Assembly (NCBI GenBank): GCA_026014705.1
Contig: JAOZHU010000005.1
Location: 1 to 64,000 of the forward strand
Direction: 5' to 3'
Source of the DNA: Candidatus Bathyarchaeota archaeon
GTDB lineage: Archaea; Thermoproteota; Bathyarchaeia; Bathyarchaeales; Bathycorpusculaceae
Length of the DNA: 64,000 nt
Shown here piece after piece: positions 1-64,000 of this stretch. The notes below the pieces were generated by a model. It searched no databases. It was not told the DNA's origin and saw only the letters and a list, made by a program, of their open reading frames with translations. A program made the translations under genes and the position numbers. How positions within the stretch are numbered: the stretch's first letter is position 1; every line of letters begins with the position of its first letter.

Positions 1-2
1 CA

Positions 3-119
3 GCAGCCGTAAACCACGCCTATAAACACGAAACCCAACTATTCCTCATGGCTCAGCTCATGAAGTGTTTAGCACGTGACGTACCATTACACGCCGAAAG
101 CATACACTACAAGCCATAG
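3..119 (+). CDS. 3' end of an unidentified gene (partial)
   Basis: An open frame enters from the left edge and runs 38 codons to a TAG at 117-119. The residues look protein-like (a helix-like stretch with FLMAQLMKCL, then a charged tail), but the piece is too short to place in a family. No other gene explains bases 1-287; the rest of that stretch shows nothing I can name. The frame could be chance. Confidence 0.3.
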   Translation, partial: AAVNHAYKHETQLFLMAQLMKCLARDVPLHAESIHYKP

Positions 120-287
120 ACGCCACTAGCAAGCAGGATTTCCTAAACACGCTAAACACCAGAAAAACCAGAACTAACCAACACGCAACAAACAAGACCT
201 AAGAAAAACCCTCAAAAACCTATAAAACCCGTTAAGCACCTCGGTAATCTCTACTGCTGCTATCCTGCCTTACCAACACGCCGCGTC

Positions 288-557
288 CTATTCGTATGCT
301 GCTTCTCTGTACGCGATTTTCCGAACCAAAACAGCCCCAGCGCCTCTATCAACAGAAAAAACCGTTCTCACAGCACCCGTCCTCAAACGGTAATAATCCT
401 TCTCTCCCCTAAGCTTAACAATATCAAGCCTTCTGTCGCAAAGCGGAAAATTCACCAAACCATCCAAATCAGCAATAACACGCTGCCGAGTCTTCCTGTC
501 TAAACCATCTAAAAACTTAGACGCCCTCTTAGAGAGCACCACGCGGTACCTTGGCAC
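288..557 (-). CDS. RelE/ParE-type toxin of a type II toxin-antitoxin pair
   Basis: An 89-aa protein with the RelE/ParE layout: N-terminal beta strand and basic helix (YRVVLSKRASKFLDGL), a central 'VKLRGEKDYYRLRTGAVRTVF' type core and a C-terminal strand with VRKIAYRE. This fold usually cleaves mRNA on the ribosome or poisons gyrase; which applies here cannot be told. The GTG start lies inside the 3' end of the upstream antitoxin gene (29-nt overlap), implying translational coupling. Length is normal for the family. Assignment to the superfamily is firm; RelE versus ParE is not. Confidence 0.8.
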   Translation of the reverse strand: MPRYRVVLSKRASKFLDGLDRKTRQRVIADLDGLVNFPLCDRRLDIVKLRGEKDYYRLRTGAVRTVFSVDRGAGAVLVRKIAYREAAYE

Positions 558-786
558 GTCTCTTTACCCCATGCTTCTTCATCACTTCTTCCAAAGGAAC
601 ACACTCGCCACGCTCCATCTCCTTTTCAATCTCACGCAGCTCCTTCCGCTCCTCAGGGCTTACCTCCTCTTCAGGAAGCAACGAAACCACAAGACTCTCC
701 AGCGTCCGCTCAATAGCGTCAAGCTTAACCCGCACACGCTTCACTTCAGCATAAACCTTATCCAAACTCGCCTCAGTAACCGTCAC
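529..786 (-). CDS. Antitoxin partner of the RelE-like toxin
   Basis: An 85-aa, strongly charged, helix-rich protein. Residues 1-45 look like a coiled coil (DKVYAEVKRVRVKLDAIER). The C-terminal part contains LEEVMKKHGVK, the motif seen in many archaeal RelB-like antitoxins where it wraps around the toxin. GTG start with a good ribosome site (GAGGAG six bases upstream). It precedes and overlaps the toxin gene, the usual order. The antitoxin would neutralise the toxin and probably autorepress the operon; no operator was identified. Confidence 0.7.
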   Translation of the reverse strand: MTVTEASLDKVYAEVKRVRVKLDAIERTLESLVVSLLPEEEVSPEERKELREIEKEMERGECVPLEEVMKKHGVKRRAKVPRGAL

Positions 787-893
787 GATTTACTCCTCAA
801 AAAACCATTACCCAAAACAACCTAATAACTCTTAACCAAACCACACCACACAAAAACCCTAGACGGCTGTTGCATCCGTAATCTCCACTGCCA

Positions 894-1430
894 CTATTTT
901 GCCTTTTTAGCCGCTATGAATTTCGCAGCGTCCAATATCTCCTTGGCCTGCTTTTCTCGCAGTTTATGCCTTTTCCCGCCCAACTCATCAATGGCACTTT
1001 CAACATCCGCAACCTCAATCAAACCCAAACTTAAACTCTCCAACAGCACCGTCCACGTGCTCCACACCTTAAGACCATACATTCTCGCAAGGTTCGAAAG
1101 CGGTTTCTCGTCAACCAGCAGCTCCGCCCTCTTAGCCTCAGCCAACAGCAGCGTCTCCGCATCCGCAAGCGAGACATTCTCGCCCTCAGCCAGCCTGATC
1201 GCACGCTTCGCCAAACGCTCAGAAACACTCTCAAACCGCAACCAGCCTTCGCTCAAAGCCTCGCCAACCGCTTCAGCGTCTGCGCAGCCAAGCCGTACGC
1301 CCTCATCAAAAACCTCCATCTTAACTCTAGGCGTAACGATTACACTTCTGAAAAGGCTCCTAACCAAACCCAACCTGCCAATCTGCGCCAAATGAATAAG
1401 CGGACCAGCATCAGCAACCACCACTGGCAA
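894..1430 (-). CDS. PIN-domain ribonuclease toxin (VapC-like, DUF3368 type)
   Basis: A 178-aa PIN-domain protein. Likely metal-binding acidic residues are D7 (VVADAGPLIH), E39, D90 (SLADAE) and D107 (LLVDEKP), matching the four-acid PIN active site. The short ADAGPLIHL start and SLADAETLLLA block are typical of DUF3368 toxins, which cleave RNA. TTG start preceded by GGGGAG. It follows the UPF0175 antitoxin gene by a few bases. The C-terminal lysine-rich tail (from about residue 150) goes beyond the PIN core. Toxin role is inferred from family and pairing. Confidence 0.85.
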   Translation of the reverse strand: MPVVVADAGPLIHLAQIGRLGLVRSLFRSVIVTPRVKMEVFDEGVRLGCADAEAVGEALSEGWLRFESVSERLAKRAIRLAEGENVSLADAETLLLAEAKRAELLVDEKPLSNLARMYGLKVWSTWTVLLESLSLGLIEVADVESAIDELGGKRHKLREKQAKEILDAAKFIAAKKAK

Positions 1431-1435
1431 ACCGC

Positions 1436-1738
1436 TTACTCCCCATACTTAGCCTTCAAATACTCCCGTATGCCTTCAAAATCCCAGTTAACTGGCACGC
1501 ACTCGCGCTCAAGCAACTCCAAAAACTCCCGCAGCGAAACCCCCAAAACCTCAGCGCCACGCCCAGCACTCAACTTGCCAGCACTGTACAAGCGAACGAC
1601 CCGACGCCGCAAACCATCCTCGATGAACTCCTTAAACAACGTGGACCGGTCAACCTGCTCCAACGCGCGAACAGCCTCAACCCTGCGCAAATCACGCTGC
1701 GAAAGACGCACGGTAACAACGCTGCTCTTCTCAACCAT
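1436..1738 (-). CDS. UPF0175 / ribbon-helix-helix antitoxin
   Basis: About 100 aa. The N-terminus (VVTVRLSQRDLRRVEAV) is a ribbon-helix-helix DNA-binding strand and helix. The middle (LYSAGKLSAGRGAEVLGVSLREFLELLE) is the UPF0175 helix-turn-helix-like motif that commonly precedes DUF3368 PIN toxins. Placed immediately upstream of the PIN gene, so the two form a toxin-antitoxin operon. ATG 1738 is preferred over a GTG one codon earlier; a GGTG ribosome site lies just upstream. It would bind the toxin and repress its own promoter. Confidence 0.8.
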   Translation of the reverse strand: MVEKSSVVTVRLSQRDLRRVEAVRALEQVDRSTLFKEFIEDGLRRRVVRLYSAGKLSAGRGAEVLGVSLREFLELLERECVPVNWDFEGIREYLKAKYGE

Positions 1739-2204
1739 CACAGTTCACCACTAAACAGAGAATACAATGTAACACATAAACCTTCCGAAACCAACCAACC
1801 CCATAAATATGTGCAGCCAAGCGCCTCTTGTTTCAATTATTAGAACAGAACGTTCCAAAACATAGAATTTTAGGCAACGCCGCCAACGCTTAACAAAGGT
1901 GTCCGACACGCGCAAAAAAACACTGCTCTAAATGGGCATTGTCTCATGAGTAGTCGAAGAAGCCTCAATCAAGCATACGCGTGCACCACTGCGCCGTGAA
2001 CACCAAGCTTAACAACTTCTTCTAACGATAAATTGAGCCGAAAGCGAAACCGTTACCCTTCGCTATCGGAGAAAACCACGCTTTCATCCGCTACCAACAG
2101 CAGTTCACCTGAACAAACCCGCAAACAAAACCCTCCAACCCCTCCCATTAAAAGGTCACTGTTTAATTAGAACGCAAACAAATACTACTGACAGGTGGCT
2201 GAAC
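1739..2204. other. Intergenic stretch, no gene recognised
   Basis: About 465 bases between the UPF0175 gene and the SWIM gene. AT-rich segments occur near 1760-1800 (promoter for the toxin-antitoxin pair, reading left) and 2150-2190 (promoter side of the SWIM gene). A short palindrome, GAACGTTC, lies near 1850. I see no tRNA, repeat array or convincing coding frame. Confidence 0.5.
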
Positions 2205-2438
2205 GTGCCCGTTGACCGCCTACTCGAAAAAGCCCGCAAACTCGCCGAGTCAGGCAGAGTTGAACAGTTAGCCGCAGGCGTCTACAACGTAGTCGGCGAC
2301 CACGGCACCTACACCGTAGCGCAGGACTACACGGGCAAATACAGCTGCAACTGCCAAGGCTACCTGCAAAAACGCAAATGCAGCCACATCGCCGCCGTCA
2401 TGCTCGCCACAAAACAGCACAAGCGCAAACCACGCTGA
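2205..2438 (+). CDS. Stand-alone SWIM zinc-finger protein
   Basis: A 77-aa protein made almost wholly of a SWIM zinc finger: YSCNCQGYLQKRKCSHIAAV gives the CxCx(n)CxH pattern that binds zinc and mediates DNA or protein contacts. GTG start with AGGTGG seven bases upstream. Short SWIM-only proteins are common in archaea and have no settled function. It converges with a small Cys-rich frame on the other strand. Domain call is secure; role unknown. Confidence 0.8.
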   Translation: MPVDRLLEKARKLAESGRVEQLAAGVYNVVGDHGTYTVAQDYTGKYSCNCQGYLQKRKCSHIAAVMLATKQHKRKPR

Positions 2439-2447
2439 AACGCCGTT

Positions 2448-2603
2448 TCACCGCCTAACCGCCGCCAACTCCACCACTTCCGCAACCGCATCCTCCTCGC
2501 GCGCCAGCTCCATGCGCAGCACGCAGGTCTTGCGGGCGATGCAGGCTTCACAGCAAGGCGACGCCGCTTGGGTTTGGCAGTCCAGAATCATCGTGCTGTT
2601 CAT
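2448..2603 (-). CDS. Possible 51-aa cysteine-rich miniprotein
   Basis: ATG at 2603, stop at 2448-2450. Five cysteines lie in the pattern C-x7-CC-x2-C-x6-C (…DCQ, SPCCEACIARKTCVL), followed by an acidic/hydrophobic helix. An AAGGGG/GAGG stretch lies just before the ATG. The Cys spacing suggests metal binding. It ends ten bases from the convergent SWIM gene. There is no family match I recognise, and at this length chance remains possible. Confidence 0.4.
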   Translation of the reverse strand: MNSTMILDCQTQAASPCCEACIARKTCVLRMELAREEDAVAEVVELAAVRR

Positions 2604-2936
2604 GCCCCTTCAACCTCGCAGACTCTTAAGCTTAACATGCAATCCACCGCTTTCCGCCTAGTTTCTGAAAAAGCCATACGCAGAGGCTTATTTAAACCCG
2701 TTTGAGATTTGTTCTTAAACGTTATGATTAAATGTGCAAACACACAGCAAAAACGCTTAAAACTGGACAGAAAACAAGCGCTCAGCCGCCACGCTTAAAC
2801 AGCAACGCATCCCACACCGCAAAGCAGCACATAACGCCCACGGCAAACACGCCACCACATGAGAGCAACGCTTTTATGGTTTTGCGCAACTAAGCCCTTA
2901 ACACGTTAAACTGCACACGGTGGTGAAAACAGCAAA
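2604..2936. other. Intergenic stretch, no gene recognised
   Basis: About 330 bases ahead of the NifU-domain gene. It has AT-rich promoter-like patches (around 2690-2740) but no convincing coding frame, RNA gene or repeat. Confidence 0.4.
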
Positions 2937-3167
2937 ATGAACGAAACCGAAAAGAAAGTGAAAGCAGCCCTTGACGAAATACGCCCACGCATACAAGCCG
3001 ACGGCGGCAACATCGAACTCGTCGCCATAGAAAAAGGCACCGTCAAAGTCCGCCTCCAAGGCGCCTGCGCAGGCTGCCCAATGGCCGCGTTAACGCTGAA
3101 ACAAGGCGTAGAACGCCACATCAAAAACCGCGTGCCCGAAATCCGCAGCGTCGAAGCCGTCCAATAA
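2937..3167 (+). CDS. NifU C-terminal-domain Fe-S scaffold/carrier (Nfu type)
   Basis: A 76-aa protein that is just the NifU C-terminal domain: EIRPRIQADGGNIELV, then ACAGCPMAALTLKQGVE. The CxxC pair (in CAGCP) binds a labile 4Fe-4S cluster shared between two subunits, which is passed to target proteins. GGTGGTG lies upstream of the ATG. Fe-S carriers fit a cell with ferredoxin, HdrBC and hydrogenase, all in this window. Family call is secure; specific clients are unknown. Confidence 0.93.
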   Translation: MNETEKKVKAALDEIRPRIQADGGNIELVAIEKGTVKVRLQGACAGCPMAALTLKQGVERHIKNRVPEIRSVEAVQ

Positions 3168-3177
3168 ACGCGCCCAG

Positions 3178-3492
3178 CTACTTTTTAGCAGCCACCACTT
3201 GCACAGGCTTGCCCGCGCACTGCTTGACCGCCTGAAGCCACGCTTCAAAAGAAATCCGCCGCAAATCCTCCTCGCTCAACTTGCCCTTTTCCTCAGCCTC
3301 AAGCCGCATCTTCCACACCAAATCCTCATGCGCCTGCACAATGTCTAAATGATCCTCGCGGTCCCCGAAAATCCTGAAGTGCGCATCAAAATCCTTAAAC
3401 AAAGCCTGCGCATGCTTCGCCTGAACATGCGGCAAAGGACACTTATAAAACTCGTTTTTACCAAGCTTTTTCACGCTGTTAGCCTGCGTCAT
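3178..3492 (-). CDS. Conserved-looking hypothetical protein
   Basis: About 104 aa from the ATG at 3492, chosen because GTGGAG precedes it; an upstream ATG (3522) would add ten residues. Mostly charged and alpha-helical, with FYKCPLPHVQAKHAQALFKDF near the N-terminus and an AEEKGKLSEEDLRRISFEAW helix later. Two cysteines only, no recognisable catalytic motif, no membrane segment. It converges with the NifU-domain gene. I do not recognise the family. Confidence 0.6.
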   Translation of the reverse strand: MTQANSVKKLGKNEFYKCPLPHVQAKHAQALFKDFDAHFRIFGDREDHLDIVQAHEDLVWKMRLEAEEKGKLSEEDLRRISFEAWLQAVKQCAGKPVQVVAAKK

Positions 3493-3580
3493 CGCTTCAA
3501 CTCCACGAATGCAAATCTGCATACCATAAACCCTTAACGTTTAAAACATTTTCGCTTGGCTCTCCGCTTGCCCCAGACGT

Positions 3581-4225
3581 TCACGCGTGCTTGCGGCGCC
3601 TTCTCCGCTTCGCCCAACACTTCTTGCAGTAAACAGGACGCTCAGGATCAGGCTTAAACGGCACCTCGCATGAGCCCCCGCAGCTGCTGCACACCGCCGC
3701 GTAAAGAGCCTCAGCGTGAAACGCTTGGAACAGGCGGTATCTGGCCAACCGCGGCCAACCCGTCTTCGCGTAGCCAACCATAGCCGGGTTCGCCTTCAGC
3801 CAACGCATCATGTGGAAAAAGCTTTTCGCGCGTTTCGCCTCGCGCTCCGGCAGCGGCTCGTAGCCTAAATTGCGGATTTCATCCAGATAAGCGATTTCCG
3901 TGAGCCTCTGCGGCTCGCCGACTACCTTAATGCGTTGCACGCGGTCTTCGCCGTGCGCCTTGCAGAGTTCTGCTGCGGCTTCATCGAAAATGTTGCCTTG
4001 GCACAAGTGAATCGCTTCGTCAGGCTTCACCTTCAACGCGGCGACGAGTTCAGCGACGACTCTGGCGGTTTCCTGAAGGTAGGCTTTCTCCCGGAACAGC
4101 GGTGGCTGGAAGAACTTGACGTCTACCAGCCTGTACGTGAACTCTGAGGTTTCAGGTCGGTATGCGCCTATGACTACGCCGAAAAGTAGGTCGCCGCTGC
4201 CTGCGTCGTCTACGATTAGGGTCAC
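3581..4225 (-). CDS. Unknown protein with C-terminal zinc ribbon
   Basis: About 214 aa from a GTG at 4225 with AGAGG upstream; an open frame continues further but is low-complexity and lacks a start signal. The N-terminal half opens with LIVDDAGSGDLLFGVVIGAY, reminiscent of acidic strand-loop motifs in RNase H-like folds (my guess only), and covers roughly residues 1-150. The C-terminus has CSSCGG…CEVPF…RPVYCKKCW, a two-CxxC zinc ribbon, and ends in a run of basic residues (KRRRRRKHA). A nucleic-acid role is plausible but unproven. Confidence 0.7.
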   Translation of the reverse strand: MTLIVDDAGSGDLLFGVVIGAYRPETSEFTYRLVDVKFFQPPLFREKAYLQETARVVAELVAALKVKPDEAIHLCQGNIFDEAAAELCKAHGEDRVQRIKVVGEPQRLTEIAYLDEIRNLGYEPLPEREAKRAKSFFHMMRWLKANPAMVGYAKTGWPRLARYRLFQAFHAEALYAAVCSSCGGSCEVPFKPDPERPVYCKKCWAKRRRRRKHA

Positions 4226-4272
4226 TTGAATGAGCCTCTTTGCCTTTTTGCATGTGTGCGGTGTTATAAAAA

Positions 4273-4581
4273 GTGTCCGTTGCCGCTTTGCTGAAACAAC
4301 ATGGCGGTTTTGAATTAGTATCGTGGGGCAGCAAAAGGTTTTTACGTGCCTGTGCGGTGTATTGTTTAGGTGCGTTCTTGCAAGTCGTAAGAAAGCATAA
4401 ACGCAGCAAAGCATTATTAGCCCTGTTGTTTCCAGTAGCTGCCGCACTGTTCCTAATCGGCTGGAGCCTAACATGGATAGGCAGCCAGAAACCGCCCCGC
4501 AAAACCGCGGCTAAACCGCAGAAAAACCACGTGCACTTGGAAGCCATTCCACTTGAAGAACCAATAGAAATAGCAAAATAA
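4273..4581 (+). CDS. Small single-pass membrane protein
   Basis: Up to 102 aa from a GTG at 4273; the true start may be further in. One clear membrane segment (LLALLFPVAAALFLIGWSLTWIG) is preceded by a basic stretch (RKHKRSK) and followed by a hydrophilic tail with several prolines. This basic–TM–W-x-x-x-x-G plan is common among archaeal small membrane proteins of unknown role. Divergent from the zinc-ribbon gene. Confidence 0.55.
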   Translation: MSVAALLKQHGGFELVSWGSKRFLRACAVYCLGAFLQVVRKHKRSKALLALLFPVAAALFLIGWSLTWIGSQKPPRKTAAKPQKNHVHLEAIPLEEPIEIAK

Positions 4582-4696
4582 ATGCGTAAAACACTTGCTG
4601 CGCTGCACGGTCGGCATGTGAAACAAAATAAGTGTGTTGCCGCAAAGCACATTTAATACTTCTCTGGCCTTAGCAGAATGGCAAGTTTTCTTCAGG

Positions 4697-4882
4697 TCAT
4701 ATTTTTAACCGTTTAATCAGCGCTTTCACGTGTTCTTCATCTTTCAAGAACTCTTCCACGATGGCGTTTGTTAACTCGTAGATTTTTACGTCATTGAGGA
4801 TGGCGTGTTTGCGGATTTCCCTGTGCAAGTCCTCGCTGACATTGATTGCGTCTCGCACGTCGCTCAGGGCTACATTTGCCAA
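4697..4882 (-). CDS. Small ribbon-helix-helix-like protein
   Basis: A 61-aa protein: INVSEDLHREIRKHAILNDVKIYELTNAIVEEFLK fits a strand followed by two helices, as in CopG/Arc-type repressors and antitoxins. ATG start at 4882. No toxin gene is adjacent, so it may be an orphan antitoxin or a small regulator. Upstream (4890-4990) is very AT-rich. Confidence 0.65.
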   Translation of the reverse strand: MANVALSDVRDAINVSEDLHREIRKHAILNDVKIYELTNAIVEEFLKDEEHVKALIKRLKI

Positions 4883-4997
4883 TTAACGTCATCTCCAAGC
4901 ATAAATGAGAATAATAAGCTTAATTTAAACAATTTTCACAATAAAAAACCATAATCAAGTCTAATTTTCAATTAAATCCTTTTCTATAAAGTATTTT

Positions 4998-5918
4998 TTA
5001 TTGAGCAGTTGTTTGTAGCTGTTTAAGGATACGCTTTTTTGTTAAACCTTTTACAGCCGCCACAGTAGACAATGTGGCTATTACCAGCAGGGGCAAGAGA
5101 AAGCCTGCAGGGAACTCGGGGATTACGGCTTCACTGTAGAACGAGTGCAGCACATCCGCGACGAGGTTAACTGCAAGGTTCAGTGATTCGAACAAGCGGC
5201 TTCTGAACGCCGCGTCGCCCCAGTCGTAGTGCTGATCCATCCAAACGCAGGTTAAGTCGCCGTCCAAGTCAAACGTCGTGTCGTTAGCCAGCAATAAAGC
5301 CGCATCGTAAGCCGCAACTGTGTTTAAGCTGCCGTCGAACGCTAGGAAGCTGTTGAATTCGCTTGTGTAGCTTTTGGTGCGGTCTTGCACGTAGGTTTCG
5401 TAGTCGCTGTGATGCGTTTCAGCGCCCCATGGTATTGACGCAGCCATCACGTGCCCGAAAACCGCCATGTCCGCAATGTAGTGCGTCACAATGCCCAGCT
5501 GTTTGGCTGCCTCTGCATGGTCTCCAGCGGCGTAGGCGCTTACCGCTTTAGCGTATTCGTCTCTGGCTCTCTCAGCTGAAGCGTCATCCTGCACTGAGGC
5601 GGCGGCGGAAAAGTAGATGTGATGCTTGGTGATGTCGCCTATGCCGTCTGGGGCTTGGCTGTTGTCAGGCAACTCGGTGCCATACAGGAAGCTGGCTTTG
5701 TTGTCCAGCAGAAACTGCTTCTCCTGTTGCGGCAGCCAGTCCAACGCGTGTTCAGCTATCCAGTCATGCGTGCCATAATCAGGATGCGCAGGGTCTGCAC
5801 TGTAGCCGCCGTTGCTCCAGCCTGAGACTGCTGGTGAGCTGAAGACGCCTATCAGTAACACATTTAGGAAAACCCAGGCACATGCCACTTTCGCTTGCTT
5901 TATCAGCATGTTCAGCAC
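4998..5918 (-). CDS. Zinc-dependent phospholipase C-like surface protein with PEF-type C-terminal anchor
   Basis: A 306-aa exported protein. Residues 1-32 are a signal peptide (hydrophobic core WVFLNVLLIGVFSSPAV), and the mature chain would begin near W34. The zinc_dep_PLPC pattern is present: W34, THDWIAEHALDW (H51, D52), ITKHHIYF, IVTHYIADMAVFGHVM and a later H-x2-DYE. Such enzymes use three Zn ions to cleave phosphodiesters. The C-terminus has VIPEFPAGFLLPLLVIATL then KKR, an archaeal PEF-type sorting/anchor signal. Substrate unknown; the acidic active site appears complete. Confidence 0.82.
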   Translation of the reverse strand: MLNMLIKQAKVACAWVFLNVLLIGVFSSPAVSGWSNGGYSADPAHPDYGTHDWIAEHALDWLPQQEKQFLLDNKASFLYGTELPDNSQAPDGIGDITKHHIYFSAAASVQDDASAERARDEYAKAVSAYAAGDHAEAAKQLGIVTHYIADMAVFGHVMAASIPWGAETHHSDYETYVQDRTKSYTSEFNSFLAFDGSLNTVAAYDAALLLANDTTFDLDGDLTCVWMDQHYDWGDAAFRSRLFESLNLAVNLVADVLHSFYSEAVIPEFPAGFLLPLLVIATLSTVAAVKGLTKKRILKQLQTTAQ

Positions 5919-5957
5919 TCTGCACTTTTTAGGTATATTTCAAATTTAAGAATTACC

Positions 5958-6167
5958 TCATTGCCTGCAACATGAATAATCAAATAGCCTAAGATGCAAA
6001 GAAAACTGTTTTTCGACTTCAGGAGGGTTTCTGCCTTTTGCCTTGCCTGTTATGGCTTTGATATCTTGTTCGGGGGGCAGCTTAATGTTTCTGAGCGTGT
6101 CTGGCTGGAGCTCTTCGCGGAGTACCTGCTCATTTTGGATGTGTTTCTCCGTGTTTTTCCATGCCAT
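5958..6167 (-). CDS. Questionable small hypothetical protein
   Basis: A 69-aa frame starting ATGGCATGG at 6167, with GAGGG about ten bases upstream and a TATA-like TATATTA near 6200 on the same strand. Composition is charged and plausible (QVLREELQPDTLRNIKLPPEQ), but no family is recognised and nothing else supports it. Otherwise 5919-6304 is a gap with no gene. Confidence 0.3.
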   Translation of the reverse strand: MAWKNTEKHIQNEQVLREELQPDTLRNIKLPPEQDIKAITGKAKGRNPPEVEKQFSLHLRLFDYSCCRQ

Positions 6168-6304
6168 TCCTGTTATCCCTCATACAAGTGGTACTGGATT
6201 AATATACGAGGAAAAAGAAAAGGCGAATTGTGCAGCGTATTGGACTGCGTGTGGGCTAACGCGTGGGCTATTCTGCTGGACTAAGTAGCGAAAAGTGGTG
6301 TGTC

Positions 6305-6484
6305 ATGCCGAGAAAATGTGTGGTTAAAGTGGTGTTGAGCAAGGAGCAGAGAGCGATTTTGTGCGAGTTAGCGAGGAGGCTGGGGACAAGCGAGAGTGAA
6401 ACCTTGCGGATGGCTTTGATGGATTATGCTAAAGAGTTAAGCTTGATGTCGGAGAGCATTCGCCGCGGGCAACTCCGTGTCTAG
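6305..6484 (+). CDS. Small ribbon-helix-helix regulator or orphan antitoxin
   Basis: About 59 aa from the ATG at 6305 (GGTG just upstream). VVKVVLSKEQRAILCELARRLGTSESETLRMALMDYAKEL fits the CopG-like strand–helix–turn–helix plan, with GTSESETLR as the turn before the second helix. No partner toxin lies beside it. It precedes the first signalling module but the job is unknown. Confidence 0.65.
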   Translation: MPRKCVVKVVLSKEQRAILCELARRLGTSESETLRMALMDYAKELSLMSESIRRGQLRV

Positions 6485-6515
6485 CCTATGCAAACCGTTT
6501 GGGCGGGATTCTGCT

Positions 6516-6532
6516 TTCGACTTCGAATCTGA
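6516..6532 (+). promoter_or_regulatory. Shared motif upstream of signalling module 1
   Basis: The 17-mer ending CGAATCTGA lies about 100 bases upstream of the first NitrOD5-like gene. The same 9-mer, also with a nearby TCGA, lies upstream of the second copy (minus strand, 13959-13976). It could be a binding site for a shared regulator; this is tentative. Confidence 0.3.
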
Positions 6533-6631
6533 GCAAAAAACTGAATCACAGATTAACTTTAAATGCTCTTTATGCTATATGTAACTGGAAGGGTTTGGCA
6601 GGTAAGGAATTTCACGTCCAGTGGGGTTCAA

Positions 6632-6970
6632 ATGATGCCAAAAAAAGTTAAAGATTTTGATGAACTGCTACTGGAAGCCATTGATGATGCGCTAAGCTCC
6701 CTTGGGGAATCAGTGAAGCAGTCAATATGCTTCCACATTGAGAGCAAATTCGTCGCGAAACAGGCTATCCCAGGGAACATTAAAGATTTTAAGTTTGGAC
6801 TTGAAAAAATCTTCGGCGCGGGCGCCCAATTCCTAGAAATCTTGATCATGAAAAACCTGCACGCGAAAATGGGTCTTACCTTTCCAGTAGAAGCAAATAC
6901 TCAGCTTGAATTTGTCGACTATATAAACGCCGCCAAGCAAAGCTACTTGAAAAGACACACCGCGGAATAG
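6632..6970 (+). CDS. NitrOD5/DUF3227-like signalling protein, copy 1
   Basis: About 112 aa from ATG 6632 (or 6635), with GGGGT upstream. Core pattern: LLLEAIDDALSSLGESVKQ, ICFHIESKF, IPGNIKDFKFGLEKIFGAGA, then LEILIMKNLHAKMG. The same order and residues recur at 13555-13872 and 61196-61615. From memory this resembles the archaeal output domain NitrOD5 (former DUF3227), described beside archaeal two-component proteins. Here it precedes an orphan response regulator by ~150 bases with no kinase between them. Soluble, all-alpha by appearance. Biochemical role unknown. Confidence 0.75.
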   Translation: MMPKKVKDFDELLLEAIDDALSSLGESVKQSICFHIESKFVAKQAIPGNIKDFKFGLEKIFGAGAQFLEILIMKNLHAKMGLTFPVEANTQLEFVDYINAAKQSYLKRHTAE

Positions 6971-7122
6971 CTCAAGGGAGCGCTTATTGCCTATGGAGAT
7001 AACGCTATCCTGAATTCAGATTAGCGCTTCATAAATGCTTTATTGCTGGAAAGGAAGCTTAAAGCATAGTAACGGGAACACTATTCCGATTTGGAATCGA
7101 AGAATGAATGGAGGTAACGTGT

Positions 7123-7596
7123 GTGAGTGACACTGTGAGAATTCTAATTGTTGACGATGACGAAAATATACGAAACGTTTTGACGGCAATTCTCGAAGAA
7201 GAAGGCTACGTCGTTGAATCCGTTGACACCGCTAAGAAGGGAATAGAGAAAACTGAGAAGTCCATCTATAATTTAGCACTAATCGATGTCCGTTTGCCCG
7301 ACATGGAGGGAATTGAGCTTCTCACGAAGATGCGGGATACCAAACCGAAGATGAGGAAGATAATTGTTACTGGTTACCCTGCGCTGCAGAACGCTGTAGC
7401 GGCTGTTAACAAGGGCGCAGACGCCTACGTCATGAAGCCTTTCGATGTGGAAAACATTCTTCAAACAATCAAGCTACAGTTGAAGAAGCAGCGGGAAGAG
7501 CAGAACTTCACCGAAGCCAAAGTCGCCGAGTTCATTGAAACCCGCGTTAAAGAGCTGGAAACCATAGAACAACGTTCGGCAAAGAAACACTTCTAA
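7123..7596 (+). CDS. Single-domain response regulator (CheY-like) with C-terminal helix
   Basis: About 157 aa. A receiver domain: ILIVDDDEN acidic pocket, phospho-acceptor Asp in LALIDVRLPDMEG, Thr in IIVTGYPAL and Lys in YVMKPFD. A charged helical tail (KLQLKKQREEQNFTEAKVAEFIETR) follows, with no DNA-binding domain. Start chosen as GTG 7123 because GGAGGT sits seven bases upstream; an ATG at 7108 would overlap that site. Clearly paralogous to the regulator at 11390-11845, including the KVAEFIxxR tail. It probably takes phosphate from one or more kinases, such as the one at 11842-13548. Confidence 0.92.
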   Translation: MSDTVRILIVDDDENIRNVLTAILEEEGYVVESVDTAKKGIEKTEKSIYNLALIDVRLPDMEGIELLTKMRDTKPKMRKIIVTGYPALQNAVAAVNKGADAYVMKPFDVENILQTIKLQLKKQREEQNFTEAKVAEFIETRVKELETIEQRSAKKHF

Positions 7597-7604
7597 ACGC
7601 CTCT

Positions 7605-7616
7605 TTATTTTTTGTT
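7605..7616 (+). terminator. T-rich terminator after the response regulator
   Basis: TTTATTTTTTG begins about ten bases past the stop codon, fitting an archaeal oligo-T terminator. The following 7617-7850 holds no gene I can see. Confidence 0.4.
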
Positions 7617-7857
7617 AGTCTCTAAACTTATTTGTTTGCTTATGTTTGACCATTCCGCAGAACTATGGCTAGGCTTGACGCTGAATTTTCGCTGTATGGT
7701 TATTAGAAAATTTTAAGCCTTCAGGCTATTTCTCGGAAACGAGGTTTTTTCTCGGAAAGCTCTTTTTCGGCGGGTTTTTGATTACTGCAATTCTGTGTAT
7801 TTTTATGGTGTTTTTTCCAAGCGTTGGGCTACTATTTTCAAATTGCTGTGGAAATGC

Positions 7858-7867
7858 CTTATATATA
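7858..7867 (+). promoter_or_regulatory. TATA box of nrdR-nrdD-nrdG
   Basis: CTTATATATA is a strong archaeal TATA element. Initiation would be expected near 7885-7892, inside the NrdR-box array, so a bound repressor would cover the start site. Confidence 0.6.
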
Positions 7868-7947
7868 CGCTAACCATAGTGTTTATAATGCTTTGTTAAC
7901 ACTATGTTAGTGTGTGCACGCAAGCTACCATACACTATACGTGCCGT
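7867..7947 (+). promoter_or_regulatory. Array of three NrdR-box-like operators
   Basis: Three sites resemble the known NrdR box (acaCwAtATaTwGtgt). Site 1 at 7867-7882 is ACGCTAACCATAGTGT. Site 2 at 7899-7914 is ACACTATGTTAGTGTG, a near-palindrome one base short at the centre. Site 3 at 7932-7947 has a strong left half, ACACTATA. Starts are 32 and 33 bases apart, about three helical turns, as in bacterial nrd promoters. Placed between the TATA box and nrdR, they indicate autoregulation of the operon by NrdR. Confidence 0.65.
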
Positions 7948-7955
7948 GAAAAAAC

Positions 7956-8402
7956 ATGAAGTGTCCCTACTGTGGGTCTGAGGATTTCAAAACGTTGGAA
8001 ACGCGGGATTCGTTAGAGAACACTACGCGCAGGCGCAAAGAATGCGTGAAATGCGGCAAACGCTTCACAACTTACGAGTACGTGGAGACAGTTGAGCTCA
8101 TGGTGCGGAAGAAAGACGGCAAGCTGGAGCGGTTTGACGTGAACAAGATAATCCGCGGTCTGCAGAAAGCCTGCGAGAAGAGACCCGTAACCATGGAGCA
8201 AATCAACGAGTTGGCAAGCCGAGTAAGGCAGGATTTGATGGCGAAAGGCAAGGAAGAAGTTTCTTCACAGGAAATCGGCGACTTAGTCATGAAGTACCTG
8301 AAAACGCTTGACCGCATAGCGTACATTCGCTTCGCCAGTGTGTACAAAAAGTTTGAAGAGCCTGAAGATTTCAAGCGGGTGCTGCTTGAGGTGAAAAAAT
8401 AG
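7956..8402 (+). CDS. nrdR: Transcriptional repressor NrdR
   Basis: A 148-aa protein of standard NrdR length. An N-terminal zinc ribbon uses C3, C6, C30 and C33 (CPYCG…CVKCGKRF). An ATP-cone follows (VRKKDGKLERFDVNKIIRGLQKACEK), which senses ATP/dATP. NrdR represses ribonucleotide reductase genes when dATP is high. It sits directly upstream of nrdD with NrdR-like boxes in front. NrdR is mainly bacterial, so its place in an archaeal nrdD operon points to old transfer or retention. Confidence 0.95.
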   Translation: MKCPYCGSEDFKTLETRDSLENTTRRRKECVKCGKRFTTYEYVETVELMVRKKDGKLERFDVNKIIRGLQKACEKRPVTMEQINELASRVRQDLMAKGKEEVSSQEIGDLVMKYLKTLDRIAYIRFASVYKKFEEPEDFKRVLLEVKK

Positions 8403-8422
8403 CATGCAAACCAGAAGTTATC

Positions 8423-8441
8423 CCCCTCATGTAAAGAGGGG
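8423..8441 (+). other. Hairpin between nrdR and nrdD
   Basis: CCCCTC and GAGGGG flank a 7-base loop (6-bp perfect stem). No T-run follows, so it is more likely an mRNA-processing or attenuation structure than a terminator. The nrdD ribosome site GAGGAGG follows 18 bases later. Confidence 0.35.
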
Positions 8442-8476
8442 CTTTCGCGAAATCGTTTGAGGAGGAAAAAAACAGG

Positions 8477-10603
8477 ATGAAATACGTGAGAAAACGTGAT
8501 GGTAAACTAGAACCCTTTGACCAAGAACGCATAACAACCGCAATTTGGAAAGCCGCCAAAGCCGTAGGCGGAAAAGACCGCGAGCAAGCCAAGCGCATAA
8601 GCGACCAAGTAATAGCTGAGCTTAAGAACCGCTTCGGCGAAGAAGGCTGCCCCACGGTTGAGGAAATCCAAGACATAGTTGAAAAAATGCTCATCGAAAA
8701 CGGTCACGCGCAAACCGCCAAAGCCTACATCCTCTACCGCAAACAGCATCAAGACATGCGCGAGTTAGCCGCGTTGCTCAGCTCCTCAGACATGGTGGAC
8801 CAGTACTTGGAGATTGAGGACTGGCGCGTTAAAGAGAACTCGAACATGAGCTACTCTTTGCAGGGCTTGAACAATTACCTTTCATCCACCGTCATCGCCA
8901 AATACTGGATAACACGAATTTACCCCTCAAACATTGCTGAAGCGCACTTTTCTGGTGACATGCACATCCACGACCTAGGAGTGTTGGGACCCTACTGCGT
9001 AGGCTGGGACGTAAGCGACTTACTGCTTTCAGGGTTCGGCGGCGTCGCAGGCAAAATCGAAAGCAAACCCGCAAAACATTTCCGCACAGCCTTAGGTCAA
9101 GTGGTAAACTTCTTCTACACGCTTCAGGGCGAAGCGGCAGGTGCGCAAGCGTTCAGCAACTTTGACACGTATTTGGCGCCGTTCATACGCTACGATGGAC
9201 TAGGGCAGAAAGAAGTGGAGCAGGCACTGCAGGAGTTCTTCTTCAACATGAACGTGCCTACCCGCGTGGGCTTCCAAACGCCGTTCACCAATTTGACTTT
9301 GGACCTGACAGTGCCTGACTTCATGAAGGACGAGGCAGTCATCTTCAACGGGAAAGTCTCCGCAGACACTTACGGCGACATGACTAAGGAAATGGAAATG
9401 TTCAACTTGGCGTTTTCCGATGTGATGCGGCAAGGCGACTCGAAAGGCAGAGTCTTCACTTTCCCCATACCCACCTACAACATAACCAAAGACTTCGACT
9501 GGAACTCGCCTGTAGCGCAGAAAATCTTCGAAGTGACCGCAAAGTACGGCGTTCCCTACTTTTCGAACTTTGTTAACAGTGACATGCGACCAGAAGACGT
9601 GCGGAGCATGTGCTGCCGCCTGAGGATAGATAACCGCGAGTTGCGCAAGCGCGGCGGTGGCTTCTTCGGCGCTAACCCGCTTACTGGCTCAATAGGCGTT
9701 GTCACGTTGAACATGCCGCGGTTGGGCTACCTGTCTAAAGACGAGGATGAATTCTTCCAGCGGCTGGAGACCCTGATGGAAGTCGCCAAGAGCAGCTTGG
9801 AAATAAAACGCAAGGCGCTTGAGGCGTTCACGGAGAATGGCTTGTACCCGTACTCGCGGCGTTACCTGCGCAACGTTAAAGAAGGCTACGGGAAATACTG
9901 GAAGAACCACTTCTCCACCATCGGCTTAGTAGGAATCAACGAAGCCGTGGTGAACCTTTTAGGCGTGAACATCGCGTCGCGGGATGGACAGGACTTTGCA
10001 GTTAAAGCGCTGAGGTTCATGCGCGAACGGCTAGCGGACTTCCAAGAGGAAACAGGCAACATCTATAATTTGGAGGCGACGCCTGCGGAAGGCACGTCTT
10101 ACAGGCTGGCGCGCATTGACAAGCGGAAGTACCCTGAAATTGCGGCGGCTAACCAGAAACAAGTAGTAACCCAGCACGCTGAGCCTTTCTACACCAATAG
10201 CAGTCAGTTGCCCGTGGATTTCGAAGGCGACTTGTTCGAGGCGCTGGAGCATCAGGAGCGGTTGCAGACGCTTTACACTGGTGGCACCGTGTTCCACATT
10301 TTCCTCGGCGAACGCTTGCACTCGTGGGAGTCAGCGGCTGAGCTTATACGCAAAGTGTCTTGGAACTCGCGTTTGCCGTATTTCACTTTGACACCCACGT
10401 TCAGCATATGCCCCAGCCATGGCTACACCAGCGGCGAACACAAGCAATGCCCAATCTGCGGCGCCCAATGCGAAGTGTACTCGCGCGTCGTCGGCTACCT
10501 GCGACCCGTTGACCAGTGGAACGACGGCAAACAGGCGGAATTTGCCATTCGCCGAACCTTCGACCGCTCCGTGGTGATGACCACAGCGCCCATGATTGCC
10601 TAA
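8477..10603 (+). CDS. nrdD: Anaerobic (class III) ribonucleoside-triphosphate reductase
   Basis: A 708-aa class III reductase making dNTPs from NTPs by glycyl-radical chemistry. An N-terminal ATP-cone (residues ~1-90, YVRKRDGKLEPFD) gives allosteric control. The catalytic barrel includes the thiyl-region Cys pair in RSMCCRLRID. A zinc site follows (CPSHGYTSG…CPICG). The glycyl-radical loop RVVGYLRP has G about 673, and WNDGKQAEF follows. GAGGAGG precedes the ATG. Cotranscribed with nrdR and the activase. Oxygen-sensitive, so the organism is an anaerobe. Nothing essential appears missing. Confidence 0.96.
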   Translation: MKYVRKRDGKLEPFDQERITTAIWKAAKAVGGKDREQAKRISDQVIAELKNRFGEEGCPTVEEIQDIVEKMLIENGHAQTAKAYILYRKQHQDMRELAALLSSSDMVDQYLEIEDWRVKENSNMSYSLQGLNNYLSSTVIAKYWITRIYPSNIAEAHFSGDMHIHDLGVLGPYCVGWDVSDLLLSGFGGVAGKIESKPAKHFRTALGQVVNFFYTLQGEAAGAQAFSNFDTYLAPFIRYDGLGQKEVEQALQEFFFNMNVPTRVGFQTPFTNLTLDLTVPDFMKDEAVIFNGKVSADTYGDMTKEMEMFNLAFSDVMRQGDSKGRVFTFPIPTYNITKDFDWNSPVAQKIFEVTAKYGVPYFSNFVNSDMRPEDVRSMCCRLRIDNRELRKRGGGFFGANPLTGSIGVVTLNMPRLGYLSKDEDEFFQRLETLMEVAKSSLEIKRKALEAFTENGLYPYSRRYLRNVKEGYGKYWKNHFSTIGLVGINEAVVNLLGVNIASRDGQDFAVKALRFMRERLADFQEETGNIYNLEATPAEGTSYRLARIDKRKYPEIAAANQKQVVTQHAEPFYTNSSQLPVDFEGDLFEALEHQERLQTLYTGGTVFHIFLGERLHSWESAAELIRKVSWNSRLPYFTLTPTFSICPSHGYTSGEHKQCPICGAQCEVYSRVVGYLRPVDQWNDGKQAEFAIRRTFDRSVVMTTAPMIA

Positions 10604-10617
10604 AAAGGGAAGTGCTT

Positions 10618-11295
10618 ATGAAGTTCAGCGGACTGCAGAAAATCAGTTTAATCGACTACCCGAACAAAGTAGCTTCTGTGCTTTACACGCCGGGCTGCAA
10701 CTTGCGCTGTCCTTTCTGCCATAACTGGCGCATAGTCGTAGACCCGAAGCCGCCTTTTCTTCAGGAGAACGCGGCTCTTGAGATCTTGGAGAGCCGCAAG
10801 AAATACGTGGACGCGGTTGTCGTGACTGGCGGAGAGCCAACAATGCACAAGGAGCTGCCCAAGTTTCTGGCGAAGCTGAAAGCGCGGGGTTTCTTGGTCA
10901 AGTTGGACACCAACGGGTTTTATCCCGAAGTGCTGGAGGAATGCTTGGCGCACGTGGACTATGTGGCGTTGGACTTGAAAACCTCGCTGAGCAAGTACAG
11001 GCTTTTGGGCGCTGAAGACACGACGTCGCTTGTGCGCACGGTGGAGATGCTGAAAACTGGGAAAGTACCTTATGAGTTCAGGACAACCATGGTGCCTGAA
11101 CTGGTGTCGGCTGAGGACATACCGCGCATGGCTGAGCTTGTGAAGGGCGCAAAGACCTATGCGTTTCAGCAGTTTGTGCCAATGGACACGCTTGACAAGC
11201 ATTTTGAGGCGGTTAAGCCTTACGCGCCAGAAACCCTAGCCGAGTTCGCGGAGATAATGAAGAAATACGCGGAAAACACAGTAATGCGCGTTTAG
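10618..11295 (+). CDS. nrdG: Anaerobic RNR-activating protein, radical SAM
   Basis: About 225 aa from the ATG at 10618, preceded by GGGAAG 5-10 bases upstream. The radical-SAM cluster motif CNLRCPFCH is at residues 27-35 (C27, C31, C34). It would cleave S-adenosylmethionine and place the glycyl radical on NrdD. It begins 14 bases after the nrdD stop. The VVTGGEPTMH segment is the usual SAM-binding GGE motif. The neighbour makes NrdG the best call, although related activases (pyruvate formate-lyase type) share this fold. Confidence 0.92.
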   Translation: MKFSGLQKISLIDYPNKVASVLYTPGCNLRCPFCHNWRIVVDPKPPFLQENAALEILESRKKYVDAVVVTGGEPTMHKELPKFLAKLKARGFLVKLDTNGFYPEVLEECLAHVDYVALDLKTSLSKYRLLGAEDTTSLVRTVEMLKTGKVPYEFRTTMVPELVSAEDIPRMAELVKGAKTYAFQQFVPMDTLDKHFEAVKPYAPETLAEFAEIMKKYAENTVMRV

Positions 11296-11389
11296 GCTTT
11301 CGCCCACTACCCTAAGCGGCAGCGCTGATTAAAACGCCGCCATAGTAGGTATCTAAAAAGTATGTAAATGAAATTTAGGAAACGGGTGG

Positions 11390-11845
11390 CTACTTGCGTT
11401 TTTCTTGCCCAATTTCCTTGGAGCGTCGCTGTATGAACTCGGCAACTTTCTCTTCACTGAGCTGCTTTTCTTCTTTCTGCTTCTGCAAGTGCTCCTTCAA
11501 CGTGCTGAGCAGTTCCTTCATTTTCGGCGGCTTAAGCACGTAGGCGTCTGCGCCCTTGTTAACAGCTTCAACAGCGTTCTGCAGCGCAGGGTAACCCGTG
11601 ATGATTATTTTCCGCATCCTAGGCGTAGTCTCCTTCATCGCCGTTAGAAGCTCCGTGCCCTCCATATCAGGCAAACGGATGTCAATCAGCGCGGCGTTGT
11701 AAAAGTTTTTATGCGTTTTTTCAATTGCTTTTTTACCATTTTCCGCCGTGTCCACAACATACCCGTTTTCTTCCAGTATGGCTGAAAAAGTTTTTCTCAC
11801 GCTTTCGTCATCGTCAACCACAAGAATTCTGTCCTGCTCTTTCAC
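11390..11845 (-). CDS. Single-domain response regulator paired with the CHASE4 kinase
   Basis: A 151-aa receiver-only regulator: ILVVDDDES, phospho-Asp in AALIDIRLPDMEG, Thr in IIITGYPAL, Lys in YVLKPPK, then a charged helical tail (KVAEFIQRRSKEIG). It overlaps the upstream kinase gene by four bases, so the pair is cotranslated. About 60% like the regulator at 7123-7596 by eye. No output domain, so the signal probably passes by protein contact, perhaps to the NitrOD5-like partner encoded at the head of the operon. Confidence 0.93.
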   Translation of the reverse strand: MKEQDRILVVDDDESVRKTFSAILEENGYVVDTAENGKKAIEKTHKNFYNAALIDIRLPDMEGTELLTAMKETTPRMRKIIITGYPALQNAVEAVNKGADAYVLKPPKMKELLSTLKEHLQKQKEEKQLSEEKVAEFIQRRSKEIGQEKRK

Positions 11846-13548
11846 CGTTTGTCACCTCCCTCTACTTTGGGTTGTACAGGGATAACTAACGTGAATTTTG
11901 TTCCTTCTCCAACTGTGCTTTCCACGGAAATTTTCCCGCCATGCGCCTCAATTATTCGTTTGCATATAGCCAAACCGAAGCCCATGCCCTTAGCTTTCGT
12001 TGTGAACAATGGTATAAAGATTCTTGCTAAAGTTTCTTTCGGTATGCCTAATCCAGTGTCAGCAAAAGAGACTTCTACTGCGTCTTTGGCTTTCTTACTC
12101 TTTATCGTAAGTTTTCCGCCTTCAGGCATTGCTTCCACGGCGTTTTTAAGGAAGTTAACAAAGGTTCGCTTCATCTTGTCCGCATCAACCATAATCCTCG
12201 GCTCATCTTCAGTGAAATCCTGCACTTGGACATTCGCCGGCACGTTTACAAGCGCCAAAGCTTCCTTCAACAACGCTTTAGGCGTGGTTTCCTTCAAATC
12301 CAACGTAATCGCCCTAGAATACTCTAACAGGTCATTCACGATTTTGTTCGCGTACTCCACATCTTTATCAATTACGTCCAGCATCTCGGTTACTTTAGAG
12401 TCAGAACCCGCAGCCGTTTTCATCCTTAAATAGTAAGCTGCGTTTGAGATGCCTGTCAAAGGGTTACGCAAATCATGCCCAACCATAGCCGCCAACTGCT
12501 CAATCGCCTTCAAACGCTGCTCCATCATAGAATCAATAGCATCAGCCAAAAGAGCCAACTCGTCTGTGCTGCTCCATGACAGGCGCTGCGAAACGTTTTT
12601 GCTTTCGCCTATCTTTTTAACTTCAGTCGCAAGCCGTTCCATGCGAGATAGTACTTGCTGCTCTACGATAATCAGGATTATCGCGCTGAAAATTACTCCT
12701 ATGCCGACTATCGATAACATGAAGTAGGTTATTGTGGCTTCGCCCTGTTTGTAGATGTCTCGGGTCATTTCCGCTTTCAGTATGAGCAAAGAGTTTCCAT
12801 AGATGTCTGAAATGAGCGCATACCCTGCGACCCTATCCGCGCTTAACGACTGAACGAAAACTGGCGCTTCCTGCGTCAAAGATTGGCTTGCAGTATAAAA
12901 GTCTGAATTGGCGTCTAAGGCATCAAGAAGTGTTGCAGATAACGGTAAATGCACCGTTTGAGCTAAATACTCCATTTCTTCAAAATCAAGGTAACGCCCA
13001 ATCAACAGTGCACCGCGAATTGGGCCTTCATGTTGACTTGTCAATATGGGTCTCGAAGCGATAAGCAACGGTGCTTCGCGTAGATTAATAACGCCTGTTA
13101 TTGCACTTTCGACGCTAAGATGCCTCCAAAGGGTATCGTTAGCTGAAACCAGTTCTGCGAGGCTCAGCGGAATCGGAGCGACTGTATTGTCTGGCTGGTA
13201 ACTCCTGCCAAAAACTATTCGACCAGAGGAGTCGATGAATACTGACAGGTCAACCCTAAGGTTAGCCCATGTAGGTGCATCCAGATTCCGCTCAATATAC
13301 TCTTCATTTGAGTCTTGAATGAATTGATAGGTTTCATCCCACTCCGCGTAGTCGCCAGCCTTACTGCTTAAATCAGCATACTCGTTGGACAGGACGCTGA
13401 GGGTTCTCTCAACGTTCTTCTGAGTGTTCTTCTCCTCTAATTTTTCAAAGCTTCGCAGCAGAATTAACTGTGAACTGGCATAGACTGCTGAAACTAGAAC
13501 GATACCCGCAAGAGCCATTATTATGAACACTTTTATGCGCAGCCGCAA
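11842..13548 (-). CDS. CHASE4-HAMP membrane histidine kinase
   Basis: A 568-aa sensor. It has TM1 at about residues 7-29 and an extracytoplasmic CHASE4 region at ~35-265, with the GDYAEWDETYQF signature near residue 64. TM2 lies at ~275-297, then HAMP, HisKA with MVGHDLRNPLTG (phospho-His), and a HATPase with NAVEAMPEGG, DTGLGIP and GFGLAICKRI. TTG start, six bases after the NitrOD5-like gene. It forms an operon NitrOD5–kinase–regulator on the minus strand. CHASE4 binds an unknown small external ligand. All catalytic boxes appear intact. Confidence 0.93.
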   Translation of the reverse strand: MRLRIKVFIIMALAGIVLVSAVYASSQLILLRSFEKLEEKNTQKNVERTLSVLSNEYADLSSKAGDYAEWDETYQFIQDSNEEYIERNLDAPTWANLRVDLSVFIDSSGRIVFGRSYQPDNTVAPIPLSLAELVSANDTLWRHLSVESAITGVINLREAPLLIASRPILTSQHEGPIRGALLIGRYLDFEEMEYLAQTVHLPLSATLLDALDANSDFYTASQSLTQEAPVFVQSLSADRVAGYALISDIYGNSLLILKAEMTRDIYKQGEATITYFMLSIVGIGVIFSAIILIIVEQQVLSRMERLATEVKKIGESKNVSQRLSWSSTDELALLADAIDSMMEQRLKAIEQLAAMVGHDLRNPLTGISNAAYYLRMKTAAGSDSKVTEMLDVIDKDVEYANKIVNDLLEYSRAITLDLKETTPKALLKEALALVNVPANVQVQDFTEDEPRIMVDADKMKRTFVNFLKNAVEAMPEGGKLTIKSKKAKDAVEVSFADTGLGIPKETLARIFIPLFTTKAKGMGFGLAICKRIIEAHGGKISVESTVGEGTKFTLVIPVQPKVEGGDKR

Positions 13549-13554
13549 ATTTTT

Positions 13555-13872
13555 CTATCGCTCCATCGCTCGCTTAATGTTGGCGACTTCTCCAGCGAAA
13601 GTTAACCCCTCAAGGGCAATCTGGTAATCCTTTAGCCCTGCTTTTTTGCTGAGGCTTTTCAGGATTAATGCTTCGAGAAAATTCGCGCCTACCCCGAAGA
13701 TTTTTTCAACCGCAACGGCAAACGCCTCAGTTTTTCTGGGAATTTCTTGTTTCTTAACGTTGAAGCTTTTTTCCATGTGAAAATAGATTGCTTGCCTCGA
13801 TGATTCGCCTAGTGAAGCTAAGCCCTCATCCACTGCTTCGAGCAGGAGCTTTTCGAAATCAGACTCAGACAC
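13555..13872 (-). CDS. NitrOD5/DUF3227-like signalling protein, copy 2
   Basis: About 105 aa from a GTG at 13872, with GAGGGTGAT upstream; an ATG at 13956 would add 28 unrelated residues. Core: KLLLEAVDEGLASLGESSRQ, IYFHMEKSF, IPRKTEAFAVAVEKIFGVGA, LEALILKSLSKKAG. It lines up with copies 1 and 3. It is the first gene of the operon with the CHASE4 kinase and regulator. Possible roles are a regulator partner, kinase modulator or output effector; none is proven. Confidence 0.75.
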   Translation of the reverse strand: MSESDFEKLLLEAVDEGLASLGESSRQAIYFHMEKSFNVKKQEIPRKTEAFAVAVEKIFGVGANFLEALILKSLSKKAGLKDYQIALEGLTFAGEVANIKRAMER

Positions 13873-13958
13873 ATTATCACCCTCGGCGAATGAGGATAGT
13901 TGCAAACCCCGTGAAGCACGTAGTAAAGCGCTGAATAAAGCGGTTATGAATTCCATAT

Positions 13959-13976
13959 TCAGATTCGGACTTCGAT
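13959..13976 (-). promoter_or_regulatory. Shared motif upstream of signalling module 2
   Basis: On the minus strand this reads TCGAAGTCCGAATCTGA, sharing the 9-mer CGAATCTGA and a neighbouring TCGA with 6516-6532. Located about 90 bases upstream of the second NitrOD5-like gene's preferred start. Tentative. Confidence 0.3.
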
Positions 13977-14140
13977 ACGAAGCAGATGATTAGGCAAACT
14001 CGTTGGCTTCGCAGAATGCAGAACACGCGGAAAGCGAACAACCAACAACTTTTGAAAGCACCGCCACTTTTTGCACCATAAAGTTTAAGGGTTGATGTTT
14101 TGTTTAGGTTTCGAGTATTCTACAGGTTGAGGTTTGCGGT

Positions 14141-14692
14141 TTGAGCATTAAAGGCGAAACAGTGGAAGAACGCAAAGCTGAAGTTCTGATTAAACTCAGA
14201 AAATACAAGCTAATCAAAAAAGAAGCGTACGAAGGCGCCTTGGCGTACATCGTTGAAATTCCAGGCGAGAAAGAAAAAACCCTTGTCTGGTGCATCCTGA
14301 ACGAAGCCACAGTCGGCATAAACGCCATGAACACGCTTTACAAAGTCATGAAGGAAAAGGAAATCGAAAAAGCCATCGTGGTGACGGAAGGACGCTACAC
14401 GCACGCGGTTAAACAAGGCGCCAAGAAGAAGAACGTGGAGCTCCTGCCCAAGTCTTTCCCAGTTTTCGACATTTTCGAGCACGCGCTGGTGCCGCTGCAC
14501 GAAATCCTCGGCGAAAAAGAGAAGGAACAGCTTCTTGCGCAGTTTAAGGTTCAGCCTTATCAGATTCCGCAGATAAAATCCGCTGATCCCGCAGTGAAAG
14601 CCATCGGTGCCAAGCCAGGCGACATACTGAAGATTACGCGGAAAAGCTCTACGGCAGGCGAGCACGTGGCTTACCGTTACGTAGTCGAATAA
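14141..14692 (+). CDS. rpo5: RNA polymerase subunit H with eukaryote-like Rpb5 N-terminal domain
   Basis: A 183-aa protein. Residues ~110-183 are the assembly domain shared by archaeal Rpo5/RpoH and Rpb5 (EHALVPLHEIL…YQIPQIKSADPAVKAIGAKPG…GEHVAYRYVVE). Residues ~1-108 match the Rpb5 jaw domain in order: VGI at 58-60, a helix with M-x-E-x-EIEKAIVV at ~70-81, T-H-AVKQ at ~87-91, FDIFEHALVP at ~109-118. Most archaeal RpoH proteins are only ~80 aa and lack this jaw. TTG start with GAGGT upstream. It stands apart from any rpoB/rpoA genes, so it may be the sole subunit or a paralogue. Confidence 0.88.
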   Translation: MSIKGETVEERKAEVLIKLRKYKLIKKEAYEGALAYIVEIPGEKEKTLVWCILNEATVGINAMNTLYKVMKEKEIEKAIVVTEGRYTHAVKQGAKKKNVELLPKSFPVFDIFEHALVPLHEILGEKEKEQLLAQFKVQPYQIPQIKSADPAVKAIGAKPGDILKITRKSSTAGEHVAYRYVVE

Positions 14693-14706
14693 ACCTGTTC
14701 TTGTGT

Positions 14707-15066
14707 TTAACCTGGTTTTTGCTTGTTTCCAGTTTTCTTTTCGGATAGAAACTCGCTTAGGCAGGTTTCCAGGCGCTTGTACTCGGAGAGCAGGCTCTTT
14801 CCTGTCTTTGTCAGTTTTGCGCCTCCGCCGCCGGCTTTGCCGCCTTTGTAGGTTTCCACTATTGGCTCACCTATGGTTTTTTCGATTTTTTTTAGGTAAT
14901 TCCATACATAGCGGTAGGACATACCTAATGCTTCAGCGGCTTTTGTTATCGAGTTTTCTGCGGCTATGCTCTGGAGGATTTCTGCTCCGCCTTTTCCGAT
15001 TAAGGGTTTTCCTTCGTGTTCTATCCATATTTTGGCTGAGAGCGTGTGTTTTTTGTGGTTGCTCAT
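14707..15066 (-). CDS. ModE-type molybdate/tungstate-responsive HTH regulator
   Basis: About 119 aa from the ATG at 15066. It has the ModE N-terminal winged helix: KIWIEHEGKPLIGKGGAEILQSI, then SITKAAEALGMSYRYVWNYLKKIE, then GGKAGGGGAKLTKTG. It lacks the C-terminal MOP/TOBE oxyanion-binding domain of full ModE, so ligand sensing is unclear. Divergent from tupA with a ModE-like inverted repeat between the two genes. It likely represses tupABC, and perhaps itself, when tungstate is plentiful. Confidence 0.9.
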   Translation of the reverse strand: MSNHKKHTLSAKIWIEHEGKPLIGKGGAEILQSIAAENSITKAAEALGMSYRYVWNYLKKIEKTIGEPIVETYKGGKAGGGGAKLTKTGKSLLSEYKRLETCLSEFLSEKKTGNKQKPG

Positions 15067-15105
15067 GTTTTTAGAGTTAAGTGTCGTAAAGGTTATAAGG
15101 TTAAT

Positions 15106-15129
15106 CGTTATGAACAACAAAACATAACG
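15106..15129. promoter_or_regulatory. ModE-like operator between modE-type gene and tupA
   Basis: A perfect inverted repeat CGTTATG-N10-CATAACG. Its CGTTAT/ATAACG core is the same as in the E. coli ModE site upstream of modA. It begins 40 bases from the regulator start and ends ten bases before the tupA ATG, covering the expected tupA start site downstream of a TTATAA element at 15091-15096. Location and symmetry argue for repression by the neighbouring ModE-type protein. Confidence 0.75.
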
Positions 15130-15139
15130 TGTATCTGAA

Positions 15140-16132
15140 ATGCACACATGGCAAAAACTAATCATAATCGCAACACTATCAACCGTAATCCTAATCGCTG
15201 GCACAGTAGCCTACTTCAACTACTTCGCCAAAAGACGCCTAATAATCTCCACAACCACAAGCCTCTACGACACAGCACTGCTGGACGAAATCGAAAAACG
15301 CTACGAAACAACCCACAACGTGGACATCAACATAATCTCCGCAGGAACAGGCATAGCCATCCAACACGCTCAGAACGGCGACGCCGACATCATCCTCATC
15401 CACTCACCAGCCATGGAAAAAACCTTCCTCGAGCAAGGCTACGGCGTAAACAGGAAAATAATTGCCTACAACTTCTTCACCATCGTCGGACCCGAAAATG
15501 ACCCAGCGGGAGTCACGGGAAAAAACGCAACCGAAGCGCTAAAAAGCATAGCAGTCTATGGCGAAAGATTAGCTGACCAGTCGGGACAAACCAAAGTATG
15601 GGTCTCTCGAGGCGACAACTCGGGCACACATTCCAAAGAGCAGAACCTCTGGAAAGCCGCAGGCTACAACTACACGCTTGTATCTGCTGAACCATGGTAC
15701 GCAAGCGTAGGCTCAGGCATGGGCGACACCTTGAACGTGGCTAACCAAAAAACAGCCTACACACTCGCAGACATAGGTACCTACTTGAAATTCTACACCG
15801 ACGGCGTAATCTCCTTGTCTGCGCTGATAACTGAAGAGCAAGCTTTGCTTAACGTCTACAGCGTCATGGCTGTAAACCAAACCTACCACGAGCAAATAAA
15901 CTACGCGGACGCCATGGACTTCATCGAATACTTGGTATCCGATGAGGCACAACAGTTCATAACAGACTACGGCAAAGCCGATTATGGGAAAAGCCTCTTC
16001 TACGGCGCAGTGCAACCACTAAAGAGCAACGCTCCCCAGCCGATAGTCAGTTGGATAAAAAGCGCCGCCTTCTTCGACGGTTCCGAGTGCCCACCGCAAT
16101 ACAGAAAAAACTACCCGCAACTTTACAGTTAG
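15140..16132 (+). CDS. tupA: Tungstate-binding protein of ABC transporter
   Basis: A 330-aa periplasmic-type binding protein. Residues ~5-28 form a membrane anchor (LIIIATLSTVILIAGTVAYF). RLIISTTTSLYDTALLDEI holds the TTTS oxyanion loop typical of TupA, followed by ISAGTGIAIQHAQNGDADIILIHS. VSRGDNSGTHSKE is a second ligand loop. TupA binds tungstate far more tightly than molybdate. First gene of tupABC, behind the ModE-like operator. Tungsten would serve enzymes such as tungsten-dependent formylmethanofuran dehydrogenase or aldehyde oxidoreductases, which are not in this window. Confidence 0.92.
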   Translation: MHTWQKLIIIATLSTVILIAGTVAYFNYFAKRRLIISTTTSLYDTALLDEIEKRYETTHNVDINIISAGTGIAIQHAQNGDADIILIHSPAMEKTFLEQGYGVNRKIIAYNFFTIVGPENDPAGVTGKNATEALKSIAVYGERLADQSGQTKVWVSRGDNSGTHSKEQNLWKAAGYNYTLVSAEPWYASVGSGMGDTLNVANQKTAYTLADIGTYLKFYTDGVISLSALITEEQALLNVYSVMAVNQTYHEQINYADAMDFIEYLVSDEAQQFITDYGKADYGKSLFYGAVQPLKSNAPQPIVSWIKSAAFFDGSECPPQYRKNYPQLYS

Positions 16133-16144
16133 AGGCTCACAACA

Positions 16145-16864
16145 ATGGTTGACGTACTCGGCGGCATAATAAAAGCATTCGAGTTAATAGCTACAGGCGA
16201 CCCAACGCTTTACGGTATAGTCGCGCGCACTCTGTTTTTCTCAAGCATCGCCGTCGTGTTAGCCATGCTGTGGGGAACGCCTATCGCATTGCTAATAAGC
16301 CTCAGAAACTTCCGAGGCAGAACAATAATCAAAGCGTTCTTCAACTCTCTGATAGGCGTACCCACCGTGGTTCTCGGTTTAGTGCTGTTTCTCATTTTTT
16401 CAAAAAGCGGACCCTTAGGCTTTTTAGGCCTGCTTTACACACCTGCAGCCATAATCCTCGGCGAAGCCGTGCTTGTAACGCCCATACTGATCAGCATAAT
16501 GTCCAACGCCATAGAGGCAGTTGACCCAGAAATCATGAACTTGGCGAAAACACTGGGCGCCTCAGAATCGCAAGCAGCAATAGCCGTGCTGAAGGAAGCG
16601 TTAAACGGCGTCCTCCTAAGCAACATCGCCAGCTTCAATCGGGCAATCGCCGAGTTGGGCGTCGCGCTGCTTGTAGGCGGCAACATAGCAGGCTTAACTG
16701 ACGTGCTGACAACCGCGATTTCGCGTTACACAGCGAGAGGCGAACTGGACTTCGCTATTGCACTGGGAATACTGTTGATGCTCATAGTGTTCGGGATAAA
16801 CGTGGTGTTGATTATGGCGCGGAAAGCGAAAATGCTGTTCACGCTGTGGAGAAATCCGCAGTAG
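16145..16864 (+). CDS. tupB: Tungstate ABC transporter permease
   Basis: A 239-aa inner-membrane permease with about five or six membrane segments (e.g. TLFFSSIAVVLAMLWGTPIAL, VPTVVLGLVLFLIF, ILLMLIVFGINVVLIM). The EAA-loop lies near EIMNLAKTLGASESQA…VLKEALNGVLL. It begins 12 bases after tupA. Highly similar in plan to TupB; it forms the channel for the oxyanion. Confidence 0.92.
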   Translation: MVDVLGGIIKAFELIATGDPTLYGIVARTLFFSSIAVVLAMLWGTPIALLISLRNFRGRTIIKAFFNSLIGVPTVVLGLVLFLIFSKSGPLGFLGLLYTPAAIILGEAVLVTPILISIMSNAIEAVDPEIMNLAKTLGASESQAAIAVLKEALNGVLLSNIASFNRAIAELGVALLVGGNIAGLTDVLTTAISRYTARGELDFAIALGILLMLIVFGINVVLIMARKAKMLFTLWRNPQ

Positions 16865-16897
16865 GCAGGATTGTTGACTGGAGGTTAAGAGAAACTG

Positions 16898-17956
16898 GTG
16901 ATAACAGCTGAATTGAAGAACGTAACCAAAGCATACGGAGACAAAACCGTAGTTGACCAAGTCAACTTGCAGATACAGGAAGGCGAAATCCTAGCGCTTC
17001 TGGGACCGAACGGTTCGGGAAAAACAACCCTGCTGAAAATCCTAGCGTTAATCGAAGCACCCACAAGCGGCGTGGTTGAATTTCAAAGCGAAGCGGTTAC
17101 CGCAAAAAACGCTGAACAACTGCGCATGCAAAGCACTCTCGTGTTTCAGAAAACCACCCTTTTCGACTCTACAGTTTACAGTAACGTGGCTTACGGCTTA
17201 AAAATTAGGAAAATCCCCAGAGAAGTGCTTGATGAAAAAGTGGCGAAGGCACTGAAGCTTGTGAAGCTGGAAGGCTTCGAGAAACGCCCCGCAAAAAAGC
17301 TCTCAGGCGGAGAACAACAACGCGTAGCAATAGCCCGCGCAGTGGCGCTTAAGACCAAGCTTCTGCTCTTGGACGAGCCTACAGCGAACTTAGACCCAAA
17401 AAACGCCGCCATTATTGAGGAAGTCATCGCTGCAGTTAACCGCGAAGACAAAACCACCATCGTTATGGCTACGCACAACATGTTCCAAGCAAAAGCCTTG
17501 CCCCACCGCATAGCGCTGATGAACGAGGGAAAAATAACCGAGGTCGGCTCGCCCGCAGACGTTTTCGGCAACCTCTCTCGGAACCTAGCGCGGTTCGCCG
17601 CGGTGGACAACACTTTCGCTGGAACCGCCAAGGCAACGGCGGCGGGCACAACGATGGTAGACATAGGCAACGGCGTGCAGATTGAAGTCACAGCGCAGAA
17701 ACGAGGTGAAGTTTCCCTGTTCGTTAACCCTCAAGACATTATTCTCTCCAAAAGCGCGGTGGAATCCAGCGCCCGAAACGTTTTCAAAGGCAAAATAACG
17801 GAAATCAAGGATTTGGGCTCGCTGGTGAAGCTTAAGGTTAACGTGGGCAAGCCTTTCACGGTTCAGATAACTAAACGCTCCTTCATTGAGATGGGGCTTA
17901 ACTTGAACTCCGAAATCTACATTGCCTTCAAAGCGTCAAGCGTGCAAGTGCTTTAG
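16898..17956 (+). CDS. tupC: Tungstate ABC transporter ATPase with C-terminal TOBE-like domain
   Basis: A 352-aa ATPase from a GTG at 16898 (GGAGG lies ~18 bases upstream). Walker A LGPNGSGKTT, Q-loop VFQKTT, signature LSGGEQQRVAIARA, Walker B LLLLDEPTANLD, then the switch His in MATHNMFQA. After residue ~270 a TOBE-like region (FKGKITEIKDLGSLVKLKV) could bind oxyanion and regulate transport. Longer than minimal TupC (~240 aa) because of this tail. Third gene of the tup operon. Confidence 0.92.
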   Translation: MITAELKNVTKAYGDKTVVDQVNLQIQEGEILALLGPNGSGKTTLLKILALIEAPTSGVVEFQSEAVTAKNAEQLRMQSTLVFQKTTLFDSTVYSNVAYGLKIRKIPREVLDEKVAKALKLVKLEGFEKRPAKKLSGGEQQRVAIARAVALKTKLLLLDEPTANLDPKNAAIIEEVIAAVNREDKTTIVMATHNMFQAKALPHRIALMNEGKITEVGSPADVFGNLSRNLARFAAVDNTFAGTAKATAAGTTMVDIGNGVQIEVTAQKRGEVSLFVNPQDIILSKSAVESSARNVFKGKITEIKDLGSLVKLKVNVGKPFTVQITKRSFIEMGLNLNSEIYIAFKASSVQVL

Positions 17957-18177
17957 GCTTTGCGTTGTCTTTCCTCCGATAGCTCGCGCAGGATGACGAG
18001 TGCTTCACCAAGCGGCATGTTCAACCTTGCCGCTAACTCAGCAGGGGTTACGTCGGGTTTTTCGCGCAGAATCTCCTCTCTTGTGTACGCCTTATGCGCG
18101 GGGTACATCACTGCAGCATGCACTGTTTCAACGAGTATAAGCCAGAGCTGTTCCTTCGTCAACTCCTCAAGGCTCAT
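17953..18177 (-). CDS. Small hypothetical protein with HTH-like segment
   Basis: A 74-aa acidic, helical protein. EKPDVTPAELAARLNMPLGEALVILREL looks like a helix-turn-helix with the reading helix at its end. The ATG is at 18177; its stop overlaps the convergent tupC stop by four bases. No family recognised; a regulatory or accessory role is only a guess. Confidence 0.6.
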   Translation of the reverse strand: MSLEELTKEQLWLILVETVHAAVMYPAHKAYTREEILREKPDVTPAELAARLNMPLGEALVILRELSEERQRKA

Positions 18178-18262
18178 ACAACATCACTAAGTATAGTAAG
18201 CATGACTTGCTATTCAGTTTACCGCAAAAATCTCTAAAACGCAAGAGAAAAGGCTGTATTTG

Positions 18263-19249
18263 CTAAAGTTGGTAGAGGTTTCCAACACTGTTCCACACAA
18301 AAGCATCAGGCAAAGCCTCAGCCAAAGCGCACGTGGCTCTCCACCCAGTGCAATGCGACGGCACAATCAGCGCGGGATTTACCCACTTTAGCTCTTGAAC
18401 TGTGGGTTTGATTCTTGGTTCAAATTCTTTGCCAGCCAAGTGGAAACCGCCCATAACAGCGTAAACCCTGCTTACTCCAGTGACCTGCTGCGCATAAAGC
18501 ACAGTGTTGATTATACCTGCGTGCGCGCATCCGGAGATGACGACTAAGCCTTTTTCTTTCACGTTGATTACGATTGCTTGGTCGTCGCGAATCCACGGCT
18601 CAGACTGCCACGCGCCGTCAATCAAGGCTTTGTGTTGCGCGTAGCCTTTCTCGAAGCTTGTTTCACGCAGAATTTCTCCTGTAACGAAAGCGCTGTTTTC
18701 AGCAAACAGCAAAGGCTGCCTAGTTTCAACCATCTTGGTTAAGTGCCTGAGTTCTTCTGCTGGGAACTCGGGGTAAACTCGGATTTCCCCCTTTGCATCG
18801 GCTGTGCCTCTGGTTTTAAACGCGTCTGGGTGAACCATAACGGGCAAATTAGCTCTGTTAATTGCCTTGACTGCGGACAAGAGCCCGCCGAAAGGGTCGT
18901 AATGCCCATGCGACAGGACAATGGATTCCACTTCGTTCAAGTCTATCCCCATCCGTTCAGCATTCTTCACCATTCCGTCCATGCTGCTGCCTGCATCAAA
19001 CAAAACGCAATGAGTTTTGTCTTCCTGCAATATGCGGATTAGCATTGAAAAGCCGTGTTCCGCAGAGGGCAACTCAACATGCGCCTTAGTCCATTCTTGG
19101 CCATGACGCTTTTTAGTCCACTGCCTAAACGACTGCGCCTCTTTCCTGCTGATTGCGGAGAGAAAATCCACTGAGTTGTCCATCAAGCTGAGGATTTCTA
19201 CGCCATCAGCTTCTGCAATTTTGATTGTCCCAAGCTTAGTTGCGTTCAT
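18263..19249 (-). CDS. MBL-fold metal hydrolase, dihydropterin synthase-like group
   Basis: A 328-aa metallo-beta-lactamase-fold protein. The metal motif LSHGHYDPFGGL has H114, H116 and D118; further ligands lie in VISGCAHAGIIN and VPSHCTGW. This arrangement (HxHxD with a late CAH) matches the archaeal group that includes the ribofuranosylaminobenzene-phosphate dihydropterin synthase relatives. Substrate is uncertain. It follows the Lrp-type regulator by 19 bases, so the two form an operon divergent from the mrp cluster. Confidence 0.85.
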   Translation of the reverse strand: MNATKLGTIKIAEADGVEILSLMDNSVDFLSAISRKEAQSFRQWTKKRHGQEWTKAHVELPSAEHGFSMLIRILQEDKTHCVLFDAGSSMDGMVKNAERMGIDLNEVESIVLSHGHYDPFGGLLSAVKAINRANLPVMVHPDAFKTRGTADAKGEIRVYPEFPAEELRHLTKMVETRQPLLFAENSAFVTGEILRETSFEKGYAQHKALIDGAWQSEPWIRDDQAIVINVKEKGLVVISGCAHAGIINTVLYAQQVTGVSRVYAVMGGFHLAGKEFEPRIKPTVQELKWVNPALIVPSHCTGWRATCALAEALPDAFVWNSVGNLYQL

Positions 19250-19268
19250 GTTGCCGTTTCCCGCCGCC

Positions 19269-19838
19269 TCATAGTGAGCCTTTGTAGTTGCTTGTCGTGG
19301 GGCAGCCGACGCATTTCTGGGTTTCGTATCGGTTGCAGGGGGCGCAGTTCACATCGCACGGCGTCACTGTGCGTTCCTTATGCGTTAGTGTTTCTCTTAT
19401 TTCCAGGAAAGGCTCAAAGTAAGTGTCGCTTATTGGGTAAAATTCTGACCTGCGGATTCCCTTGCTGCACCGCAACGAGCATTTCTCCATTGATATGCTT
19501 TCAAGTGTTTCCTGTGTTTCTGCCACAACAAGCGCAATCAAATTGTAGCCGCCTATCGTCTTGAAAATCTGAATCACTCGTGGACACTCTTTAAAGCGGT
19601 CAAGCAGCTTCTGCATTGCTTCAGCGCTTTCCATTTCCAACATCACGATTGCTGGATGCAGCTTCAGCGCCTTCGGATTAATCAAAGCGGAGACCTTAAT
19701 CGTGCCTGTTTCCACAAGTTTCTCTAGTCTCTTCTTTATGCCCATGCTGGTGAACCCAACGGCGTCGGCCAACTCCTGCAATGTGGTTCTTCCGTTTGCT
19801 TGGAGCTGCGTGATTATTTTTCTGTCAACTTCGTCCAA
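19269..19838 (-). CDS. Lrp/AsnC-family regulator with cysteine-rich tail
   Basis: A 189-aa protein from a TTG preceded by GGAG. Residues 1-60 are an AsnC-type HTH (DEVDRKIITQLQANGRTTLQELADAVG). An effector/oligomerisation region runs to ~150. The C-terminus adds CDVNCAPCNRYETQKCVGCP with five Cys in C-x3-C-x2-C…C-x2-C spacing, suited to an Fe-S cluster or zinc. Divergent from mrp with 74 bases between. It may sense metal, sulphide or redox state and control the Fe-S-related genes on the other side; that is inferred. Confidence 0.85.
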   Translation of the reverse strand: MDEVDRKIITQLQANGRTTLQELADAVGFTSMGIKKRLEKLVETGTIKVSALINPKALKLHPAIVMLEMESAEAMQKLLDRFKECPRVIQIFKTIGGYNLIALVVAETQETLESISMEKCSLRCSKGIRRSEFYPISDTYFEPFLEIRETLTHKERTVTPCDVNCAPCNRYETQKCVGCPTTSNYKGSL

Positions 19839-19912
19839 ACCATTCTCCTGTTTATTTTATAAACGCAAAGTATTAATAAGGTTTATCCATTAAACTTTTT
19901 CCACTTCAAACG

Positions 19913-20845
19913 GTGACAAAAGTGAAAGCCACAACCAAACAGGCAAACCCTGCCGAAGAATGTGATGGAAAATGCGGAACATGCCCTACATCAGATGCGT
20001 GTAGCGACCAGAGAAAACAACAATTCGAACAAGAGAGAAAATTAAAGCTGAAAATGGATAAAATCAAACACAAAATCGCAGTAATAAGCGGAAAGGGCGG
20101 AGTTGGCAAAAGCACAGTAACCGTAAACCTTGCCGTGGCGTTCGCGTTGCATGGGCACAACGGCAAAGTCGGCATACTCGACGCTGATATTCACGGACCC
20201 TGCGTGCCGAAAATGCTGGGGTTGAAAGGACAGAAAATCGTAGGCGGACCTGCGGGCATGCTCTTTCCAGTCACGGGTCACTTGGGCATCAAAGTGGCAT
20301 CGATGGATTTTCTGCTTCCAACCGATGAGGCGCCTGTAATTTGGCGTGGTCCTTTGAAAATGAGGGTTCTCCAGCAGTTTTTATCCGACATAGCGTGGGG
20401 CGAACTTGATTTTCTGCTGATTGACCTTCCGCCCGGCACTGGAGATGAACCGTTAAGCGTTATGCAGTTGATTCCCGACATGGATGGCGTTATTATAGTA
20501 ACTATGCCTTCAGAGGTTTCCGAGGCTGTAGTTAAGAAATCTGTTACATTCGCTCGGCAAGTTGGCGTTCCTGTGATTGGCGTAATCGAGAATATGAGCG
20601 GTTTCATCTGCCCTGACTGCGGCGCCAAAATTGACATTTTTAAAACTGGCGGAGGCAAACGAATCGCAGACAGCATGAACGTGCCCTATTTGGGTTCTTT
20701 ACCTATAGACCCCGCGATTTGTAATGACTCTGACGGTGGACTGGCTTTTATGGCTGAAAACAAAAATTCGCCTTCGGCTAAAGCTTTCTCAGAAATTGTT
20801 GAGAAGATTGAGCGTTTCCAAGCAACTGCACCTGTAAGGAGTTGA
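19913..20845 (+). CDS. Mrp/Nbp35-family P-loop ATPase, Fe-S carrier
   Basis: A 310-aa protein. The N-terminal Cys motif C17-x3-C21-x2-C24-x5-C30 is like Nbp35. The deviant Walker A GKGGVGKSTVTVNLA spans residues ~60-74, and the conserved CxxC lies in FICPDCG near residue 228. Such proteins form dimers bridging a 4Fe-4S cluster and deliver it to apoproteins. GTG start. Four bases ahead of the ferredoxin gene, suggesting a Fe-S or cofactor assembly operon with the NifX-like protein that follows. Confidence 0.93.
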   Translation: MTKVKATTKQANPAEECDGKCGTCPTSDACSDQRKQQFEQERKLKLKMDKIKHKIAVISGKGGVGKSTVTVNLAVAFALHGHNGKVGILDADIHGPCVPKMLGLKGQKIVGGPAGMLFPVTGHLGIKVASMDFLLPTDEAPVIWRGPLKMRVLQQFLSDIAWGELDFLLIDLPPGTGDEPLSVMQLIPDMDGVIIVTMPSEVSEAVVKKSVTFARQVGVPVIGVIENMSGFICPDCGAKIDIFKTGGGKRIADSMNVPYLGSLPIDPAICNDSDGGLAFMAENKNSPSAKAFSEIVEKIERFQATAPVRS

Positions 20846-20849
20846 TGGT

Positions 20850-21161
20850 GTGTCTGAAGAAATGTATGAGGATGTTCCTCGCCGCAAGATTCCGTGGTAT
20901 CCAACTATAGACTATAGCAAGTGCGTAGGTTGCGGTGCATGTGTGGATTACTGTACTGCAGGCGGTTTCGGCGTATACGTCTTTGAAGAGAGGGATGGAA
21001 AAAAACTGCCTGTTGTGAAGAACCCCTATAACTGCATAGTGTTTTGCAGAGGCTGCGAAGACAAAGAAGTGTGCCCTGTCGGCGCAATTACTCATCCATC
21101 AGAAGAGGAGACCCATAAGATAATTGAAAAACTGCAAAAATCAAAGAAGAGAAAAACCTGA
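20850..21161 (+). CDS. Two-cluster 4Fe-4S ferredoxin-like protein
   Basis: A 103-aa protein from a GTG four bases after mrp. C25, C28, C31 and C35 form a normal CxxCxxCxxxC cluster site. C62, C66, C69 and C75 form a second, oddly spaced site (CIVFCRGCEDKEVCP). Between them is a 26-residue insertion. The atypical second site suggests a specialised electron carrier or cluster donor rather than a general ferredoxin. In an operon with mrp and the NifX-like gene. Confidence 0.88.
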   Translation: MSEEMYEDVPRRKIPWYPTIDYSKCVGCGACVDYCTAGGFGVYVFEERDGKKLPVVKNPYNCIVFCRGCEDKEVCPVGAITHPSEEETHKIIEKLQKSKKRKT

Positions 21162-21191
21162 AAAATCGAGTTTGCTCAAGGAGGTGAATGA

Positions 21192-21572
21192 TTGACAGAA
21201 AGAGTGATCGTGCCGGCAGCAGACCAAAATGGATTGAAAGCGCGGTTGGCAGAGCATTTCGGCAGAGCACCCTATTATGCGATTGTAGACTTTGACGCGA
21301 ATGGCACTGTAGCAGATGTTAAAACTGTCCCGAACATTGGCGAGCACACAGGCGGAATTGGGCATTCTCACGACAATCTTCTGGAGCATCAACCAAAAGC
21401 CATAATAGTTTACGGTATGGGACCAAGAGGGTTGGCAAGTTTTCAAAACGCAGGCGTCGTCGTGCTGAAAGCCAACGCTGATACTGTCGGCGAAGTGGTC
21501 AACGCCTACAAGGCAGGCAAACTTAAAAAACTAACAGAAGGCTGCGAACACGCGCACCAGCACCACCATTAG
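21192..21572 (+). CDS. NifX/NifB C-domain-like cofactor-binding protein
   Basis: A 126-aa protein of the dinitrogenase iron-molybdenum cofactor-binding family (RNase H-like fold): RLAEHFGRAPYYAIVDFD, then AIIVYGMGPRGLASFQNAG. It ends in a His-rich tail (EHAHQHHH) that could bind nickel or another metal. TTG start with GGAGGTGA upstream. Paired with Mrp-type ATPases in many anaerobes outside nitrogen fixation. No nif genes are visible, so a role in metal-cluster storage or transfer is the likely one. Confidence 0.87.
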   Translation: MTERVIVPAADQNGLKARLAEHFGRAPYYAIVDFDANGTVADVKTVPNIGEHTGGIGHSHDNLLEHQPKAIIVYGMGPRGLASFQNAGVVVLKANADTVGEVVNAYKAGKLKKLTEGCEHAHQHHH

Positions 21573-21584
21573 CTCTTTGAGAGC
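21572..21584 (+). terminator. Short hairpin after the NifX-like gene
   Basis: GCTCT-TTG-AGAGC begins at the stop codon and is followed by an A-rich then TTAAATAATAAAA stretch. It could be a weak terminator closing the mrp operon. Confidence 0.3.
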
Positions 21585-21636
21585 ACTTAAAAAGGCTTAA
21601 ATAATAAAATTTGCAAAGGCTGTTTGGTGAAGTGAA

Positions 21637-22053
21637 ATGCCGAAAATCAAAGCAGAGGCAAAGCTTGTTGAGAATGTTCGTTCAGTAGTAGGCAACACAC
21701 GAGCCCACATCGTAACCTGTGACCTCCCTGCTGCTGCAGGTGGAAGCGACGCAGGCCCTACCGCTTTGGAGTTGGCGTTGATGGCGCTTGCTGACTGTGG
21801 AGTGACAATTTTCGCCGATGTCTGTAAAAAGAGCAACATCGAGCCTAGCAAGGTCGACGTTGTTGCGGAGGCTGACAAATCTCCTGATTCGCCAGTGATA
21901 ACTGGCGTGACGATGAAGGTGGCGGTTTCTGCAAAAGGCAGAAAAGAACTGTTGGAAGGCGCTTGGAGGAGAACTGAAGCAAACTGCCCGGTCTTATTCA
22001 TCTTTAAAGAGTCTATTCCCGTGAAAGTTGAGTTCGAAGCAAAACCCGAATAA
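21637..22053 (+). CDS. OsmC-family protein
   Basis: A 138-aa OsmC/Ohr-family protein. The first conserved Cys lies in LMALADCGVTIFADVCKK, near residue 64, and the second in TEANCPVLFIFKES, near 117. In this family such thiols reduce organic peroxides or handle persulphides. The OGPT-like segment is SDAGPTALELAL. ATG start. It has its own AT-rich leader (21590-21625) and may be separate from the mrp operon. Confidence 0.9.
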   Translation: MPKIKAEAKLVENVRSVVGNTRAHIVTCDLPAAAGGSDAGPTALELALMALADCGVTIFADVCKKSNIEPSKVDVVAEADKSPDSPVITGVTMKVAVSAKGRKELLEGAWRRTEANCPVLFIFKESIPVKVEFEAKPE

Positions 22054-22216
22054 CACAAGCCTTTGACAACAACAAACACGTGGACCCGCGTTTCAGGCTG
22101 TTTGTTAGCTGAAAGCTTACCTAATTCATTGCCTCTTTCAAGGCGTTAATTATTTATTAGCGCAATTGCAAAGTTAATAGTTCACGTTATTTGTAAGATA
22201 ATTTGAGGGTGACTTT

Positions 22217-23185
22217 TTGAGAGCCGTTGTTTACCGTGGACCACGCAACATAAAAGTGGAAGATGTTTCTAAGCCACGTGTTTCAGGCAAAAAAGTTCTC
22301 GTCAAATTCAAGGCAGGGAGCATCTGCGGCACCGACATGCACCTCTACCGTGGAGAATGGAAAATTAAGCATGGACGAATAATTGGGCACGACGCTTGCG
22401 GAGTTCGCGTTGACACAGGCGAACGTGTAGTCATGATTCCCATCACCTACTGCGGTTCATGTTACTATTGCCTAAGAGGCTTAACTGGATACTGCGAACA
22501 CGCCAAGTTTTACGGCTTAACTCGGAACGGGTTTTTCGCCGAATCCCTCGCAATGCGTCCCAAGAATCTGGTTCCGATTCCCGCAAACGTAAGCGATGAG
22601 GAAGCCGCGGTAGTGGAGCCCGTAGCGTTGGCGCTTCATGCGCTGGAGCTGCTTAAGCCTAACGTGGGCGACTGGGCTACGGTAATTGGCCAAGGCGCCA
22701 TCGGTTTGTTGATGACGCAGATGACGCGGCTGAAGGGTTGCAGAGTCATAGCTGTAGATTTAGCTGATTATAGGCTTAGGCTTGCCGAGAAGTACGGCGC
22801 TGACCACTGCGTCAATGCGCTACGGGAAGACGCGGTTAAACGGGTTAGGGAAATCACGAAGCGCGGCTCTGATGTGGTGATTGAGGCTGCTGGAACTGCG
22901 CGGACGGTGGAGCAGACGCCTTTCATGGTTCGAAAAGCTGGGAAAGTGGCTTTGGTAGGCGAGTTCAAGGGCTACTTGAATTTGGAGGATGCTGATGAGG
23001 CTTTGTTTTTCACTACGTACATTTCCCCTGCGGAGTACCCGTTGGCTGTGCAGCTTATCGCGGATAAACGCGTGGACGTTAAAGGTTTGATAACGCACAA
23101 GTTCAGCCTTGTGGATTTCGAGAAAGCGCTTCAAACGGCGAATAGCCCTGAGGAAAAACCCGTGAAAGTGGTCATAACCGCGTAA
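22217..23185 (+). CDS. Zinc-dependent medium-chain alcohol/polyol dehydrogenase
   Basis: A 322-aa MDR enzyme. Catalytic zinc ligands are C37 (SICGTD), H58 (GHDACG) and a Glu nearby. Structural zinc ligands are C79, C82, C85 and C93 (CGSCYYCLRGLTGYC). The Rossmann motif is VIGQGAIGLL. It oxidises an alcohol or polyol with NAD(P); sorbitol/threonine dehydrogenase-like members share this layout. TTG start with GAGGGTGA upstream. Substrate cannot be told from the sequence. Confidence 0.92.
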   Translation: MRAVVYRGPRNIKVEDVSKPRVSGKKVLVKFKAGSICGTDMHLYRGEWKIKHGRIIGHDACGVRVDTGERVVMIPITYCGSCYYCLRGLTGYCEHAKFYGLTRNGFFAESLAMRPKNLVPIPANVSDEEAAVVEPVALALHALELLKPNVGDWATVIGQGAIGLLMTQMTRLKGCRVIAVDLADYRLRLAEKYGADHCVNALREDAVKRVREITKRGSDVVIEAAGTARTVEQTPFMVRKAGKVALVGEFKGYLNLEDADEALFFTTYISPAEYPLAVQLIADKRVDVKGLITHKFSLVDFEKALQTANSPEEKPVKVVITA

Positions 23186-23249
23186 GGTCAATTGACACGC
23201 GCTTTTACCGCAAAGTATATCTTTTATAGGGCTGTCATCAAGGGCGAGC

Positions 23250-23960
23250 ATGAACCCAATGCGCGTGAAAGCTGTAATATTCGATTTAGACGGCACACTT
23301 GCCAACTTCAACTTGGATTACAAGACAGTCCGAGCCGAAGTCAAAGGCTACTTGGTAAAACGCGGTGTCCCCGCTTCAGTTTTATCCGTCAAAGAAAGCG
23401 TCTTTGAAATGCTCAGAAAAACCGAAATCTACGTGAAAAACTCAGCTAAACCCGCCAAGTTTTTCAACGATATTCGCAGCGAAGCCTTAGCCATGGCAGA
23501 GAAATACGAGTTAGAAGCCGCCAAGAGCACAAGCCTGCTGCCCGGCGCAATGGAAACGCTTAAAGCTTTGCGTCGGATGGGTTTGAAAATTGGCTTGTGT
23601 ACCATAAACAGCGAAAACGCCGTGAATTACATCTTAACGCGCTTCGGGATTGCTGACTATTTTGGCGTAACAGTTTCGAGAAACAAGGTAAATCAGTATA
23701 AGCCTAATCCTGAGCACATTGGCGCTGCGTTGAGAGCTTTAGATGTTTCGGCAAGTGACGCTGTGATTGTTGGAGACGGCAGCGTAGACATGCAGAGCGC
23801 CAAAGAGCTTGACGCCATTGCTGTCGGGTTGCCCACGGGAGTTTCCACTATGGAGCAGTTGATGCGCAGCGGTGCAAACTACGTGATAACGTCGATAACG
23901 GATTTGCCGCTTCTGATAGAAAAAATCAACAAAGCTTCAAGCTCTGCGGAAAAAGAGTAA
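23250..23960 (+). CDS. HAD-superfamily phosphatase (subfamily IA)
   Basis: A 236-aa HAD enzyme. Motif I VIFDLDGTLANF has the nucleophile and acid Asps. A helical cap follows (~20-95). Motif II lies in LCTINSENA, the motif III Lys in YKPNPEH, and motif IV in VIVGDGSVDMQSAK. Phosphoglycolate phosphatase-like, but the substrate is not fixed. It follows the dehydrogenase by 64 bases and may be cotranscribed. Confidence 0.9.
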   Translation: MNPMRVKAVIFDLDGTLANFNLDYKTVRAEVKGYLVKRGVPASVLSVKESVFEMLRKTEIYVKNSAKPAKFFNDIRSEALAMAEKYELEAAKSTSLLPGAMETLKALRRMGLKIGLCTINSENAVNYILTRFGIADYFGVTVSRNKVNQYKPNPEHIGAALRALDVSASDAVIVGDGSVDMQSAKELDAIAVGLPTGVSTMEQLMRSGANYVITSITDLPLLIEKINKASSSAEKE

Positions 23961-24075
23961 TTCTTTTATTGCTTAACTTAGCATTATGCAGTAAAGAGTA
24001 ATTATCGTCAACTCGCATATTGCCTCACCAGAGGCTCTATCTTCAGACACGGGAATGCGGGTGAGGCGAGCAAAA

Positions 24076-26349
24076 ATGAAGAGAAAGACAACAGTCTATT
24101 TCGCTTTAACAGCGCTTTTTGTAGTCTCCATTATTGCCCTGAGCCTTTTTGCCCGAGTTTTCCTGTTTTCAGGCGAGCAGTCTGCTTCAGACGCGTGGCC
24201 CATGTTCCACTATGACATAGTGCATTCAGGCAGCTCAAGCTCAAAAGCGCCAAGAACAAATCAGACGCTGTGGAAATTCACCACTGGTGGACAAGTGGAT
24301 TCTCCTGTTGTCGTCGACGGCGTCATCTACGCAGGCTCATTCGACCGCAAACTTTACGCGTTTAACGCTTCTAACGGGGATGTGTTGTGGAGTTACACGA
24401 CTGGAGGTCCTGTGCTTTCTCCCGCTGCCGTTGCGGACGGCTTAATTTACTTCGGCTCAGAAGACAACAACCTTTACGCGTTAGACGCTTACACCGGCGC
24501 CTTCAGGTGGAGTTACGCCACGGGTTACTATGTAGATTCTGCCCCGGCGGTTTCAGACGGCGTTGTCTATGTAGCTTCGGAAGACGCTAAAGTCTACGCT
24601 TTAGACGCCAAAACAGGCAGTCATATCTGGAATTACACTACGGGCGCCATGATTATGCTTTCCTCGCCTACCGTGGCTGACGGATTGGTGTACGTGGGTT
24701 CTCTTGACTGCAGAGTCTACGCTCTAAACGCTTATAACGGCGGCTTAGTGTGGAACTACACTACAGGTGACACAGTAGTTTCCTCACCAGCCATTGCGAA
24801 CAACATGGTTTACATAGGTTCCAACGACGGGAAAATTTACGCCTTAGACGCTTACACTGGCTCTCCAGAGTGGCAGTTCCCAACAGGTGGTCCCGTCTAT
24901 TCCTCTCCTGCTGTTGCCGACGGCGTTGTGTACGTGGGCTCTGAGGACAACAATGTCTACGCTTTGGACGCTTCTACTGGCGCTCTCTTGTGGAACTGCA
25001 CGACAGGCGATGGAGTAGCTTCTCCACCCACCGTGGCAGGCAACGCGGTGTACGTGGGCTCAAAAGACGGCAACATCTACGCCTTGCACGCATCAAGCGG
25101 CAGCCGCCTGTGGTCATTTGCCACACGAGACATGGTAATTTCTAAACCCGCAGTGGATGACGACATAGTGTACGTAGGCGGCTGGGACGGCAAACTCTAC
25201 GCCTTAGACGCTCTAAACGGCGATTTAATATGGAGCCACGCCACAGGCAACGTAGTTGACTCTTCACCCGCTGTTGCTAACGGCTTAGTGTACGTAGGCT
25301 CATGGGACGGCAGAATCTACGCCTTAAACGCGACCACAGGCGTTGTCCCCATAGACATGGAGCAGCACCACGCTGTCGTATGGCATTACGCTACAGGCGA
25401 CATGGTTATGCTGTCTTCGCCTGCCGTTGCCGACGGCGTCGTGTACGTGGGCTCATACGACAATAACACTTACGCTTTAAACGCCACGACGGGCGCTTTC
25501 ATCTGGAGTTACACTACAGGCTACGCCGTGGTTTCTTCGCCCACTGTTGCCAACGGCATAGTCTACAGCGGCTCAGAGGATAATACCCTCTACGCATTGA
25601 ACGCGTCAACTGGCAAGCCCATATGGAACTACACCACAGACGACATGATAATGTTGTCCTCGCCTGCCGTGGCTGACGGCTTAGTTTACTTCGGCTCGCT
25701 TGACCACAAAATCTACGCCTTAAACGCCACAACAGGCGCATACGCATGGAGCTACACAACAGACGACATGATTATTTCTTCGCCTTCTGTGGCTAACGGC
25801 TTAGTCTACGTAGGCTCGCTTGACAACAACCTCTACGCCCTGAACGCTACCAACGGAGCTTTGGCGTGGCAGTTCATAACAGGCGACGATGTTTTTTCTT
25901 CGCCCGCGGTTGCCAACGGCATGGTTTATTTTGGCTCAAACGACCACAAAATCTACGCCTTAAACGCGGCAACAGGCACATTAGTATGGAGCTATGAGGC
26001 AAACGGCAGCGTAGCCTCTTCTCCCGCCGTTGCAGACGGATTACTCTTTGTGGGCTCAGACGACCATAAACTCTACGCGATAGACGCGTTCACAGGCAAC
26101 CTCGTCTGGCGCTACACAACAGGCGACATTGTGGTTTCCTCGCCCGCTATCGCAAACGGCGTCGTTTACGTGGGCTCATACGACCACATGGTCTACGCCT
26201 TCGGTCAAACACCCAACACGCTCCAGTCAGCCATCAACAACGGCTTTCCAGTGCCTGAAATTTCGGCGCTCATAACCACAATAACACTAACAGTTGCATT
26301 TGTGGACGCTGCACCCCACAATAGAAAACACCCCGCAGAAGATGCCTGA
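24076..26349 (+). CDS. Exported PQQ-like beta-propeller protein, 16 repeats
   Basis: About 757 aa from ATG 24076 (GAGGCG upstream; an earlier ATG is at 24055). An N-terminal signal anchor (YFALTALFVVSIIALSLFA) precedes 16 repeats of ~39 aa of the form W-x-YTTG…SSPAVADG-VYVGS-DN-YALNA-TG, enough for two eight-bladed propellers. Repeat 9 carries an extra PIDMEQHHA loop. PQQ-ligand residues are not evident, so it is probably a binding scaffold rather than a dehydrogenase. The C-terminus (PEISALITTITLTVAFVDAA) looks like a decayed PEF-type anchor. The tandem DNA similarity is coding, not a satellite. Confidence 0.9.
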   Translation: MKRKTTVYFALTALFVVSIIALSLFARVFLFSGEQSASDAWPMFHYDIVHSGSSSSKAPRTNQTLWKFTTGGQVDSPVVVDGVIYAGSFDRKLYAFNASNGDVLWSYTTGGPVLSPAAVADGLIYFGSEDNNLYALDAYTGAFRWSYATGYYVDSAPAVSDGVVYVASEDAKVYALDAKTGSHIWNYTTGAMIMLSSPTVADGLVYVGSLDCRVYALNAYNGGLVWNYTTGDTVVSSPAIANNMVYIGSNDGKIYALDAYTGSPEWQFPTGGPVYSSPAVADGVVYVGSEDNNVYALDASTGALLWNCTTGDGVASPPTVAGNAVYVGSKDGNIYALHASSGSRLWSFATRDMVISKPAVDDDIVYVGGWDGKLYALDALNGDLIWSHATGNVVDSSPAVANGLVYVGSWDGRIYALNATTGVVPIDMEQHHAVVWHYATGDMVMLSSPAVADGVVYVGSYDNNTYALNATTGAFIWSYTTGYAVVSSPTVANGIVYSGSEDNTLYALNASTGKPIWNYTTDDMIMLSSPAVADGLVYFGSLDHKIYALNATTGAYAWSYTTDDMIISSPSVANGLVYVGSLDNNLYALNATNGALAWQFITGDDVFSSPAVANGMVYFGSNDHKIYALNAATGTLVWSYEANGSVASSPAVADGLLFVGSDDHKLYAIDAFTGNLVWRYTTGDIVVSSPAIANGVVYVGSYDHMVYAFGQTPNTLQSAINNGFPVPEISALITTITLTVAFVDAAPHNRKHPAEDA

Positions 26350-26370
26350 AAACTCTCCACCAATATGCCG

Positions 26371-26380
26371 CTTTATATAA
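26371..26380 (+). promoter_or_regulatory. TATA box upstream of the hdr-mvh operon
   Basis: CTTTATATAA followed by GGGGGCTATAG lies 197 bases upstream of hdrC. It predicts a start near 26402 and a ~175-base leader. The GGGG…TATAG downstream part recurs near two other intergenic TATA boxes (37496-37518 minus strand, 56563-56594). Confidence 0.45.
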
Positions 26381-26547
26381 GGGGGCTATAGTTTTTCCCG
26401 AGCGCACCAACACCACAAAAACTCCGACGAAAACAGCAGAAAGCAACATTTCAGCCTACACATTCAGCATGGAAAATCACTGAAAACACGGCTTAAGCTT
26501 TATGTAGTTGATAATGAGTTTGTGAATACCCATACGTGCACAACGCA

Positions 26548-26555
26548 TTTATAAT
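26548..26555 (+). promoter_or_regulatory. Possible proximal TATA box for hdrC
   Basis: TTTATAAT sits ~26 bases upstream of the hdrC ATG, which would give a leaderless message. A GGTGAAG ribosome site before the ATG argues that a leader exists, so the distal TATA at 26371 may be the real one, or both work. Confidence 0.35.
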
Positions 26556-26576
26556 GCTGCCCCATGGTGAAGCACA

Positions 26577-27119
26577 ATGGCTGAAACCACACCAGCAAAA
26601 GAGCCAATAAAAGCCTCCGAAATAGACCCAAAATTCAAATACGAAATCGCAAAAATGCACGGAGGCGAAAAACTTTTACGCTGCTTCCAGTGCGGAACAT
26701 GCACTTCAGACTGCCCAGTAGCCCGCTACAGCGACACATACCGCCCAAGGCAAATAATCCGCATGGCACAACTCGGCCTCAGAAACCGCGTGCTGAACAG
26801 CGACACACTCTGGCTCTGCGCAGCCTGCTTCACCTGCACCGACCGCTGCCCACAAGACGTGGAAGTAGCCAGCGTAATCCGCGTTCTACGCAATTTAGCC
26901 GCAGAAAAAGGCTGCGTGCCCCAAGTGTTCAAGGACCAAGCCGCAAGCATACTCGAATCAGGCTACGCTTACAAAATCCCCGAACTACGCATCAAAAAAA
27001 GAGAAAGCCAATGTTTGCCACCCTTACCAAAAGGCAACCCCGAAAGCGTACGCAAAACACTCAAAAACGTAAAATTCTTCCAAAACACCGAAAAGAAAGG
27101 TGAACCAAGTGGGCAGTAA
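26577..27119 (+). CDS. hdrC: Heterodisulfide reductase-like subunit C
   Basis: A 180-aa protein with two 4Fe-4S sites: CFQCGTCTSDCP (C36, C39, C42, C46) and CAACFTCTDRCP (C81, C84, C87, C91). In methanogens HdrC passes electrons to HdrB. No membrane segment, as in the soluble HdrABC type. Its 3' end overlaps the hdrB start. Without a methanogenic CoM-S-S-CoB substrate in evidence, the true disulfide acceptor in this organism is open. Confidence 0.92.
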   Translation: MAETTPAKEPIKASEIDPKFKYEIAKMHGGEKLLRCFQCGTCTSDCPVARYSDTYRPRQIIRMAQLGLRNRVLNSDTLWLCAACFTCTDRCPQDVEVASVIRVLRNLAAEKGCVPQVFKDQAASILESGYAYKIPELRIKKRESQCLPPLPKGNPESVRKTLKNVKFFQNTEKKGEPSGQ

Positions 27120-28002
27120 ATACCTCATATTCCTCGGATGCGCCATACCATACCGCGTATCAGCATACGAAATATCCGCACGCAAAGTCCTCTCTAAATT
27201 AGGCGTGGAACTCGTGGAAATGCCCGAATTCAACTGCTGCGGACTACCGCTAGACCCAGTCAGCCACGAAGCCATGCTCATCCTCGCCGCGCGAAACTTG
27301 GCTTTAGCTGAGCAGCAAGGCTTAAACATACTCACCCTATGCCCAGGCTGCGCAGGAACCCTGAAGAAAGTTAACAAGATTTTAAAGGAAGACAAAACAT
27401 TAAGAGAGCAAATTAACGCACACCTGAAAGAAGCAGGACTGGAGTTCAAGGGCACAGTGACCACCAAACACATAATGCAAGCACTAACCGAAGACATAGG
27501 CTTAGAAACAATACGCAAAGCCATAACAAAACCCCTGACCAACCTCAAAGTCGCAGAACACAACGGCTGCCACATACTCAGACCAAAAGAATACATAGGC
27601 TTCGACAACCCAGAAGACCCACAAACGCTTAAAACACTCATCGAAGCCACAAGCGCCACCTGCTTGGACTACATTGACGAAACCGAATGCTGCGGCGCCC
27701 CCAGCGTCGGCGTAAGCGACAAAGTCGCACTGCAACTCGCAAGAGACAAGCTGAGCCATATTAAAATGGTCAACGCTCAAGCGCTGATAACCATCTGTCC
27801 GTTCTGCCACATAATGTATGACACAAACGAACTGCGCATAGAGAAAATGTTTAATGAAACCTACGGCATTCCAGTTCTGCATTACCCTCAACTGCTCGGC
27901 TTAGCAATGGGCATACCACCCGAAGAACTCGCCTTCAACGAGCTGAGAGTTGACGCAACAAAAATAGTAAAACAAGTCACAGAAGGAGCAAAACAAGAAT
28001 GA
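27109..28002 (+). CDS. hdrB: Heterodisulfide reductase-like subunit B (two CCG domains)
   Basis: About 297 aa from GTG 27109, preceded by AGGTGA six bases upstream. Two CCG motifs bind non-cubane 4Fe-4S clusters: FLGCAIPYR…FNCCGLPLD…LCPGCAG and HNGCHIL…ECCGAPS…CPFCH. HdrB holds the disulfide-reducing site in the HdrABC complex. Overlaps hdrC by 11 bases and mvhG by four, so the four genes are translationally coupled. All cysteines seem present. Confidence 0.93.
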   Translation: MGSKYLIFLGCAIPYRVSAYEISARKVLSKLGVELVEMPEFNCCGLPLDPVSHEAMLILAARNLALAEQQGLNILTLCPGCAGTLKKVNKILKEDKTLREQINAHLKEAGLEFKGTVTTKHIMQALTEDIGLETIRKAITKPLTNLKVAEHNGCHILRPKEYIGFDNPEDPQTLKTLIEATSATCLDYIDETECCGAPSVGVSDKVALQLARDKLSHIKMVNAQALITICPFCHIMYDTNELRIEKMFNETYGIPVLHYPQLLGLAMGIPPEELAFNELRVDATKIVKQVTEGAKQE

Positions 28003-28976
28003 GTAAAAACAAGTTAAAACTAGCCTTCTACTGGGCTGCGAGCTGCGGCGGATGCGAAATCGCCGTGTTAGACATCAACGAAAAAATCCTCGACGTAGTA
28101 CAAATCGCAGACATCGTGTTCTGGCCAGTAGCCTTAGACATCAAATACAAAGACGTAGAAGCAATGCCCGATAAATACATAGACATCTGCTTCTTCAACG
28201 GCTCCATACGCAACTCAGAACAAGAACACATGGCGAAACTTCTGCGCAAGAAAGCCAAGACTCTCGTTGCTTTCGGCTCATGCGCCCACGAAGGATGCAT
28301 ACCAGGATTAGCGAATCTGCATAACCGCAAAGAAATCTTCACCCAAGTCTACATAGAAGACAAATCAAACATCAACCTCCAAAAAGTCCTCCCCAAAACC
28401 AAAACCCAAGTGAAAGAAGGCACACTGGAAATCCCAGAATTCTACGACACAGTAAAAACCTTAGGTCAAACAGTTGAAGTAGACTACTACCTGCCAGGGT
28501 GCCCACCACCAGTCAAGCTCATAGCCAACGCCGTAGACGCCATAGCAAACAACGCTTTGCCGCCAAAAGGCTCAGTACTCGCCCCACTAAAAGCGGTATG
28601 CGATGAATGCCCAAGAAAAAGAGAAAACAAAAAAATCACAAAAATCCACCGAGTCTACGAAAAAAACCCTGAACCCGAAAAATGCCTACTGGAACAAGGC
28701 ATACTCTGCATGGGACTCGCCACACGAAGCGGCTGCGGCGCACAATGCCTAAAAGTTGACATGCCCTGCACAGGCTGCGGTGGACCAGCACCAAACGTGC
28801 CTGAACAAGGCGCAGCAATGATAAGCGCCTTAGCCTCAATACTGGGTTATGACGAGGAAAAACTATCCGAAAAAGACGTTGAACAGTTGATGAATCAAAT
28901 AAAAGACCCAGTCGGCACGTTCTACATGTACTCGTTACCAGCTTCAATAATGAAAAGAAAGGTGATTAAACAATGA
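27999..28976 (+). CDS. mvhG: [NiFe]-hydrogenase small subunit, MvhG-like
   Basis: A 325-aa small subunit. Proximal-cluster ligands are in AASCGGCEIAV near the N-terminus, FGSCAHEGC near residue 91, and YLPGCPPPVKL near 167. Medial/distal cluster Cys are in GLATRSGCGAQC and DMPCTGCGGPAP. It carries electrons from the Ni-Fe site to the Hdr subunits. ATGA overlaps join it to hdrB and mvhA. No twin-arginine signal, so it is cytoplasmic. Group 3c (F420-non-reducing) is the best fit by gene order. Confidence 0.92.
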   Translation: MSKNKLKLAFYWAASCGGCEIAVLDINEKILDVVQIADIVFWPVALDIKYKDVEAMPDKYIDICFFNGSIRNSEQEHMAKLLRKKAKTLVAFGSCAHEGCIPGLANLHNRKEIFTQVYIEDKSNINLQKVLPKTKTQVKEGTLEIPEFYDTVKTLGQTVEVDYYLPGCPPPVKLIANAVDAIANNALPPKGSVLAPLKAVCDECPRKRENKKITKIHRVYEKNPEPEKCLLEQGILCMGLATRSGCGAQCLKVDMPCTGCGGPAPNVPEQGAAMISALASILGYDEEKLSEKDVEQLMNQIKDPVGTFYMYSLPASIMKRKVIKQ

Positions 28977-30427
28977 AAGAAATACTCATAGACCCAATCA
29001 CGCGGCTTGAAGGTCACGGCAACGTCTCCATATTCCTAAACGACGCAGGCGAAGTGGAAAACGCCTACCTGAAAATCCCAGAACTCAGAGGATTCGAAAA
29101 ATTCTGCATCGGCAGACGAGCCGAACTCATGCCGCAACTAACAACAAGAATCTGCGGCGTATGCCCCGTAGCACACCACTTCGCATCCGTCAAAGCCTTA
29201 GACGCAGCCTTCAAAGTAACCCCGCCACCTGCAGCGAAAAAACTCCGCGAACTCATGAACTGCGGCTACTACATCTACGACCACACTCTACACTTTTACT
29301 ATTTAGGCGGACCAGACTTCATCGTCGGCCCAGACGCACCAGCAGCAAAACGCAACATTTTAGGCGTCATCGAAAAAGCAGGCTTAGACATAGCCAAAGA
29401 AGTCATCAAACACAGAGCCTACGGACAGAGAATAACCGAAATCCTCGGAGGCAAAGCCACGCACCCAGTATGCGCCCTGCCAGGAGGCATATCCAAACCA
29501 CTAAGCGAAGAGAACAGACAAGAAATCGAGAAACTCGCTGCTTCAAGCGTGGAATTCGCCAAACTCAGCCTAAAACTCTTCCACGACATTGTCTTAGCCA
29601 ACACCAAATACGTAGACTTAATCAAAAGCGACGCGTACACGATGAAAACCTACTACATGGGCATGGTAGACGCAAACAACAAAGTTAACTTCTACGATGG
29701 AAAAATCCGAGTAGTAAACCCCAACGGCAGCGAATTCGCCAAATTCGAAGCAAAAGACTACCTAACGCATCTGGGCGAACACGTGGAAGAATGGACATAC
29801 GCAAAATTCCCGTTCCTGAAAAAAATCGGTTGGAAAGGCTTCTCATACGGCACCGACAACGGCGTTTACCGCGTCGGACCGCTCGGGCGACTAAACGCTT
29901 CCGACGGCATGGCAACCCCGCTGGCGCAGGCAGAATACAAAGTAATGTACGAAACTTTAGGCGGCAAACCAGTGCACGGTACTCTGGCTTTCCACTGGGC
30001 ACGCTTAATTGAACTGCTTTACGCTGCTGAACGCGCGGTGGAGCTTGCTAAAGATTCTGAAATCACAAGCACGAATGTGCGCAACAAGCCAGGCGAACCC
30101 GGCGAAGGTGTAGGTGTGGTTGAAGCAGCACGCGGAACGTTGTATCACCATTACGTGCTGGACAAGGATGCACTTGTTAAAGACGTGAACATGATTGTGG
30201 CTACAACCAATAATTACCCTGCTATTTGCATGTCCATTCGTGACGCAGCTAAAGGTCTAATCCGAGGTGGCAAGGTGGACAATGGCGTGCTTAACATGGT
30301 GGAGATGGCTTTCCGCGCTTACGACCCGTGCTTTGGATGCGCTACGCATTTTGCGGTTGGGCAAATGCCGTTGACAGTGGAAGTTTACAGCCACAAGCGG
30401 CAGTTGCTTAAAACCCTGAGGCGGTAA
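28973..30427 (+). CDS. mvhA: [NiFe]-hydrogenase large subunit, MvhA-like
   Basis: A 484-aa large subunit. The N-terminal L1 motif is RICGVCP (C61, C64), with RLEGHGN at residue 11. The C-terminal L2 motif is DPCFGCATH (C453, C456, H459). The four Cys bind Ni and Fe. The 25 residues after H459 would be cut off by a maturation protease such as the one at 34109-34606. Last gene of the operon. mvhD and hdrA are not next to it. Confidence 0.94.
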   Translation: MKEILIDPITRLEGHGNVSIFLNDAGEVENAYLKIPELRGFEKFCIGRRAELMPQLTTRICGVCPVAHHFASVKALDAAFKVTPPPAAKKLRELMNCGYYIYDHTLHFYYLGGPDFIVGPDAPAAKRNILGVIEKAGLDIAKEVIKHRAYGQRITEILGGKATHPVCALPGGISKPLSEENRQEIEKLAASSVEFAKLSLKLFHDIVLANTKYVDLIKSDAYTMKTYYMGMVDANNKVNFYDGKIRVVNPNGSEFAKFEAKDYLTHLGEHVEEWTYAKFPFLKKIGWKGFSYGTDNGVYRVGPLGRLNASDGMATPLAQAEYKVMYETLGGKPVHGTLAFHWARLIELLYAAERAVELAKDSEITSTNVRNKPGEPGEGVGVVEAARGTLYHHYVLDKDALVKDVNMIVATTNNYPAICMSIRDAAKGLIRGGKVDNGVLNMVEMAFRAYDPCFGCATHFAVGQMPLTVEVYSHKRQLLKTLRR

Positions 30428-30441
30428 GTGCCCCTCTAGAA

Positions 30442-30462
30442 TTTTCTTTCTTTTTTCTTTTC
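30442..30462 (+). terminator. T-rich terminator after mvhA
   Basis: A long pyrimidine run (TTTTCTTTCTTTTTTCTTTT) starts about 15 bases after the mvhA stop and separates it from the convergent flavoprotein gene. It fits archaeal oligo-T termination. Confidence 0.6.
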
Positions 30463-30482
30463 AATTAATTATGTCCCGTATT

Positions 30483-31805
30483 TTATCTGTTGGTTTGCAG
30501 GTTTTCCTGCTTTAGGTAATCCATGGCACTTTTTATGCAGTCGTCCATGTTTAGGTACTTGAATTCTGAAAATCGCCCAACGAGTCCTATTCCTAATTGG
30601 GAGAAGTGTTCGCTTATCTTTTTGAGGTTTTTGGCGTAGTCTAAATCGCTTATTACGTAGGCATATTCCGCCCTTTTGACTAATGTGAATAGTACATCAT
30701 GGGCATTAATAATTTTCAGTTTTTGCAGGTCGGTTACAACGCGATCAGCGATTTCGTCATCTCTTTTTCGCCATGTTTCATCTTTGAATTTGCATGTTAT
30801 TTCAGCCATTAACGCAGACATTCCTGCTGGAGCGACATTTGGGCTGTAATTTGAGGGATAACTGGTTCTATGCGTCAGGATTTCGCGGTCAGGAATGTAT
30901 AACCAAGAGAGGTTTGTGTCAGTTTTTCTTTTTAGCCCAATCATTACTGTGATGAGTGAATTATACTTCAGATTGCTTGCTGCTTCTTTGACTTTTTTCG
31001 GCGCGTTTAGCGCTTTTACTAAGCGCTGGATTGGAATCGTGGATATTATTCTTTCGTAAACTCTTACTTGTTTTCCGTTTGAAACAACCCATTTGCCGTC
31101 GATGTTGCGGATTTTTGTGACGCCAAAGTCTCGCATGATGTTGCTTTGACCTATCTTGTTTTCAATTGCCTTGATTAGTGCTTGGATTCCGCCGATTCGT
31201 GGGTAGTAGAAATGGAGTTGATGCAGATATCCTTCCGTGCTTATTCCTAGCGCGGATTTGATGACGTCCTCCATTGGTGGATTGGGCACTCTCTCAACCC
31301 ATTCGAGGCTCATTTGTTCAGGTGGGTGTTTCCAAATTTTTTCGTTGTAGGGCATCAAGTATTTTTCGGCTATGGCTTTGCCGAACATGTAGCTGAACCA
31401 TTCTTTGAGGTTGGTTGGTTTCTTAATTTCGCCTTTTTCTTTCTTGATCAGGTTTTGTATGAAATAGTAAAGGCATTCAAAGTTCTCTTCTTTCGGCAGG
31501 TCGGCTAAACCGTTTTCGAATGGATATTTCAACAGGCGACCTTTGTAGAGTATTTTAGTGTCTCTTCTGTTTCTCGCTTTGTTTTGCTGTAGAAGGTCAA
31601 GCATGAAGTTTAACACCTCGGTGTTTTTGGAGAAGATTATGTGTGATCCGCAGTAGTCGAAAGTGAAGCCTTGGTGCTCAAGTGTTCGCATTAAGCCGCC
31701 ACATTCTGGCTCTTTTTCCAAAATCTCGAAATCTCTTCCTTGCTGTTTCATTAAGTAGCCGAGGGTTAATCCCGTTAAACCTCCACCGAGTATTGCCGTT
31801 TTCAT
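30483..31805 (-). CDS. FAD-dependent amine oxidase/UDP-galactopyranose mutase-like protein
   Basis: About 440 aa from the ATG at 31805. The N-terminal FAD-binding motif AILGGGLTGLTLGYLM is followed by EKEPECGGLMRT. FDYCGSHIIF and the late FSEFKYLNMDD fit the protoporphyrinogen-oxidase/UGM-like group that often sits among glycan genes. Divergent from a glycosyltransferase. It may reshape a nucleotide sugar or oxidise a lipid/sugar precursor; the exact reaction is not clear. Confidence 0.8.
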   Translation of the reverse strand: MKTAILGGGLTGLTLGYLMKQQGRDFEILEKEPECGGLMRTLEHQGFTFDYCGSHIIFSKNTEVLNFMLDLLQQNKARNRRDTKILYKGRLLKYPFENGLADLPKEENFECLYYFIQNLIKKEKGEIKKPTNLKEWFSYMFGKAIAEKYLMPYNEKIWKHPPEQMSLEWVERVPNPPMEDVIKSALGISTEGYLHQLHFYYPRIGGIQALIKAIENKIGQSNIMRDFGVTKIRNIDGKWVVSNGKQVRVYERIISTIPIQRLVKALNAPKKVKEAASNLKYNSLITVMIGLKRKTDTNLSWLYIPDREILTHRTSYPSNYSPNVAPAGMSALMAEITCKFKDETWRKRDDEIADRVVTDLQKLKIINAHDVLFTLVKRAEYAYVISDLDYAKNLKKISEHFSQLGIGLVGRFSEFKYLNMDDCIKSAMDYLKQENLQTNR

Positions 31806-32004
31806 AGTTTGCTCACTGCTTTCCCGTGGACTCGTCAAAGGGTATTTCTTTCTTTGGATTTAAGCTTAAGCGCATGGTTGTCGTCAAACATGTTTTTCAC
31901 AGGAGCAGTTGCGTGTGGATTTGCTTGGTCCTAGAGCGTGTGCGGGCTGCATGTTTGAAAAACCTAATAAGAGCAAAAGCATGTTTTTTCTTTGATTGCG
32001 TTTG

Positions 32005-32772
32005 ATGAAAATATTGGCAGTGGTTCCCACTTTGCGTGATGACCCAACTGCAACTGTGCAAAGCATAATTAGTCAATCGGTTGCAGTCTCTAAAATCATA
32101 GTTGTGATAGGTTCTGAGGCGTTATACCGTAGACTGTTGACCATGAAATTGGAACGCACTGAGTATGTATATGTTAAACCTGATTTTAGTCAACCTTTAG
32201 GCATAAGAGTGGGAACAGCCCTTAACAAGGTGTTGTCCAGAGAGAGTTTGAAAGAATTCGATTACATTTTGAAGGTTGACGCGGAGATTGTTCTGCCCAA
32301 AAATTTTGTTGCCGAGAACTTGCGAGAAAAGCCTGATTTTATAGCCAGCGGTGGTACAGCGATGCTTTTCAAGGTTCAGCCTTTCCTGACAGTAGGTGGG
32401 AAGTATCCTGTGACTCCAGAGTTGGATGACACTTACCTGTCGTTGCAGTATCTTTCTCACGGATACATTGTGAAACGTTGGGTTTGTCCTCCCGAAATCA
32501 AAGCTCGTGCAAGGGGGCATCATAATTTTAAACATCATGTTCGGGTTGGAATTGAATGGTACAAACTTGGTTATGAACCAATTCATGTTCTTTTCGCGTT
32601 GCAGCCGCTGTTTCAGGACATTTTTGAAGGAAAACTGAGGATGGAGCTTTTCCTACGGGTTTACTCGTATTTTTTGGCTGCCGTGAAGAGAACTAAACGC
32701 TACGAGTTTGCGCCGTGGATTTTCTTGATGCAGGTAAGGCGACTGCTCTACGGCAGACAATTTCAGTATTAG
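32005..32772 (+). CDS. Family-2-like glycosyltransferase
   Basis: About 255 aa from the ATG at 32005. ILAVVPTLRDDPTATVQSIISQS is a GT-A N-terminus, and DYILKVDAEIVLP supplies a DxD-like motif (VDAE). Near the C-terminus sit basic and aromatic patches (KRTKRYEFAPWIF) that may touch membrane. Likely transfers a sugar in surface-glycan or glycolipid synthesis with its neighbours. Acceptor unknown. Confidence 0.75.
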   Translation: MKILAVVPTLRDDPTATVQSIISQSVAVSKIIVVIGSEALYRRLLTMKLERTEYVYVKPDFSQPLGIRVGTALNKVLSRESLKEFDYILKVDAEIVLPKNFVAENLREKPDFIASGGTAMLFKVQPFLTVGGKYPVTPELDDTYLSLQYLSHGYIVKRWVCPPEIKARARGHHNFKHHVRVGIEWYKLGYEPIHVLFALQPLFQDIFEGKLRMELFLRVYSYFLAAVKRTKRYEFAPWIFLMQVRRLLYGRQFQY

Positions 32773-32953
32773 CCACTGCAGACCATTTATAGTCTCAAAT
32801 CAAGCAGGTAAATTCCAGAGAGAACGCTAGCAGTTTAATAGGTTTATCACATAGAATAGTCAATTACGCAAGAGGGCATGGTTCGAGACGCTGTTAATCC
32901 ATGATAAAGGCGATTTGCTTTAACGAGCGATGTGATAAAATGGGCGATTGTCT

Positions 32954-34009
32954 ATGATGCAGGAGTTTCCGTTGATAACGGTTGGCATCGTAGTTATGAA
33001 CAGAGATTGGATTATAGGCAGGATGCTTGCGTCTTTGCAGAGCCAAACGTACCCTCATGATAGGCTCTTTGTTCTCGTGGTTGACGGCGAAAGTACAGAC
33101 AAAACAGTGGAGACTGCACGGCGTATTCTGGAGAAATCTGATTTCAGCGGTTACGAAATTGTGGTTCAAAAGTGCAGCATTCCCGAGGGAAGAAACCTTT
33201 GCATCAAGAATATGCAGGGTGATTTGCTGCTTTTCTGGGACAGCGACGTGATTATGGAACCAAAAGCAGTGTCCATGCTGCTTGAAGTGATGAAGAAAGA
33301 GAAGGCAAGCATAGTAACTGCAAACGCAACCAAGATATCCGTTAATTCTGTAGATGAAATAGATGCCAAGTTGAATGAGGCAAAAACGGCTTTGCACCCA
33401 GATGAAACTTGCGAGGCGTTTGCGGTCGGGATGGGCAACACGCTTATCTCAAAGGAAGTATTTGGCAAAGTGACTTTTGACCCGGAATTAACCATTTGGG
33501 AGGACGGCGACTTTTCCATTCGCGCCAGAGAACAGAATTTTAGAATGCTTGCCAACAAAAAAATTGAAGTTTTTGACGTTAACATGATAAAGAAGACCTA
33601 TAGTGACATATACATCGATATGCCCCTGCGAAGCGCCATGAAAGGCATCAGAAAGAAGTCGAGAACTGAAGTTTTAGTGTACAAGAACGCGTTACCCTAT
33701 CTGGGCGTGATGAACTTCTTTCTTCGAAGAAAGAGATACGTGTTCTATCTGGGCTATCTTCCAGCGTTGTTATTATCCCTAATAGGCGTTTTAGCACAGA
33801 ACCTCATGATAGCCTTAATATTTCCAGTTTATCTGTTTTCTTTTGCAGTGTGGCAGTTTGCCAGAAGAGGTTTGGCGAAAGGCGCCAAGGCATTGATGAG
33901 AAGTCTGTTGGTGGGTTTCCCAAACGCGTTTTTCATTGCGTACTATTTCGCAAAATTTGGCTTGATCAAAAGCGGTTCGGGAACCAAGAAGGCTGCAAGT
34001 GTCTGTTGA
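32954..34009 (+). CDS. Membrane-associated family-2 glycosyltransferase
   Basis: About 351 aa; ATG 32954 or 32957. LITVGIVVMNRDWIIGRML, VVDGESTDKT and LLFWDSDVIMEP give the GT2 nucleotide-sugar site with DSD as metal motif. IWEDGDFSIRAR supplies the catalytic ED. Two C-terminal membrane segments (YLPALLLSLIGVLAQ; LIFPVYLFSFAVW) anchor it. Adds a sugar to a lipid-linked or surface glycan. 181 bases after the other transferase. Confidence 0.87.
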   Translation: MMQEFPLITVGIVVMNRDWIIGRMLASLQSQTYPHDRLFVLVVDGESTDKTVETARRILEKSDFSGYEIVVQKCSIPEGRNLCIKNMQGDLLLFWDSDVIMEPKAVSMLLEVMKKEKASIVTANATKISVNSVDEIDAKLNEAKTALHPDETCEAFAVGMGNTLISKEVFGKVTFDPELTIWEDGDFSIRAREQNFRMLANKKIEVFDVNMIKKTYSDIYIDMPLRSAMKGIRKKSRTEVLVYKNALPYLGVMNFFLRRKRYVFYLGYLPALLLSLIGVLAQNLMIALIFPVYLFSFAVWQFARRGLAKGAKALMRSLLVGFPNAFFIAYYFAKFGLIKSGSGTKKAASVC

Positions 34010-34108
34010 CGTTTTCAACACCCATTAATGCTGCATAGATTCACAGCTAGGTCAGTGTGGTAAACCTTTTTCAAACTGTTTCGTATTCTGATTTCAGAAG
34101 TGTTCACT

Positions 34109-34606
34109 ATGCCAAATAACACGTATAATCTTCGAGAGGAACTGGCGAAGTGGCTTACTGATTCAAAACGCGTTGTCGTAGCTGGAATCGGCAACCCAAT
34201 ACGCATGGATGACTTCGTAGGTGTAAAAATCGTTCAAAACCTGCAAGGCAAAGTGCCAGAAAACGTTTACCTAATCGAGTGTGAAACGGTTCCAGAAAGC
34301 TTTCTGCAACCGATAACCGAGTTCAAGCCAACGCATGTGCTTCTAGTCGACGCAGCAGTTCTGGGGTTGAAACCAGGCGAAGTTCGCCTCGTAGACCCTG
34401 AGCGCGCAACGGCGTTCCCTGCAATTTCCACGCATGTTTTGCCTCTGCGAATATTTTGTGAATACATCACCGCGACTACAAAAGCGAAAATCGCCTTGCT
34501 GCTGGTTGAACCTGGAAATGTAGAGTTCGGCGAAGGCTTGACGCTGGAAGTTCAAGCTGCCGCTGAAAAAATAACACAAATACTGTTAGAACTCTTGACT
34601 GCCTAA
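34109..34606 (+). CDS. [NiFe]-hydrogenase maturation endopeptidase (HycI/HyaD family)
   Basis: About 165 aa from ATG 34109. VVVAGIGNPIRMDDFVG carries the nickel-binding acid, LVDAAVLGLKPG the second Asp, and STHVLPL the His. This family checks nickel insertion and clips the large-subunit C-terminus; the MvhA-like protein ending in DPCxxCATH plus 25 residues is the obvious client. It lies 3.7 kb from that operon in its own unit, after the glycan genes. Confidence 0.92.
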   Translation: MPNNTYNLREELAKWLTDSKRVVVAGIGNPIRMDDFVGVKIVQNLQGKVPENVYLIECETVPESFLQPITEFKPTHVLLVDAAVLGLKPGEVRLVDPERATAFPAISTHVLPLRIFCEYITATTKAKIALLLVEPGNVEFGEGLTLEVQAAAEKITQILLELLTA

Positions 34607-34843
34607 TTGTTGCCTCAGCTGGTTGAACCCATTTTTGAAGATTTCCATAAGATTTTCGCTTCGCTATTAAAGTGAAAGGGCAGCGTTTTTGGACAGTTCA
34701 GCTGGCTCGTAGGTCTTGGGCGTCGTAGCTCATTATGCGGCTGTTTAGTTCTGATTCATATGGCTGATTCATAACTATTTTAACTCTTTTGAGAGCACAG
34801 TAGTGCAGTTTAACTGAAGTTGTTGGTTTAGATGAGGGGCGCC

Positions 34844-37468
34844 ATGGAACCGCTTAATGCAGTTTACGCTGACTTTGCCAGTGAGAAGAAGCTTAGAATT
34901 CTGCATGTGGATAACGATGCAGCGTTTTTGGCGGTTGCGGCGCGTTGTTTGGAGGAGCAAGGGGCATTCCAAGTTGACATGGCTTTTTCTGCTGACGAAG
35001 CTCTTGAAAAGCTGCGTAATGCAGACTATGACGTGGTTGTGGCTGATTACCAGATGCCTGAGAAAAACGGTTTAGAGCTCCTGAAAGAAATGCGTGAGGA
35101 AGGCATAGCGGTTCCGTTCATTTTGTTTACGTGTAAAGGTAAAGCGGAAATTGCCATCGAAGCCCTGAATTCAGGCGTGGAGCAGTATGTCGACAAGCAA
35201 GGGAATGCAGAAGCCACGTATGAAGAACTAAAGCACAGCATCTTGCGCGCTGTTAGAAGACGAAGAACAGAAAAGCAGCTGAGAGAGTCGGAAAGCCTTC
35301 TCCGCCAAATAACCGAGAACATACAGGATATGCTCATAGTAACCGATGAAAAGTTGGCGATCACGTGCACTAGTGCTTCGCTTAAGAATATTTTGGGATA
35401 CACACCGAGCGAAGTCATGGGAAAACACGTTTACCAGTTTATTCATCCCGATGACTTGACAAAAACTATGGATGCCGTGCAGCAGGCTTTCAAAGAGCGT
35501 TCTGGAGGGAAACTGGAGCTGCGCGTCAAAAGCGCTGATGGCGGCTACGTTTTGCTGGAAGGCGTGACCAAGGTCTTAACAGACGATGGCAACAATGTCA
35601 CTGGAATAATAATTACTTCTCGTGATGTTACCGAACAGAGGAAAACAGAGCAGACACTGAAAGACTCAGAGGAGAAGTACCGCAGACTGTTTGAGGAAGC
35701 CACAGATGCCATTTTCATCGCCGATTTCGAAACAGGAATACTCATCGATTGCAACAATGCGGCGGCGAAATTGATTGGCAGACCAAAATCAGAGCTAATC
35801 GGCATGCACCAAAGATTCCTTCATCCCGAAGAAGAGAATGGTCCAGAGTTCGGCAGGGTGTTTGAGAAACACCGCTCAGACAGCGAAGGGCAAATAGTTG
35901 AAGATCACATTATCACGAAAAACGGCGAAGTTAGGGATGTCACGATAAAGCCTAGTTTGATTGAGCTTAACGGTAGGAAGATTGTCCAAGGCATTTTCAG
36001 GGACATAACCGAGCAGAAAAGAGCAGAGCAAGCGTTAAGTAAATCGGAGGAAAAATACCGAAAATTGTTTGAAGAAGCCCTTGACGCGATTTTCGTTGCT
36101 GACGCCGAAACTGGAGTTCTTGTTGATTGCAACCGCGCTGCAACGAAACTTGTTGGCAGATCCAAATCAGAGATAATCGGAATGCACCAGCGTTTCCTGC
36201 ACCCTCCAGAAGAGATTGAAGGTGAATTCAGCAGAACCTTCAAGCAGCATCGCAGAGATAAAGAAGGATTTACGGTTGAGACCCAGATTATCACTAAGAA
36301 TGGGGAAATCAGAGATGTTGCAATAAAGGCTAACCTGTTTGAGGTTGATGGCAAGAAAATGCTTCTGGGATTATTCAGGGACATTACAGAAAGCAAAAGG
36401 ATGTCAGAGAAAGCCTATTTCCAAGCGCGCTTGCTGAACGCTGTGGGTCAGGCAATCATAGCCACAGACATTGCTGGAAACATCATTTATTGGAACAAGG
36501 CGGCAGAGCAACTTTACGGGTGGTCAGAAGACGAAGTTTTGGGTCGCAATGTCGAGGATATCACGCCTACAGAAAATTCAAAGGAGCAAGCAGCAGTACT
36601 GCTTAATAGACTATTGGCGGGTGAAAACTGGTCAGGCGAGTTCGTCGCTAAACGACGCGATGGCACTTCTTTTTCAGCGATTGTAACTGATGCGCCGATT
36701 TTTAATGACAAAGGAGAGGTAATTGGAATCATTAGCATTTCAACCGATATAAGCGAGCAGAAGTGGATGCAGGAAGTGTTTGACGACGCAATTGGGAAGG
36801 TTGCGGAGCTTAACGAAAAACTGCAGGTTGTCGGAAGCTTAAGTAGGCATGACATTCGGAACAAGCTTGCCACCTTAAACGGCAGGCTCTTCTTGCTGAA
36901 GAAGCGGCTTAGCGGCAACACGGAGGCTTTAAATCAACTGCGAGAAATGGAAGAGGCATCTCAGCAGATACTGCGCATTCTGGAATTCGAACGGATCTAC
37001 GAGCAGGTAGGCGCAGAGGAACTAACGTACATTGACGCTGAAAAGCACCTTAATGAAGCCGTTTCGCTTTTCTCCGACTTGAAAGGTGCAGAATTAATCA
37101 ACGAATGCCACGGTTTAATGGTGCTCGCAGACTCGCTGCTGCGGCAGGTATTCTACAACTTAATCGATAACACCCTGAAATACGGTGAAAAAACCAGCAA
37201 AATCCGAATTTACTACGTTCAAGAGAAAGATAAGCTGAAGCTTATCTACGAGGACAACGGTGTTGGGATCCCGGATGAAGTAAAAAAGAACCTTTTCAAA
37301 GAGGGCTTTGGCAGAGGCACAGGTTATGGGCTTTACTTGATGAAGCGAATATGCGAAGCTTATGGTTGGACGATTGAGGAAACAGGAAAGCATGGTCGAG
37401 GTGCACAGTTCACGATGACGATTCCGGGAATCAGCAAAGACGGCAGAAGAGGCTACGAAATCAGCTGA
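34844..37468 (+). CDS. Hybrid REC-PAS4 histidine kinase
   Basis: About 874 aa, no membrane segment. REC domain (~residues 15-135) has phospho-Asp in VVADYQMPEKNG. Four PAS domains follow; PAS2 and PAS3 are close copies (EATDAIFIADFETG / EALDAIFVADAETG and IGMHQRFLHP in both), implying recent duplication. A HisKA-like helix holds SRHDIRNKLATLNG (phospho-His), and the HATPase has NLIDNTLKYGE, EDNGVGIPDE and GTGYGLYLMKRI. ATG 34844 has GAGGGG upstream; an ATG at 34832 also exists. It probably senses cytoplasmic redox or small molecules. Confidence 0.9.
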   Translation: MEPLNAVYADFASEKKLRILHVDNDAAFLAVAARCLEEQGAFQVDMAFSADEALEKLRNADYDVVVADYQMPEKNGLELLKEMREEGIAVPFILFTCKGKAEIAIEALNSGVEQYVDKQGNAEATYEELKHSILRAVRRRRTEKQLRESESLLRQITENIQDMLIVTDEKLAITCTSASLKNILGYTPSEVMGKHVYQFIHPDDLTKTMDAVQQAFKERSGGKLELRVKSADGGYVLLEGVTKVLTDDGNNVTGIIITSRDVTEQRKTEQTLKDSEEKYRRLFEEATDAIFIADFETGILIDCNNAAAKLIGRPKSELIGMHQRFLHPEEENGPEFGRVFEKHRSDSEGQIVEDHIITKNGEVRDVTIKPSLIELNGRKIVQGIFRDITEQKRAEQALSKSEEKYRKLFEEALDAIFVADAETGVLVDCNRAATKLVGRSKSEIIGMHQRFLHPPEEIEGEFSRTFKQHRRDKEGFTVETQIITKNGEIRDVAIKANLFEVDGKKMLLGLFRDITESKRMSEKAYFQARLLNAVGQAIIATDIAGNIIYWNKAAEQLYGWSEDEVLGRNVEDITPTENSKEQAAVLLNRLLAGENWSGEFVAKRRDGTSFSAIVTDAPIFNDKGEVIGIISISTDISEQKWMQEVFDDAIGKVAELNEKLQVVGSLSRHDIRNKLATLNGRLFLLKKRLSGNTEALNQLREMEEASQQILRILEFERIYEQVGAEELTYIDAEKHLNEAVSLFSDLKGAELINECHGLMVLADSLLRQVFYNLIDNTLKYGEKTSKIRIYYVQEKDKLKLIYEDNGVGIPDEVKKNLFKEGFGRGTGYGLYLMKRICEAYGWTIEETGKHGRGAQFTMTIPGISKDGRRGYEIS

Positions 37469-37838
37469 TGCTGCTCTGACGCGCTCGCTGCAGACTATAT
37501 CCCCCTTATTTAAACTATGAGAGCAGGGCTCTGCTAAGGGGCTGTTTCTTGGAGCCAGCGTCATGCTGGGTTTACTTTTATGGTTTTTCCCGATGTTTTC
37601 AGAGTTTCTGTTAAGCTGCTGATTTCCTCTTTTGTTATCGTCGTTTAGCTCGTGGCAAACTTTGACCTGTGTAATCACATTTTTTCTTTGATTAGGAAGC
37701 CGCATTCGTTGTTTCCTTTGGTCATTGCGTTTTGACTATGCTTTGCAGAGTTCTTTTCAGCAGCATGCTGGTAAACTGTGCATTACTAATGCATACTTTA
37801 CCAGTGAAAAACAGATGCCTACAGGAAAGAAGGAAGAA
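37469..37838. other. Intergenic stretch with one strong hairpin
   Basis: About 370 bases between the kinase and tRNA-Gly. A minus-strand TATA-like element with GGGGG…TATAG lies at 37496-37518. The hairpin at 37768-37804 is listed separately. No coding frame convinces me. Confidence 0.4.
37768..37804. repeat. Long inverted repeat beside tRNA-Gly
   Basis: A 16-base left arm (starting CTGGTAAA) and right arm (ending TTTACCAG) pair at 14 of 16 positions around a TACTA loop; one mismatch is a G·U in the plus-strand RNA. It lies 35 bases past the 3' end of tRNA-Gly. Could be a structured RNA, a trailer element or a remnant of a small mobile palindrome. Confidence 0.6.
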
Positions 37839-37912
37839 TGCGGTCTCCGGGATTTGAACCCGGGTCGTCAGGTTGGGAACCTGATGTCCTAACCAAACTA
37901 GACTAAGACCGC
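37839..37912 (-). tRNA. tRNA-Gly (anticodon CCC)
   Basis: Reads GCGGTCT…AGACCGC on the minus strand with a 7-bp acceptor stem. D-stem is GTCT/GGAC. The anticodon arm TCAGG-TTCCCAA-CCTGA gives anticodon CCC, and the T-arm is CCGGG-TTTGAAT-CCCGG. Discriminator A; CCA is not encoded. No intron. Confidence 0.95.
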
Positions 37913-38038
37913 GCAATATGCACATATCACCAACACAAACAAACTTAAACTTTTATCCACAAAGCCATTAATTAACAGCATAATCGTTATTTCCCACCGA
38001 CAAGAAAAGAACGCATAGGACAGGAGAAAAACGCGCTT

Positions 38039-39109
38039 ATGCCTAAAAACTTCACTTACGCAAATGCGGGAGTAAACCGCGAGCAACGCCACGAATCCAA
38101 AAAGGCACTGAAGGCATTAGAGCAAACGTACAAGCACAGCCGCTATGGTGCAGTCATGCATTTGCCGTACAGCAACATTTTCCCCTACACCAAAAACACC
38201 TATTTGGACTTGACTATTGAAGGCGTCGGCACCAAAGTTCTACTGGCGCAGCTGGCAGAAAAATATGACACTATCGGCGTAGACGCCGTGGCTATGGCGG
38301 TTAACGACGTCATCCGTTCAGGCGCCACTCCGCTAGCTATTTCGGATAATATTCATGCGCAAGCCAGCAACCCTCAGCTTGTTAAGGCGTGGCTTGAAGG
38401 CATAGCGAAAGGCGCAGAAGAATCGGCGTGCCCAGTGGTCAGCGGGGAAATTGGCGACGTAGCCGAAATCATAAATGGCTTAAAGGTGGGCGTAGGCTTC
38501 GACATGGTTGTCGCAGCTATCGGGCAAGTTGCCGAACCACAAATAATCAGTGGGAAAAACATCAAGGCGGGCGACGCGATAGTCGGCTTAAGAAGCAGCG
38601 GCTTGCACAGCAACGGCATAAGCCTCGCGCGGAAAATCCTCTTTAAGCAGTGGGGCGGAAAATACGAGCCGCATGATATTCCAGAATGCTTAGAGAGGGA
38701 AATAGCCTTAGAGGCATTAGAGCCAACTAAAATCTACGTGAAACCATTCCTCAACGCAACGCGAGCGGTGAAGGTGAAAGCCGCCGTGCACGTAACAGGC
38801 GACGCCTACTTGAAATTCAACAATCTCACGCGGTTCTCGCAGGGCATAGGCTTCGAATTCACCAACTTCAACCCGCAACCCATCTTCGGTTTAATCCAGA
38901 AAACCGCCAGTGAATTAGGCTTAACCGTAACGGCTGAGGAGATGTTCAAAACCTTCAACATGGGCTGGGGCTTCGCCATAATCGTGAACAAGGAAGACGT
39001 GGACAAAGCCTTAGACATGCTCGGAGCTGAAGCCGAAGTAATAGGCAAAGTAACAGACACCCCGCAGGTAACCGTCCGCCATGGAAAACGGAAGCTGATT
39101 TTAGCATAA
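38039..39109 (+). CDS. purM: Phosphoribosylformylglycinamidine cyclo-ligase
   Basis: A 356-aa AIR synthetase, purine step 5, closing the imidazole ring with ATP. YLDLTIEGVGTKVLLAQ, DAVAMAVNDVIRSGATPL and GLRSSGLHSNGISLAR are the PurM active-site blocks, and MGWGFAIIV lies near the end. ATG start. Divergent from tRNA-Gly. First of four purine genes on this strand (purM-purS-purL-purQ), 58 bases before purS. Confidence 0.95.
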   Translation: MPKNFTYANAGVNREQRHESKKALKALEQTYKHSRYGAVMHLPYSNIFPYTKNTYLDLTIEGVGTKVLLAQLAEKYDTIGVDAVAMAVNDVIRSGATPLAISDNIHAQASNPQLVKAWLEGIAKGAEESACPVVSGEIGDVAEIINGLKVGVGFDMVVAAIGQVAEPQIISGKNIKAGDAIVGLRSSGLHSNGISLARKILFKQWGGKYEPHDIPECLEREIALEALEPTKIYVKPFLNATRAVKVKAAVHVTGDAYLKFNNLTRFSQGIGFEFTNFNPQPIFGLIQKTASELGLTVTAEEMFKTFNMGWGFAIIVNKEDVDKALDMLGAEAEVIGKVTDTPQVTVRHGKRKLILA

Positions 39110-39167
39110 AGTTTTGCTTGAATAGTGATGAAAGCGTTTAAATCCACTTCACCCACCATTTAAAAGC

Positions 39168-39419
39168 ATGAAATACCGCGCCAAAATAGAAGTCAGCCTC
39201 AAACCGGGACACAGCGACCCCGAAGGCGAAACCACAGCACGGTTACTGAAAGAATTAGGCTACGCGGTTCAAGCCGTTAACGTGAGCAAAGCCTACACAG
39301 TCAACCTCGAAGCCGCGTCACTGAAGGAAGCCAAAGCGAAAGCTGAAGAGATGAGCCGCAGGCTGCTGGCGAACCCGACAAAAGACAACTACACAATCAC
39401 CGTCGAGGAGCAAAAATGA
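39168..39419 (+). CDS. purS: FGAM synthase subunit PurS
   Basis: An 83-aa PurS: KIEVSLKPGHSDPEGETTARLLKELGY, then VNVSKAYTVNLEA. It links PurQ and PurL in the three-subunit FGAM synthase. Normal length. Its stop overlaps the purL ATG by four bases. Confidence 0.95.
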   Translation: MKYRAKIEVSLKPGHSDPEGETTARLLKELGYAVQAVNVSKAYTVNLEAASLKEAKAKAEEMSRRLLANPTKDNYTITVEEQK

Positions 39420-41794
39420 GCGCTAATCTCTTCCTCCGCAAAAACACTGCCTTTTCGCTTTTCGAAATAAACACACTCGAAGCCACTGACCAGCAACTGC
39501 AAGCGATAAGCAATGAATTGGGTTTAAGCTTAAGCCTGCAAGAAATGAAAGCCATCCAAACCTACTTCAACGCAAAAGGCAGAAACCCCACAGACGTGGA
39601 ACTACAAACCATCGCCCAAACATGGTCAGAGCACTGTTTTCACAAGACATTCAAAGGCAAAATCCGCATAGACGACAAAGAGATCAGCAGCCTCTTCCGC
39701 ACTTACATCGCAAAAGCCACAGAAGAAATCAAACCACGCTGGTGCATATCGGTTTTCGAGGACAACGCAGGCATAATCAGCTTCGACAAAGGCTACGGCA
39801 TAGCCGCCAAAGTAGAAACCCACAACCACCCCTCAGCAGTGGAGCCCTTCGGCGGCGCAGCCACAGGTGTAGGCGGCGTAATCCGCGACGTACTCGGAGT
39901 CTGGGCAGACCCCATTGCATGCACGGACGTACTAGGCTTCGGACCATTAAACTACGATTACGCTAAGCTTCCAGCAGGCATGAAACACCCAAAGTACGTG
40001 TACATGGGCGTCACCGCAGGCATAGGCACCTACGGCAACAACATGGGCATCCCAACAGTCAACGGCGCAATATACTTCGACGACAGCTACACAGGCAACG
40101 TCGTCGTCTACTGCGGCTGCATCGGCCTGTTGCTGCTTAACAAGTACAAGAAAAACGCCAAAGCAGGGCACCTCATCGTTGTTGCGGGTGGAAAAACAGG
40201 ACGCGACGGCATCCACGGCGTCACCTTCGCCTCGGCAGAGCTGACGGAGAAATCTGAAGAGGTTTCACGACCAGCTGTGCAAATCGCTGACCCAATCCAA
40301 GAGGAAAAACTGAAACGGGCGCTCATGGAAATACGCGACCGCGAACTGGGCTCAGCAACCACTGATTTAGGCGGAGGCGGCATGTCCTCAGCCATCGGCG
40401 AAACCGCGGAACGCTTCGGCTGCGGCGCCACAATTGAACTGGATAAGGTGCCATTGAAATACGCGGGACTGGCGCCTTGGGAAATCTACATTTCCGAGTC
40501 ACAAGAACGCATGCTCCTGACTGTTCCGCCCGAAAACACAGAAAAAGTTATGGCGATATTCGAGAAGGAAGATGTTGAAGCCACGGCGGTTGGCAAACTC
40601 ACCAGCGAAAAACGACTGCAACTCAGCTTTGAAGGCGTGACAGTCGCGGACATGGATATGCAGTTTCTGTTCGCGCCGCCGAAAAGCGTGAAAACCGCAA
40701 CCTTGCAGCCAGTTAACGTTGAAGAGCCACAGTTTCCTGAACCCGCAAACCTCACCGAAACCCTGCTGCGGCTAATGGCGGCGCCGAACATAGCTAGCAA
40801 AGAAAGCGTGGTTCGCATGTATGACCATGAAGTGAAAGGCAATACCGCGCTTAAGCCGCTGCACGGCGAATACGCTGGACCAAACGACGCCGCGGTTATA
40901 AAGCCGTTAGATAACTCGTGGAAGGGCTTAGCCATCTCATGCGGCATGAACCCGAATTATGGCAAGATTGACGCGTACTGGATGGCAGCCGCCGCCATAG
41001 ACGAAGCAGTGCGCAACAACGTGGCGGTTGGCGGACGCCGCATAGCCCTGCTGGACAATTTTGTGTGGGGCAACCCTGAAAAACCTGAGCGGTTAGGCTC
41101 GCTTGTGCGCGCATGCCAAGCCTGCTATGATGTTGCTACAGCATTAAAGACACCGTTCATCTCGGGAAAAGACAGCCTCTACAACGAGTCACCCCTCGGC
41201 ACAGTTACGCCCACGCTGTTAATCACGGCGGTAGGTATCGTCCCCGACGTGCGCTTAACAGTGTCAATTGACGCGAAAGCGCCGGGCAACCTGCTGTACA
41301 TAATCGGTAAAACTTACCCTGAACTCGGAGGCTCAGAATACTACAAACTTAACGGGTTCCTAGGCAAGTCGGTGCCCAAAGTCCGCGCCGTCCAAGCCAG
41401 AAAAACCTATTACGCATTAACCAAAGCCATCAGCGCAGGCACCGTGAAAGCGTGCCACGACCTGTCTGAAGGCGGTTTAGCTGTGGCGGCGGCGGAGATG
41501 GCGCTGGCAAGCGTCTACGGCGCAGAGTTAGACCTAAGAAAACTCGCTGAACCGTTAAAACGGGACGATTTCACCTTATTCTCCGAATCCAACAGTCGCT
41601 TCCTCTTAGAAGTCGCAGAGAAAGACCGAGAAAGCTTTGAAGCGATAATGAAGGGCAAAGCATGCACAGAAATCGGCAAAGTCACCAGAACCCCACGGTT
41701 GGTAATTCGCGGCTTCAAAGGTGATGTGACAGTTGATGCTTCAGTGGCAGATTTGCGTGCCAGTTGGAAACGAACCCTAAGCAGCGAGGCGTAA
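39416..41794 (+). CDS. purL: FGAM synthase large subunit
   Basis: A 792-aa small-type PurL, which makes formylglycinamidine with ATP and ammonia delivered from PurQ. TWSEHCFHKTFKG near residue 64, KVETHNHPSAVEPFGGAATGVGG near 142, and DLSEGGLAVAAAEMA near 683 are the family blocks. A little longer than many homologues (~720-740). ATGA overlap with purS and three bases before purQ. Nothing missing that I can see. Confidence 0.95.
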   Translation: MSANLFLRKNTAFSLFEINTLEATDQQLQAISNELGLSLSLQEMKAIQTYFNAKGRNPTDVELQTIAQTWSEHCFHKTFKGKIRIDDKEISSLFRTYIAKATEEIKPRWCISVFEDNAGIISFDKGYGIAAKVETHNHPSAVEPFGGAATGVGGVIRDVLGVWADPIACTDVLGFGPLNYDYAKLPAGMKHPKYVYMGVTAGIGTYGNNMGIPTVNGAIYFDDSYTGNVVVYCGCIGLLLLNKYKKNAKAGHLIVVAGGKTGRDGIHGVTFASAELTEKSEEVSRPAVQIADPIQEEKLKRALMEIRDRELGSATTDLGGGGMSSAIGETAERFGCGATIELDKVPLKYAGLAPWEIYISESQERMLLTVPPENTEKVMAIFEKEDVEATAVGKLTSEKRLQLSFEGVTVADMDMQFLFAPPKSVKTATLQPVNVEEPQFPEPANLTETLLRLMAAPNIASKESVVRMYDHEVKGNTALKPLHGEYAGPNDAAVIKPLDNSWKGLAISCGMNPNYGKIDAYWMAAAAIDEAVRNNVAVGGRRIALLDNFVWGNPEKPERLGSLVRACQACYDVATALKTPFISGKDSLYNESPLGTVTPTLLITAVGIVPDVRLTVSIDAKAPGNLLYIIGKTYPELGGSEYYKLNGFLGKSVPKVRAVQARKTYYALTKAISAGTVKACHDLSEGGLAVAAAEMALASVYGAELDLRKLAEPLKRDDFTLFSESNSRFLLEVAEKDRESFEAIMKGKACTEIGKVTRTPRLVIRGFKGDVTVDASVADLRASWKRTLSSEA

Positions 41795-41797
41795 AAA

Positions 41798-42613
41798 GTG
41801 AAACGCGAAGAAATAAAAACCCTCATCATGCGCGTCGGCGGCACAAACTGCGACGCCGAAACACAGCGGGCTTTCCGCGAGTTAGGTGCCCAAGCGGAAA
41901 CGCTGCACTTGAACGAGGTGGTTAAGCGCCGAAACCTGATGGATTACAATGCTCTGGTTTTTCCAGGAGGCTTCGCCCACGGCGACTACGTGCGTTCAGG
42001 CGCAATCTGGGCGCGGCTGGTGATGGCGAAACTGGGTAAAGAGCTAAAAGCGTTCATTGACGAGGGCAGACCGATACTTGGCATATGCAACGGCTTCCAA
42101 GTTCTAGTTGAAGAAGGCTTACTGCCTGGCTTCGAAGGCGTCAGCGCTTACCCTGAGGCGTCACTTGCGCCGAACATTCGCGGTTACCAGTGCCGTTGGG
42201 TTTACTTGAAAAACGAGAACCGCGGCAACTGCATTTTCACTGGCAAAGTTCCCGAAGGCAAAGTGCTCCGCATGCCCATTGCACACGGCGAAGGACGCTT
42301 CGTGTTGCCGAAGGAAAAAGAAGGCGCGTTGCTTGCGAAACTTTACGAGAATGACATGGTTGTGTTCCGCTACTGCGACAAGAACGGCGTAGCCGCAGAA
42401 GAAAAGTATCCCGTGAATCCAAACGGCGCATTTCATGACATAGCGGGAATCTGCAACCGCGAAGGCACGGTTTTCGGCATGATGCCGCATCCTGAACGCG
42501 CGTTTTACTGGTGGCAGCAACCCGACTGGACAAGGCAAACGCAGATGACGCAGTACGGCGACGGCAAACTAATCTTCGAAAGCATAGTCGAACACTTAGC
42601 TAAGCGCTGCTAA
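41798..42613 (+). CDS. purQ: FGAM synthase glutaminase subunit
   Basis: A 271-aa class I glutaminase. The catalytic Cys lies in ILGICNGFQVL (near residue 92), and the His/Glu pair in MMPHPERAFYW near the C-terminus. It makes ammonia from glutamine for PurL. GTG start. Its last 18 bases overlap the end of the convergent pfkB-family gene. Confidence 0.95.
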   Translation: MKREEIKTLIMRVGGTNCDAETQRAFRELGAQAETLHLNEVVKRRNLMDYNALVFPGGFAHGDYVRSGAIWARLVMAKLGKELKAFIDEGRPILGICNGFQVLVEEGLLPGFEGVSAYPEASLAPNIRGYQCRWVYLKNENRGNCIFTGKVPEGKVLRMPIAHGEGRFVLPKEKEGALLAKLYENDMVVFRYCDKNGVAAEEKYPVNPNGAFHDIAGICNREGTVFGMMPHPERAFYWWQQPDWTRQTQMTQYGDGKLIFESIVEHLAKRC

Positions 42614-43510
42614 GTCTTTGGCAAAAGGCAGTCCTGTTCTTGCGCCCATGTGCATGACGCAGCGTGAAGCCACAAAATTGCCCAATCTGCCGCACTCGTA
42701 AAGGCTCTTGTTGCTGAGTAAGCCGTAGAGGAAGCCAGCGCAGAAAGCGTCTCCAGCGCCAGTCGTATCAATCGCTTGCACCTTGAACGCTTCAATCAAG
42801 TGCCGTTCGCTTCCGTCTGTAACATAGCAGCCTTCGACGCCAAGCTTGACAGCCACAATTTTCACACCCATTCCAATTAGCACATCAGCGGCTTTGCAGT
42901 AGTCCTTTTCGCCTGTTAAAATTTCAAGTTCGACAGCGTTAGGCATCAAAACACAACTTTTCTTGATAATTGGTTCCAGCTGTGCCAAGCCTCTTCGGGC
43001 ATACAGCACGCCTGGGTCAAAGCTAACTTTAACGGATTCAGGAAGAGCAGCCACGAGCTTATTCTGAGTTTGAAAAGACGTCTCGCCCACAAACGAAGTC
43101 AAATGCAGAAACCGCGCCTGCAAGGCATACCCAGCGTCTACCTCGCTGAGCTTTATCGTGTCGTTGACGCCTGAATCAATGCACAACGCTCGCGCGCCTT
43201 CTTTGTCCACGAAACCCAGCACTGTGCCGCTCCTGCCGCGTTTAGCGCGGATTACCCCGCCAGTGTCAACGCCTTCCCTGCGGAAGTCGCTGAGCAGCAG
43301 GCTGCCTTCTCGGTCGTTGCCGACTTTGCCTATGAAGCCCACTTTGCAGCCGAGCCTTGCCAAGGCGACAGCGGTGTTTGCAGCTGAGCCTCCGCAGGCT
43401 TCCACGCAGTTTTCTATGAAGCTTTCTTCTTCAGCCGCGGCTATCTTGTTCACTTTGAAGAGTTTATCCACGTTAAGCGCACCGAAACCGACTACATCAA
43501 ACCGCTTCAT
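42596..43510 (-). CDS. PfkB-family carbohydrate/nucleoside kinase
   Basis: A 304-aa ribokinase-fold kinase: [28 protein letters not shown] near residue 40, and the catalytic [16 protein letters not shown] near 247. Phosphorylates a sugar or nucleoside; genome context with purine genes hints at an adenosine/ribose-type substrate, but this is inference. ATG overlaps the ftr stop by four bases; last gene of the minus-strand operon. Confidence 0.9.
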
Positions 43511-44418
43511 GGAAACAACTCGCGCAAATAAATTTTGTATTCGCCTAGTTTTCCACCGTAATTGCCTGCGGAAACGCGCATTACGCCTTCAACGCTTACG
43601 GCGGCTTGGATTCCAGCTTTCATGGCTGCTTTCACGGCTTGCATGGAGACGCCGTTGATTACTATCTCTGGAATGTAACGCATGCTTTTTGGCACCATGG
43701 ATGCCTTAGCTAAGCGTTGCCTAAGCGACGGACAATACGGGTGATTCGTGGTTGGACCAATCAAAGGAAAACGTGTTTCAGTCTTCGAACCCGCAGAGCA
43801 CACGTCAAACGGCGTGACCACGCCGCTAACGCTGCGAATAGCTTCTAAGGCTTTGCTGCCTGCTTTTTTCAGGGCTCTTTTCGTCTTGCACATCAACCAA
43901 AAGTTTGCGCCCATAACCCCGCACGCATAACCCACGTAGCGTTCAATGATGAAGTCGGGAACCATGATGGGCACGACGATGACTTCTCTGCCAAAGCGCT
44001 TTTCAACCCACTCGTAGCCGTCGCCGCAGTGCCCCACGCGCGTCATCATGTCCAGTTTTCCCTCAGCATGGGGCAACGCGTCGAAAACCGCTGTGAACGG
44101 CTTGACTAGTATGTCTTGGCGGATTCTGTAAGAAAGCTCAGTTTCAAACTTTTTCAGGGAATCAGCAAGCGTTGCCTTGGCATCAACAGCGCCCCAGAAC
44201 TGCACCACGGCGCCATTACGGTGGTCAGGAGTTTCATTTTTGCTGAGCCATTTTTCAACCCCGCCTTCCACTCTGCCGATGACCACGGAAGGCGTAGCCG
44301 TAGCATCATGCGCTGCACTGCGCACCGTGCGCTTGTCATCAGCCGTGATGATTAATCGGCAGAAAATGCCCTTGAAAGCTTCAGCATAAGTATCTTCAAT
44401 CTCAACTTTTGCGGGCAT
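43507..44418 (-). CDS. ftr: Formylmethanofuran:tetrahydromethanopterin formyltransferase
   Basis: A 303-aa Ftr. [22 protein letters not shown] at the start, [54 protein letters not shown] at the end all track the methanogen enzyme. It moves a formyl group between methanofuran and H4MPT in the archaeal C1 branch. Start ATG 44418 (or 44421), overlapping the HAD gene stop. It lies inside a purine operon, which may link formyl-C1 supply and purine synthesis. Confidence 0.92.
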
Positions 44419-45500
44419 CACCCGAGCCTCCCAATGGCTTCCCCTCTAACTTTCTTCCTAAATTCGCCGCTTTCTTTCGCTAATGCTTCCATATTCTTAG
44501 TTGTTACTATTTGAATTTTAGGCAAAGCGGCAGGATACAACGTGAAGAGTTTATCGAGCAGTTGCGGGTTTACGGCGCTCTTCCGTAGTGATTCGCGATT
44601 CCAGTTTTCCAGCACATGAAGCGTCTCGTGTTTCCCCAGTTTACAAAACACATCAGCGATTATGGCTGTTGCTATGCTGTTTTCGGATAAAACCGCGACT
44701 TCAGCGTTTTTCACCGCGTAATGGTTGCCGTTGAACGAAACAGTTAAGCCGCCGTTGTCTCTGACGAGTTTGAAGGCTTCCACGTCAGTTATGCTGTCTC
44801 CCACGTACATCACATCCTCCAGCTGCGCACGCAACTTTCTAACAGCATCCCGTATTGCCTCGGCTTTTTGTTCTCCGCCGACTGTCTTAACTTCTGAGAA
44901 AATTCTGCCGATGCGCATGTTCGCTATTTCATTCCAAAATATGTCATCAAGGCGGCTTATGGTTTCTTGGTCTGCACTCGAAAAGTCCTTTATGCCCTTC
45001 GCTGTTGGAGAAATAGTTATCATGGGCATCTGCACAATTTCATCCGCTATTTTCTGCAACCGCGACTTTTCTTGTGCAGTAAGCGGGTGCTTGTCTATGC
45101 TTAATCGGGTGCAATACGTGCTTTCGAAAGGAAACTCCAAAGCCTTGCAGAGCGCCCGAATGTAATGCTCATAGCTCGTGCTGACAATGAAGGCATCGGC
45201 TATCGCCTGCACATGCTGCATAGTATCGCGGCTACCAGCAATAAAAAGCAAGTTTTTAGATGAAAACTCCGTTAGCTGCTTATCCGTTACGCCGTAAGCT
45301 TTCAGGAAAGGCAAAATCAGCTTCAGCGTGCCGCCAGCAGAGTAGCCATGTCGTTTCACAACGTCAGCCAGTACATCATCATACTTGCTTATCAGCGCGA
45401 AAAGTTTGTCACCGTTTGGGACGAAATGCGCCGTTGCCTCAAAGGCGTTGTCGTTTTTGCTAATTGGTCCTTCGCAGTCGGAGATGAAGACACGTTTCAC
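44418..45500 (-). CDS. HAD-like protein of the COG4030/EhaR-like group
   Basis: A 360-aa protein. [17 protein letters not shown] at the start holds a HAD motif I with DCEGP in place of Dx[12 protein letters not shown] and [14 protein letters not shown] supply motifs II and IV. This start matches the archaeal HAD group whose methanogen members were named EhaR-like from their place near Eha hydrogenase. The substrate is unknown. It overlaps purD by four bases and ftr by one to four. Confidence 0.8.
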
Positions 45501-46912
45501 GCTTCAGCCCTCAACTGTTTCAAGTGGCGGACGCATTTGGCGATATGCTGCTTGGAAGCGATGTCAGTCCTATTCCAAAGCGCTCCTCCACGAATCGCGT
45601 TTATGCCTTCCAGCGAAATTTTCCGCGCTTCTTCAATGCTGTCGCCGACGCCGAGGACGCCGACGACTCTGGATTTCAACGCATAAACTTGACCGTTCCT
45701 AAGCTCCATGGAAGCAGGATAAACCCGAATTCTATCGCCATACTTGCTTGTCAACGCGTATGCCTTCGACAGGTCAACAGGCATGCCGACCTCGGCGTGG
45801 TTCACTTTAGCAGGAAAAACGTCGGCGTACCCGCCATAGCTTGGAGGAACCTTGTACGTCAGCACCGTCGCTACCTTTTGAACCTCAACGCGGCTAAGCG
45901 AGCCATCAATCATCCTGAAACAGACATCAACAAAATCGTCCTTCAGCACCGGCAGGATGTTTATGATTTCTGGATCGCCGGGGCGACTGTTATTCTCCAG
46001 AATCTTGGGGCTGCCACGCGTATGCATGAACGCCAAGTACAAGGGTACTCCACGCGCTGCGGAAGGGTCAGGCATTTTTGCTGTCCATTCCTTAAATATT
46101 TTCTTCGCTATAGCGAGTTCCGCTTCTCGGTCAGCCTTCATCATGAACGGTAACTGGTCGATTTTGTTTTTGTAGCTGCCCATGCCGCCGGTGTTCGGTC
46201 CCTTGTCGTCGTCGAAGGCGCGTTTATGGTCTCGGGTGTCAGGCAGCGGAGCGAGGTGTTTGCCGTCGCAGAAAGCCATGAAACTGGATTCTTCCCCGTC
46301 GATTTTTTCCTCGATTATGACGGTGCCATACTGGAAGTTGGACATGAAATGCTCGAACAACTGCTCCCGCGTCGTGAAGTGGTCGCCCCAAACACCCACG
46401 CCCTTGCCCGCGGTTGGCTTATCTGGCTTCACTACGGCTTGGTTATCGAGCTCGCGGAGCCACCCAAAAACGTCTTTCTTAACCGCGTCAACGCTCGCGT
46501 AATCCTCAGGCTTAAAGACTCTGAAGCGCGGGTTAGCTTCGGGCACAATCTCCTCGAAAAGCAGGCGCTGTTGCACCTTGCTGGCTTCGATGGCACAGTC
46601 TTTCTTTGGGCAGATGACAGGTATCCCTGTTTGCTTTTCCAGCAGGTCGCGGACGCCGTCGATTATGGGTTTTTCTGGTCCAACAATGGCGAAGTCGATT
46701 TCTGATTTGTTGGCTTCGGCGAAACTGCAGATTTTTTCAATACCTAAATCAGGAACAACGACATGCTTAGCGGCTTTTTCTGCGTTAAATGGGTTAAGTT
46801 GCTTGTCAGCTATGTACAATTTAACGTTGTAGTTTGGGCTTCGGGCGAGAGCGTCCACAATCGCGGTTTCTCTTGCGCCGTACGCTACGACAAGTACGCC
46901 TACTTTCTCCAT
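45497..46912 (-). CDS. purD: Phosphoribosylamine-glycine ligase
   Basis: A 471-aa ATP-grasp ligase, purine step 2. VLVVAYGARETAI starts the N-domain, IVGPEKPIIDG is a ligand loop, VVKPDKPTAGKGVGV is the ATP-binding loop, and the metal site lies in ILENNSRPGDPEI. Longer than bacterial PurD (~430), with an insertion typical of some archaeal forms. 50 bases downstream of purF. Confidence 0.93.
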   Translation of the reverse strand: MEKVGVLVVAYGARETAIVDALARSPNYNVKLYIADKQLNPFNAEKAAKHVVVPDLGIEKICSFAEANKSEIDFAIVGPEKPIIDGVRDLLEKQTGIPVICPKKDCAIEASKVQQRLLFEEIVPEANPRFRVFKPEDYASVDAVKKDVFGWLRELDNQAVVKPDKPTAGKGVGVWGDHFTTREQLFEHFMSNFQYGTVIIEEKIDGEESSFMAFCDGKHLAPLPDTRDHKRAFDDDKGPNTGGMGSYKNKIDQLPFMMKADREAELAIAKKIFKEWTAKMPDPSAARGVPLYLAFMHTRGSPKILENNSRPGDPEIINILPVLKDDFVDVCFRMIDGSLSRVEVQKVATVLTYKVPPSYGGYADVFPAKVNHAEVGMPVDLSKAYALTSKYGDRIRVYPASMELRNGQVYALKSRVVGVLGVGDSIEEARKISLEGINAIRGGALWNRTDIASKQHIAKCVRHLKQLRAEA

Positions 46913-46962
46913 TCACAGCACCTTTGCTACTGATTAAGCTTGGCAACGCTTAATTTGCTTTT

Positions 46963-48453
46963 TCACTTTGCTTGCGTTGCGGCTTCATCTGTTTCATAAA
47001 TTCTGTCTTTTTCCTTATAGCCGCCGAGGAACTTCCGCCTCATTTCATCCGCCAACTTCTGCGCCATAGGCGTTGGATACTTGCCCGTAATGCAGCCTAA
47101 GCACAACTGCTCCTGCGTTAAGCCCGTAGCCTGCACTAAGCCTTGAATGGACTGGTAGCACACGGCATCTGCTCCTATGATTTTCGCTATTTCCTCAGCG
47201 TTATGATTTGAGCCGATAAGCTGCCCGTAGGTTGACATGTCTATGCCGTAGAAGCACGGTCCGATTATGCACGGAAAAGTGACGAACATGTAAACTTTCT
47301 TGGCTCCTGCCCTGCGCAGCTTTTCGATTATAATTTTTGTTGTGTCGCCGCGGACGATGCTGTCTTCAGTTATTATGACGCGTTTGCCGTTAACTTTCGA
47401 GCCGAGAATGTTCACTTTGCGGTCGATTGTTGAAAAGCGCTCGTTGTTCAACAGAATGAACGCCCTCTCGGTCACGTAGCGGTGCCTGCGGGACGCCCTT
47501 TCCCACCGTAGCCCAGACGCTTCATGAACACCCATTGCTGGGTCATCACCAGTTTCAGGCACTGAAAGGATTACATCTGCGTCTTTAACAATTTCAGGGA
47601 ACTCGCGCACAAGGTTTCTCCCGAAATCTTCGCGTATCTCGTAAACGTATTTGCCGTTAAACCGCGAGTCAGGTCGCGCAAAATACGCAAATTCGAATGC
47701 GCAAAATGCTTCACGCGGGTTCTTAACGATTTGTGTGCGTTCAAAGCCGTTCTCTGATACTGTTACGAGTTCGCCTGGCTCTAACTCGAAGTCTCTGATA
47801 AAGCCGTTCATGTCTAAGCTGACGGTTTCCGACGAAAACGCAAAAGTTGCCCCGTCTGGGCTGTGTCCAGCGCACAGAGGCTTTATTCCATGGGGATCTT
47901 TGAAAGCGAAGAAGTCGCCATTGCCCGTGATTCCCGCCACTGAGAATGCGCCGTCGAGGCTTTGCATGCACGCGTTAACGGCGGTTGCTAAGTCTTTGCT
48001 TTTTGCGAGTTCCAGCAATAGTTTGTGGCAGACTATGTCTGAGTCGCAAGTGCACACGAAGCCTGAGAAGTGCTGGTCAATTTCTTTTCTCAGCTGAAGA
48101 GCATTGGCGATGTTGCCGTTGAATGAGAGCGCCAGTTTCAGGTCGCCTTTTGAGGCAGTGACAGGCTGGGTTCCGCGTAGTAACGCTGCGTCATCACATT
48201 TGCCTGAAGTAGTGTACCGTACGTTGCCAATGCCTACATAGCCTGGTAAACGCTGCAGCCATTCGGGTATGGCGCTGGTTTTTAGTTTTGGCACCAAGTC
48301 AAGGTCTTTGTGAATGTGAAATTGTCCTGAGTGGTATGTGAGGAAGCCGTGGGATTGGTGTCCTCGGTGGTTTTGGGCGCGGAGCCCCCAGTACATGTAT
48401 GGGAAGATGGGTTGTTTTTGGTAGTTTATTGTGCCGAATACTCCGCAGCCTAT
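46963..48453 (-). CDS. purF: Glutamine PRPP amidotransferase with non-canonical start
   Basis: About 496 aa, the committed purine step. The Ntn nucleophile Cys is at 48445-48447 in GCGVFGTINYQ, then RAQNHRGHQSHG. The PRPP loop is VIITEDSIVRGDT; late Cys (LCLGC) may bind an Fe-S cluster. The first ATG (48396) would remove the catalytic Cys. GAGGGG at 48461-48466 lies seven bases before an ATA codon (48453), giving (M)GCGVFG. So the start is AUA, or a CTG at 48467, or a base error. Chosen start rests on the ribosome site and the needed Cys. Confidence 0.85.
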   Translation of the reverse strand: MGCGVFGTINYQKQPIFPYMYWGLRAQNHRGHQSHGFLTYHSGQFHIHKDLDLVPKLKTSAIPEWLQRLPGYVGIGNVRYTTSGKCDDAALLRGTQPVTASKGDLKLALSFNGNIANALQLRKEIDQHFSGFVCTCDSDIVCHKLLLELAKSKDLATAVNACMQSLDGAFSVAGITGNGDFFAFKDPHGIKPLCAGHSPDGATFAFSSETVSLDMNGFIRDFELEPGELVTVSENGFERTQIVKNPREAFCAFEFAYFARPDSRFNGKYVYEIREDFGRNLVREFPEIVKDADVILSVPETGDDPAMGVHEASGLRWERASRRHRYVTERAFILLNNERFSTIDRKVNILGSKVNGKRVIITEDSIVRGDTTKIIIEKLRRAGAKKVYMFVTFPCIIGPCFYGIDMSTYGQLIGSNHNAEEIAKIIGADAVCYQSIQGLVQATGLTQEQLCLGCITGKYPTPMAQKLADEMRRKFLGGYKEKDRIYETDEAATQAK

Positions 48454-48629
48454 TTTGATTCCCCTCAGTTAAACGTTAACCGTAGAGAAAAAGGAGGTTT
48501 ATCAGCTTTTAGCACATTTTTGATTAAAAAGCATGGAGATTTTTTTCCTGTCTTAGATTCGGAATGAAGGATAATGCGGTGTGGCTGTTCATGTGGTTAA
48601 GGCTGAAGCGAAAAAACGGCGGCAACTTT

Positions 48630-49949
48630 TTACGGGGTTAATCTTAATCTGTCCCGCGGGTAAAATGTTACCTCGCGTATGTTCTTTTTTCCTGTCAGCA
48701 TCATGGTGAGCCTTTCCAAGCCTATTGCCCAACCAGCGTGAGGCGGCATGCCGTAGTCAAAAGCTTGAAGGTGATGCTGGAAGCGCTCAGGCTTTAACCC
48801 GTGTTCTTGCAAGCGTTTTGTTAGCAGGTCTTTCTCAGCTATGCGCGTTCCGCCTGAAACCAGTTCTATCCACCGCCACATCAAATCAAACCCTTCACAC
48901 AGTTCAGGCTTATCTTCGCGCGGTTTAATGTAGAATGCCTTCGCGTGAGTGGGCCAATCGGTTATAAAGTAGAAGCTGGGGTACAGTTTGCCCAAAGTCC
49001 TGAATGCTTCGGTTGGTATGTCTTCGCCCCACGGAATCACTACGCCTTCCTTTTTCAAAGCGTCAAGGACTTCGTCGTAGGTCAAACGTTTGAATGGCAG
49101 TTCTGGAACAGATAGTCTATGTTTAAGCGTTGCTAGTTCTTTTTTGCAGTTTTCCTTCACGGTTTTGCAGGCGTTATGCACAACTTGTTCAAGGAGACTC
49201 ATTACGTCTTCCGCGTCAGCGAATGCTTGCTCAATGTCCACGGAGATGAACTCGCTTAAGTGGCGCCGCGTGTGGGATTCTTCAGCCCGGAAGAAAGGTC
49301 CAACTTCAAAAACCTTTTCCAAACTCATTACTAGCTGCTCTTTGTACAGTTGTGGGCTCTGGGCGAGGAACGCTTTTTCACCAAAGTAGTCCACCGCGAA
49401 TAATGCTGCTCCGCCTTCAGTTGCTGACGCAATAATTCGCGGAGTGTGCACTTCCAAAAAGCCTTTATCAAAAAGAAAGCTTCGTATGGCTTCTAAGGCG
49501 CAGTGTTGGATTTTAAACGCTGCCGTGTTCTGTTCTTGACAGAGGTCTAGAGCGCGTGCGTCTAAGCGGGCTTCTATGTTTGCGGGTGTTTTGCCAGTGA
49601 TGTCGAGGGGTAACTGCGTCGTGGCTGTGTTGAAAATTCTGATTTCTTTCGGCAGCACTTCGATGCCTCTCGGCGTCATGGTGGTTTTCTTCACGGTGCC
49701 CTTTACGCCGATGCTGTAGCGTTTCTGCAGGGCGTCTGATTTCGCCAAGACTTCAGGCGTTGTCTTCTTTCGCAGAATAGTGATTTGGATTGTGCCTTCT
49801 CGGTCTTGCAGTATGATGAAGCGGATGCCGCCTAAATCGCGGATTTCCTGCACCCAGCCGAAAAGCGTCACTTCTGAACCATCCATGTCCGGCGTCACGT
49901 TTGCGGAATATCCTGTTCTAACCCAGTCTCCAATAGAGTCCAAGGTCAT
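48630..49949 (-). CDS. aspS: Aspartyl-tRNA synthetase, archaeal type
   Basis: A 439-aa class II synthetase. An N-terminal OB fold (VTLFGWVQEIRDLGGIRFIILQDREG) binds the anticodon. Class II motif 2 is FFRAEESHTRRHLSEF; motif 3 is GWAIGLERLTMML. The length and order match archaeal AspRS, many of which also charge tRNA-Asn. ATG start, 17 bases after the KH-protein stop, so probably cotranscribed with it. Confidence 0.95.
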   Translation of the reverse strand: MTLDSIGDWVRTGYSANVTPDMDGSEVTLFGWVQEIRDLGGIRFIILQDREGTIQITILRKKTTPEVLAKSDALQKRYSIGVKGTVKKTTMTPRGIEVLPKEIRIFNTATTQLPLDITGKTPANIEARLDARALDLCQEQNTAAFKIQHCALEAIRSFLFDKGFLEVHTPRIIASATEGGAALFAVDYFGEKAFLAQSPQLYKEQLVMSLEKVFEVGPFFRAEESHTRRHLSEFISVDIEQAFADAEDVMSLLEQVVHNACKTVKENCKKELATLKHRLSVPELPFKRLTYDEVLDALKKEGVVIPWGEDIPTEAFRTLGKLYPSFYFITDWPTHAKAFYIKPREDKPELCEGFDLMWRWIELVSGGTRIAEKDLLTKRLQEHGLKPERFQHHLQAFDYGMPPHAGWAIGLERLTMMLTGKKNIREVTFYPRDRLRLTP

Positions 49950-49966
49950 GAGACAACAGCTGCTCC

Positions 49967-50476
49967 TTAGTCAGCGAATTCGACGCGTAGCGACATTTTC
50001 CGCACTTTGCGGGCGACTTCTTTTAAGGCTTTAACGTCGAAAGGCGCAGGTGAACCGCGTCTGCGCTTCAAGATTACACGCGTCTCAGTTGTTCCATCAG
50101 GCAGCCATATTGTGTTTATCGTGAGTATGCTGAAAGGCATAAACAGGTCTTCTAGAAACTTGCGGTCGTCAACGCCGTATTCTAAGACGCGCACGGATTT
50201 GCCTGTTTCCTCGCCTAAGGCTTTCATGATTTTGCCGCTGTAGCCAAGCAGCCTCGGCACATCGCCGTGCCCAACGATTATCGCTAAGGTCTTGTCAACC
50301 TCGACTGCCTTGTGAAAGCAAACGTTTTGCAGTGCAGGGTATTTCTCTTCCAGAGACAACAGTAACCGAGCGATTTTCAGGTCTATGTCACTGATTTCTC
50401 CAGCCTTTACTTTAGCTGAACATTTTTGACATAGTATCCCGCTTTTTAAACAGAAACTACATAGTTCTGTCTTCAT
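49967..50476 (-). CDS. Zinc-finger plus KH-domain RNA-binding protein
   Basis: A 169-aa protein. An N-terminal zinc finger (C6, C9, C16, C19: CSFCLKSGILCQKC), then a KH/NusA-like region with VPRLLGYSGKIMKALGE as the GxxG loop variant. Archaeal proteins of this type sit near translation genes and probably bind RNA. Between alba and aspS on the same strand, which fits an information-processing operon. Exact role unknown. Confidence 0.8.
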   Translation of the reverse strand: MKTELCSFCLKSGILCQKCSAKVKAGEISDIDLKIARLLLSLEEKYPALQNVCFHKAVEVDKTLAIIVGHGDVPRLLGYSGKIMKALGEETGKSVRVLEYGVDDRKFLEDLFMPFSILTINTIWLPDGTTETRVILKRRRGSPAPFDVKALKEVARKVRKMSLRVEFAD

Positions 50477-50547
50477 CTGGAAGACGGCCTCCTGTGGAAT
50501 AATTCGGAAGCGGCGGAGGTGTAGACGTATCGGACTGAACGGGCTGT

Positions 50548-50826
50548 TTAGCGTTGCAGAGTTATTTCTATCGTGCTGACGTTAGTCAGCGTGCTGCCTT
50601 CTTCTTGAGGCGAAATTTGGTCTGTCCCGATGCCAACGCTAGCTACTTTCACGTCAGGCAGAAAACGGCGCCTGACAACTTCGGCAACATCAATTGCGCG
50701 GCTTATGGCTTTTCCCCGTGCCTTAATGCTTACCTCTTTTGCTCCGCTGTGAAAGAGTGTAATGCACGCAAGGACGTAGTTCATCGCTGGCTTTTTCCCG
50801 ATTAGCACCGAATTGTTTTCCGACAT
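50548..50826 (-). CDS. alba: DNA/RNA-binding protein Alba
   Basis: A 92-aa Alba. [15 protein letters not shown] contains the Lys pair that binds DNA and is acetylated in Sulfolobus. [22 protein letters not shown] is the dimer helix, and [10 protein letters not shown] the last strand. AGGAGCG precedes the ATG. A chromatin and RNA-binding protein. It leads the alba–KH–aspS set and has its own TATA box. Confidence 0.96.
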
Positions 50827-50885
50827 GCTGATGTTTCGCTCCTAGTTTCCAGTTTTGTATGGGTTTCATAAGTTTTTTTTCCACT

Positions 50886-50897
50886 AATAAATATATT
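50886..50897 (-). promoter_or_regulatory. TATA box for alba
   Basis: On the minus strand CAATATATTTATT lies ~62 bases upstream of the alba ATG, predicting a start near 50862. The rest of 50898-51170 has no gene I can see. Confidence 0.5.
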
Positions 50898-51170
50898 GCG
50901 GTAATATCTCTCGGTTTTATCAAGTAAGCGATTTCATGCTGCCTAACGTTTCTTAGGCGCTCTGGCGGCAACCTGTCCTCGAAAACGCGAATGATTAACC
51001 TTGAAAATGAACTCGCTATCGTCCATTTGCGAAGAATTCGGCTTCAAGAAAACACGTAAAATCACGTTCATAACTGCACGAAAAAGCTGGATGCACTTTA
51101 AATCGGTCTTTGCTCAGTTGCATAACAAAAGTTCGAGTTTAGCGGTTCAAACGCGCACACTACAGTGAAG

Positions 51171-51255
51171 TGCGGGGGGTGGGATTTGAACCCACGAACG
51201 CCTGCGCGACAGGGTCCTAAGCCCTGCTCCTTTGACCAGACTTGGAGACCCCCGC
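51171..51255 (-). tRNA. tRNA-Leu (anticodon TAG)
   Basis: Type II tRNA with a long variable arm. Acceptor stem GCGGGGG/CCCCCGC; anticodon arm GCAGGG-CTTAGGA-CCCTGT gives TAG; T-arm GTGGG-TTCAAAT-CCCAC. Discriminator A, CCA not encoded. No intron. Confidence 0.95.
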
Positions 51256-51382
51256 CGTCAGCCATTGGCGACTTGAAAAGTAGTGTGCTCTTTAATATTT
51301 ATTTAACCTTTCACAAGCGCTTAGTTAACCGTAAGCATTTTATTGGCTAACGCTGTTGTTTCACGGGAACACTGCGCTGTGC

Positions 51383-51459
51383 GCCTCGGTAGCCTAGCCC
51401 GGTGGGGCGTTACCTTGGTAAGGTAATGGTCGCGGGTCCAAATCCCGCCCGAGGCTCCA
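51383..51459 (+). tRNA. tRNA-Thr (anticodon GGT) with encoded CCA
   Basis: Acceptor stem GCCTCGG/CCGAGGC; anticodon arm TTACC-TTGGTAA-GGTAA gives GGT; T-arm GCGGG-TCCAAAT-CCCGC. Discriminator T at 51456, then CCA at 51457-51459, unlike the other two tRNAs here. A degenerate second copy lies 663 bases downstream. Confidence 0.95.
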
Positions 51460-51465
51460 CTTTTG

Positions 51466-51690
51466 CTATTGTTTTCTCATTAATTCAAGGAATTCTTCTC
51501 GGGTTAATCCTGCTTGCTGTATTATGGTGAGAAGTGTTCCTTTCTTGATTGGGTCATGGCGCGGAATGGTGAACCTGTGTTTTCCGTCGGTTAAAAATAT
51601 GTGGCTGCCCTTCTGGTGAACTATTTTGAATCCTGCTTTGCTGAGAATTTTGATGAGTTTTAGCCAAGATATTGAAGGAAGCTTAGACAG
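51466..51690 (-). CDS. hicA: HicA-like mRNA interferase toxin, non-ATG start
   Basis: A 74-aa protein if translation starts at the CTG 51688-51690; the frame has a TAA just before it (51691-51693), and no ATG/GTG/TTG start before the core. It begins SKLPSISWLKLIKILSKAGF, then QKGSHIF, FTIPRHDPIKKGTLLTIIQQAG, the full HicA pattern with catalytic His in GSH. The CTG overlaps the last codons of hicB. HicA cleaves mRNA. The poor start would keep toxin synthesis low. Confidence 0.75.
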   Translation of the reverse strand: MSKLPSISWLKLIKILSKAGFKIVHQKGSHIFLTDGKHRFTIPRHDPIKKGTLLTIIQQAGLTREEFLELMRKQ

Positions 51691-51907
51691 TTATCTCCAC
51701 CAGCTCTCTCTTTCGCTTAAGCTGCTTAAGTTCTTCAGGGAATGCTTCCAAGTATCCCTCGATGGCTTCCTTAATGTTAGCAAGAGCCTGTTTACGGTTT
51801 TCGCCTTGGCTAATGGCACCAGGAAGTTCAACACATTGAGCAGAGTATCCACCTTCAGGCTCCTCCCGCAGCATCACGGTGAACTTCCATCCTTTAATTT
51901 CCACCAT
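51683..51907 (-). CDS. hicB: HicB-like antitoxin
   Basis: About 74 aa from ATG 51907, with GGTGG upstream. FTVMLREEPEGGYSAQCVELPGAISQGENRKQALANIKEAIEGYLEAF is the HicB partial RNase H-like fold. It lacks a C-terminal DNA-binding domain, so autoregulation is unclear. It neutralises HicA, whose gene follows with an eight-base overlap. Confidence 0.85.
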   Translation of the reverse strand: MVEIKGWKFTVMLREEPEGGYSAQCVELPGAISQGENRKQALANIKEAIEGYLEAFPEELKQLKRKRELVEITV

Positions 51908-52045
51908 AACACGCACCACCAGTAGAAGAGCCACTTAAGGTGATATAAATCTTGACATTAAAACGGATTAATCTTCATCTTAACATACGGCGCATGTTTC
52001 AATTCTGAGAGGGGAATCTGCGGCTAGAACTTGCGGACGCTGCAT

Positions 52046-52120
52046 GCCTCAGCAAAGGTGGTTGCTGAAAGGGTTACCTTGGTAATGGAATGGTTGCGGG
52101 TGTAAATTCCACCTAAGGCT
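52046..52120 (+). pseudogene. Degenerate tRNA-Thr copy
   Basis: Starts GCCTCAG and ends CTAAGGC, still pairing at six of seven acceptor positions. It keeps GTTACCTTGGTAA unchanged and matches most of the 3' half of the intact tRNA-Thr without gaps. Anticodon stem and T-stem no longer pair, so it is not functional. It could be one edge of an old insertion or duplication carrying hicAB. Confidence 0.75.
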
Positions 52121-52127
52121 CGTGTCT

Positions 52128-52901
52128 TCAGTTTAGTGGCGCTATCGGTATTATGTAGGATATGTTATTGGTGCGGTTTATGGCAACTTCGACGCCGTAG
52201 ACTGTTCTTATTATTTCAGGGCTTAGAACGTTGCGTGCCTCGCCTGCTGCGAATACTCCGCCGTCTTTCAGTAGTACAATTTTGTCGCAGTATCGGGCTG
52301 CGAGATTGAGGTCGTGAATTGCCACGGCTGCGGCAAGCCTTTCTTTTGTGACTAGTTTTCGTGTTAAGTTCATGACTTCTAACTGGTGTTTTATGTCTAA
52401 GTTGCTTGTGGGTTCGTCCAGCAAGAGGACTTTGGCTTCTTGTGCTATAGACCGTGCGATTAGGACTTTCTGTTGTTCTCCGCCGCTGAGTTCGTAGAAA
52501 TCGCGCATTGCAAGGTGCTCGATATCAAGCATTTTCAGGGTAGCCCAGACTTTCATGGTGTCTTTTTCGCTGCTTTGCCAAGCGATGTGGGGTCTTCTGC
52601 CCATCAGGACGATTTCGAAAACTGGGAGTACGTTGGAGTTGCCAACGGATGTTTGCGGAACGTATCCTATGTGTTTGGTGACGTCGAGTCTATTCATCTT
52701 TTTTATATCTTTTTCGCCGAGCAGGATGCGCCCTTGTTTGGGTTCCAAGATTTTGTTCATGCACTTGAGTAGTGTGGTTTTTCCTGAACCGTTGGGACCG
52801 ATGAGTCCTAGGACTTGTGATTCTTGGAGTTCTAGGGATACGCCAATTAGCGAAGGTGCGCTGCGGTAGCTGAAGGTTACTCCCTGTACTGTTATGTTCA
52901 T
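52128..52901 (-). CDS. Metal-chelate ABC transporter ATPase (FecE/BtuD type)
   Basis: A 257-aa ATPase. Walker A LIGPNGSGKTT, Q-loop GYVPQTS, signature LSGGEQQKVLIARS, Walker B VLLLDEPTSNLD, switch His in AIHDLNLA. Family members energise import of B12, iron-siderophores, haem or nickel/cobalt complexes. Here it is transcribed away from the binding protein, with two NikR-like sites in the shared promoter, so nickel is the favoured substrate. Confidence 0.93.
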   Translation of the reverse strand: MNITVQGVTFSYRSAPSLIGVSLELQESQVLGLIGPNGSGKTTLLKCMNKILEPKQGRILLGEKDIKKMNRLDVTKHIGYVPQTSVGNSNVLPVFEIVLMGRRPHIAWQSSEKDTMKVWATLKMLDIEHLAMRDFYELSGGEQQKVLIARSIAQEAKVLLLDEPTSNLDIKHQLEVMNLTRKLVTKERLAAAVAIHDLNLAARYCDKIVLLKDGGVFAAGEARNVLSPEIIRTVYGVEVAINRTNNISYIIPIAPLN

Positions 52902-52948
52902 TGGTTGTTTGCCTCTTGTTGATTAGTGATTGTTGCAGGGGTATAAGA

Positions 52949-52976
52949 GTGTTACTTTTTTGTAAAATCGTAGCAC
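52949..52976. promoter_or_regulatory. NikR-like operator, site 1
   Basis: GTGTTAC-N14-GTAGCAC. This differs by one base from the GTGTTAC-N13/14-GTAACAC form known for Geobacter NikR. It lies ~48 bases upstream of the minus-strand ATPase start, near its promoter. Confidence 0.55.
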
Positions 52977-52985
52977 AAAGTATAA

Positions 52986-53013
52986 GTATTACTGTTATGT
53001 GAAAAAGTAATAC
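52986..53013. promoter_or_regulatory. NikR-like operator, site 2
   Basis: A perfect inverted repeat GTATTAC-N14-GTAATAC, 37 bases from site 1. It also reads GTATTA-N16-TAATAC, the spacing of the E. coli NikR site (GTATGA-N16-TCATAC). It lies just upstream of the binding-protein start and would block that promoter when nickel is plentiful. Confidence 0.6.
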
Positions 53014-53026
53014 CATGGCGGTAAAT

Positions 53027-54571
53027 ATGAACAAACCTCTAATAGTAGGCATCCTACTGACAGGCATACTCGTCACCTCAATTATGATAGGTTACAGTCA
53101 GAACTGGTTCCAGCAACCATCATCACCATCTGAACCATCTCCTGAAACATCATCGTCTCCTGAACCAACAGCAACGCCGCAGTCAACTTCAACGCCTCAA
53201 CCAACACCGTCCCCTCAAACGACTTCAACGCCTCAGCCGACAGCCACTCCGCAGCCAACAGCCTCTCCCGCATCAACAGTCGCCTCGCTGAACTTGGTGC
53301 TTGAAATTTACGGAAACGCCAACATGGACGACAAGATAGACTCAAGCGACGTAGACTACGTGTCAAGAATAATCGGCGGAACCGCTAGTAACACCCAGTT
53401 TGCAGACGCCAACAGAGACGGAATAATAGATACAAATGACATAACGCAAATCAATGCACTCATAAATGGTCAAGCTTCAAAAATCTACCTCCTAGACGGC
53501 AACAAACAAAATATTTCAGTCTCGTTGCCCGCAAACAGATTAGTAGTCGAATACAACCAAAACACAGAGCTTGTGCGCATACTCGGGATAGAAAACCTCG
53601 TTGTCGGCGTCGACTCTGGCGTTAACCCAGTTAAGACCTTATTCTTTCCAGAGAACGCCGCTAGCATAACATGCGTCGGCGGCATGAGCGCCCCAGACTA
53701 CGAAGCAGTCCTAAACCTCAACCCCACCACACTACTGGTTTTCGCTCCAGGCTCTGGCACCACCGCCACCGTAGCTGAAAAAGCATCCAAGTTACCCGGT
53801 GTGGATGTAGTTTACTTGGGATTATACAGTCCAAACGTTACCAAACCTGAGGATTCTAGATTCATCCAAGGCGTACTAAAAGCGGGCTATATCTTTAACA
53901 AAGTTGCCCGAGCAACAGAATACGCAAACTGGATACTCAACATAACATCATACATCAGCACAAGAGTAAATACAATACCAGAAAATCAAAGACGGACAGT
54001 GTTACTCACCAATAGCCCTACCATCGGCAGCGCTAGGGCATACGTAGCCCTCGACACACTGGGGCAAGCGTGCATTTTGGCAGGCGGCACGAACATAGCT
54101 AATGCACCTGCTGGTTCAACGGCTCTTTCAGTAACGCTGGAGACTGAATTCATAGTTTCACAAGATCCAGACTACATTTTCCTGCATACTGTAAGATACA
54201 CGTACGGTGGAGGCACAAATCCGCCAGCCCAAGGCATAGACGCTAATGACCCGTCTGAGATGGCGAATGTTTTGCAACAATACGTTTCTCAAGCAGCATT
54301 TGCGAATCTTAAAGCAGTTAGGAATAATCATGTTTACTTGATTGCAGGTGACTTCAGAAACAATGCAATGGGCGGCACATTAGGCGCAGTCTACATGGCA
54401 AAAATACTCTACCCCGAAGTATTCGCTGAGCTAAACCCTCAAGCCATACATCAAGAATACTTGACAAAGTTCCTGCGCTTGAGCTACAATTTAGACACAA
54501 ACGGCGTCTTCCTCTACCCGCCGATAACCGTAAACGGTGACACTGTAGGGATACCCAACGGAACCGCCTGA
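53027..54571 (+). CDS. Metal-chelate ABC binding protein with dockerin-like insert
   Basis: About 514 aa from ATG 53027 (GGCGGT upstream; ATG 53015 also in frame). An N-terminal anchor (IVGILLTGILVTSIMIGY) is followed by a Pro/Ser/Thr linker (~residues 30-85). A dockerin/EF-hand pair follows: ANMDDKIDSSDVDYVSRI and ANRDGIIDTNDITQI with DxDxD-like loops. A class III binding domain (BtuF/FepB type) runs from ~150 to the end. The calcium-binding pair and long linker could hold the binding domain out from the membrane. First gene of the plus-strand unit. Confidence 0.9.
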   Translation: MNKPLIVGILLTGILVTSIMIGYSQNWFQQPSSPSEPSPETSSSPEPTATPQSTSTPQPTPSPQTTSTPQPTATPQPTASPASTVASLNLVLEIYGNANMDDKIDSSDVDYVSRIIGGTASNTQFADANRDGIIDTNDITQINALINGQASKIYLLDGNKQNISVSLPANRLVVEYNQNTELVRILGIENLVVGVDSGVNPVKTLFFPENAASITCVGGMSAPDYEAVLNLNPTTLLVFAPGSGTTATVAEKASKLPGVDVVYLGLYSPNVTKPEDSRFIQGVLKAGYIFNKVARATEYANWILNITSYISTRVNTIPENQRRTVLLTNSPTIGSARAYVALDTLGQACILAGGTNIANAPAGSTALSVTLETEFIVSQDPDYIFLHTVRYTYGGGTNPPAQGIDANDPSEMANVLQQYVSQAAFANLKAVRNNHVYLIAGDFRNNAMGGTLGAVYMAKILYPEVFAELNPQAIHQEYLTKFLRLSYNLDTNGVFLYPPITVNGDTVGIPNGTA

Positions 54572-54603
54572 AAGAGGCGTATCGATTTTCCATTTTTCTT
54601 TTT
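54565..54603 (+). terminator. Intrinsic-like terminator after the binding protein
   Basis: CGCCT-GAAAG-AGGCG hairpin over the stop codon, then a T-rich tract (TTTTCCATTTTTCTTTTT). It may cut down expression of the methyltransferase and permease that follow, as extra binding protein is usually needed. Confidence 0.5.
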
Positions 54604-54629
54604 AATAATAAACTTGAGAGGTTCTCACT

Positions 54630-55469
54630 GTGATAGTGAATTGGACTGAGCTTAGACGCAAAATGTTAATTGAGACCAAGAGGATTGATTTTTGTAAAGC
54701 TTCTTATTGGGACAGAGAAGCAGAAACCTATAACCAAAACGTTTTGCTAATGGGCGAGTTAACACAGCAACAGTTAAGACAGCTACCTGTGCTGTCGCAA
54801 TTCACGGTTCTAGATGTTGGCGCGGGCACAGGGCGCTTGACGATACCCATCGCCAAACACGCCAAATATGTAACTGCGTTAGAGCCTTCCTCAAAAATGT
54901 TAGCACTGCTGAAAGCCAACGCCACAATACAACGCGTTAACAACATAAAATACCTCAACAAGTCTTTGGACGATTTAGAAACCTCAGAACTTGAAACCCA
55001 CGATATTGTAGTGGCCTCCTTTTCACTTTTTATGGTTGACATGGAAAAAGCCCTGCTAAAAATGGACGCCCTCGCATCTGTGGGAGTTTACCTTTTTGTC
55101 TCTGCGTCTGATTGGATGGATCCAGAAAGACGAGACATCGCTCTTGGCAAGGGCAAAAATAGCACTGTGATGCCGGATCACATTTACATATGCAATATCC
55201 TAAATGACATTGGCATCGACCCCAATGTTGACATCTGGGATTTCCAATCCAGACAATGCTATAACGACTTGGCTTCTGCAATTTCACGGTTCATGCAGCT
55301 ATACCACATATCGCCAGATAAGGAGGGCGAATTGAAAGCGTACTTGAACAAAACCTTGGTTCAAGATGAACGCGGCAAATTATGGTTAAACCGTAAAAGA
55401 AAGGCGGCTAAGATATGGTGGACGAAAACCAAACAACTCCCAACTCTCAGCAAGGCAGCTTCGACGTAG
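54630..55469 (+). CDS. Class I SAM-dependent methyltransferase in the transporter operon
   Basis: A 279-aa protein from a GTG. Residues ~25-130 hold the Rossmann SAM site: TVLDVGAGTGRLTIPIAKHA, TALEPSSKMLALL, DIVVASFSLFMV. The rest is not a known domain to me. It overlaps the permease gene by 55 bases, so it is tied to the transporter. It could methylate a metal-binding small molecule or the transporter complex; that is inference. Family call is firm, substrate unknown. Confidence 0.87.
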   Translation: MIVNWTELRRKMLIETKRIDFCKASYWDREAETYNQNVLLMGELTQQQLRQLPVLSQFTVLDVGAGTGRLTIPIAKHAKYVTALEPSSKMLALLKANATIQRVNNIKYLNKSLDDLETSELETHDIVVASFSLFMVDMEKALLKMDALASVGVYLFVSASDWMDPERRDIALGKGKNSTVMPDHIYICNILNDIGIDPNVDIWDFQSRQCYNDLASAISRFMQLYHISPDKEGELKAYLNKTLVQDERGKLWLNRKRKAAKIWWTKTKQLPTLSKAAST

Positions 55470-56512
55470 AAACGGAAAAGAAGAAGTACCGACGGCTGAT
55501 GGCTAAGCGAGGGCTATTTTTAGTTGTCAGCGGGATATTGTTAATCGTTGTTGCAGGCGTCGCTTTGGCTCTAGGCTCCGCAAACATGACTGTTTTAGAT
55601 GCGTACGCAGCGGTTTTGGCAAGGGCTTTTCCCGACTTCTTCCACGTTAGCGCTTTAGCTGATAATGTGGTATGGAACCTTAGGCTTCCACGAATACTGC
55701 TGGCGATTTTTGCTGGCGCAGCATTGGGCATGAGCGGCACAACAACTCAGACGATTCTGCGAAATCCAATAGCGACCCCTTATACGTTGGGGGTCTCCGC
55801 TGGCGCGGGTTTAGGGGCGGCTGTAGGCATAATCTTGGGCAAAGGATTTTTAGAGGGGGAATTTTTGGTTATCGGTAACGCATTTGTTTTCTCTCTAATT
55901 CCAGTCGCTGTTATTTTGCTCTTAGTCAAACGCAGAGGCGCTTCCCCTGAAACCATGATTTTAGCAGGGATAGCGATGGTCTACATTTTCTCTGCATGCA
56001 CGACAATTCTGCAGTACTTCGCTGAATCCAACGCTGTAAGCGCTACAGTGTTCTGGCTGGTGGGCGATTTATCAAGGGCTGCGTGGTGGCAGCTTCCCTA
56101 CATTTTAGGGGTTCTATTGATTTGCTTTCTAGTCAATCTTAAGCTATCATGGGACCTCAACGTTATGCAGATGGGTGACGATTCGGCCAAGAGCTTAGGC
56201 GTGGAGGTAGACCGCGTCAGGAAAGTAACTTTGATAACGGCGTGTCTATCCACGGCTACAGTTGTAAGCTTCACAGGAGCCATCGGCTTTATATGCCTCG
56301 TCGCCCCGCACATCTGCCGCGCCATAATAGGCAGCGGCGAACGGTTCCTAATAGCGTCTTCAAGTCTCTTTGGAGCCGTTCTTCTGCTATTTGCAGACAT
56401 CGTGGCTAGAAGACTGATTGCTCCAATAGTGCTGCCCGTGGGCGCTATAACAGCATTCCTAGGCGGCCCTCTGCTGCTGTACTTGCTGATAAGAAAGAGA
56501 ATAAGCCATTGA
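55415..56512 (+). CDS. Metal-chelate ABC permease (FecCD/BtuC family)
   Basis: A 365-aa protein with about ten membrane segments. The FecCD signatures are LRLPRILLAIFAGAALGMSGTTTQ, NPIATPYTLGVSAGAG and GFICLVAPHICRAIIG near residue 290. It starts inside the methyltransferase 3' end. With the ATPase at 52128-52901 and the binding protein it completes one importer. Proposed nickel (or cobalt/corrinoid) uptake. Confidence 0.93.
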   Translation: MVDENQTTPNSQQGSFDVETEKKKYRRLMAKRGLFLVVSGILLIVVAGVALALGSANMTVLDAYAAVLARAFPDFFHVSALADNVVWNLRLPRILLAIFAGAALGMSGTTTQTILRNPIATPYTLGVSAGAGLGAAVGIILGKGFLEGEFLVIGNAFVFSLIPVAVILLLVKRRGASPETMILAGIAMVYIFSACTTILQYFAESNAVSATVFWLVGDLSRAAWWQLPYILGVLLICFLVNLKLSWDLNVMQMGDDSAKSLGVEVDRVRKVTLITACLSTATVVSFTGAIGFICLVAPHICRAIIGSGERFLIASSSLFGAVLLLFADIVARRLIAPIVLPVGAITAFLGGPLLLYLLIRKRISH

Positions 56513-56562
56513 TACTCGATGGTTACTTAGAACGCGTACCCTTCACTGACCTTCCCACTGCC

Positions 56563-56645
56563 TATATAAACTTTTTAAAAGGGGCCTATAGACTGCACCA
56601 AGCACAAAAGCGCCATCTTGCAAACGAAGGCGTCCTAATTTTTTT
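56563..56645 (+). ncRNA. Possible small transcript in a convergent gap
   Basis: A TATATAAA at 56563-56570 followed by AAAAGGGGCCTATAG, then a T-run (ATTTTTTTC) at 56637-56645, between the permease and the convergent glycosylase gene. The pair could bound a ~55-base RNA. No structure was recognised; low confidence. Confidence 0.25.
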
Positions 56646-56651
56646 CACACG

Positions 56652-57530
56652 TCAATTAGTGCTTGTTCGCTGTTGCATTCTCTCGTAGTGATAAAGATAT
56701 TCCTGCGCATACCCTGCGTATTCACCGAAATAACTTCTGCCAAACGCGTTCAAACGCTCGTATTCACCGCTGCTGAAAGTCCTGTTTGCATTCATTTTCT
56801 GAGTGAACTCTTCAGGAAACTCAGTCGAGTAATGATTCAGTATTGCGCGTTTCACCCAAACATCTACGGGAAACGCTTCCAGTTTTCCCAGAGAAAAAAG
56901 CAAAACGCAGTCAGCGACTTTTGAGCCTACACCTGAGAAACCGCACAACGCCCTCTTGGCTTGCTTGTACGGCATCTTCCGCAAGCTGTTCAAATCGAAG
57001 CTGCCTTCGCTGATTCTCTGGGAAGTTTCAAGAACATATCTGGCTCTGTAGCCTAATCCGCATGCTGCCAAGCCGCTTGCAGTTGCTTTCGCCAGCTTTT
57101 TCGCCGTGGGAAATGTGTAAAAATCGTAGCCGTCGAGCTGTGTCTGTTCGCCAAATCTTTGTGAAAGTTTCAGCAGCATCTGCTTTATCGCAGCGATGCT
57201 CTTGTAGGTAGCGCAAATATAGGAGGCAAGGCATTCCCACGGCTCTTGCCTGATTATCCGCAAGCCCCAAAACGCCCGTATAGCCATGCTGATATGTGCA
57301 TCTTTGTTTATGCTTTGGGTTATTCGCTGGTAATCCTCATCCAAACCAAAATAATGCGTGACAAAGTGTTCGGTAACATTTGCGAATTCCACTTCGCCGT
57401 TTAGTTGGCGTATCTTGAACGCTTTGTCTCCGGCAACGCCGTACCACCAATCGCCTTTCCGTTCCCACCTGAAAACTTGACCGCAACAGAGCGTAGCGTC
57501 CAAGTTAAACGGCACCGCATTAAGCTTCAC
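56652..57530 (-). CDS. ogg: 8-oxoguanine DNA glycosylase, OGG1 type
   Basis: A 292-aa HhH-GPD glycosylase/lyase. LCGFSGVGSKVADCVLLF has the helix-hairpin-helix and catalytic Lys (K204); FPVDVWVKRAI has the conserved Asp (D223). The N-domain (FNLDATLCCGQVFRW) matches OGG1 rather than short AGOG forms. It removes 8-oxoguanine paired with C and nicks the strand. It lies just downstream of the EF-2-like gene on the same strand. Confidence 0.92.
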   Translation of the reverse strand: MKLNAVPFNLDATLCCGQVFRWERKGDWWYGVAGDKAFKIRQLNGEVEFANVTEHFVTHYFGLDEDYQRITQSINKDAHISMAIRAFWGLRIIRQEPWECLASYICATYKSIAAIKQMLLKLSQRFGEQTQLDGYDFYTFPTAKKLAKATASGLAACGLGYRARYVLETSQRISEGSFDLNSLRKMPYKQAKRALCGFSGVGSKVADCVLLFSLGKLEAFPVDVWVKRAILNHYSTEFPEEFTQKMNANRTFSSGEYERLNAFGRSYFGEYAGYAQEYLYHYERMQQRTSTN

Positions 57531-57533
57531 AGT

Positions 57534-59687
57534 CTAAGCGTCCTCCAAGAACCTTTCGGGTTTAGGAACCTCCGATGGTAAACCCTTCTGCTTCCGTGTC
57601 TCCGCGATGACTTCCGACGCCAACTTTTCAGGCATTTTACTCCAGCGCTCCAGTACGAACTGCCAAAACGCTCGACCAGAAGTTGCTGACCGCATTTCCT
57701 CGGCTAAACCGAAGGTTTCCGCAACAGGAATGTAACCCCTAATCACCGCTAAAGCACCTTTCTGCTCGAATTTCGAGATTTTTCCGCGCCTCCCGCTTAG
57801 AATTCTGGAGCATTCACCAGCCAACTCCGTGGGAACTGAAACAGCAGCTCTGTAAACTGGCTCAAGAAGAACAGGCTTAGCGGTCAAAACAGCGCCGAAA
57901 ATGGCTTTGCCTACTCCATGCGTGATTTCCACAGGGTTACAGCACTCTGCGTTTTCGTTAAGCTGCATCTTCAACAGGTTCACTTGCACATGCCTTAATG
58001 GCTCTCCGCATAACGGACCAGCTTTGCAGGCATACTCAAAGCCTGAAGTCAGAGAAGTCGTTATTCCGCGTGTGTTCATGGGTGCGCTTGTGCAATTAAT
58101 CAACACGTTTTTGTGCTGCTCATCAACTGCAAGCACGTTTGTCTTTTCCCGCGCTGTTGTGCCTTGCGCTATTAACGTTATGAACTGTTCGTTTACAGGT
58201 TCCACTTGCACAACAAACTTGTTCTGCTTGTCAGGACTTTTTGCTGTTGCAATGAGGCTTTTTCGGGTTATGCTTTCGCAGTAAACAACTCTCGGCGAAG
58301 ACGCTTCAATTGCCACTCCGCCTCCGTACTCGCTTAGAAGTTTCAAGGCAACTTCAAGATGCAGCTCGCCCATTCCGCTTAGAAGGCATTCTCCAGTCGT
58401 CCTGTCAACTTCAACTGCAACGTTAGGGTCTTCCACCGCAAGCTTTTCCATGGCTCCAAGCAGAAAAGGCATCTCGGCAGGGTTTTTAGCCTCGACTGCT
58501 ACGGTTAACACTGGCTCTGAAACATAGCTAATGCGCTCAAAAGGCGCCATCTCCGCTTTGTGTTCAGAGGCAACTAGAGTTTCACCTGCCTTCGCCTGTG
58601 TCAATCCACTTAAAGCTGCCACGTTGCCAGCTGTCACTTGGTTTACGGGTTCCTTGAAAGCGCCCATGAAAATGGAAACCTGTGAAATTACGCCTTCAAC
58701 ATTAGCGTTAACAAGGTAAACTGCAGCACCAGTTTTTAGAGTACCCGAGAACAAACGCCCAGTTGCGGTTAAGCCGCCTTGCGGATCAGCCTGCACATTT
58801 GTGATGCACATGACTGCAGCGCCGTTGTCATCGCAGTTCAGCATGGCTTGCCCTATTTCTGAGGATAAATTGCCTCGCCAGATTTTTTCTAAGCGGTATT
58901 TTTGGGCTTCAAGCGGGTTTGGGATATGATTGACAGCCATGTCGAGTATCACAGTGTGAAGCGGCAAAGTCTTCTGCAGTTCCTCATGCGCTGCTTTTTC
59001 GTAGGCAGCTATAACATCGCTGAACTTCATGTTGCTTACCTTAGCAGTGTTTAGGGTGAAACCCCATCTATGCAAGGCTGAACCAAACGCGACACTGTTT
59101 TTTGCAGCGTCAACTTTCCATTTCTCCTTGAAAGGAGATTCGCCGTAAATTTCAATTAGGTCGTTGAAACCGCCGATTATGCGCGTGAATTTTTTCTGGA
59201 TTTGCTCAGCGGTTAATTTCAGCTCGGTGATTAAACGGTCTACTTTGTTTATGAAAAGCACAGGGCGCACTCTTTCCTCAAGCGCTTGCCGAACCACGAT
59301 TTCCGTTTGCGCCATTATCTCCTCAACTGCGTCAACAACCACTATTGCGCCATCGATGGCGCGCAGTGCTCGCGTAACTTTGCCTGTGAAGTCCACATGC
59401 CCAGGAGTATCCACAAGGTTAATTACGAAAGACCCGCTTGCGGTTCGATAAAGCAGGGATATGTTCGCGGTTTTCATCGTTATGCCGCGTTTCTGCTCTT
59501 CCTCGAGATAATCTAGAACTCTGGCTGGACCCGTTGCTGTCGAAGACAATAGTCCAGCACCAACCAGCAGCGAATCAGTCAAAGTGGTTTTTCCATGGTC
59601 AATATGCGCGATTACGCCCAAATTCCGAATCTGCTCTTTCTTGCCCATTAACTTTAGAATTTCAGCGATTTGTCTGAACCTAGGCAT
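57534..59687 (-). CDS. EF-2-like translation factor lacking the diphthamide histidine
   Basis: A 717-aa EF-2 homologue, near the usual ~730. GTPase motifs are intact: AHIDHGKTTL, RGIT, DTPGHVDF, NKVD. All EF-2 domains follow. In domain IV, where archaeal EF-2 has HEDPAHRGPAQ, this protein has NENAECCNPVE, so the residue modified to diphthamide is Cys (about residue 582, codon 57942-57944). The N-terminus (MPRFRQIAEILKLMGKKEQIRN) fits the EF-2 leader. Probably a paralogue or a diphthamide-free EF-2. It may act in elongation or recycling. Confidence 0.9.
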   Translation of the reverse strand: MPRFRQIAEILKLMGKKEQIRNLGVIAHIDHGKTTLTDSLLVGAGLLSSTATGPARVLDYLEEEQKRGITMKTANISLLYRTASGSFVINLVDTPGHVDFTGKVTRALRAIDGAIVVVDAVEEIMAQTEIVVRQALEERVRPVLFINKVDRLITELKLTAEQIQKKFTRIIGGFNDLIEIYGESPFKEKWKVDAAKNSVAFGSALHRWGFTLNTAKVSNMKFSDVIAAYEKAAHEELQKTLPLHTVILDMAVNHIPNPLEAQKYRLEKIWRGNLSSEIGQAMLNCDDNGAAVMCITNVQADPQGGLTATGRLFSGTLKTGAAVYLVNANVEGVISQVSIFMGAFKEPVNQVTAGNVAALSGLTQAKAGETLVASEHKAEMAPFERISYVSEPVLTVAVEAKNPAEMPFLLGAMEKLAVEDPNVAVEVDRTTGECLLSGMGELHLEVALKLLSEYGGGVAIEASSPRVVYCESITRKSLIATAKSPDKQNKFVVQVEPVNEQFITLIAQGTTAREKTNVLAVDEQHKNVLINCTSAPMNTRGITTSLTSGFEYACKAGPLCGEPLRHVQVNLLKMQLNENAECCNPVEITHGVGKAIFGAVLTAKPVLLEPVYRAAVSVPTELAGECSRILSGRRGKISKFEQKGALAVIRGYIPVAETFGLAEEMRSATSGRAFWQFVLERWSKMPEKLASEVIAETRKQKGLPSEVPKPERFLEDA

Positions 59688-59791
59688 TTCTCAACCAGCT
59701 TCAACGCAAGTTCTTACTGAATAAAAAGCGCCTATTAAGTTTATTATCAGCCTGAATTTACTCTGTTGCTGAAAAAGGACGAACAAGCGCC

Positions 59792-60562
59792 TTGAACGCA
59801 CCCATCATATTGCCTATTGAAAAAATGAAGGAAGAACCCTACGCCAATGTGCTCTGCTATCCGCGAGCAAACGAAACTGAAGTGCAAACGCGCATTGAAG
59901 AACTGCGGAAACACGGCGTTAAGAAGTTGGAATTCGCAGGGGGAACAAGCGTTTTCAACGTGCCAGTTCTAGGCAAAGGCTTCGTAGGCATAGCCGTAAT
60001 AGCCCACCTAAACGGGCAAAGAGTCGCCCTGAAAATTCGAAGAGTAGACGCTGACCGACTTGGACTGCAGCATGAAGCATCGATGCTGACGAAAGCCAAC
60101 ACCGTAAATGTGGGACCAAAACTCATAAGCGCAACCACAAATTTTCTCTTAATGCAGCTCATCGACGGTGATTTACTTCCCAAATGGCTGGAACTGCACA
60201 AGAAAAAAGAGCCAGCGCGCACGGTTTTAATGGATATTTTAGAGCAGTGCTGGCGGCTAGACGCAACTGGCTTAGACCACGGAGAACTAAGCAAAGCGCC
60301 AAAACACGTAATCATTGATGCAAAACAGCAACCATTCATCATTGACTTTGAAACCGCCAGCATCAACCGAAAAACCGCAAACGTCACAGCCATCTGCCAA
60401 TATATCTTCGCAGGCAATAGCAGCGTAGCCCACATGGCGGCTGAAACGCTCGGCGAAAATAACCATGACGCTATAGTTGAAGCCCTGAGAACCTACAAGC
60501 ACAATAAGAATCGAGAGAACTTTGAACATCTGCTGCAGATCTGTTTCAGCGAAAAAAAGTAG
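59792..60562 (+). CDS. Archaeal protein kinase-like protein (COG2112 type)
   Basis: A 256-aa kinase-fold protein from a TTG. AGGTSVFNVPVLGKG gives a glycine loop, VALKIRRVDADR the ATP-binding Lys, LDHGELSKAPKHVIID the catalytic-loop variant (HGEL for HGDL), and FIIDFETAS the metal Asp. Such small archaeal kinases are RIO/lipopolysaccharide-kinase-like and probably phosphorylate Ser/Thr. Divergent from the EF-2-like gene by ~100 bases; a link to translation is possible only. Confidence 0.8.
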   Translation: MNAPIILPIEKMKEEPYANVLCYPRANETEVQTRIEELRKHGVKKLEFAGGTSVFNVPVLGKGFVGIAVIAHLNGQRVALKIRRVDADRLGLQHEASMLTKANTVNVGPKLISATTNFLLMQLIDGDLLPKWLELHKKKEPARTVLMDILEQCWRLDATGLDHGELSKAPKHVIIDAKQQPFIIDFETASINRKTANVTAICQYIFAGNSSVAHMAAETLGENNHDAIVEALRTYKHNKNRENFEHLLQICFSEKK

Positions 60563-60639
60563 CCTAACGCAACGTCAACATTGCTAGTGCGATAATCTAA
60601 TAAACGGTACAGTTAACTGTATTCTTGTAGGTGAACATT

Positions 60640-60882
60640 ATGTCATCTCCGAAGATAGTTTGGCAAAGAGTTCTGATAGTTGGCATAGTAATCCTTGCTC
60701 TCGGCTTGGTATTCATGGTGGCAGCGTTCTCAGCTGGCTCAAACTTGCTGTTGCTGGCACTGTACGGCATGGGCATGCTCACGATAGGATTCGGATTAGC
60801 AGCAGTAGTGTTCGCCTTTGCATTCAGACAAATTCAAAAACAAAAAGAAATGCCTCCGCCTCCACCACCGCCAACGCAATAA
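60640..60882 (+). CDS. Small two-pass membrane protein
   Basis: About 80 aa from ATG 60640, with AGGTGA six bases upstream. Two membrane segments (VLIVGIVILALGLVFMVAAF and LLLALYGMGMLTIGFGLAAV) and a short polyproline tail (PPPPPPPTQ). No family recognised. Confidence 0.65.
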   Translation: MSSPKIVWQRVLIVGIVILALGLVFMVAAFSAGSNLLLLALYGMGMLTIGFGLAAVVFAFAFRQIQKQKEMPPPPPPPTQ

Positions 60883-61195
60883 AACAAGAAGCGGCACATC
60901 CATTCGCCAGCAGCAACTGCCTATTGGATACTTTGCCAAACAAATTCCTAACTCGTTGGCAACAATTAAGGCAACTTTATTTCTGGCGCTCCAATTTGCA
61001 TTCCTAATGGCGTCGGATGGCTTGTGCTTCTCGACCCGACGTTTTTTAAGCACATAGCCATGCACCTGTTTTGTTGACGTTTGGTCGAAACCCAACTAAA
61101 CTGTTATATATTGCGACTACCTATGCGTCGAATGGGACAAAACGAAAGGACAACCATTTTCAAGACAAAAAATTAACAAAGGGGAGTCGCTGGAA
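60883..61195. other. Intergenic stretch with promoter for signalling module 3
   Basis: No gene seen. A TATA element TTATATATT at 61105-61113 would start transcription near 61135. GGGGAG (61181-61186) is the ribosome site for the NitrOD5-like gene. Confidence 0.45.
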
Positions 61196-61615
61196 ATGGA
61201 CAAGAGAAGCAAGCTGAAGCCAGATTTCAACGAAGTTCTACTCGAGGCAATCAACGAAGCATTATCGTCGCTTGGCGAAAATGTGGCAAAATCGATATAC
61301 TTCCATGTTGAAAAAACGTTTAACATCAAACCATGGGAAATCCCCAAAAGAATCAAAGAGTTCTCAAATGCGCTTGAGCAAATCTTCGGCTTAGGCGCCA
61401 GAACGCTTGAGATTTTGTGCATGCAAAAACTCCACAACAAGATTCAAGTTACCTGCAAGTGGCCCAAATATGAATGGCCTCTATCAAAATGGATTGCCCC
61501 AGAATTGACGTTTCAAGAATACGTAAACCTCATGCGCCAGAACTATGAAAAGGCGCACACGTGCGACCCGCAAATGGGAGTTTTCATGCATGAATACAAA
61601 GAGTTACAAAAGTGA
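61196..61615 (+). CDS. NitrOD5/DUF3227-like signalling protein, copy 3
   Basis: A 139-aa protein. Core: VLLEAINEALSSLGENVAKS, IYFHVEKTF, IPKRIKEFSNALEQIFGLGA, LEILCMQKLHNKIQ, aligned with copies 1 and 2. It has a longer C-terminus (to ELQK). The kinase gene begins inside its last 26 bases, so they are coupled. This is the third instance of the protein next to two-component genes. Confidence 0.78.
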   Translation: MDKRSKLKPDFNEVLLEAINEALSSLGENVAKSIYFHVEKTFNIKPWEIPKRIKEFSNALEQIFGLGARTLEILCMQKLHNKIQVTCKWPKYEWPLSKWIAPELTFQEYVNLMRQNYEKAHTCDPQMGVFMHEYKELQK

Positions 61616-63797
61616 AGAAAAACTTTCAAGCATTCTTGATTTAATAAGCGACCCCGCAGTCATCGTTGACGGAATGGGCACACTCTTAGATGTGAATAAA
61701 GGGTTTGAAAAAATCACACGACTAAGCAAGGAAACAGCAATCGGGAAAAACGTTGTGGAATTTGGATTTTTCAGTGAAAAAATCATAAATGTTTTCCGAA
61801 AAAACCTAGAAAAGAGACTTCTTGATTTCGACATCAAACCCTATGAAGTAAAAATTGTTACCAAAAACGGCAAGACCACAAAGTTCGAGATAACGGCAAA
61901 AAAGATTGATTACGCTGGGCAACCTGCGGTTCTCGCCGTATTTCGCGTGGTTGCCCGAAGAAAGCACGCTGAAAGGGAGCTTGACGAATATGCTGAGAAA
62001 CTGGAAGCACTGGTAGACGAAAAAGTTAGAGAGATCAGAGAAAACAAGGAAAAACTCGAAAAAATTTTTTCTTCTTCTCCTGACGCAATCGCAGTTGCTG
62101 ATTTGAACGCCAAAATTAGTGAATGCAACCAAGCCGCGCTAGACACGTTTGAATACTCCTCCAAAGAAGAAGTAATCGGAAAAAATCTTTTAGAATTCAT
62201 TGCGCCAACTGACCGCCAAAGAGCAATAGAAAACTTTGCAAAGACGATGGCAGTTCAGGGCTCAGTGAAAAACGTTGAATACACCCTCATGGCTAAAAAC
62301 GGGCGCGAATTTCTCGGCGAGATTTCTGTAAGCCCAATCCAAGACTCTTCAGGGAACCTCGCATGTTTTGTCGCCATAATAAAAGACATAACCGAACGCA
62401 AACAACTCGAAGAGAAGCTACGGGCAAGCGAAGAGAAATACCATTCATTGTTCACTTCAATGGCTGAAGGCGTTTGCCTTCATGAACTAATCTACAATGC
62501 ATCGGGCAAAGCAGTGGACTACGTCATATTGGATGCCAACCCAGCTTATGAAGTGATTACTGGAATAAGGAAAGAAGAGGCTATCGGAAAGAAAGCTTCA
62601 GAAATTTACGGAACATATGGAGCGCCCTACATAGATACATACTCAGAAGTGGCGGAAACTGGCGAATCCACATGGTTCGAAACGTATTTTCAACCCTTAA
62701 AGAAGCATTTCAGCATCTCCGTGTTCTCCCCAGCCAAAGGAAAATTCGCCACCGTACTCACCGATGTCACCGAACGCAAACAGCTCGAGGAGACACTGCG
62801 TGAAAGTGAAGAAAAATTCCGTGCAATAAGCACTTCCGCCTTGGACGCCATCATCTTGGTGGATGATGAAGGCAAATTTGCTTATTGGAACCCTGCAGCA
62901 GAAAAAATGTTCGGTTACACAAGCGAGGAGATACTGAAGCTTAATGTAGCAGACGCAATAGATGCACTAGCTCCATTGCAATACAGGGAGTTCTTCTCAA
63001 AGTTTCTTAAAGAGCCCGCTGAGGCTACCGCGCAATTTCAGGGGACAACTATCAGCCTTTCAGCTCTTAAAAAAGACGGCACAGAAATTCCAGTAGAGCT
63101 TTCTGTTTCACTATTGAAACTTAACGATAAAATTCACCTGTTAGGACTTGTGCGAGATGTTTCTGAACGCAAAAAAGCCGAAGAAACATTACGAATAAGC
63201 GAAAAAACATATCGAGAGCTAATCAACGGGATGAATGACACGGTTTGGGTGATCGACTTTGATGGAAGCTTCATCGATGTAAACGATGCTGCAGTGAAGG
63301 TTCTGGGATATTCCAGAGAAGAACTGCTTTCCATGGGGATTCAAAGCATCGACAAATATCTAAGCCAAAAAGAAGTCGAAGACCTCATTAGCAATCTGCC
63401 CAGCAAGGGCATACAAATTTTTGAAACCGAGCACACCACCAAAGATGGAAGAAACATCCCAGTTGAAATCAGCTCCAGCCTCGTGACTTACCAAGGAAAA
63501 AAAAAAGCAATCCTAAGCAGTGCCAGAGACATAACTGAAAGAAAGCAGTTACAAGCCGAGTTGGCAGAATACTCAATGAGATTGGAAGCATTAGTTGAAG
63601 AAAGAACCACCGAGTTGAAACAGGCACAGGCTAAACTCATCCAGTCTGAACGTATGGCTGCCATCGGTGAATTGGCGAGCATGGTTGGACACGACCTGCG
63701 CAACCCGAACAGCCATCAAGAACGCCGCCTATTACCTGAAAAAGAAAGGCGCACCGAGCCAAAGCGCAAGCGAAAAAGAAATGCTTACTGTCATTGA
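61590..63797 (+). CDS. Five-PAS histidine kinase, frameshifted at the H-box
   Basis: ATG 61590 lies within the NitrOD5-like gene. The frame gives five PAS domains joined by coiled coils (DITERKQLEEKL-type linkers), then the HisKA start ELASMVGHDLRNP. After RNP the frame goes NSHQERR and stops at 63795-63797. Paralogue comparison expects RNPLTAIKNAAYY; inserting two bases near 63708 restores it. So either the gene is broken at its phospho-His helix or there is a base-call/assembly error. No membrane segment. Confidence 0.85.
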   Translation: MNTKSYKSEEKLSSILDLISDPAVIVDGMGTLLDVNKGFEKITRLSKETAIGKNVVEFGFFSEKIINVFRKNLEKRLLDFDIKPYEVKIVTKNGKTTKFEITAKKIDYAGQPAVLAVFRVVARRKHAERELDEYAEKLEALVDEKVREIRENKEKLEKIFSSSPDAIAVADLNAKISECNQAALDTFEYSSKEEVIGKNLLEFIAPTDRQRAIENFAKTMAVQGSVKNVEYTLMAKNGREFLGEISVSPIQDSSGNLACFVAIIKDITERKQLEEKLRASEEKYHSLFTSMAEGVCLHELIYNASGKAVDYVILDANPAYEVITGIRKEEAIGKKASEIYGTYGAPYIDTYSEVAETGESTWFETYFQPLKKHFSISVFSPAKGKFATVLTDVTERKQLEETLRESEEKFRAISTSALDAIILVDDEGKFAYWNPAAEKMFGYTSEEILKLNVADAIDALAPLQYREFFSKFLKEPAEATAQFQGTTISLSALKKDGTEIPVELSVSLLKLNDKIHLLGLVRDVSERKKAEETLRISEKTYRELINGMNDTVWVIDFDGSFIDVNDAAVKVLGYSREELLSMGIQSIDKYLSQKEVEDLISNLPSKGIQIFETEHTTKDGRNIPVEISSSLVTYQGKKKAILSSARDITERKQLQAELAEYSMRLEALVEERTTELKQAQAKLIQSERMAAIGELASMVGHDLRNPNSHQERRLLPEKERRTEPKRKRKRNAYCH

Positions 63798-64000
63798 TAA
63801 CGCGATAGACCAAGCCAACAGAATAATAAGCGACCTACTGGATTACTCGAGAGAAATGCACTTGGAACCCATAAAGTGCACGCCACTTTCGCTTCTGAAA
63901 GAAACCTTGTCAATGATTCAAGCCCCCAGCAACATCAAAATTGAAAACCACACTTTAAACGAACCCGAAATTGAAGCTGATGTGGGCAAAATGGTGAGAG
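63708..64000 (+). pseudogene. Out-of-frame continuation of the five-PAS kinase, cut by window end
   Basis: In a shifted frame the sequence reads on as TAIKNAAYYLKKKG…DLLDYSREMHLEP…PSLL-type HisKA helix 2 toward the HATPase, up to base 64000 without a stop. It tracks the CHASE4 kinase at 11842-13548 closely (NAAYYLRMK; DLLEYSRAI). The ATPase domain lies beyond the window. Confidence 0.75.

Follow-up and report, generated by a model that had tools for sequence, protein, structure and literature searches.

The rpoH locus and its product

The window analysed here is a 64,000-nt stretch of a contig of Candidatus Bathyarchaeota archaeon (JAOZHU010000005.1, forward strand). It contains a long two-domain form of the gene for RNA polymerase subunit H, rpoH/rpo5 (14141..14692, + strand, stop codon included). 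The gene codes for 183 aa, as the original prediction had it, and begins with a TTG codon preceded at a distance of 7 nt by GAGGT (14129..14133, +), the likely ribosome-binding site. The product comprises an N-terminal domain (residues 1-106; 14141..14458, +) with an inactive Mrr-type restriction-endonuclease fold resembling the jaw of RPB5, and a C-terminal assembly domain (residues 109-181; 14465..14683, +) aligned with positions 1-73 of PF01191. A sigma-70 scan, with a model that is not apt for archaea, gave no match.

Genes for an anaerobic ribonucleotide reductase (NRDD) and a radical SAM protein, followed on the other strand by a CHASE4 histidine kinase and a response regulator, occupy positions 8477-13548 of the window. 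On the other side of rpoH, at 14707-17956, a convergent HTH_1 regulator is followed by a substrate-binding protein, a permease and an ABC ATPase with a TOBE domain, a gene set that we take to be of the molybdate/tungstate uptake type; similar uptake-type genes are found near rpoH in about ten relatives. The neighbour clusters of rpoH that were viewed are shared by members of the same group of relatives, and no functional hint came from the operon partners in them.

The assembly domain is that of an ordinary subunit H, in line with what was predicted for the last ~74 residues: residues 109-181 match PF01191 (RNA_pol_Rpb5_C) with an E-value of 4.2e-29 and 100.6 bits (cut-off 23.5), and the NCBIfam subunit H model NF007129 scores 104.6 bits (cut-off 83). 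This part is like the ordinary archaeal RpoH/Rpo5 of ~80 aa: structural alignment gives 53-59% identity with the subunits from Thermococcus and Pyrococcus, and the gene role is the same. The ordinary protein lacks the N-terminal domain, and the gene of the long form is not located in front of rpoB. A search of the window's genome (G000, 96.4% complete) for a second, short rpoH found none, PF01191 having one match in all. The long form is thus the only rpoH found there, and the suggestion that it is kept as a paralogue beside a short one falls away. Judged from its sequence, the 183-aa protein is probably the working subunit H (Rpo5) of the bathyarchaeal RNA polymerase.

The gene was also said to lie outside any rpoB/rpoA cluster, and this holds: rpoB and rpoA are encoded together elsewhere in the genome, with no rpoH in front. 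This cluster is found on contig 38 (L172:2444-9673, - strand) and consists of rpoB and a single rpoA frame of 1277 aa, in which, by length and sequence, A' and A'' are in one piece.

The two-domain structure could in principle be an artefact, arising from a wrong start or from an assembly error by which an ordinary RpoH of 75 aa acquired an unrelated frame. This reading is already contradicted by the data. The N-terminal domain is kept in 49 relatives with 16-83% identity, start codons are present at the matching place in relatives (the start nearest to the projected one being picked), and several of 10 relatives have a purine-rich stretch comparable to GAGGT at the same upstream place. Among the matches listed, the same fusion occurs in 86 of 151 genomes of the class; it is also encoded at 14 loci in named records with 66-82% identity, assigned to Bathyarchaeota, Bathycorpusculum, Nitrososphaerota archaeon and the miscellaneous Crenarchaeota group. 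The ratio pN/pS is 0.153 for the N-terminal domain and 0.132 for the C-terminal one (66 pairs, 12 genes of equal length), and third codon positions change most in both. Residues 1-106 form a real domain that, like the C-terminal domain, is under purifying selection. Conservation, GAGGT, the start codons of relatives and this selection together contradict a start near residue 108, and an artefact is practically excluded.

A nuclease fold without its catalytic motif

The family assignment of the N-terminal domain was made with two sets of sequences, an alignment of 60 long forms, which excludes copies and close relatives as well as L049, whose frame has an odd insert, and L116, whose frame is broken, and a set of N-terminal domains comprising 50 of these 60 rows. 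Residues 1-108 had been expected to match the Pfam profile RNA_pol_Rpb5_N (PF03871). They do not: the profile matches neither the window's protein nor any of the 60 long forms or 50 N-terminal domains at E<=0.1 (complete lists), and across 200 genomes it has no match over the cut-off and weak matches in two, neither being the window's genome. The four RPB5 N-terminal domains used as positive control are all matched (4/4). By the letter this speaks against the original prediction, which had named the lack of such a match, or an unrelated fold, as counting against it; the fold, on the other hand, is that of the RPB5 jaw.

The profile that does match is Mrr_cat (PF04471), with 33.9 bits for the window's protein (cut-off 21) and an E-value of 1e-8 for the domain alone. 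Mrr_cat is matched by 59 and NA-iREase1 by 58 of the 60 long forms at E<=0.1, a threshold distinct from the curated cut-off, against which these matches were not each held; at E<=10 the counts are 60/60 and 59/60 among the best 25 of 34 families listed. The RPB5 N-terminal domains also match Mrr_cat, weakly (3/4, best E-value 0.0025). Two reports describe the N-terminal domain of yeast RPB5 as a catalytically inactive PD-(D/E)XK fold (PMC1185551, PMC551604). Since the yeast jaw is itself an inactive restriction-endonuclease fold, an Mrr-type match is no rival to the reading of this domain as a jaw.

Matches to Mrr_cat in 59 of 60 long forms at E<=0.1 might be taken to indicate an active nuclease carried by the polymerase, which the residues at the catalytic site make highly improbable. 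In the MAFFT alignment Ala35 (14243..14245, +) stands where Mrr-type and standalone relatives have Asp; this column, which presumably corresponds to the metal-site Asp of PD-(D/E)XK enzymes, is acidic in only 4 of the 60 long forms. Where the nuclease site would have its (E/Q)xK half, the protein has V-W-C-I (residues 49-52; 14285..14296, +), and neither (E/Q)xK nor (E/Q/D)xK is found at the next strand in any of the 60. The N-terminal domain is a Mrr-type restriction-endonuclease fold without the nuclease motif. It shares this fold (Z 9.5-10.2 for the N-terminal domain against the best EndoMS/NucS and AF1548 chains) and the Mrr_cat profile with Mrr-type restriction endonucleases, EndoMS/NucS and AF1548, and differs from them in the absence of the nuclease motif.

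Likeness to RPB5 is evident at the level of sequence profiles. A profile of the N-terminal domain alone, compared with PDB sequences, finds RPB5 N-terminal domains first, with E-values of 1.2e-6 for Drosophila, ~2e-4 for mammals, 3.8e-4 for Arabidopsis and 0.24 for yeast, and no restriction enzyme appears among the 23 sequences listed to E 10. The predicted collinearity of this domain with RPB5 is thus beyond chance. Profiles of the two closest standalone families, compared with the PDB in the same way, do not list RPB5 at E<=10. In hhalign the likeness of the RpoH and RPB5 N-terminal domains is partial (E 1.4e-6, 45 columns, probability 90), and it could reflect a common origin. With 20 random subsets of 8 rows, hhalign scores to the RPB5 N-terminal domain are 27.3-42.1 for RpoH, 20.8-25.1 for a standalone ~190-aa family and 15.7-15.8 for a ~120-aa one, the subsets of the latter always being the same 8 rows.

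The AlphaFold2 model of the whole protein has a mean pLDDT of 87.8. Foldseek against the PDB places RPB5-type chains at ranks 1-32 (best E-value 1.2e-15, TM 0.77), and in VIA-align, in whose lists the absence of a family is no ground for excluding that family, the two domains of the model superpose jointly on RPB5 (Z 17.7, 3.0 A over 178 of 183 residues, 28% identity), as against EndoMS (Z 10.4) and AF1548 (Z 10.1), which align with the N-terminal domain only. For this domain alone the scores are tied (EndoMS 10.2, RPB5 9.9, AF1548 9.9), so RPB5 is singled out by sequence and by the arrangement with the C-terminal domain, and not by the fold. The structural comparison with RPB5 that had been proposed as a check comes out in favour of the prediction at the level of the model. 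This predicted structure gives good support to a restriction-endonuclease-fold domain that sits against the assembly domain in the manner of RPB5.

With RPB5 (RPABC1) the long form shares the domain order, a near-zero linker, an inactive restriction-endonuclease fold in front, the predicted packing and a TPSA-like loop. It differs in that the RPB5 N-terminal domain has ~140 residues as against ~106, with ~30 extra residues that RpoH lacks and an insertion, also missing from RpoH, after the RGY strand and before the strand that follows it; in addition, RPB5 N-terminal domains match Pfam Rpb5_N, while those of RpoH do not, and the C-terminal domain of the long form is archaeal. Of the proposed fuller Rpb5, what stands is an RpoH with an RPB5-like N-terminal domain, as indicated by profile, superposition and hhalign; a domain recognised as Rpb5_N it is not.

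The loop R85-Y-T-H-A-V-K91 (14393..14413, +) corresponds in the alignment to TPSA(K), the loop by which RPB5 contacts DNA. In its columns Thr is present in 56 and Lys or Arg at position 91 in 59 of the 60 long forms, and the Pro of TPSA is not conserved. R20, G59, T87 and E100 are invariant or nearly so, T87 aligning with the Thr of the TPSA loop, which is reported to touch downstream DNA (PMC6690254). Thr at this place is found in other Mrr-type proteins too, and T87 is thus no proof of a jaw.

The domain may instead be a peripheral DNA- or protein-binding module with merely the same fold, such as a site at which a repair or defence factor docks. NA-iREase1, which also matches, is a family named as inactive restriction endonuclease, and the match by fold alone is tied with nucleases, both of which fit such a module. 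The whole-chain superposition retains the RPB5 domain arrangement and the TPSA-like loop belongs to the conserved regions of the domain, and we regard this explanation as improbable. Function as a jaw is likely, and from the single-chain model the domain would dock at the jaw position of the polymerase.

Distribution and origin of the long form

The class Bathyarchaeia is divided between the two forms of the gene. Among the matches listed, 86 of 151 genomes have a long and 50 a short rpoH, a tally that leaves out G066 (only a weak match), G396 (where the gene lies at the end of a contig) and 13 genomes for which no match was listed; among the same matches no genome has both forms, nor has any family code. 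The short rpoH directly precedes rpoB at 13 of 13 loci in the class, representing 11 families, and at 23 of 26 loci in the rest of the phylum. Across the 106 long-form stretches, several of which repeat one place and whose flanks of 0.1-6.8 kb are in many cases short, rpoB was not found. One long-form locus (L037) has a fragment of rpoA on the opposite strand, 3.7 kb upstream.

In 300 genomes of the phylum all matches to the N-terminal domain below E 1e-15 are within Bathyarchaeia; outside the class there are three weak ones (9.2e-9 to 7.7e-8), in frames of 426-582 codons. The full-length profile gave 67 pattern matches in viral contigs, among which no relative was confirmed.

In profile comparison the nearest relatives of the domain are a standalone bathyarchaeal family of ~190 aa (E 7e-21, 98 columns), then a standalone family of ~120 aa (1.6e-10), and then the RPB5 N-terminal domain (1.4e-6). 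The ~190-aa family, also represented in the window's genome (G000:C38:115938-116246, L135:1240-1803:-; further members L117 and L174-L181), has a Mrr-type domain with an incomplete nuclease site and a C-terminal part with conserved Cys residues (C..KCG..P..ESDCKG...C.VR) and the motif FHFERGW. Two members have no NCBIfam match, and in Pfam only Mrr_cat and NA-iREase1 match, mostly weakly. The (E/Q)xK motif is absent from the aligned rows of this family too, while it differs from the RpoH domain in having no polymerase domain, in keeping the Asp that most RpoH N-terminal domains lost, and in not being clearly like the RPB5 N-terminal domain (probability 12). Members of a standalone Mrr-like family of ~110-150 aa (L150, L155, L157, L159, L161, L187-L189) mostly carry the motif K-D/E-W-x-R-T-V/I-G-V/I-N, and many further weak matches occur in frames of like length; L155 has no NCBIfam match. 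Three long RpoH proteins (L113, L118 and L182) look intermediate by eye, the Asp being kept in L113 and L118.

In the tree of C-terminal domains (77 columns, poorly resolved; long rows over 88% alike, L116 and L119 left out) the long forms group with the archaeal short ones, and the eukaryotes are apart (100/100). In neither tree do the long forms come out as a single group, with three changes in the C-domain tree and three in the N-domain tree, so repeated fusion or loss is possible. The N-domain tree was built without RpoH rows over 62% alike, rows of the ~190-aa family more than 90% alike, and matches that scored below 14 bits or covered fewer than ~55 profile positions; its outgroup is poor, as it contains only six true Mrr rows, all from Bathyarchaeia. 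With RPB5 included, this tree is unresolved and has a long eukaryotic branch (2.53) weakly placed beside L113 (82/17). In AU tests p is 0.119 for RpoH N-terminal domains alone, 0.285 for these with RPB5, 0.418 for these with the ~190-aa family and without RPB5, and 0.418 for RPB5 with Mrr and the ~120-aa family. Neither a joint origin with RPB5 nor an independent one is rejected by the N-domain trees.

A single inherited fusion would account for the presence of the same design in both groups. An archaeal ancestor would have had a two-domain RpoH, or the gene would have been transferred, and most archaea would have lost the jaw that Bathyarchaeia and eukaryotes kept. The identical domain order, near-zero linker and predicted packing are consistent with this, as are the rank of RPB5 as best PDB match of the N-domain profile, its likeness to RpoH above that of the standalone relatives in the hhalign subsets, and the p-AU of 0.285 for a clade of both. 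It is at odds with the archaeal character of the long-form C-terminal domains, set apart from eukaryotes by a branch with 100/100 support, with the lack of strong N-domain matches in sampled genomes of the phylum outside the class, with the short form adjoining rpoB in 11 bathyarchaeal families, and with the closer relationship of the domain to a standalone family (7e-21) than to RPB5 (1.4e-6). A single fusion is thus a serious but clearly less probable explanation. Equally tentative is its corollary, that the "eukaryote-specific" RPB5 jaw is an archaeal invention surviving in Bathyarchaeia, the fusion predating eukaryotes or having passed between the stems; long RpoH would then be a surviving relative of the protein from which eukaryotic RPB5 descended.

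The archaeal C-terminal domains, the bathyarchaeal standalone family as nearest N-domain profile and the intermediate-looking long RpoH proteins favour a gain inside the class. Independent gain of an RPB5-like jaw in this lineage is accordingly the favoured reading, a separate origin being more likely than a shared one. Within Bathyarchaeia rpoH would have left its place before rpoB and been joined to a dead nuclease domain of the local standalone family, replacing the short gene, and eukaryotes would have reached the same design separately. The whole explanation, a working Rpo5 with a jaw made from a dead nuclease, gained in this lineage and separately from eukaryotes, has in our estimate a probability of roughly 0.6.

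Proposed role of the jaw and its variants

According to the preferred reading, a dead Mrr-type nuclease domain was fused directly ahead of the assembly domain, against which it is predicted to sit as the jaw does in eukaryotic RPB5. In the assembled enzyme it would form a lower jaw where the DNA cleft ends downstream. The loop R-Y-T-x-A/S-A-K may grip the incoming duplex DNA, as RPB5 does with its TPSA loop, and the jaw would steady open-complex formation and elongation rather than cut DNA. A description of the Sulfolobus enzyme has Rpo13 occupying a groove that the missing jaw leaves open, and terms the jaw eukaryote-specific (PMC2675907); the long Rpo5 may fill in Bathyarchaeia the place that Rpo13 takes in Sulfolobus.

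Archaeal RpoH is stated to lack an N-terminal domain, or the jaw is called eukaryote-specific, in three papers (PMC3906176, PMC6690254, PMC2675907). A 2026 survey of the subunits of archaeal polymerases deals with Rpo6 and Rpo8; in its accessible part no Rpo5 N-terminal domain was found (PMC13257274); no statement on a jaw was found in the parts available of the Asgard literature (PMC13257274, PMC8160253, PMC5484517). No report of a jawed archaeal RpoH was found in a literature search covering largely sources other than subscription papers and preprints. As far as this search reached, jawed Rpo5 is a real, clade-wide variant that was previously unreported. Either one and the same part of the polymerase was made twice out of this dead nuclease fold, which would be a strong example of convergence in essential machinery, or the jaw of eukaryotes has archaeal roots. 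The presence of both long and short forms in the class allows enzymes with and without a jaw to be compared among relatives.

Several genomes encode more than one long rpoH: L106, L107 and L108 in G324, L182 and L184 in G425, where one has a divergent N-terminal domain, and L048 and L115 in G035. Genomes with two or three long paralogues possibly have alternative polymerases or exchange of the subunit. One genome (G348) encodes a free-standing N-terminal domain of 104 aa (L114:10473-10784, -) and, at a distance of ~4.9 kb, also a long rpoH that is complete (L114:5054-5590, -). In another, a second rpoH copy (L116:4880-5414; G001 C11:326379-326913) is broken into three pieces in different frames, and an intact copy is present elsewhere in the genome.

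Follow-up and report, generated by a model that had tools for sequence, protein, structure and literature searches.

The window, that is, the whole stretch of 64,000 nucleotides that was analysed, carries on its minus strand a gene for an EF-2 paralogue, named hereafter type A, flanked by the genes for an OGG-type 8-oxoguanine DNA glycosylase (OGG) and a RIO-like kinase (Table 1). Just past the window (L004:14854-17030) lie two PurP-like (DUF1246/DUF1297) genes in tandem, which accompany the EF-2 locus. Elsewhere in the window, the product of positions 53015-54571 is a substrate-binding protein of the metal or cobalamin type, one stretch of which weakly resembles dockerin (PF00404, E 2.5e-4, short of the cut-off).

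Table 1. Features of the type A EF-2 locus (positions in the window)
Feature	Positions	Strand	Remarks
OGG-type 8-oxoguanine DNA glycosylase	56652..57530	(-)	directly downstream of type A; marks ancestral type A locus
Type A EF-2 paralogue	57534..59687	(-)	717 residues in five domains; diphthamide site absent; TIGR00490 732 bits
Diphthamide loop NENAECCNPVE (residues 577-587)	57927..57959	(-)	HEDPVHRGPAQ in canonical EF-2; from alignment
Codon TGC (Cys582)	57942..57944	(-)	at diphthamide His position
Second tip loop of domain IV, SPDKQN (residues 484-489)	58221..58238	(-)	Gln488 in place of the counterpart of yeast eEF2 His583
RIO-like kinase gene	59792..60562	(+)	divergent from EF-2; other conserved flank of type A locus; start codon uncertain

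At the place of the canonical HEDPVHRGPAQ the type A ORF has QLNENAECCNPVEI, as the first-pass annotation had claimed for its domain IV loop, and alignment likewise assigns the TGC codon to the position of the diphthamide His, with no His restored there. The GTPase motifs, described as intact in the same annotation, are indeed so, and all EF-2 domains were detected with Pfam. That is, the window protein has the domain order, G motifs and five-domain EF-2/EF-G architecture of canonical archaeal EF-2, but lacks the domain IV tip and the HxDxxHRG loop with its diphthamide His (NENAECCN), and its match to the NCBIfam model TIGR00490 (aEF-2) falls just under the curated cut-off of 738.45 bits. Its AlphaFold2 model (mean pLDDT 85) shows the full EF-2 fold, and the best structural matches of the model are archaeal EF-2 crystal structures. 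Among the structural matches was also Snu114 of the U5 snRNP, an EF-2 fold diverted from translation, which belongs to the eukaryotic spliceosome and has no counterpart here.

The change in domain IV had been described as local, a view that did not hold: canonical invariants are retained to 97% in domains I/G, 92% in II, 87% in III and 91% in V, but to just 50% in domain IV, and a change is seen in the second tip loop too, from SPNKHN to SPDKQN with loss of its His. In yeast eEF2, diphthamide-699 together with His583, Asp696 and His694 grips the codon-anticodon duplex (PMC8674143; PMC4861600). Yeast H583, H694, D696 and H699 align with Q488, N577, N579 and C582 of the window protein, which, judged from this alignment, is without all four residues that hold the duplex in eEF2.

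The second EF-2 and the ancestry of the two copies

Two EF-2 genes are present in the bathyarchaeal genome of the window (G000, a 96%-complete MAG). The second, named hereafter type B, lies on a different contig (G000:C3:37359-39575), has the loop HEDPVHRGPAQ and shares about 43-45% identity with the window protein. Furthermore, the genome contains dph1/2 (on contig C18), dph5 (on C38) and four PF01902 (dph6-type) genes, any one of which may serve in diphthamide synthesis. The dph genes and the HRG-bearing EF-2 that the first-pass annotation had suggested looking for are thus both there, and of the two alternatives it had offered, the second EF-2 stands, whereas a cell without any diphthamide, which the absence of a modifiable His from the window EF-2 might have indicated, is highly improbable given these genes.

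EF-2 was surveyed in 151 genomes of the order, with wider samples of 250 genomes of the phylum and 151 of the class. The order has two EF-2 families, type A being order-wide and type B seen only in this order; most of the window protein's named relatives come from Bathyarchaeota/Bathyarchaeia. One genome (G006) has two His-bearing type A genes on different contigs (L114 and L115), reflecting duplication or mixed strains. Type B proteins are 74-100% identical among themselves and at most 52% identical to anything else in the 250 phylum and 151 class genomes, in which no EF-2 at 52%-74% identity to type B was found, and their loop is identical in every full-length copy examined. In a mixture-model tree type B fell outside both type A and the remaining Thermoproteota EF-2, on long branches that make its placement unsure, for which reason no donor is named, and a grouping of B and the order's A as one clade was weakly rejected (p-AU 0.023).

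In the tree, the window protein belongs to a 41-member clade of type A, and His-less type A proteins are scattered over several separate places. The order of the genes for type A, OGG, RIO-like kinase (divergent, upstream) and PurP-like proteins is the same at His-bearing and His-less loci, which supports the orthology of the two kinds of type A. In several genomes type B sits between type A and the kinase gene, head to head with A. Tree and synteny together make the window gene orthologous to the order's ordinary His-bearing EF-2, and the His-bearing type B is a divergent, order-restricted lineage. The second EF-2 proposed in the first-pass annotation is borne out, but not the implied arrangement in which the window gene would be a side copy derived from the original, since it is the window gene that is the native EF-2.

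Erosion and deletion of type A across genera

Intact type A with HxxxxHRG occurs in 13 of the 13 genera examined without B, and in genomes without B the type A loop reads HEDPVHRGPAQ. Four of the genera with B (g10, g15, g16 and g64) have members with an intact HxxxxHRG type A; in the remaining genera with B, type A is eroded or missing, where some of the 'none' entries in the genus table (e.g. G102, those without B) stand for loci left out or merged and not for true absences. Intermediate loops comprise HEDPVHRNPAQ, HENPTYRGSAQ, HEDPTQREPTQ and HEDPKLHETAQ, then SENAEHRSPVE-like sequences, and the loops of type A in genus g4 are 2-4 residues shorter. All four duplex-contacting residues are kept in type B (30/30) and in 13 outside EF-2s; none of the four is left in 27 of the 41 members of the window's clade or in 8 of the 11 members of the f9 clade, the His at 488 and the diphthamide His having been lost in parallel in these two clades. 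Eroded type A proteins also carry clade-specific, near-fixed residues, e.g. Glu in place of Gln after the loop.

A parsimony count gave four changes with regain allowed, and the number of losses was therefore argued from the branching of type B, which served in place of a species tree, with regain of the exact loop assumed absent. On this basis we infer at least four independent erosions: in G131, in G109, in a group on the side of the window protein and in the f9 group. The dN/dS values were 0.08-0.18 for close pairs of eroded copies, as compared with 0.02-0.05 for type B and 0.03-0.12 for intact type A, which indicates purifying selection, albeit somewhat relaxed, on the eroded copies. This selection, together with the fact that same-clade relatives also lack the site but with different residues at it, makes a sequencing error or a chance frameshift in the window unlikely, and a pseudogene was rejected on the same grounds.

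In twelve genomes that carry B no type A was detected, nine of them being 91-100% complete. The type A locus was read in seven of the twelve. In four (G038, G080, G086 and G146) OGG adjoins the kinase gene, with type A cleanly gone, and in two (G104 and G113) two other genes occupy its place, including one for a radical SAM protein in G104. The seventh, G089, has a fossil beside a methyltransferase gene, in which type A is reduced to its first ~67 codons, with a frameshift; it lies at L259:4244-4446, between the RIO-like kinase and OGG genes. The existence of B-only genomes means that type A is dispensable where B exists and not essential in all of the order.

The converse, an eroded type A without a match to B, was seen in ten MAGs. 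In genus g40, B lies beside the genes for uS19 and ArgRS, and ArgRS is missing too from four of the six B-less g40 genomes (G016, G023, G027 and G039); in G031 the contig breaks off within ArgRS, at the end where B would be expected, and in G078 ArgRS is present in a different gene context. Absence or truncation of an essential neighbour such as ArgRS points to an assembly or binning gap in these five g40 genomes and not to a true loss of B, and an eroded A as sole EF-2 was rejected for them, whereas G078 fits either case; the check covered the six genomes of g40, the other four of the ten MAGs belonging to g4. One of the g40 genomes, G027 (95% complete), has no match to dph1/2, dph5 or type B besides lacking ArgRS; these absences are probably gaps, but may be a real loss of diphthamide.

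Possible roles of an EF-2 without its domain IV tip

The reading that we favour, at a probability of about 0.8, is that the window gene is a vertically inherited EF-2 that would have been freed from translocase duty by type B, which keeps the diphthamide site. Type B, diphthamide-modified, would carry out elongation, and type A would still use the factor site to bind ribosomes or the 50S subunit, and would hydrolyse GTP, but would no longer escort mRNA-tRNA in the A site, serving in an accessory role. In EF-2 and EF-G, GTP binding and contact with the large subunit's factor site fall to the parts that are conserved here, and the eroded part is the one that reaches the decoding centre. Conservation of the former and not of the latter makes a ribosomal GTPase that is no longer the main translocase the most economical explanation, and the confinement of erosion to clades carrying B supports it. 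Weighing against it are the ten MAGs with eroded A in which B went undetected, the two members of the window's clade (G134 and G139) that retain a His at the diphthamide position in an otherwise altered loop, and an independent-pairs test of the association between erosion and B that had too few pairs to reach significance. The B-only genomes also count against it, in that the job of A cannot be essential throughout the order.

As to what type A may do, work on the 50S side, such as aIF6 release, is the role that we would name first, if tentatively. Type A would then be a maturation GTPase and a functional analogue of eukaryotic EFL1. This is attractive because archaea lack a homologue of EFL1 and because Sulfolobus EF-2, acting alone, frees aIF6 with GTP and needs neither tRNA nor mRNA nor diphthamide to do so (PMC8024482). 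The decoding-centre tip would be superfluous for such a task, in keeping with an erosion specific to domain IV while domains I, III and V are conserved. EFL1/Ria1 is likewise an EF-2-derived GTPase that does not act in elongation, and GTP-dependent IF6 release is a candidate shared role. EFL1, however, is a chain of 1120 aa with an insertion that is absent from the window protein, which at 717 aa has the standard EF-2 domains only and is far closer to archaeal EF-2 (690 bits for Sulfolobus-type EF-2 vs 253 bits for EFL1, 5anb_K). Moreover, no linkage to aIF6 or SBDS genes was seen in the neighbourhoods read, and in the B-only genomes, which do without A, B would have to do the aIF6 job. A functional analogue of EFL1 is possible but on the unlikely side, and ribosome recycling, rescue or hibernation would be a comparably uncertain assignment.

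A back-up or conditional translocase that avoids the need for diphthamide has about the same, rather low, likelihood. The five-domain fold and GTPase motifs are retained, dN/dS is like that of some His-bearing type A pairs, and the growth of yeast is nearly normal when diphthamide is missing or eEF2 carries H699N (PMC4861600). Most of the window's clade, however, is without all four duplex-contacting residues, half of the domain IV invariants are gone, the loop is shortened in g4, and the gene has been deleted outright in several lineages. Some other role, or none, is a little less probable again. In particular, it is doubtful that type A is simply redundant and in slow decay towards loss with no role kept: the deletions and the frameshifted fossil in related genomes would agree with such a course, as would an evolution faster than that of type B, but dN/dS remains at the values given above, all G motifs and 87-97% of the invariants outside domain IV are kept in the window protein, frames are open over a 41-member clade spanning many genera, and the near-fixed clade-specific residues also argue against it.

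Archaeal EF-2 paralogues without the diphthamide residues have reportedly been described by Narrowe and colleagues in 2018. According to PMC10307638 (citing Narrowe et al. 2018), many archaea without dph genes encode a second EF-2 that lacks these residues. The present case is alike in having a second EF-2 in the genome and one copy without key domain IV residues, but differs in that the host of the window keeps dph1/2, dph5 and PF01902 genes, and in that the degraded copy is the order's native EF-2. No Bathyarchaeia case was found in the literature searched, a scope that did not include the lineage list of Narrowe et al. 2018, so that novelty is provisional. Two Asgard EF-2s in our data, in L050 (Baldrarchaeota) and L054 (Odinarchaeota), have the loops HKNPEMRDPSQ and HKNPEMRDSSQ, respectively, and are ~49% identical to the window protein; they are likely the already reported kind of Asgard paralogue.

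Going beyond the favoured reading of a native EF-2 freed by type B, a less likely possibility is that a near-universal, essential factor of translation has been displaced in one group of archaea, in that a second EF-2 took over elongation and the native one was released several times independently, leading to a specialised tip-less GTPase (e.g. an archaeal counterpart of EFL1) or to loss. The native EF-2 is caught here at every stage, i.e. intact, partly eroded, fully eroded, as a fossil and deleted. Trees of EF-2 in Bathyarchaeia can mix two lineages. Since type A has eroded where diphthamide is still made, losing the site can be told apart from losing the pathway, and the eroded type A series offers natural variants with which the function of diphthamide and of the domain IV tip could be tested.
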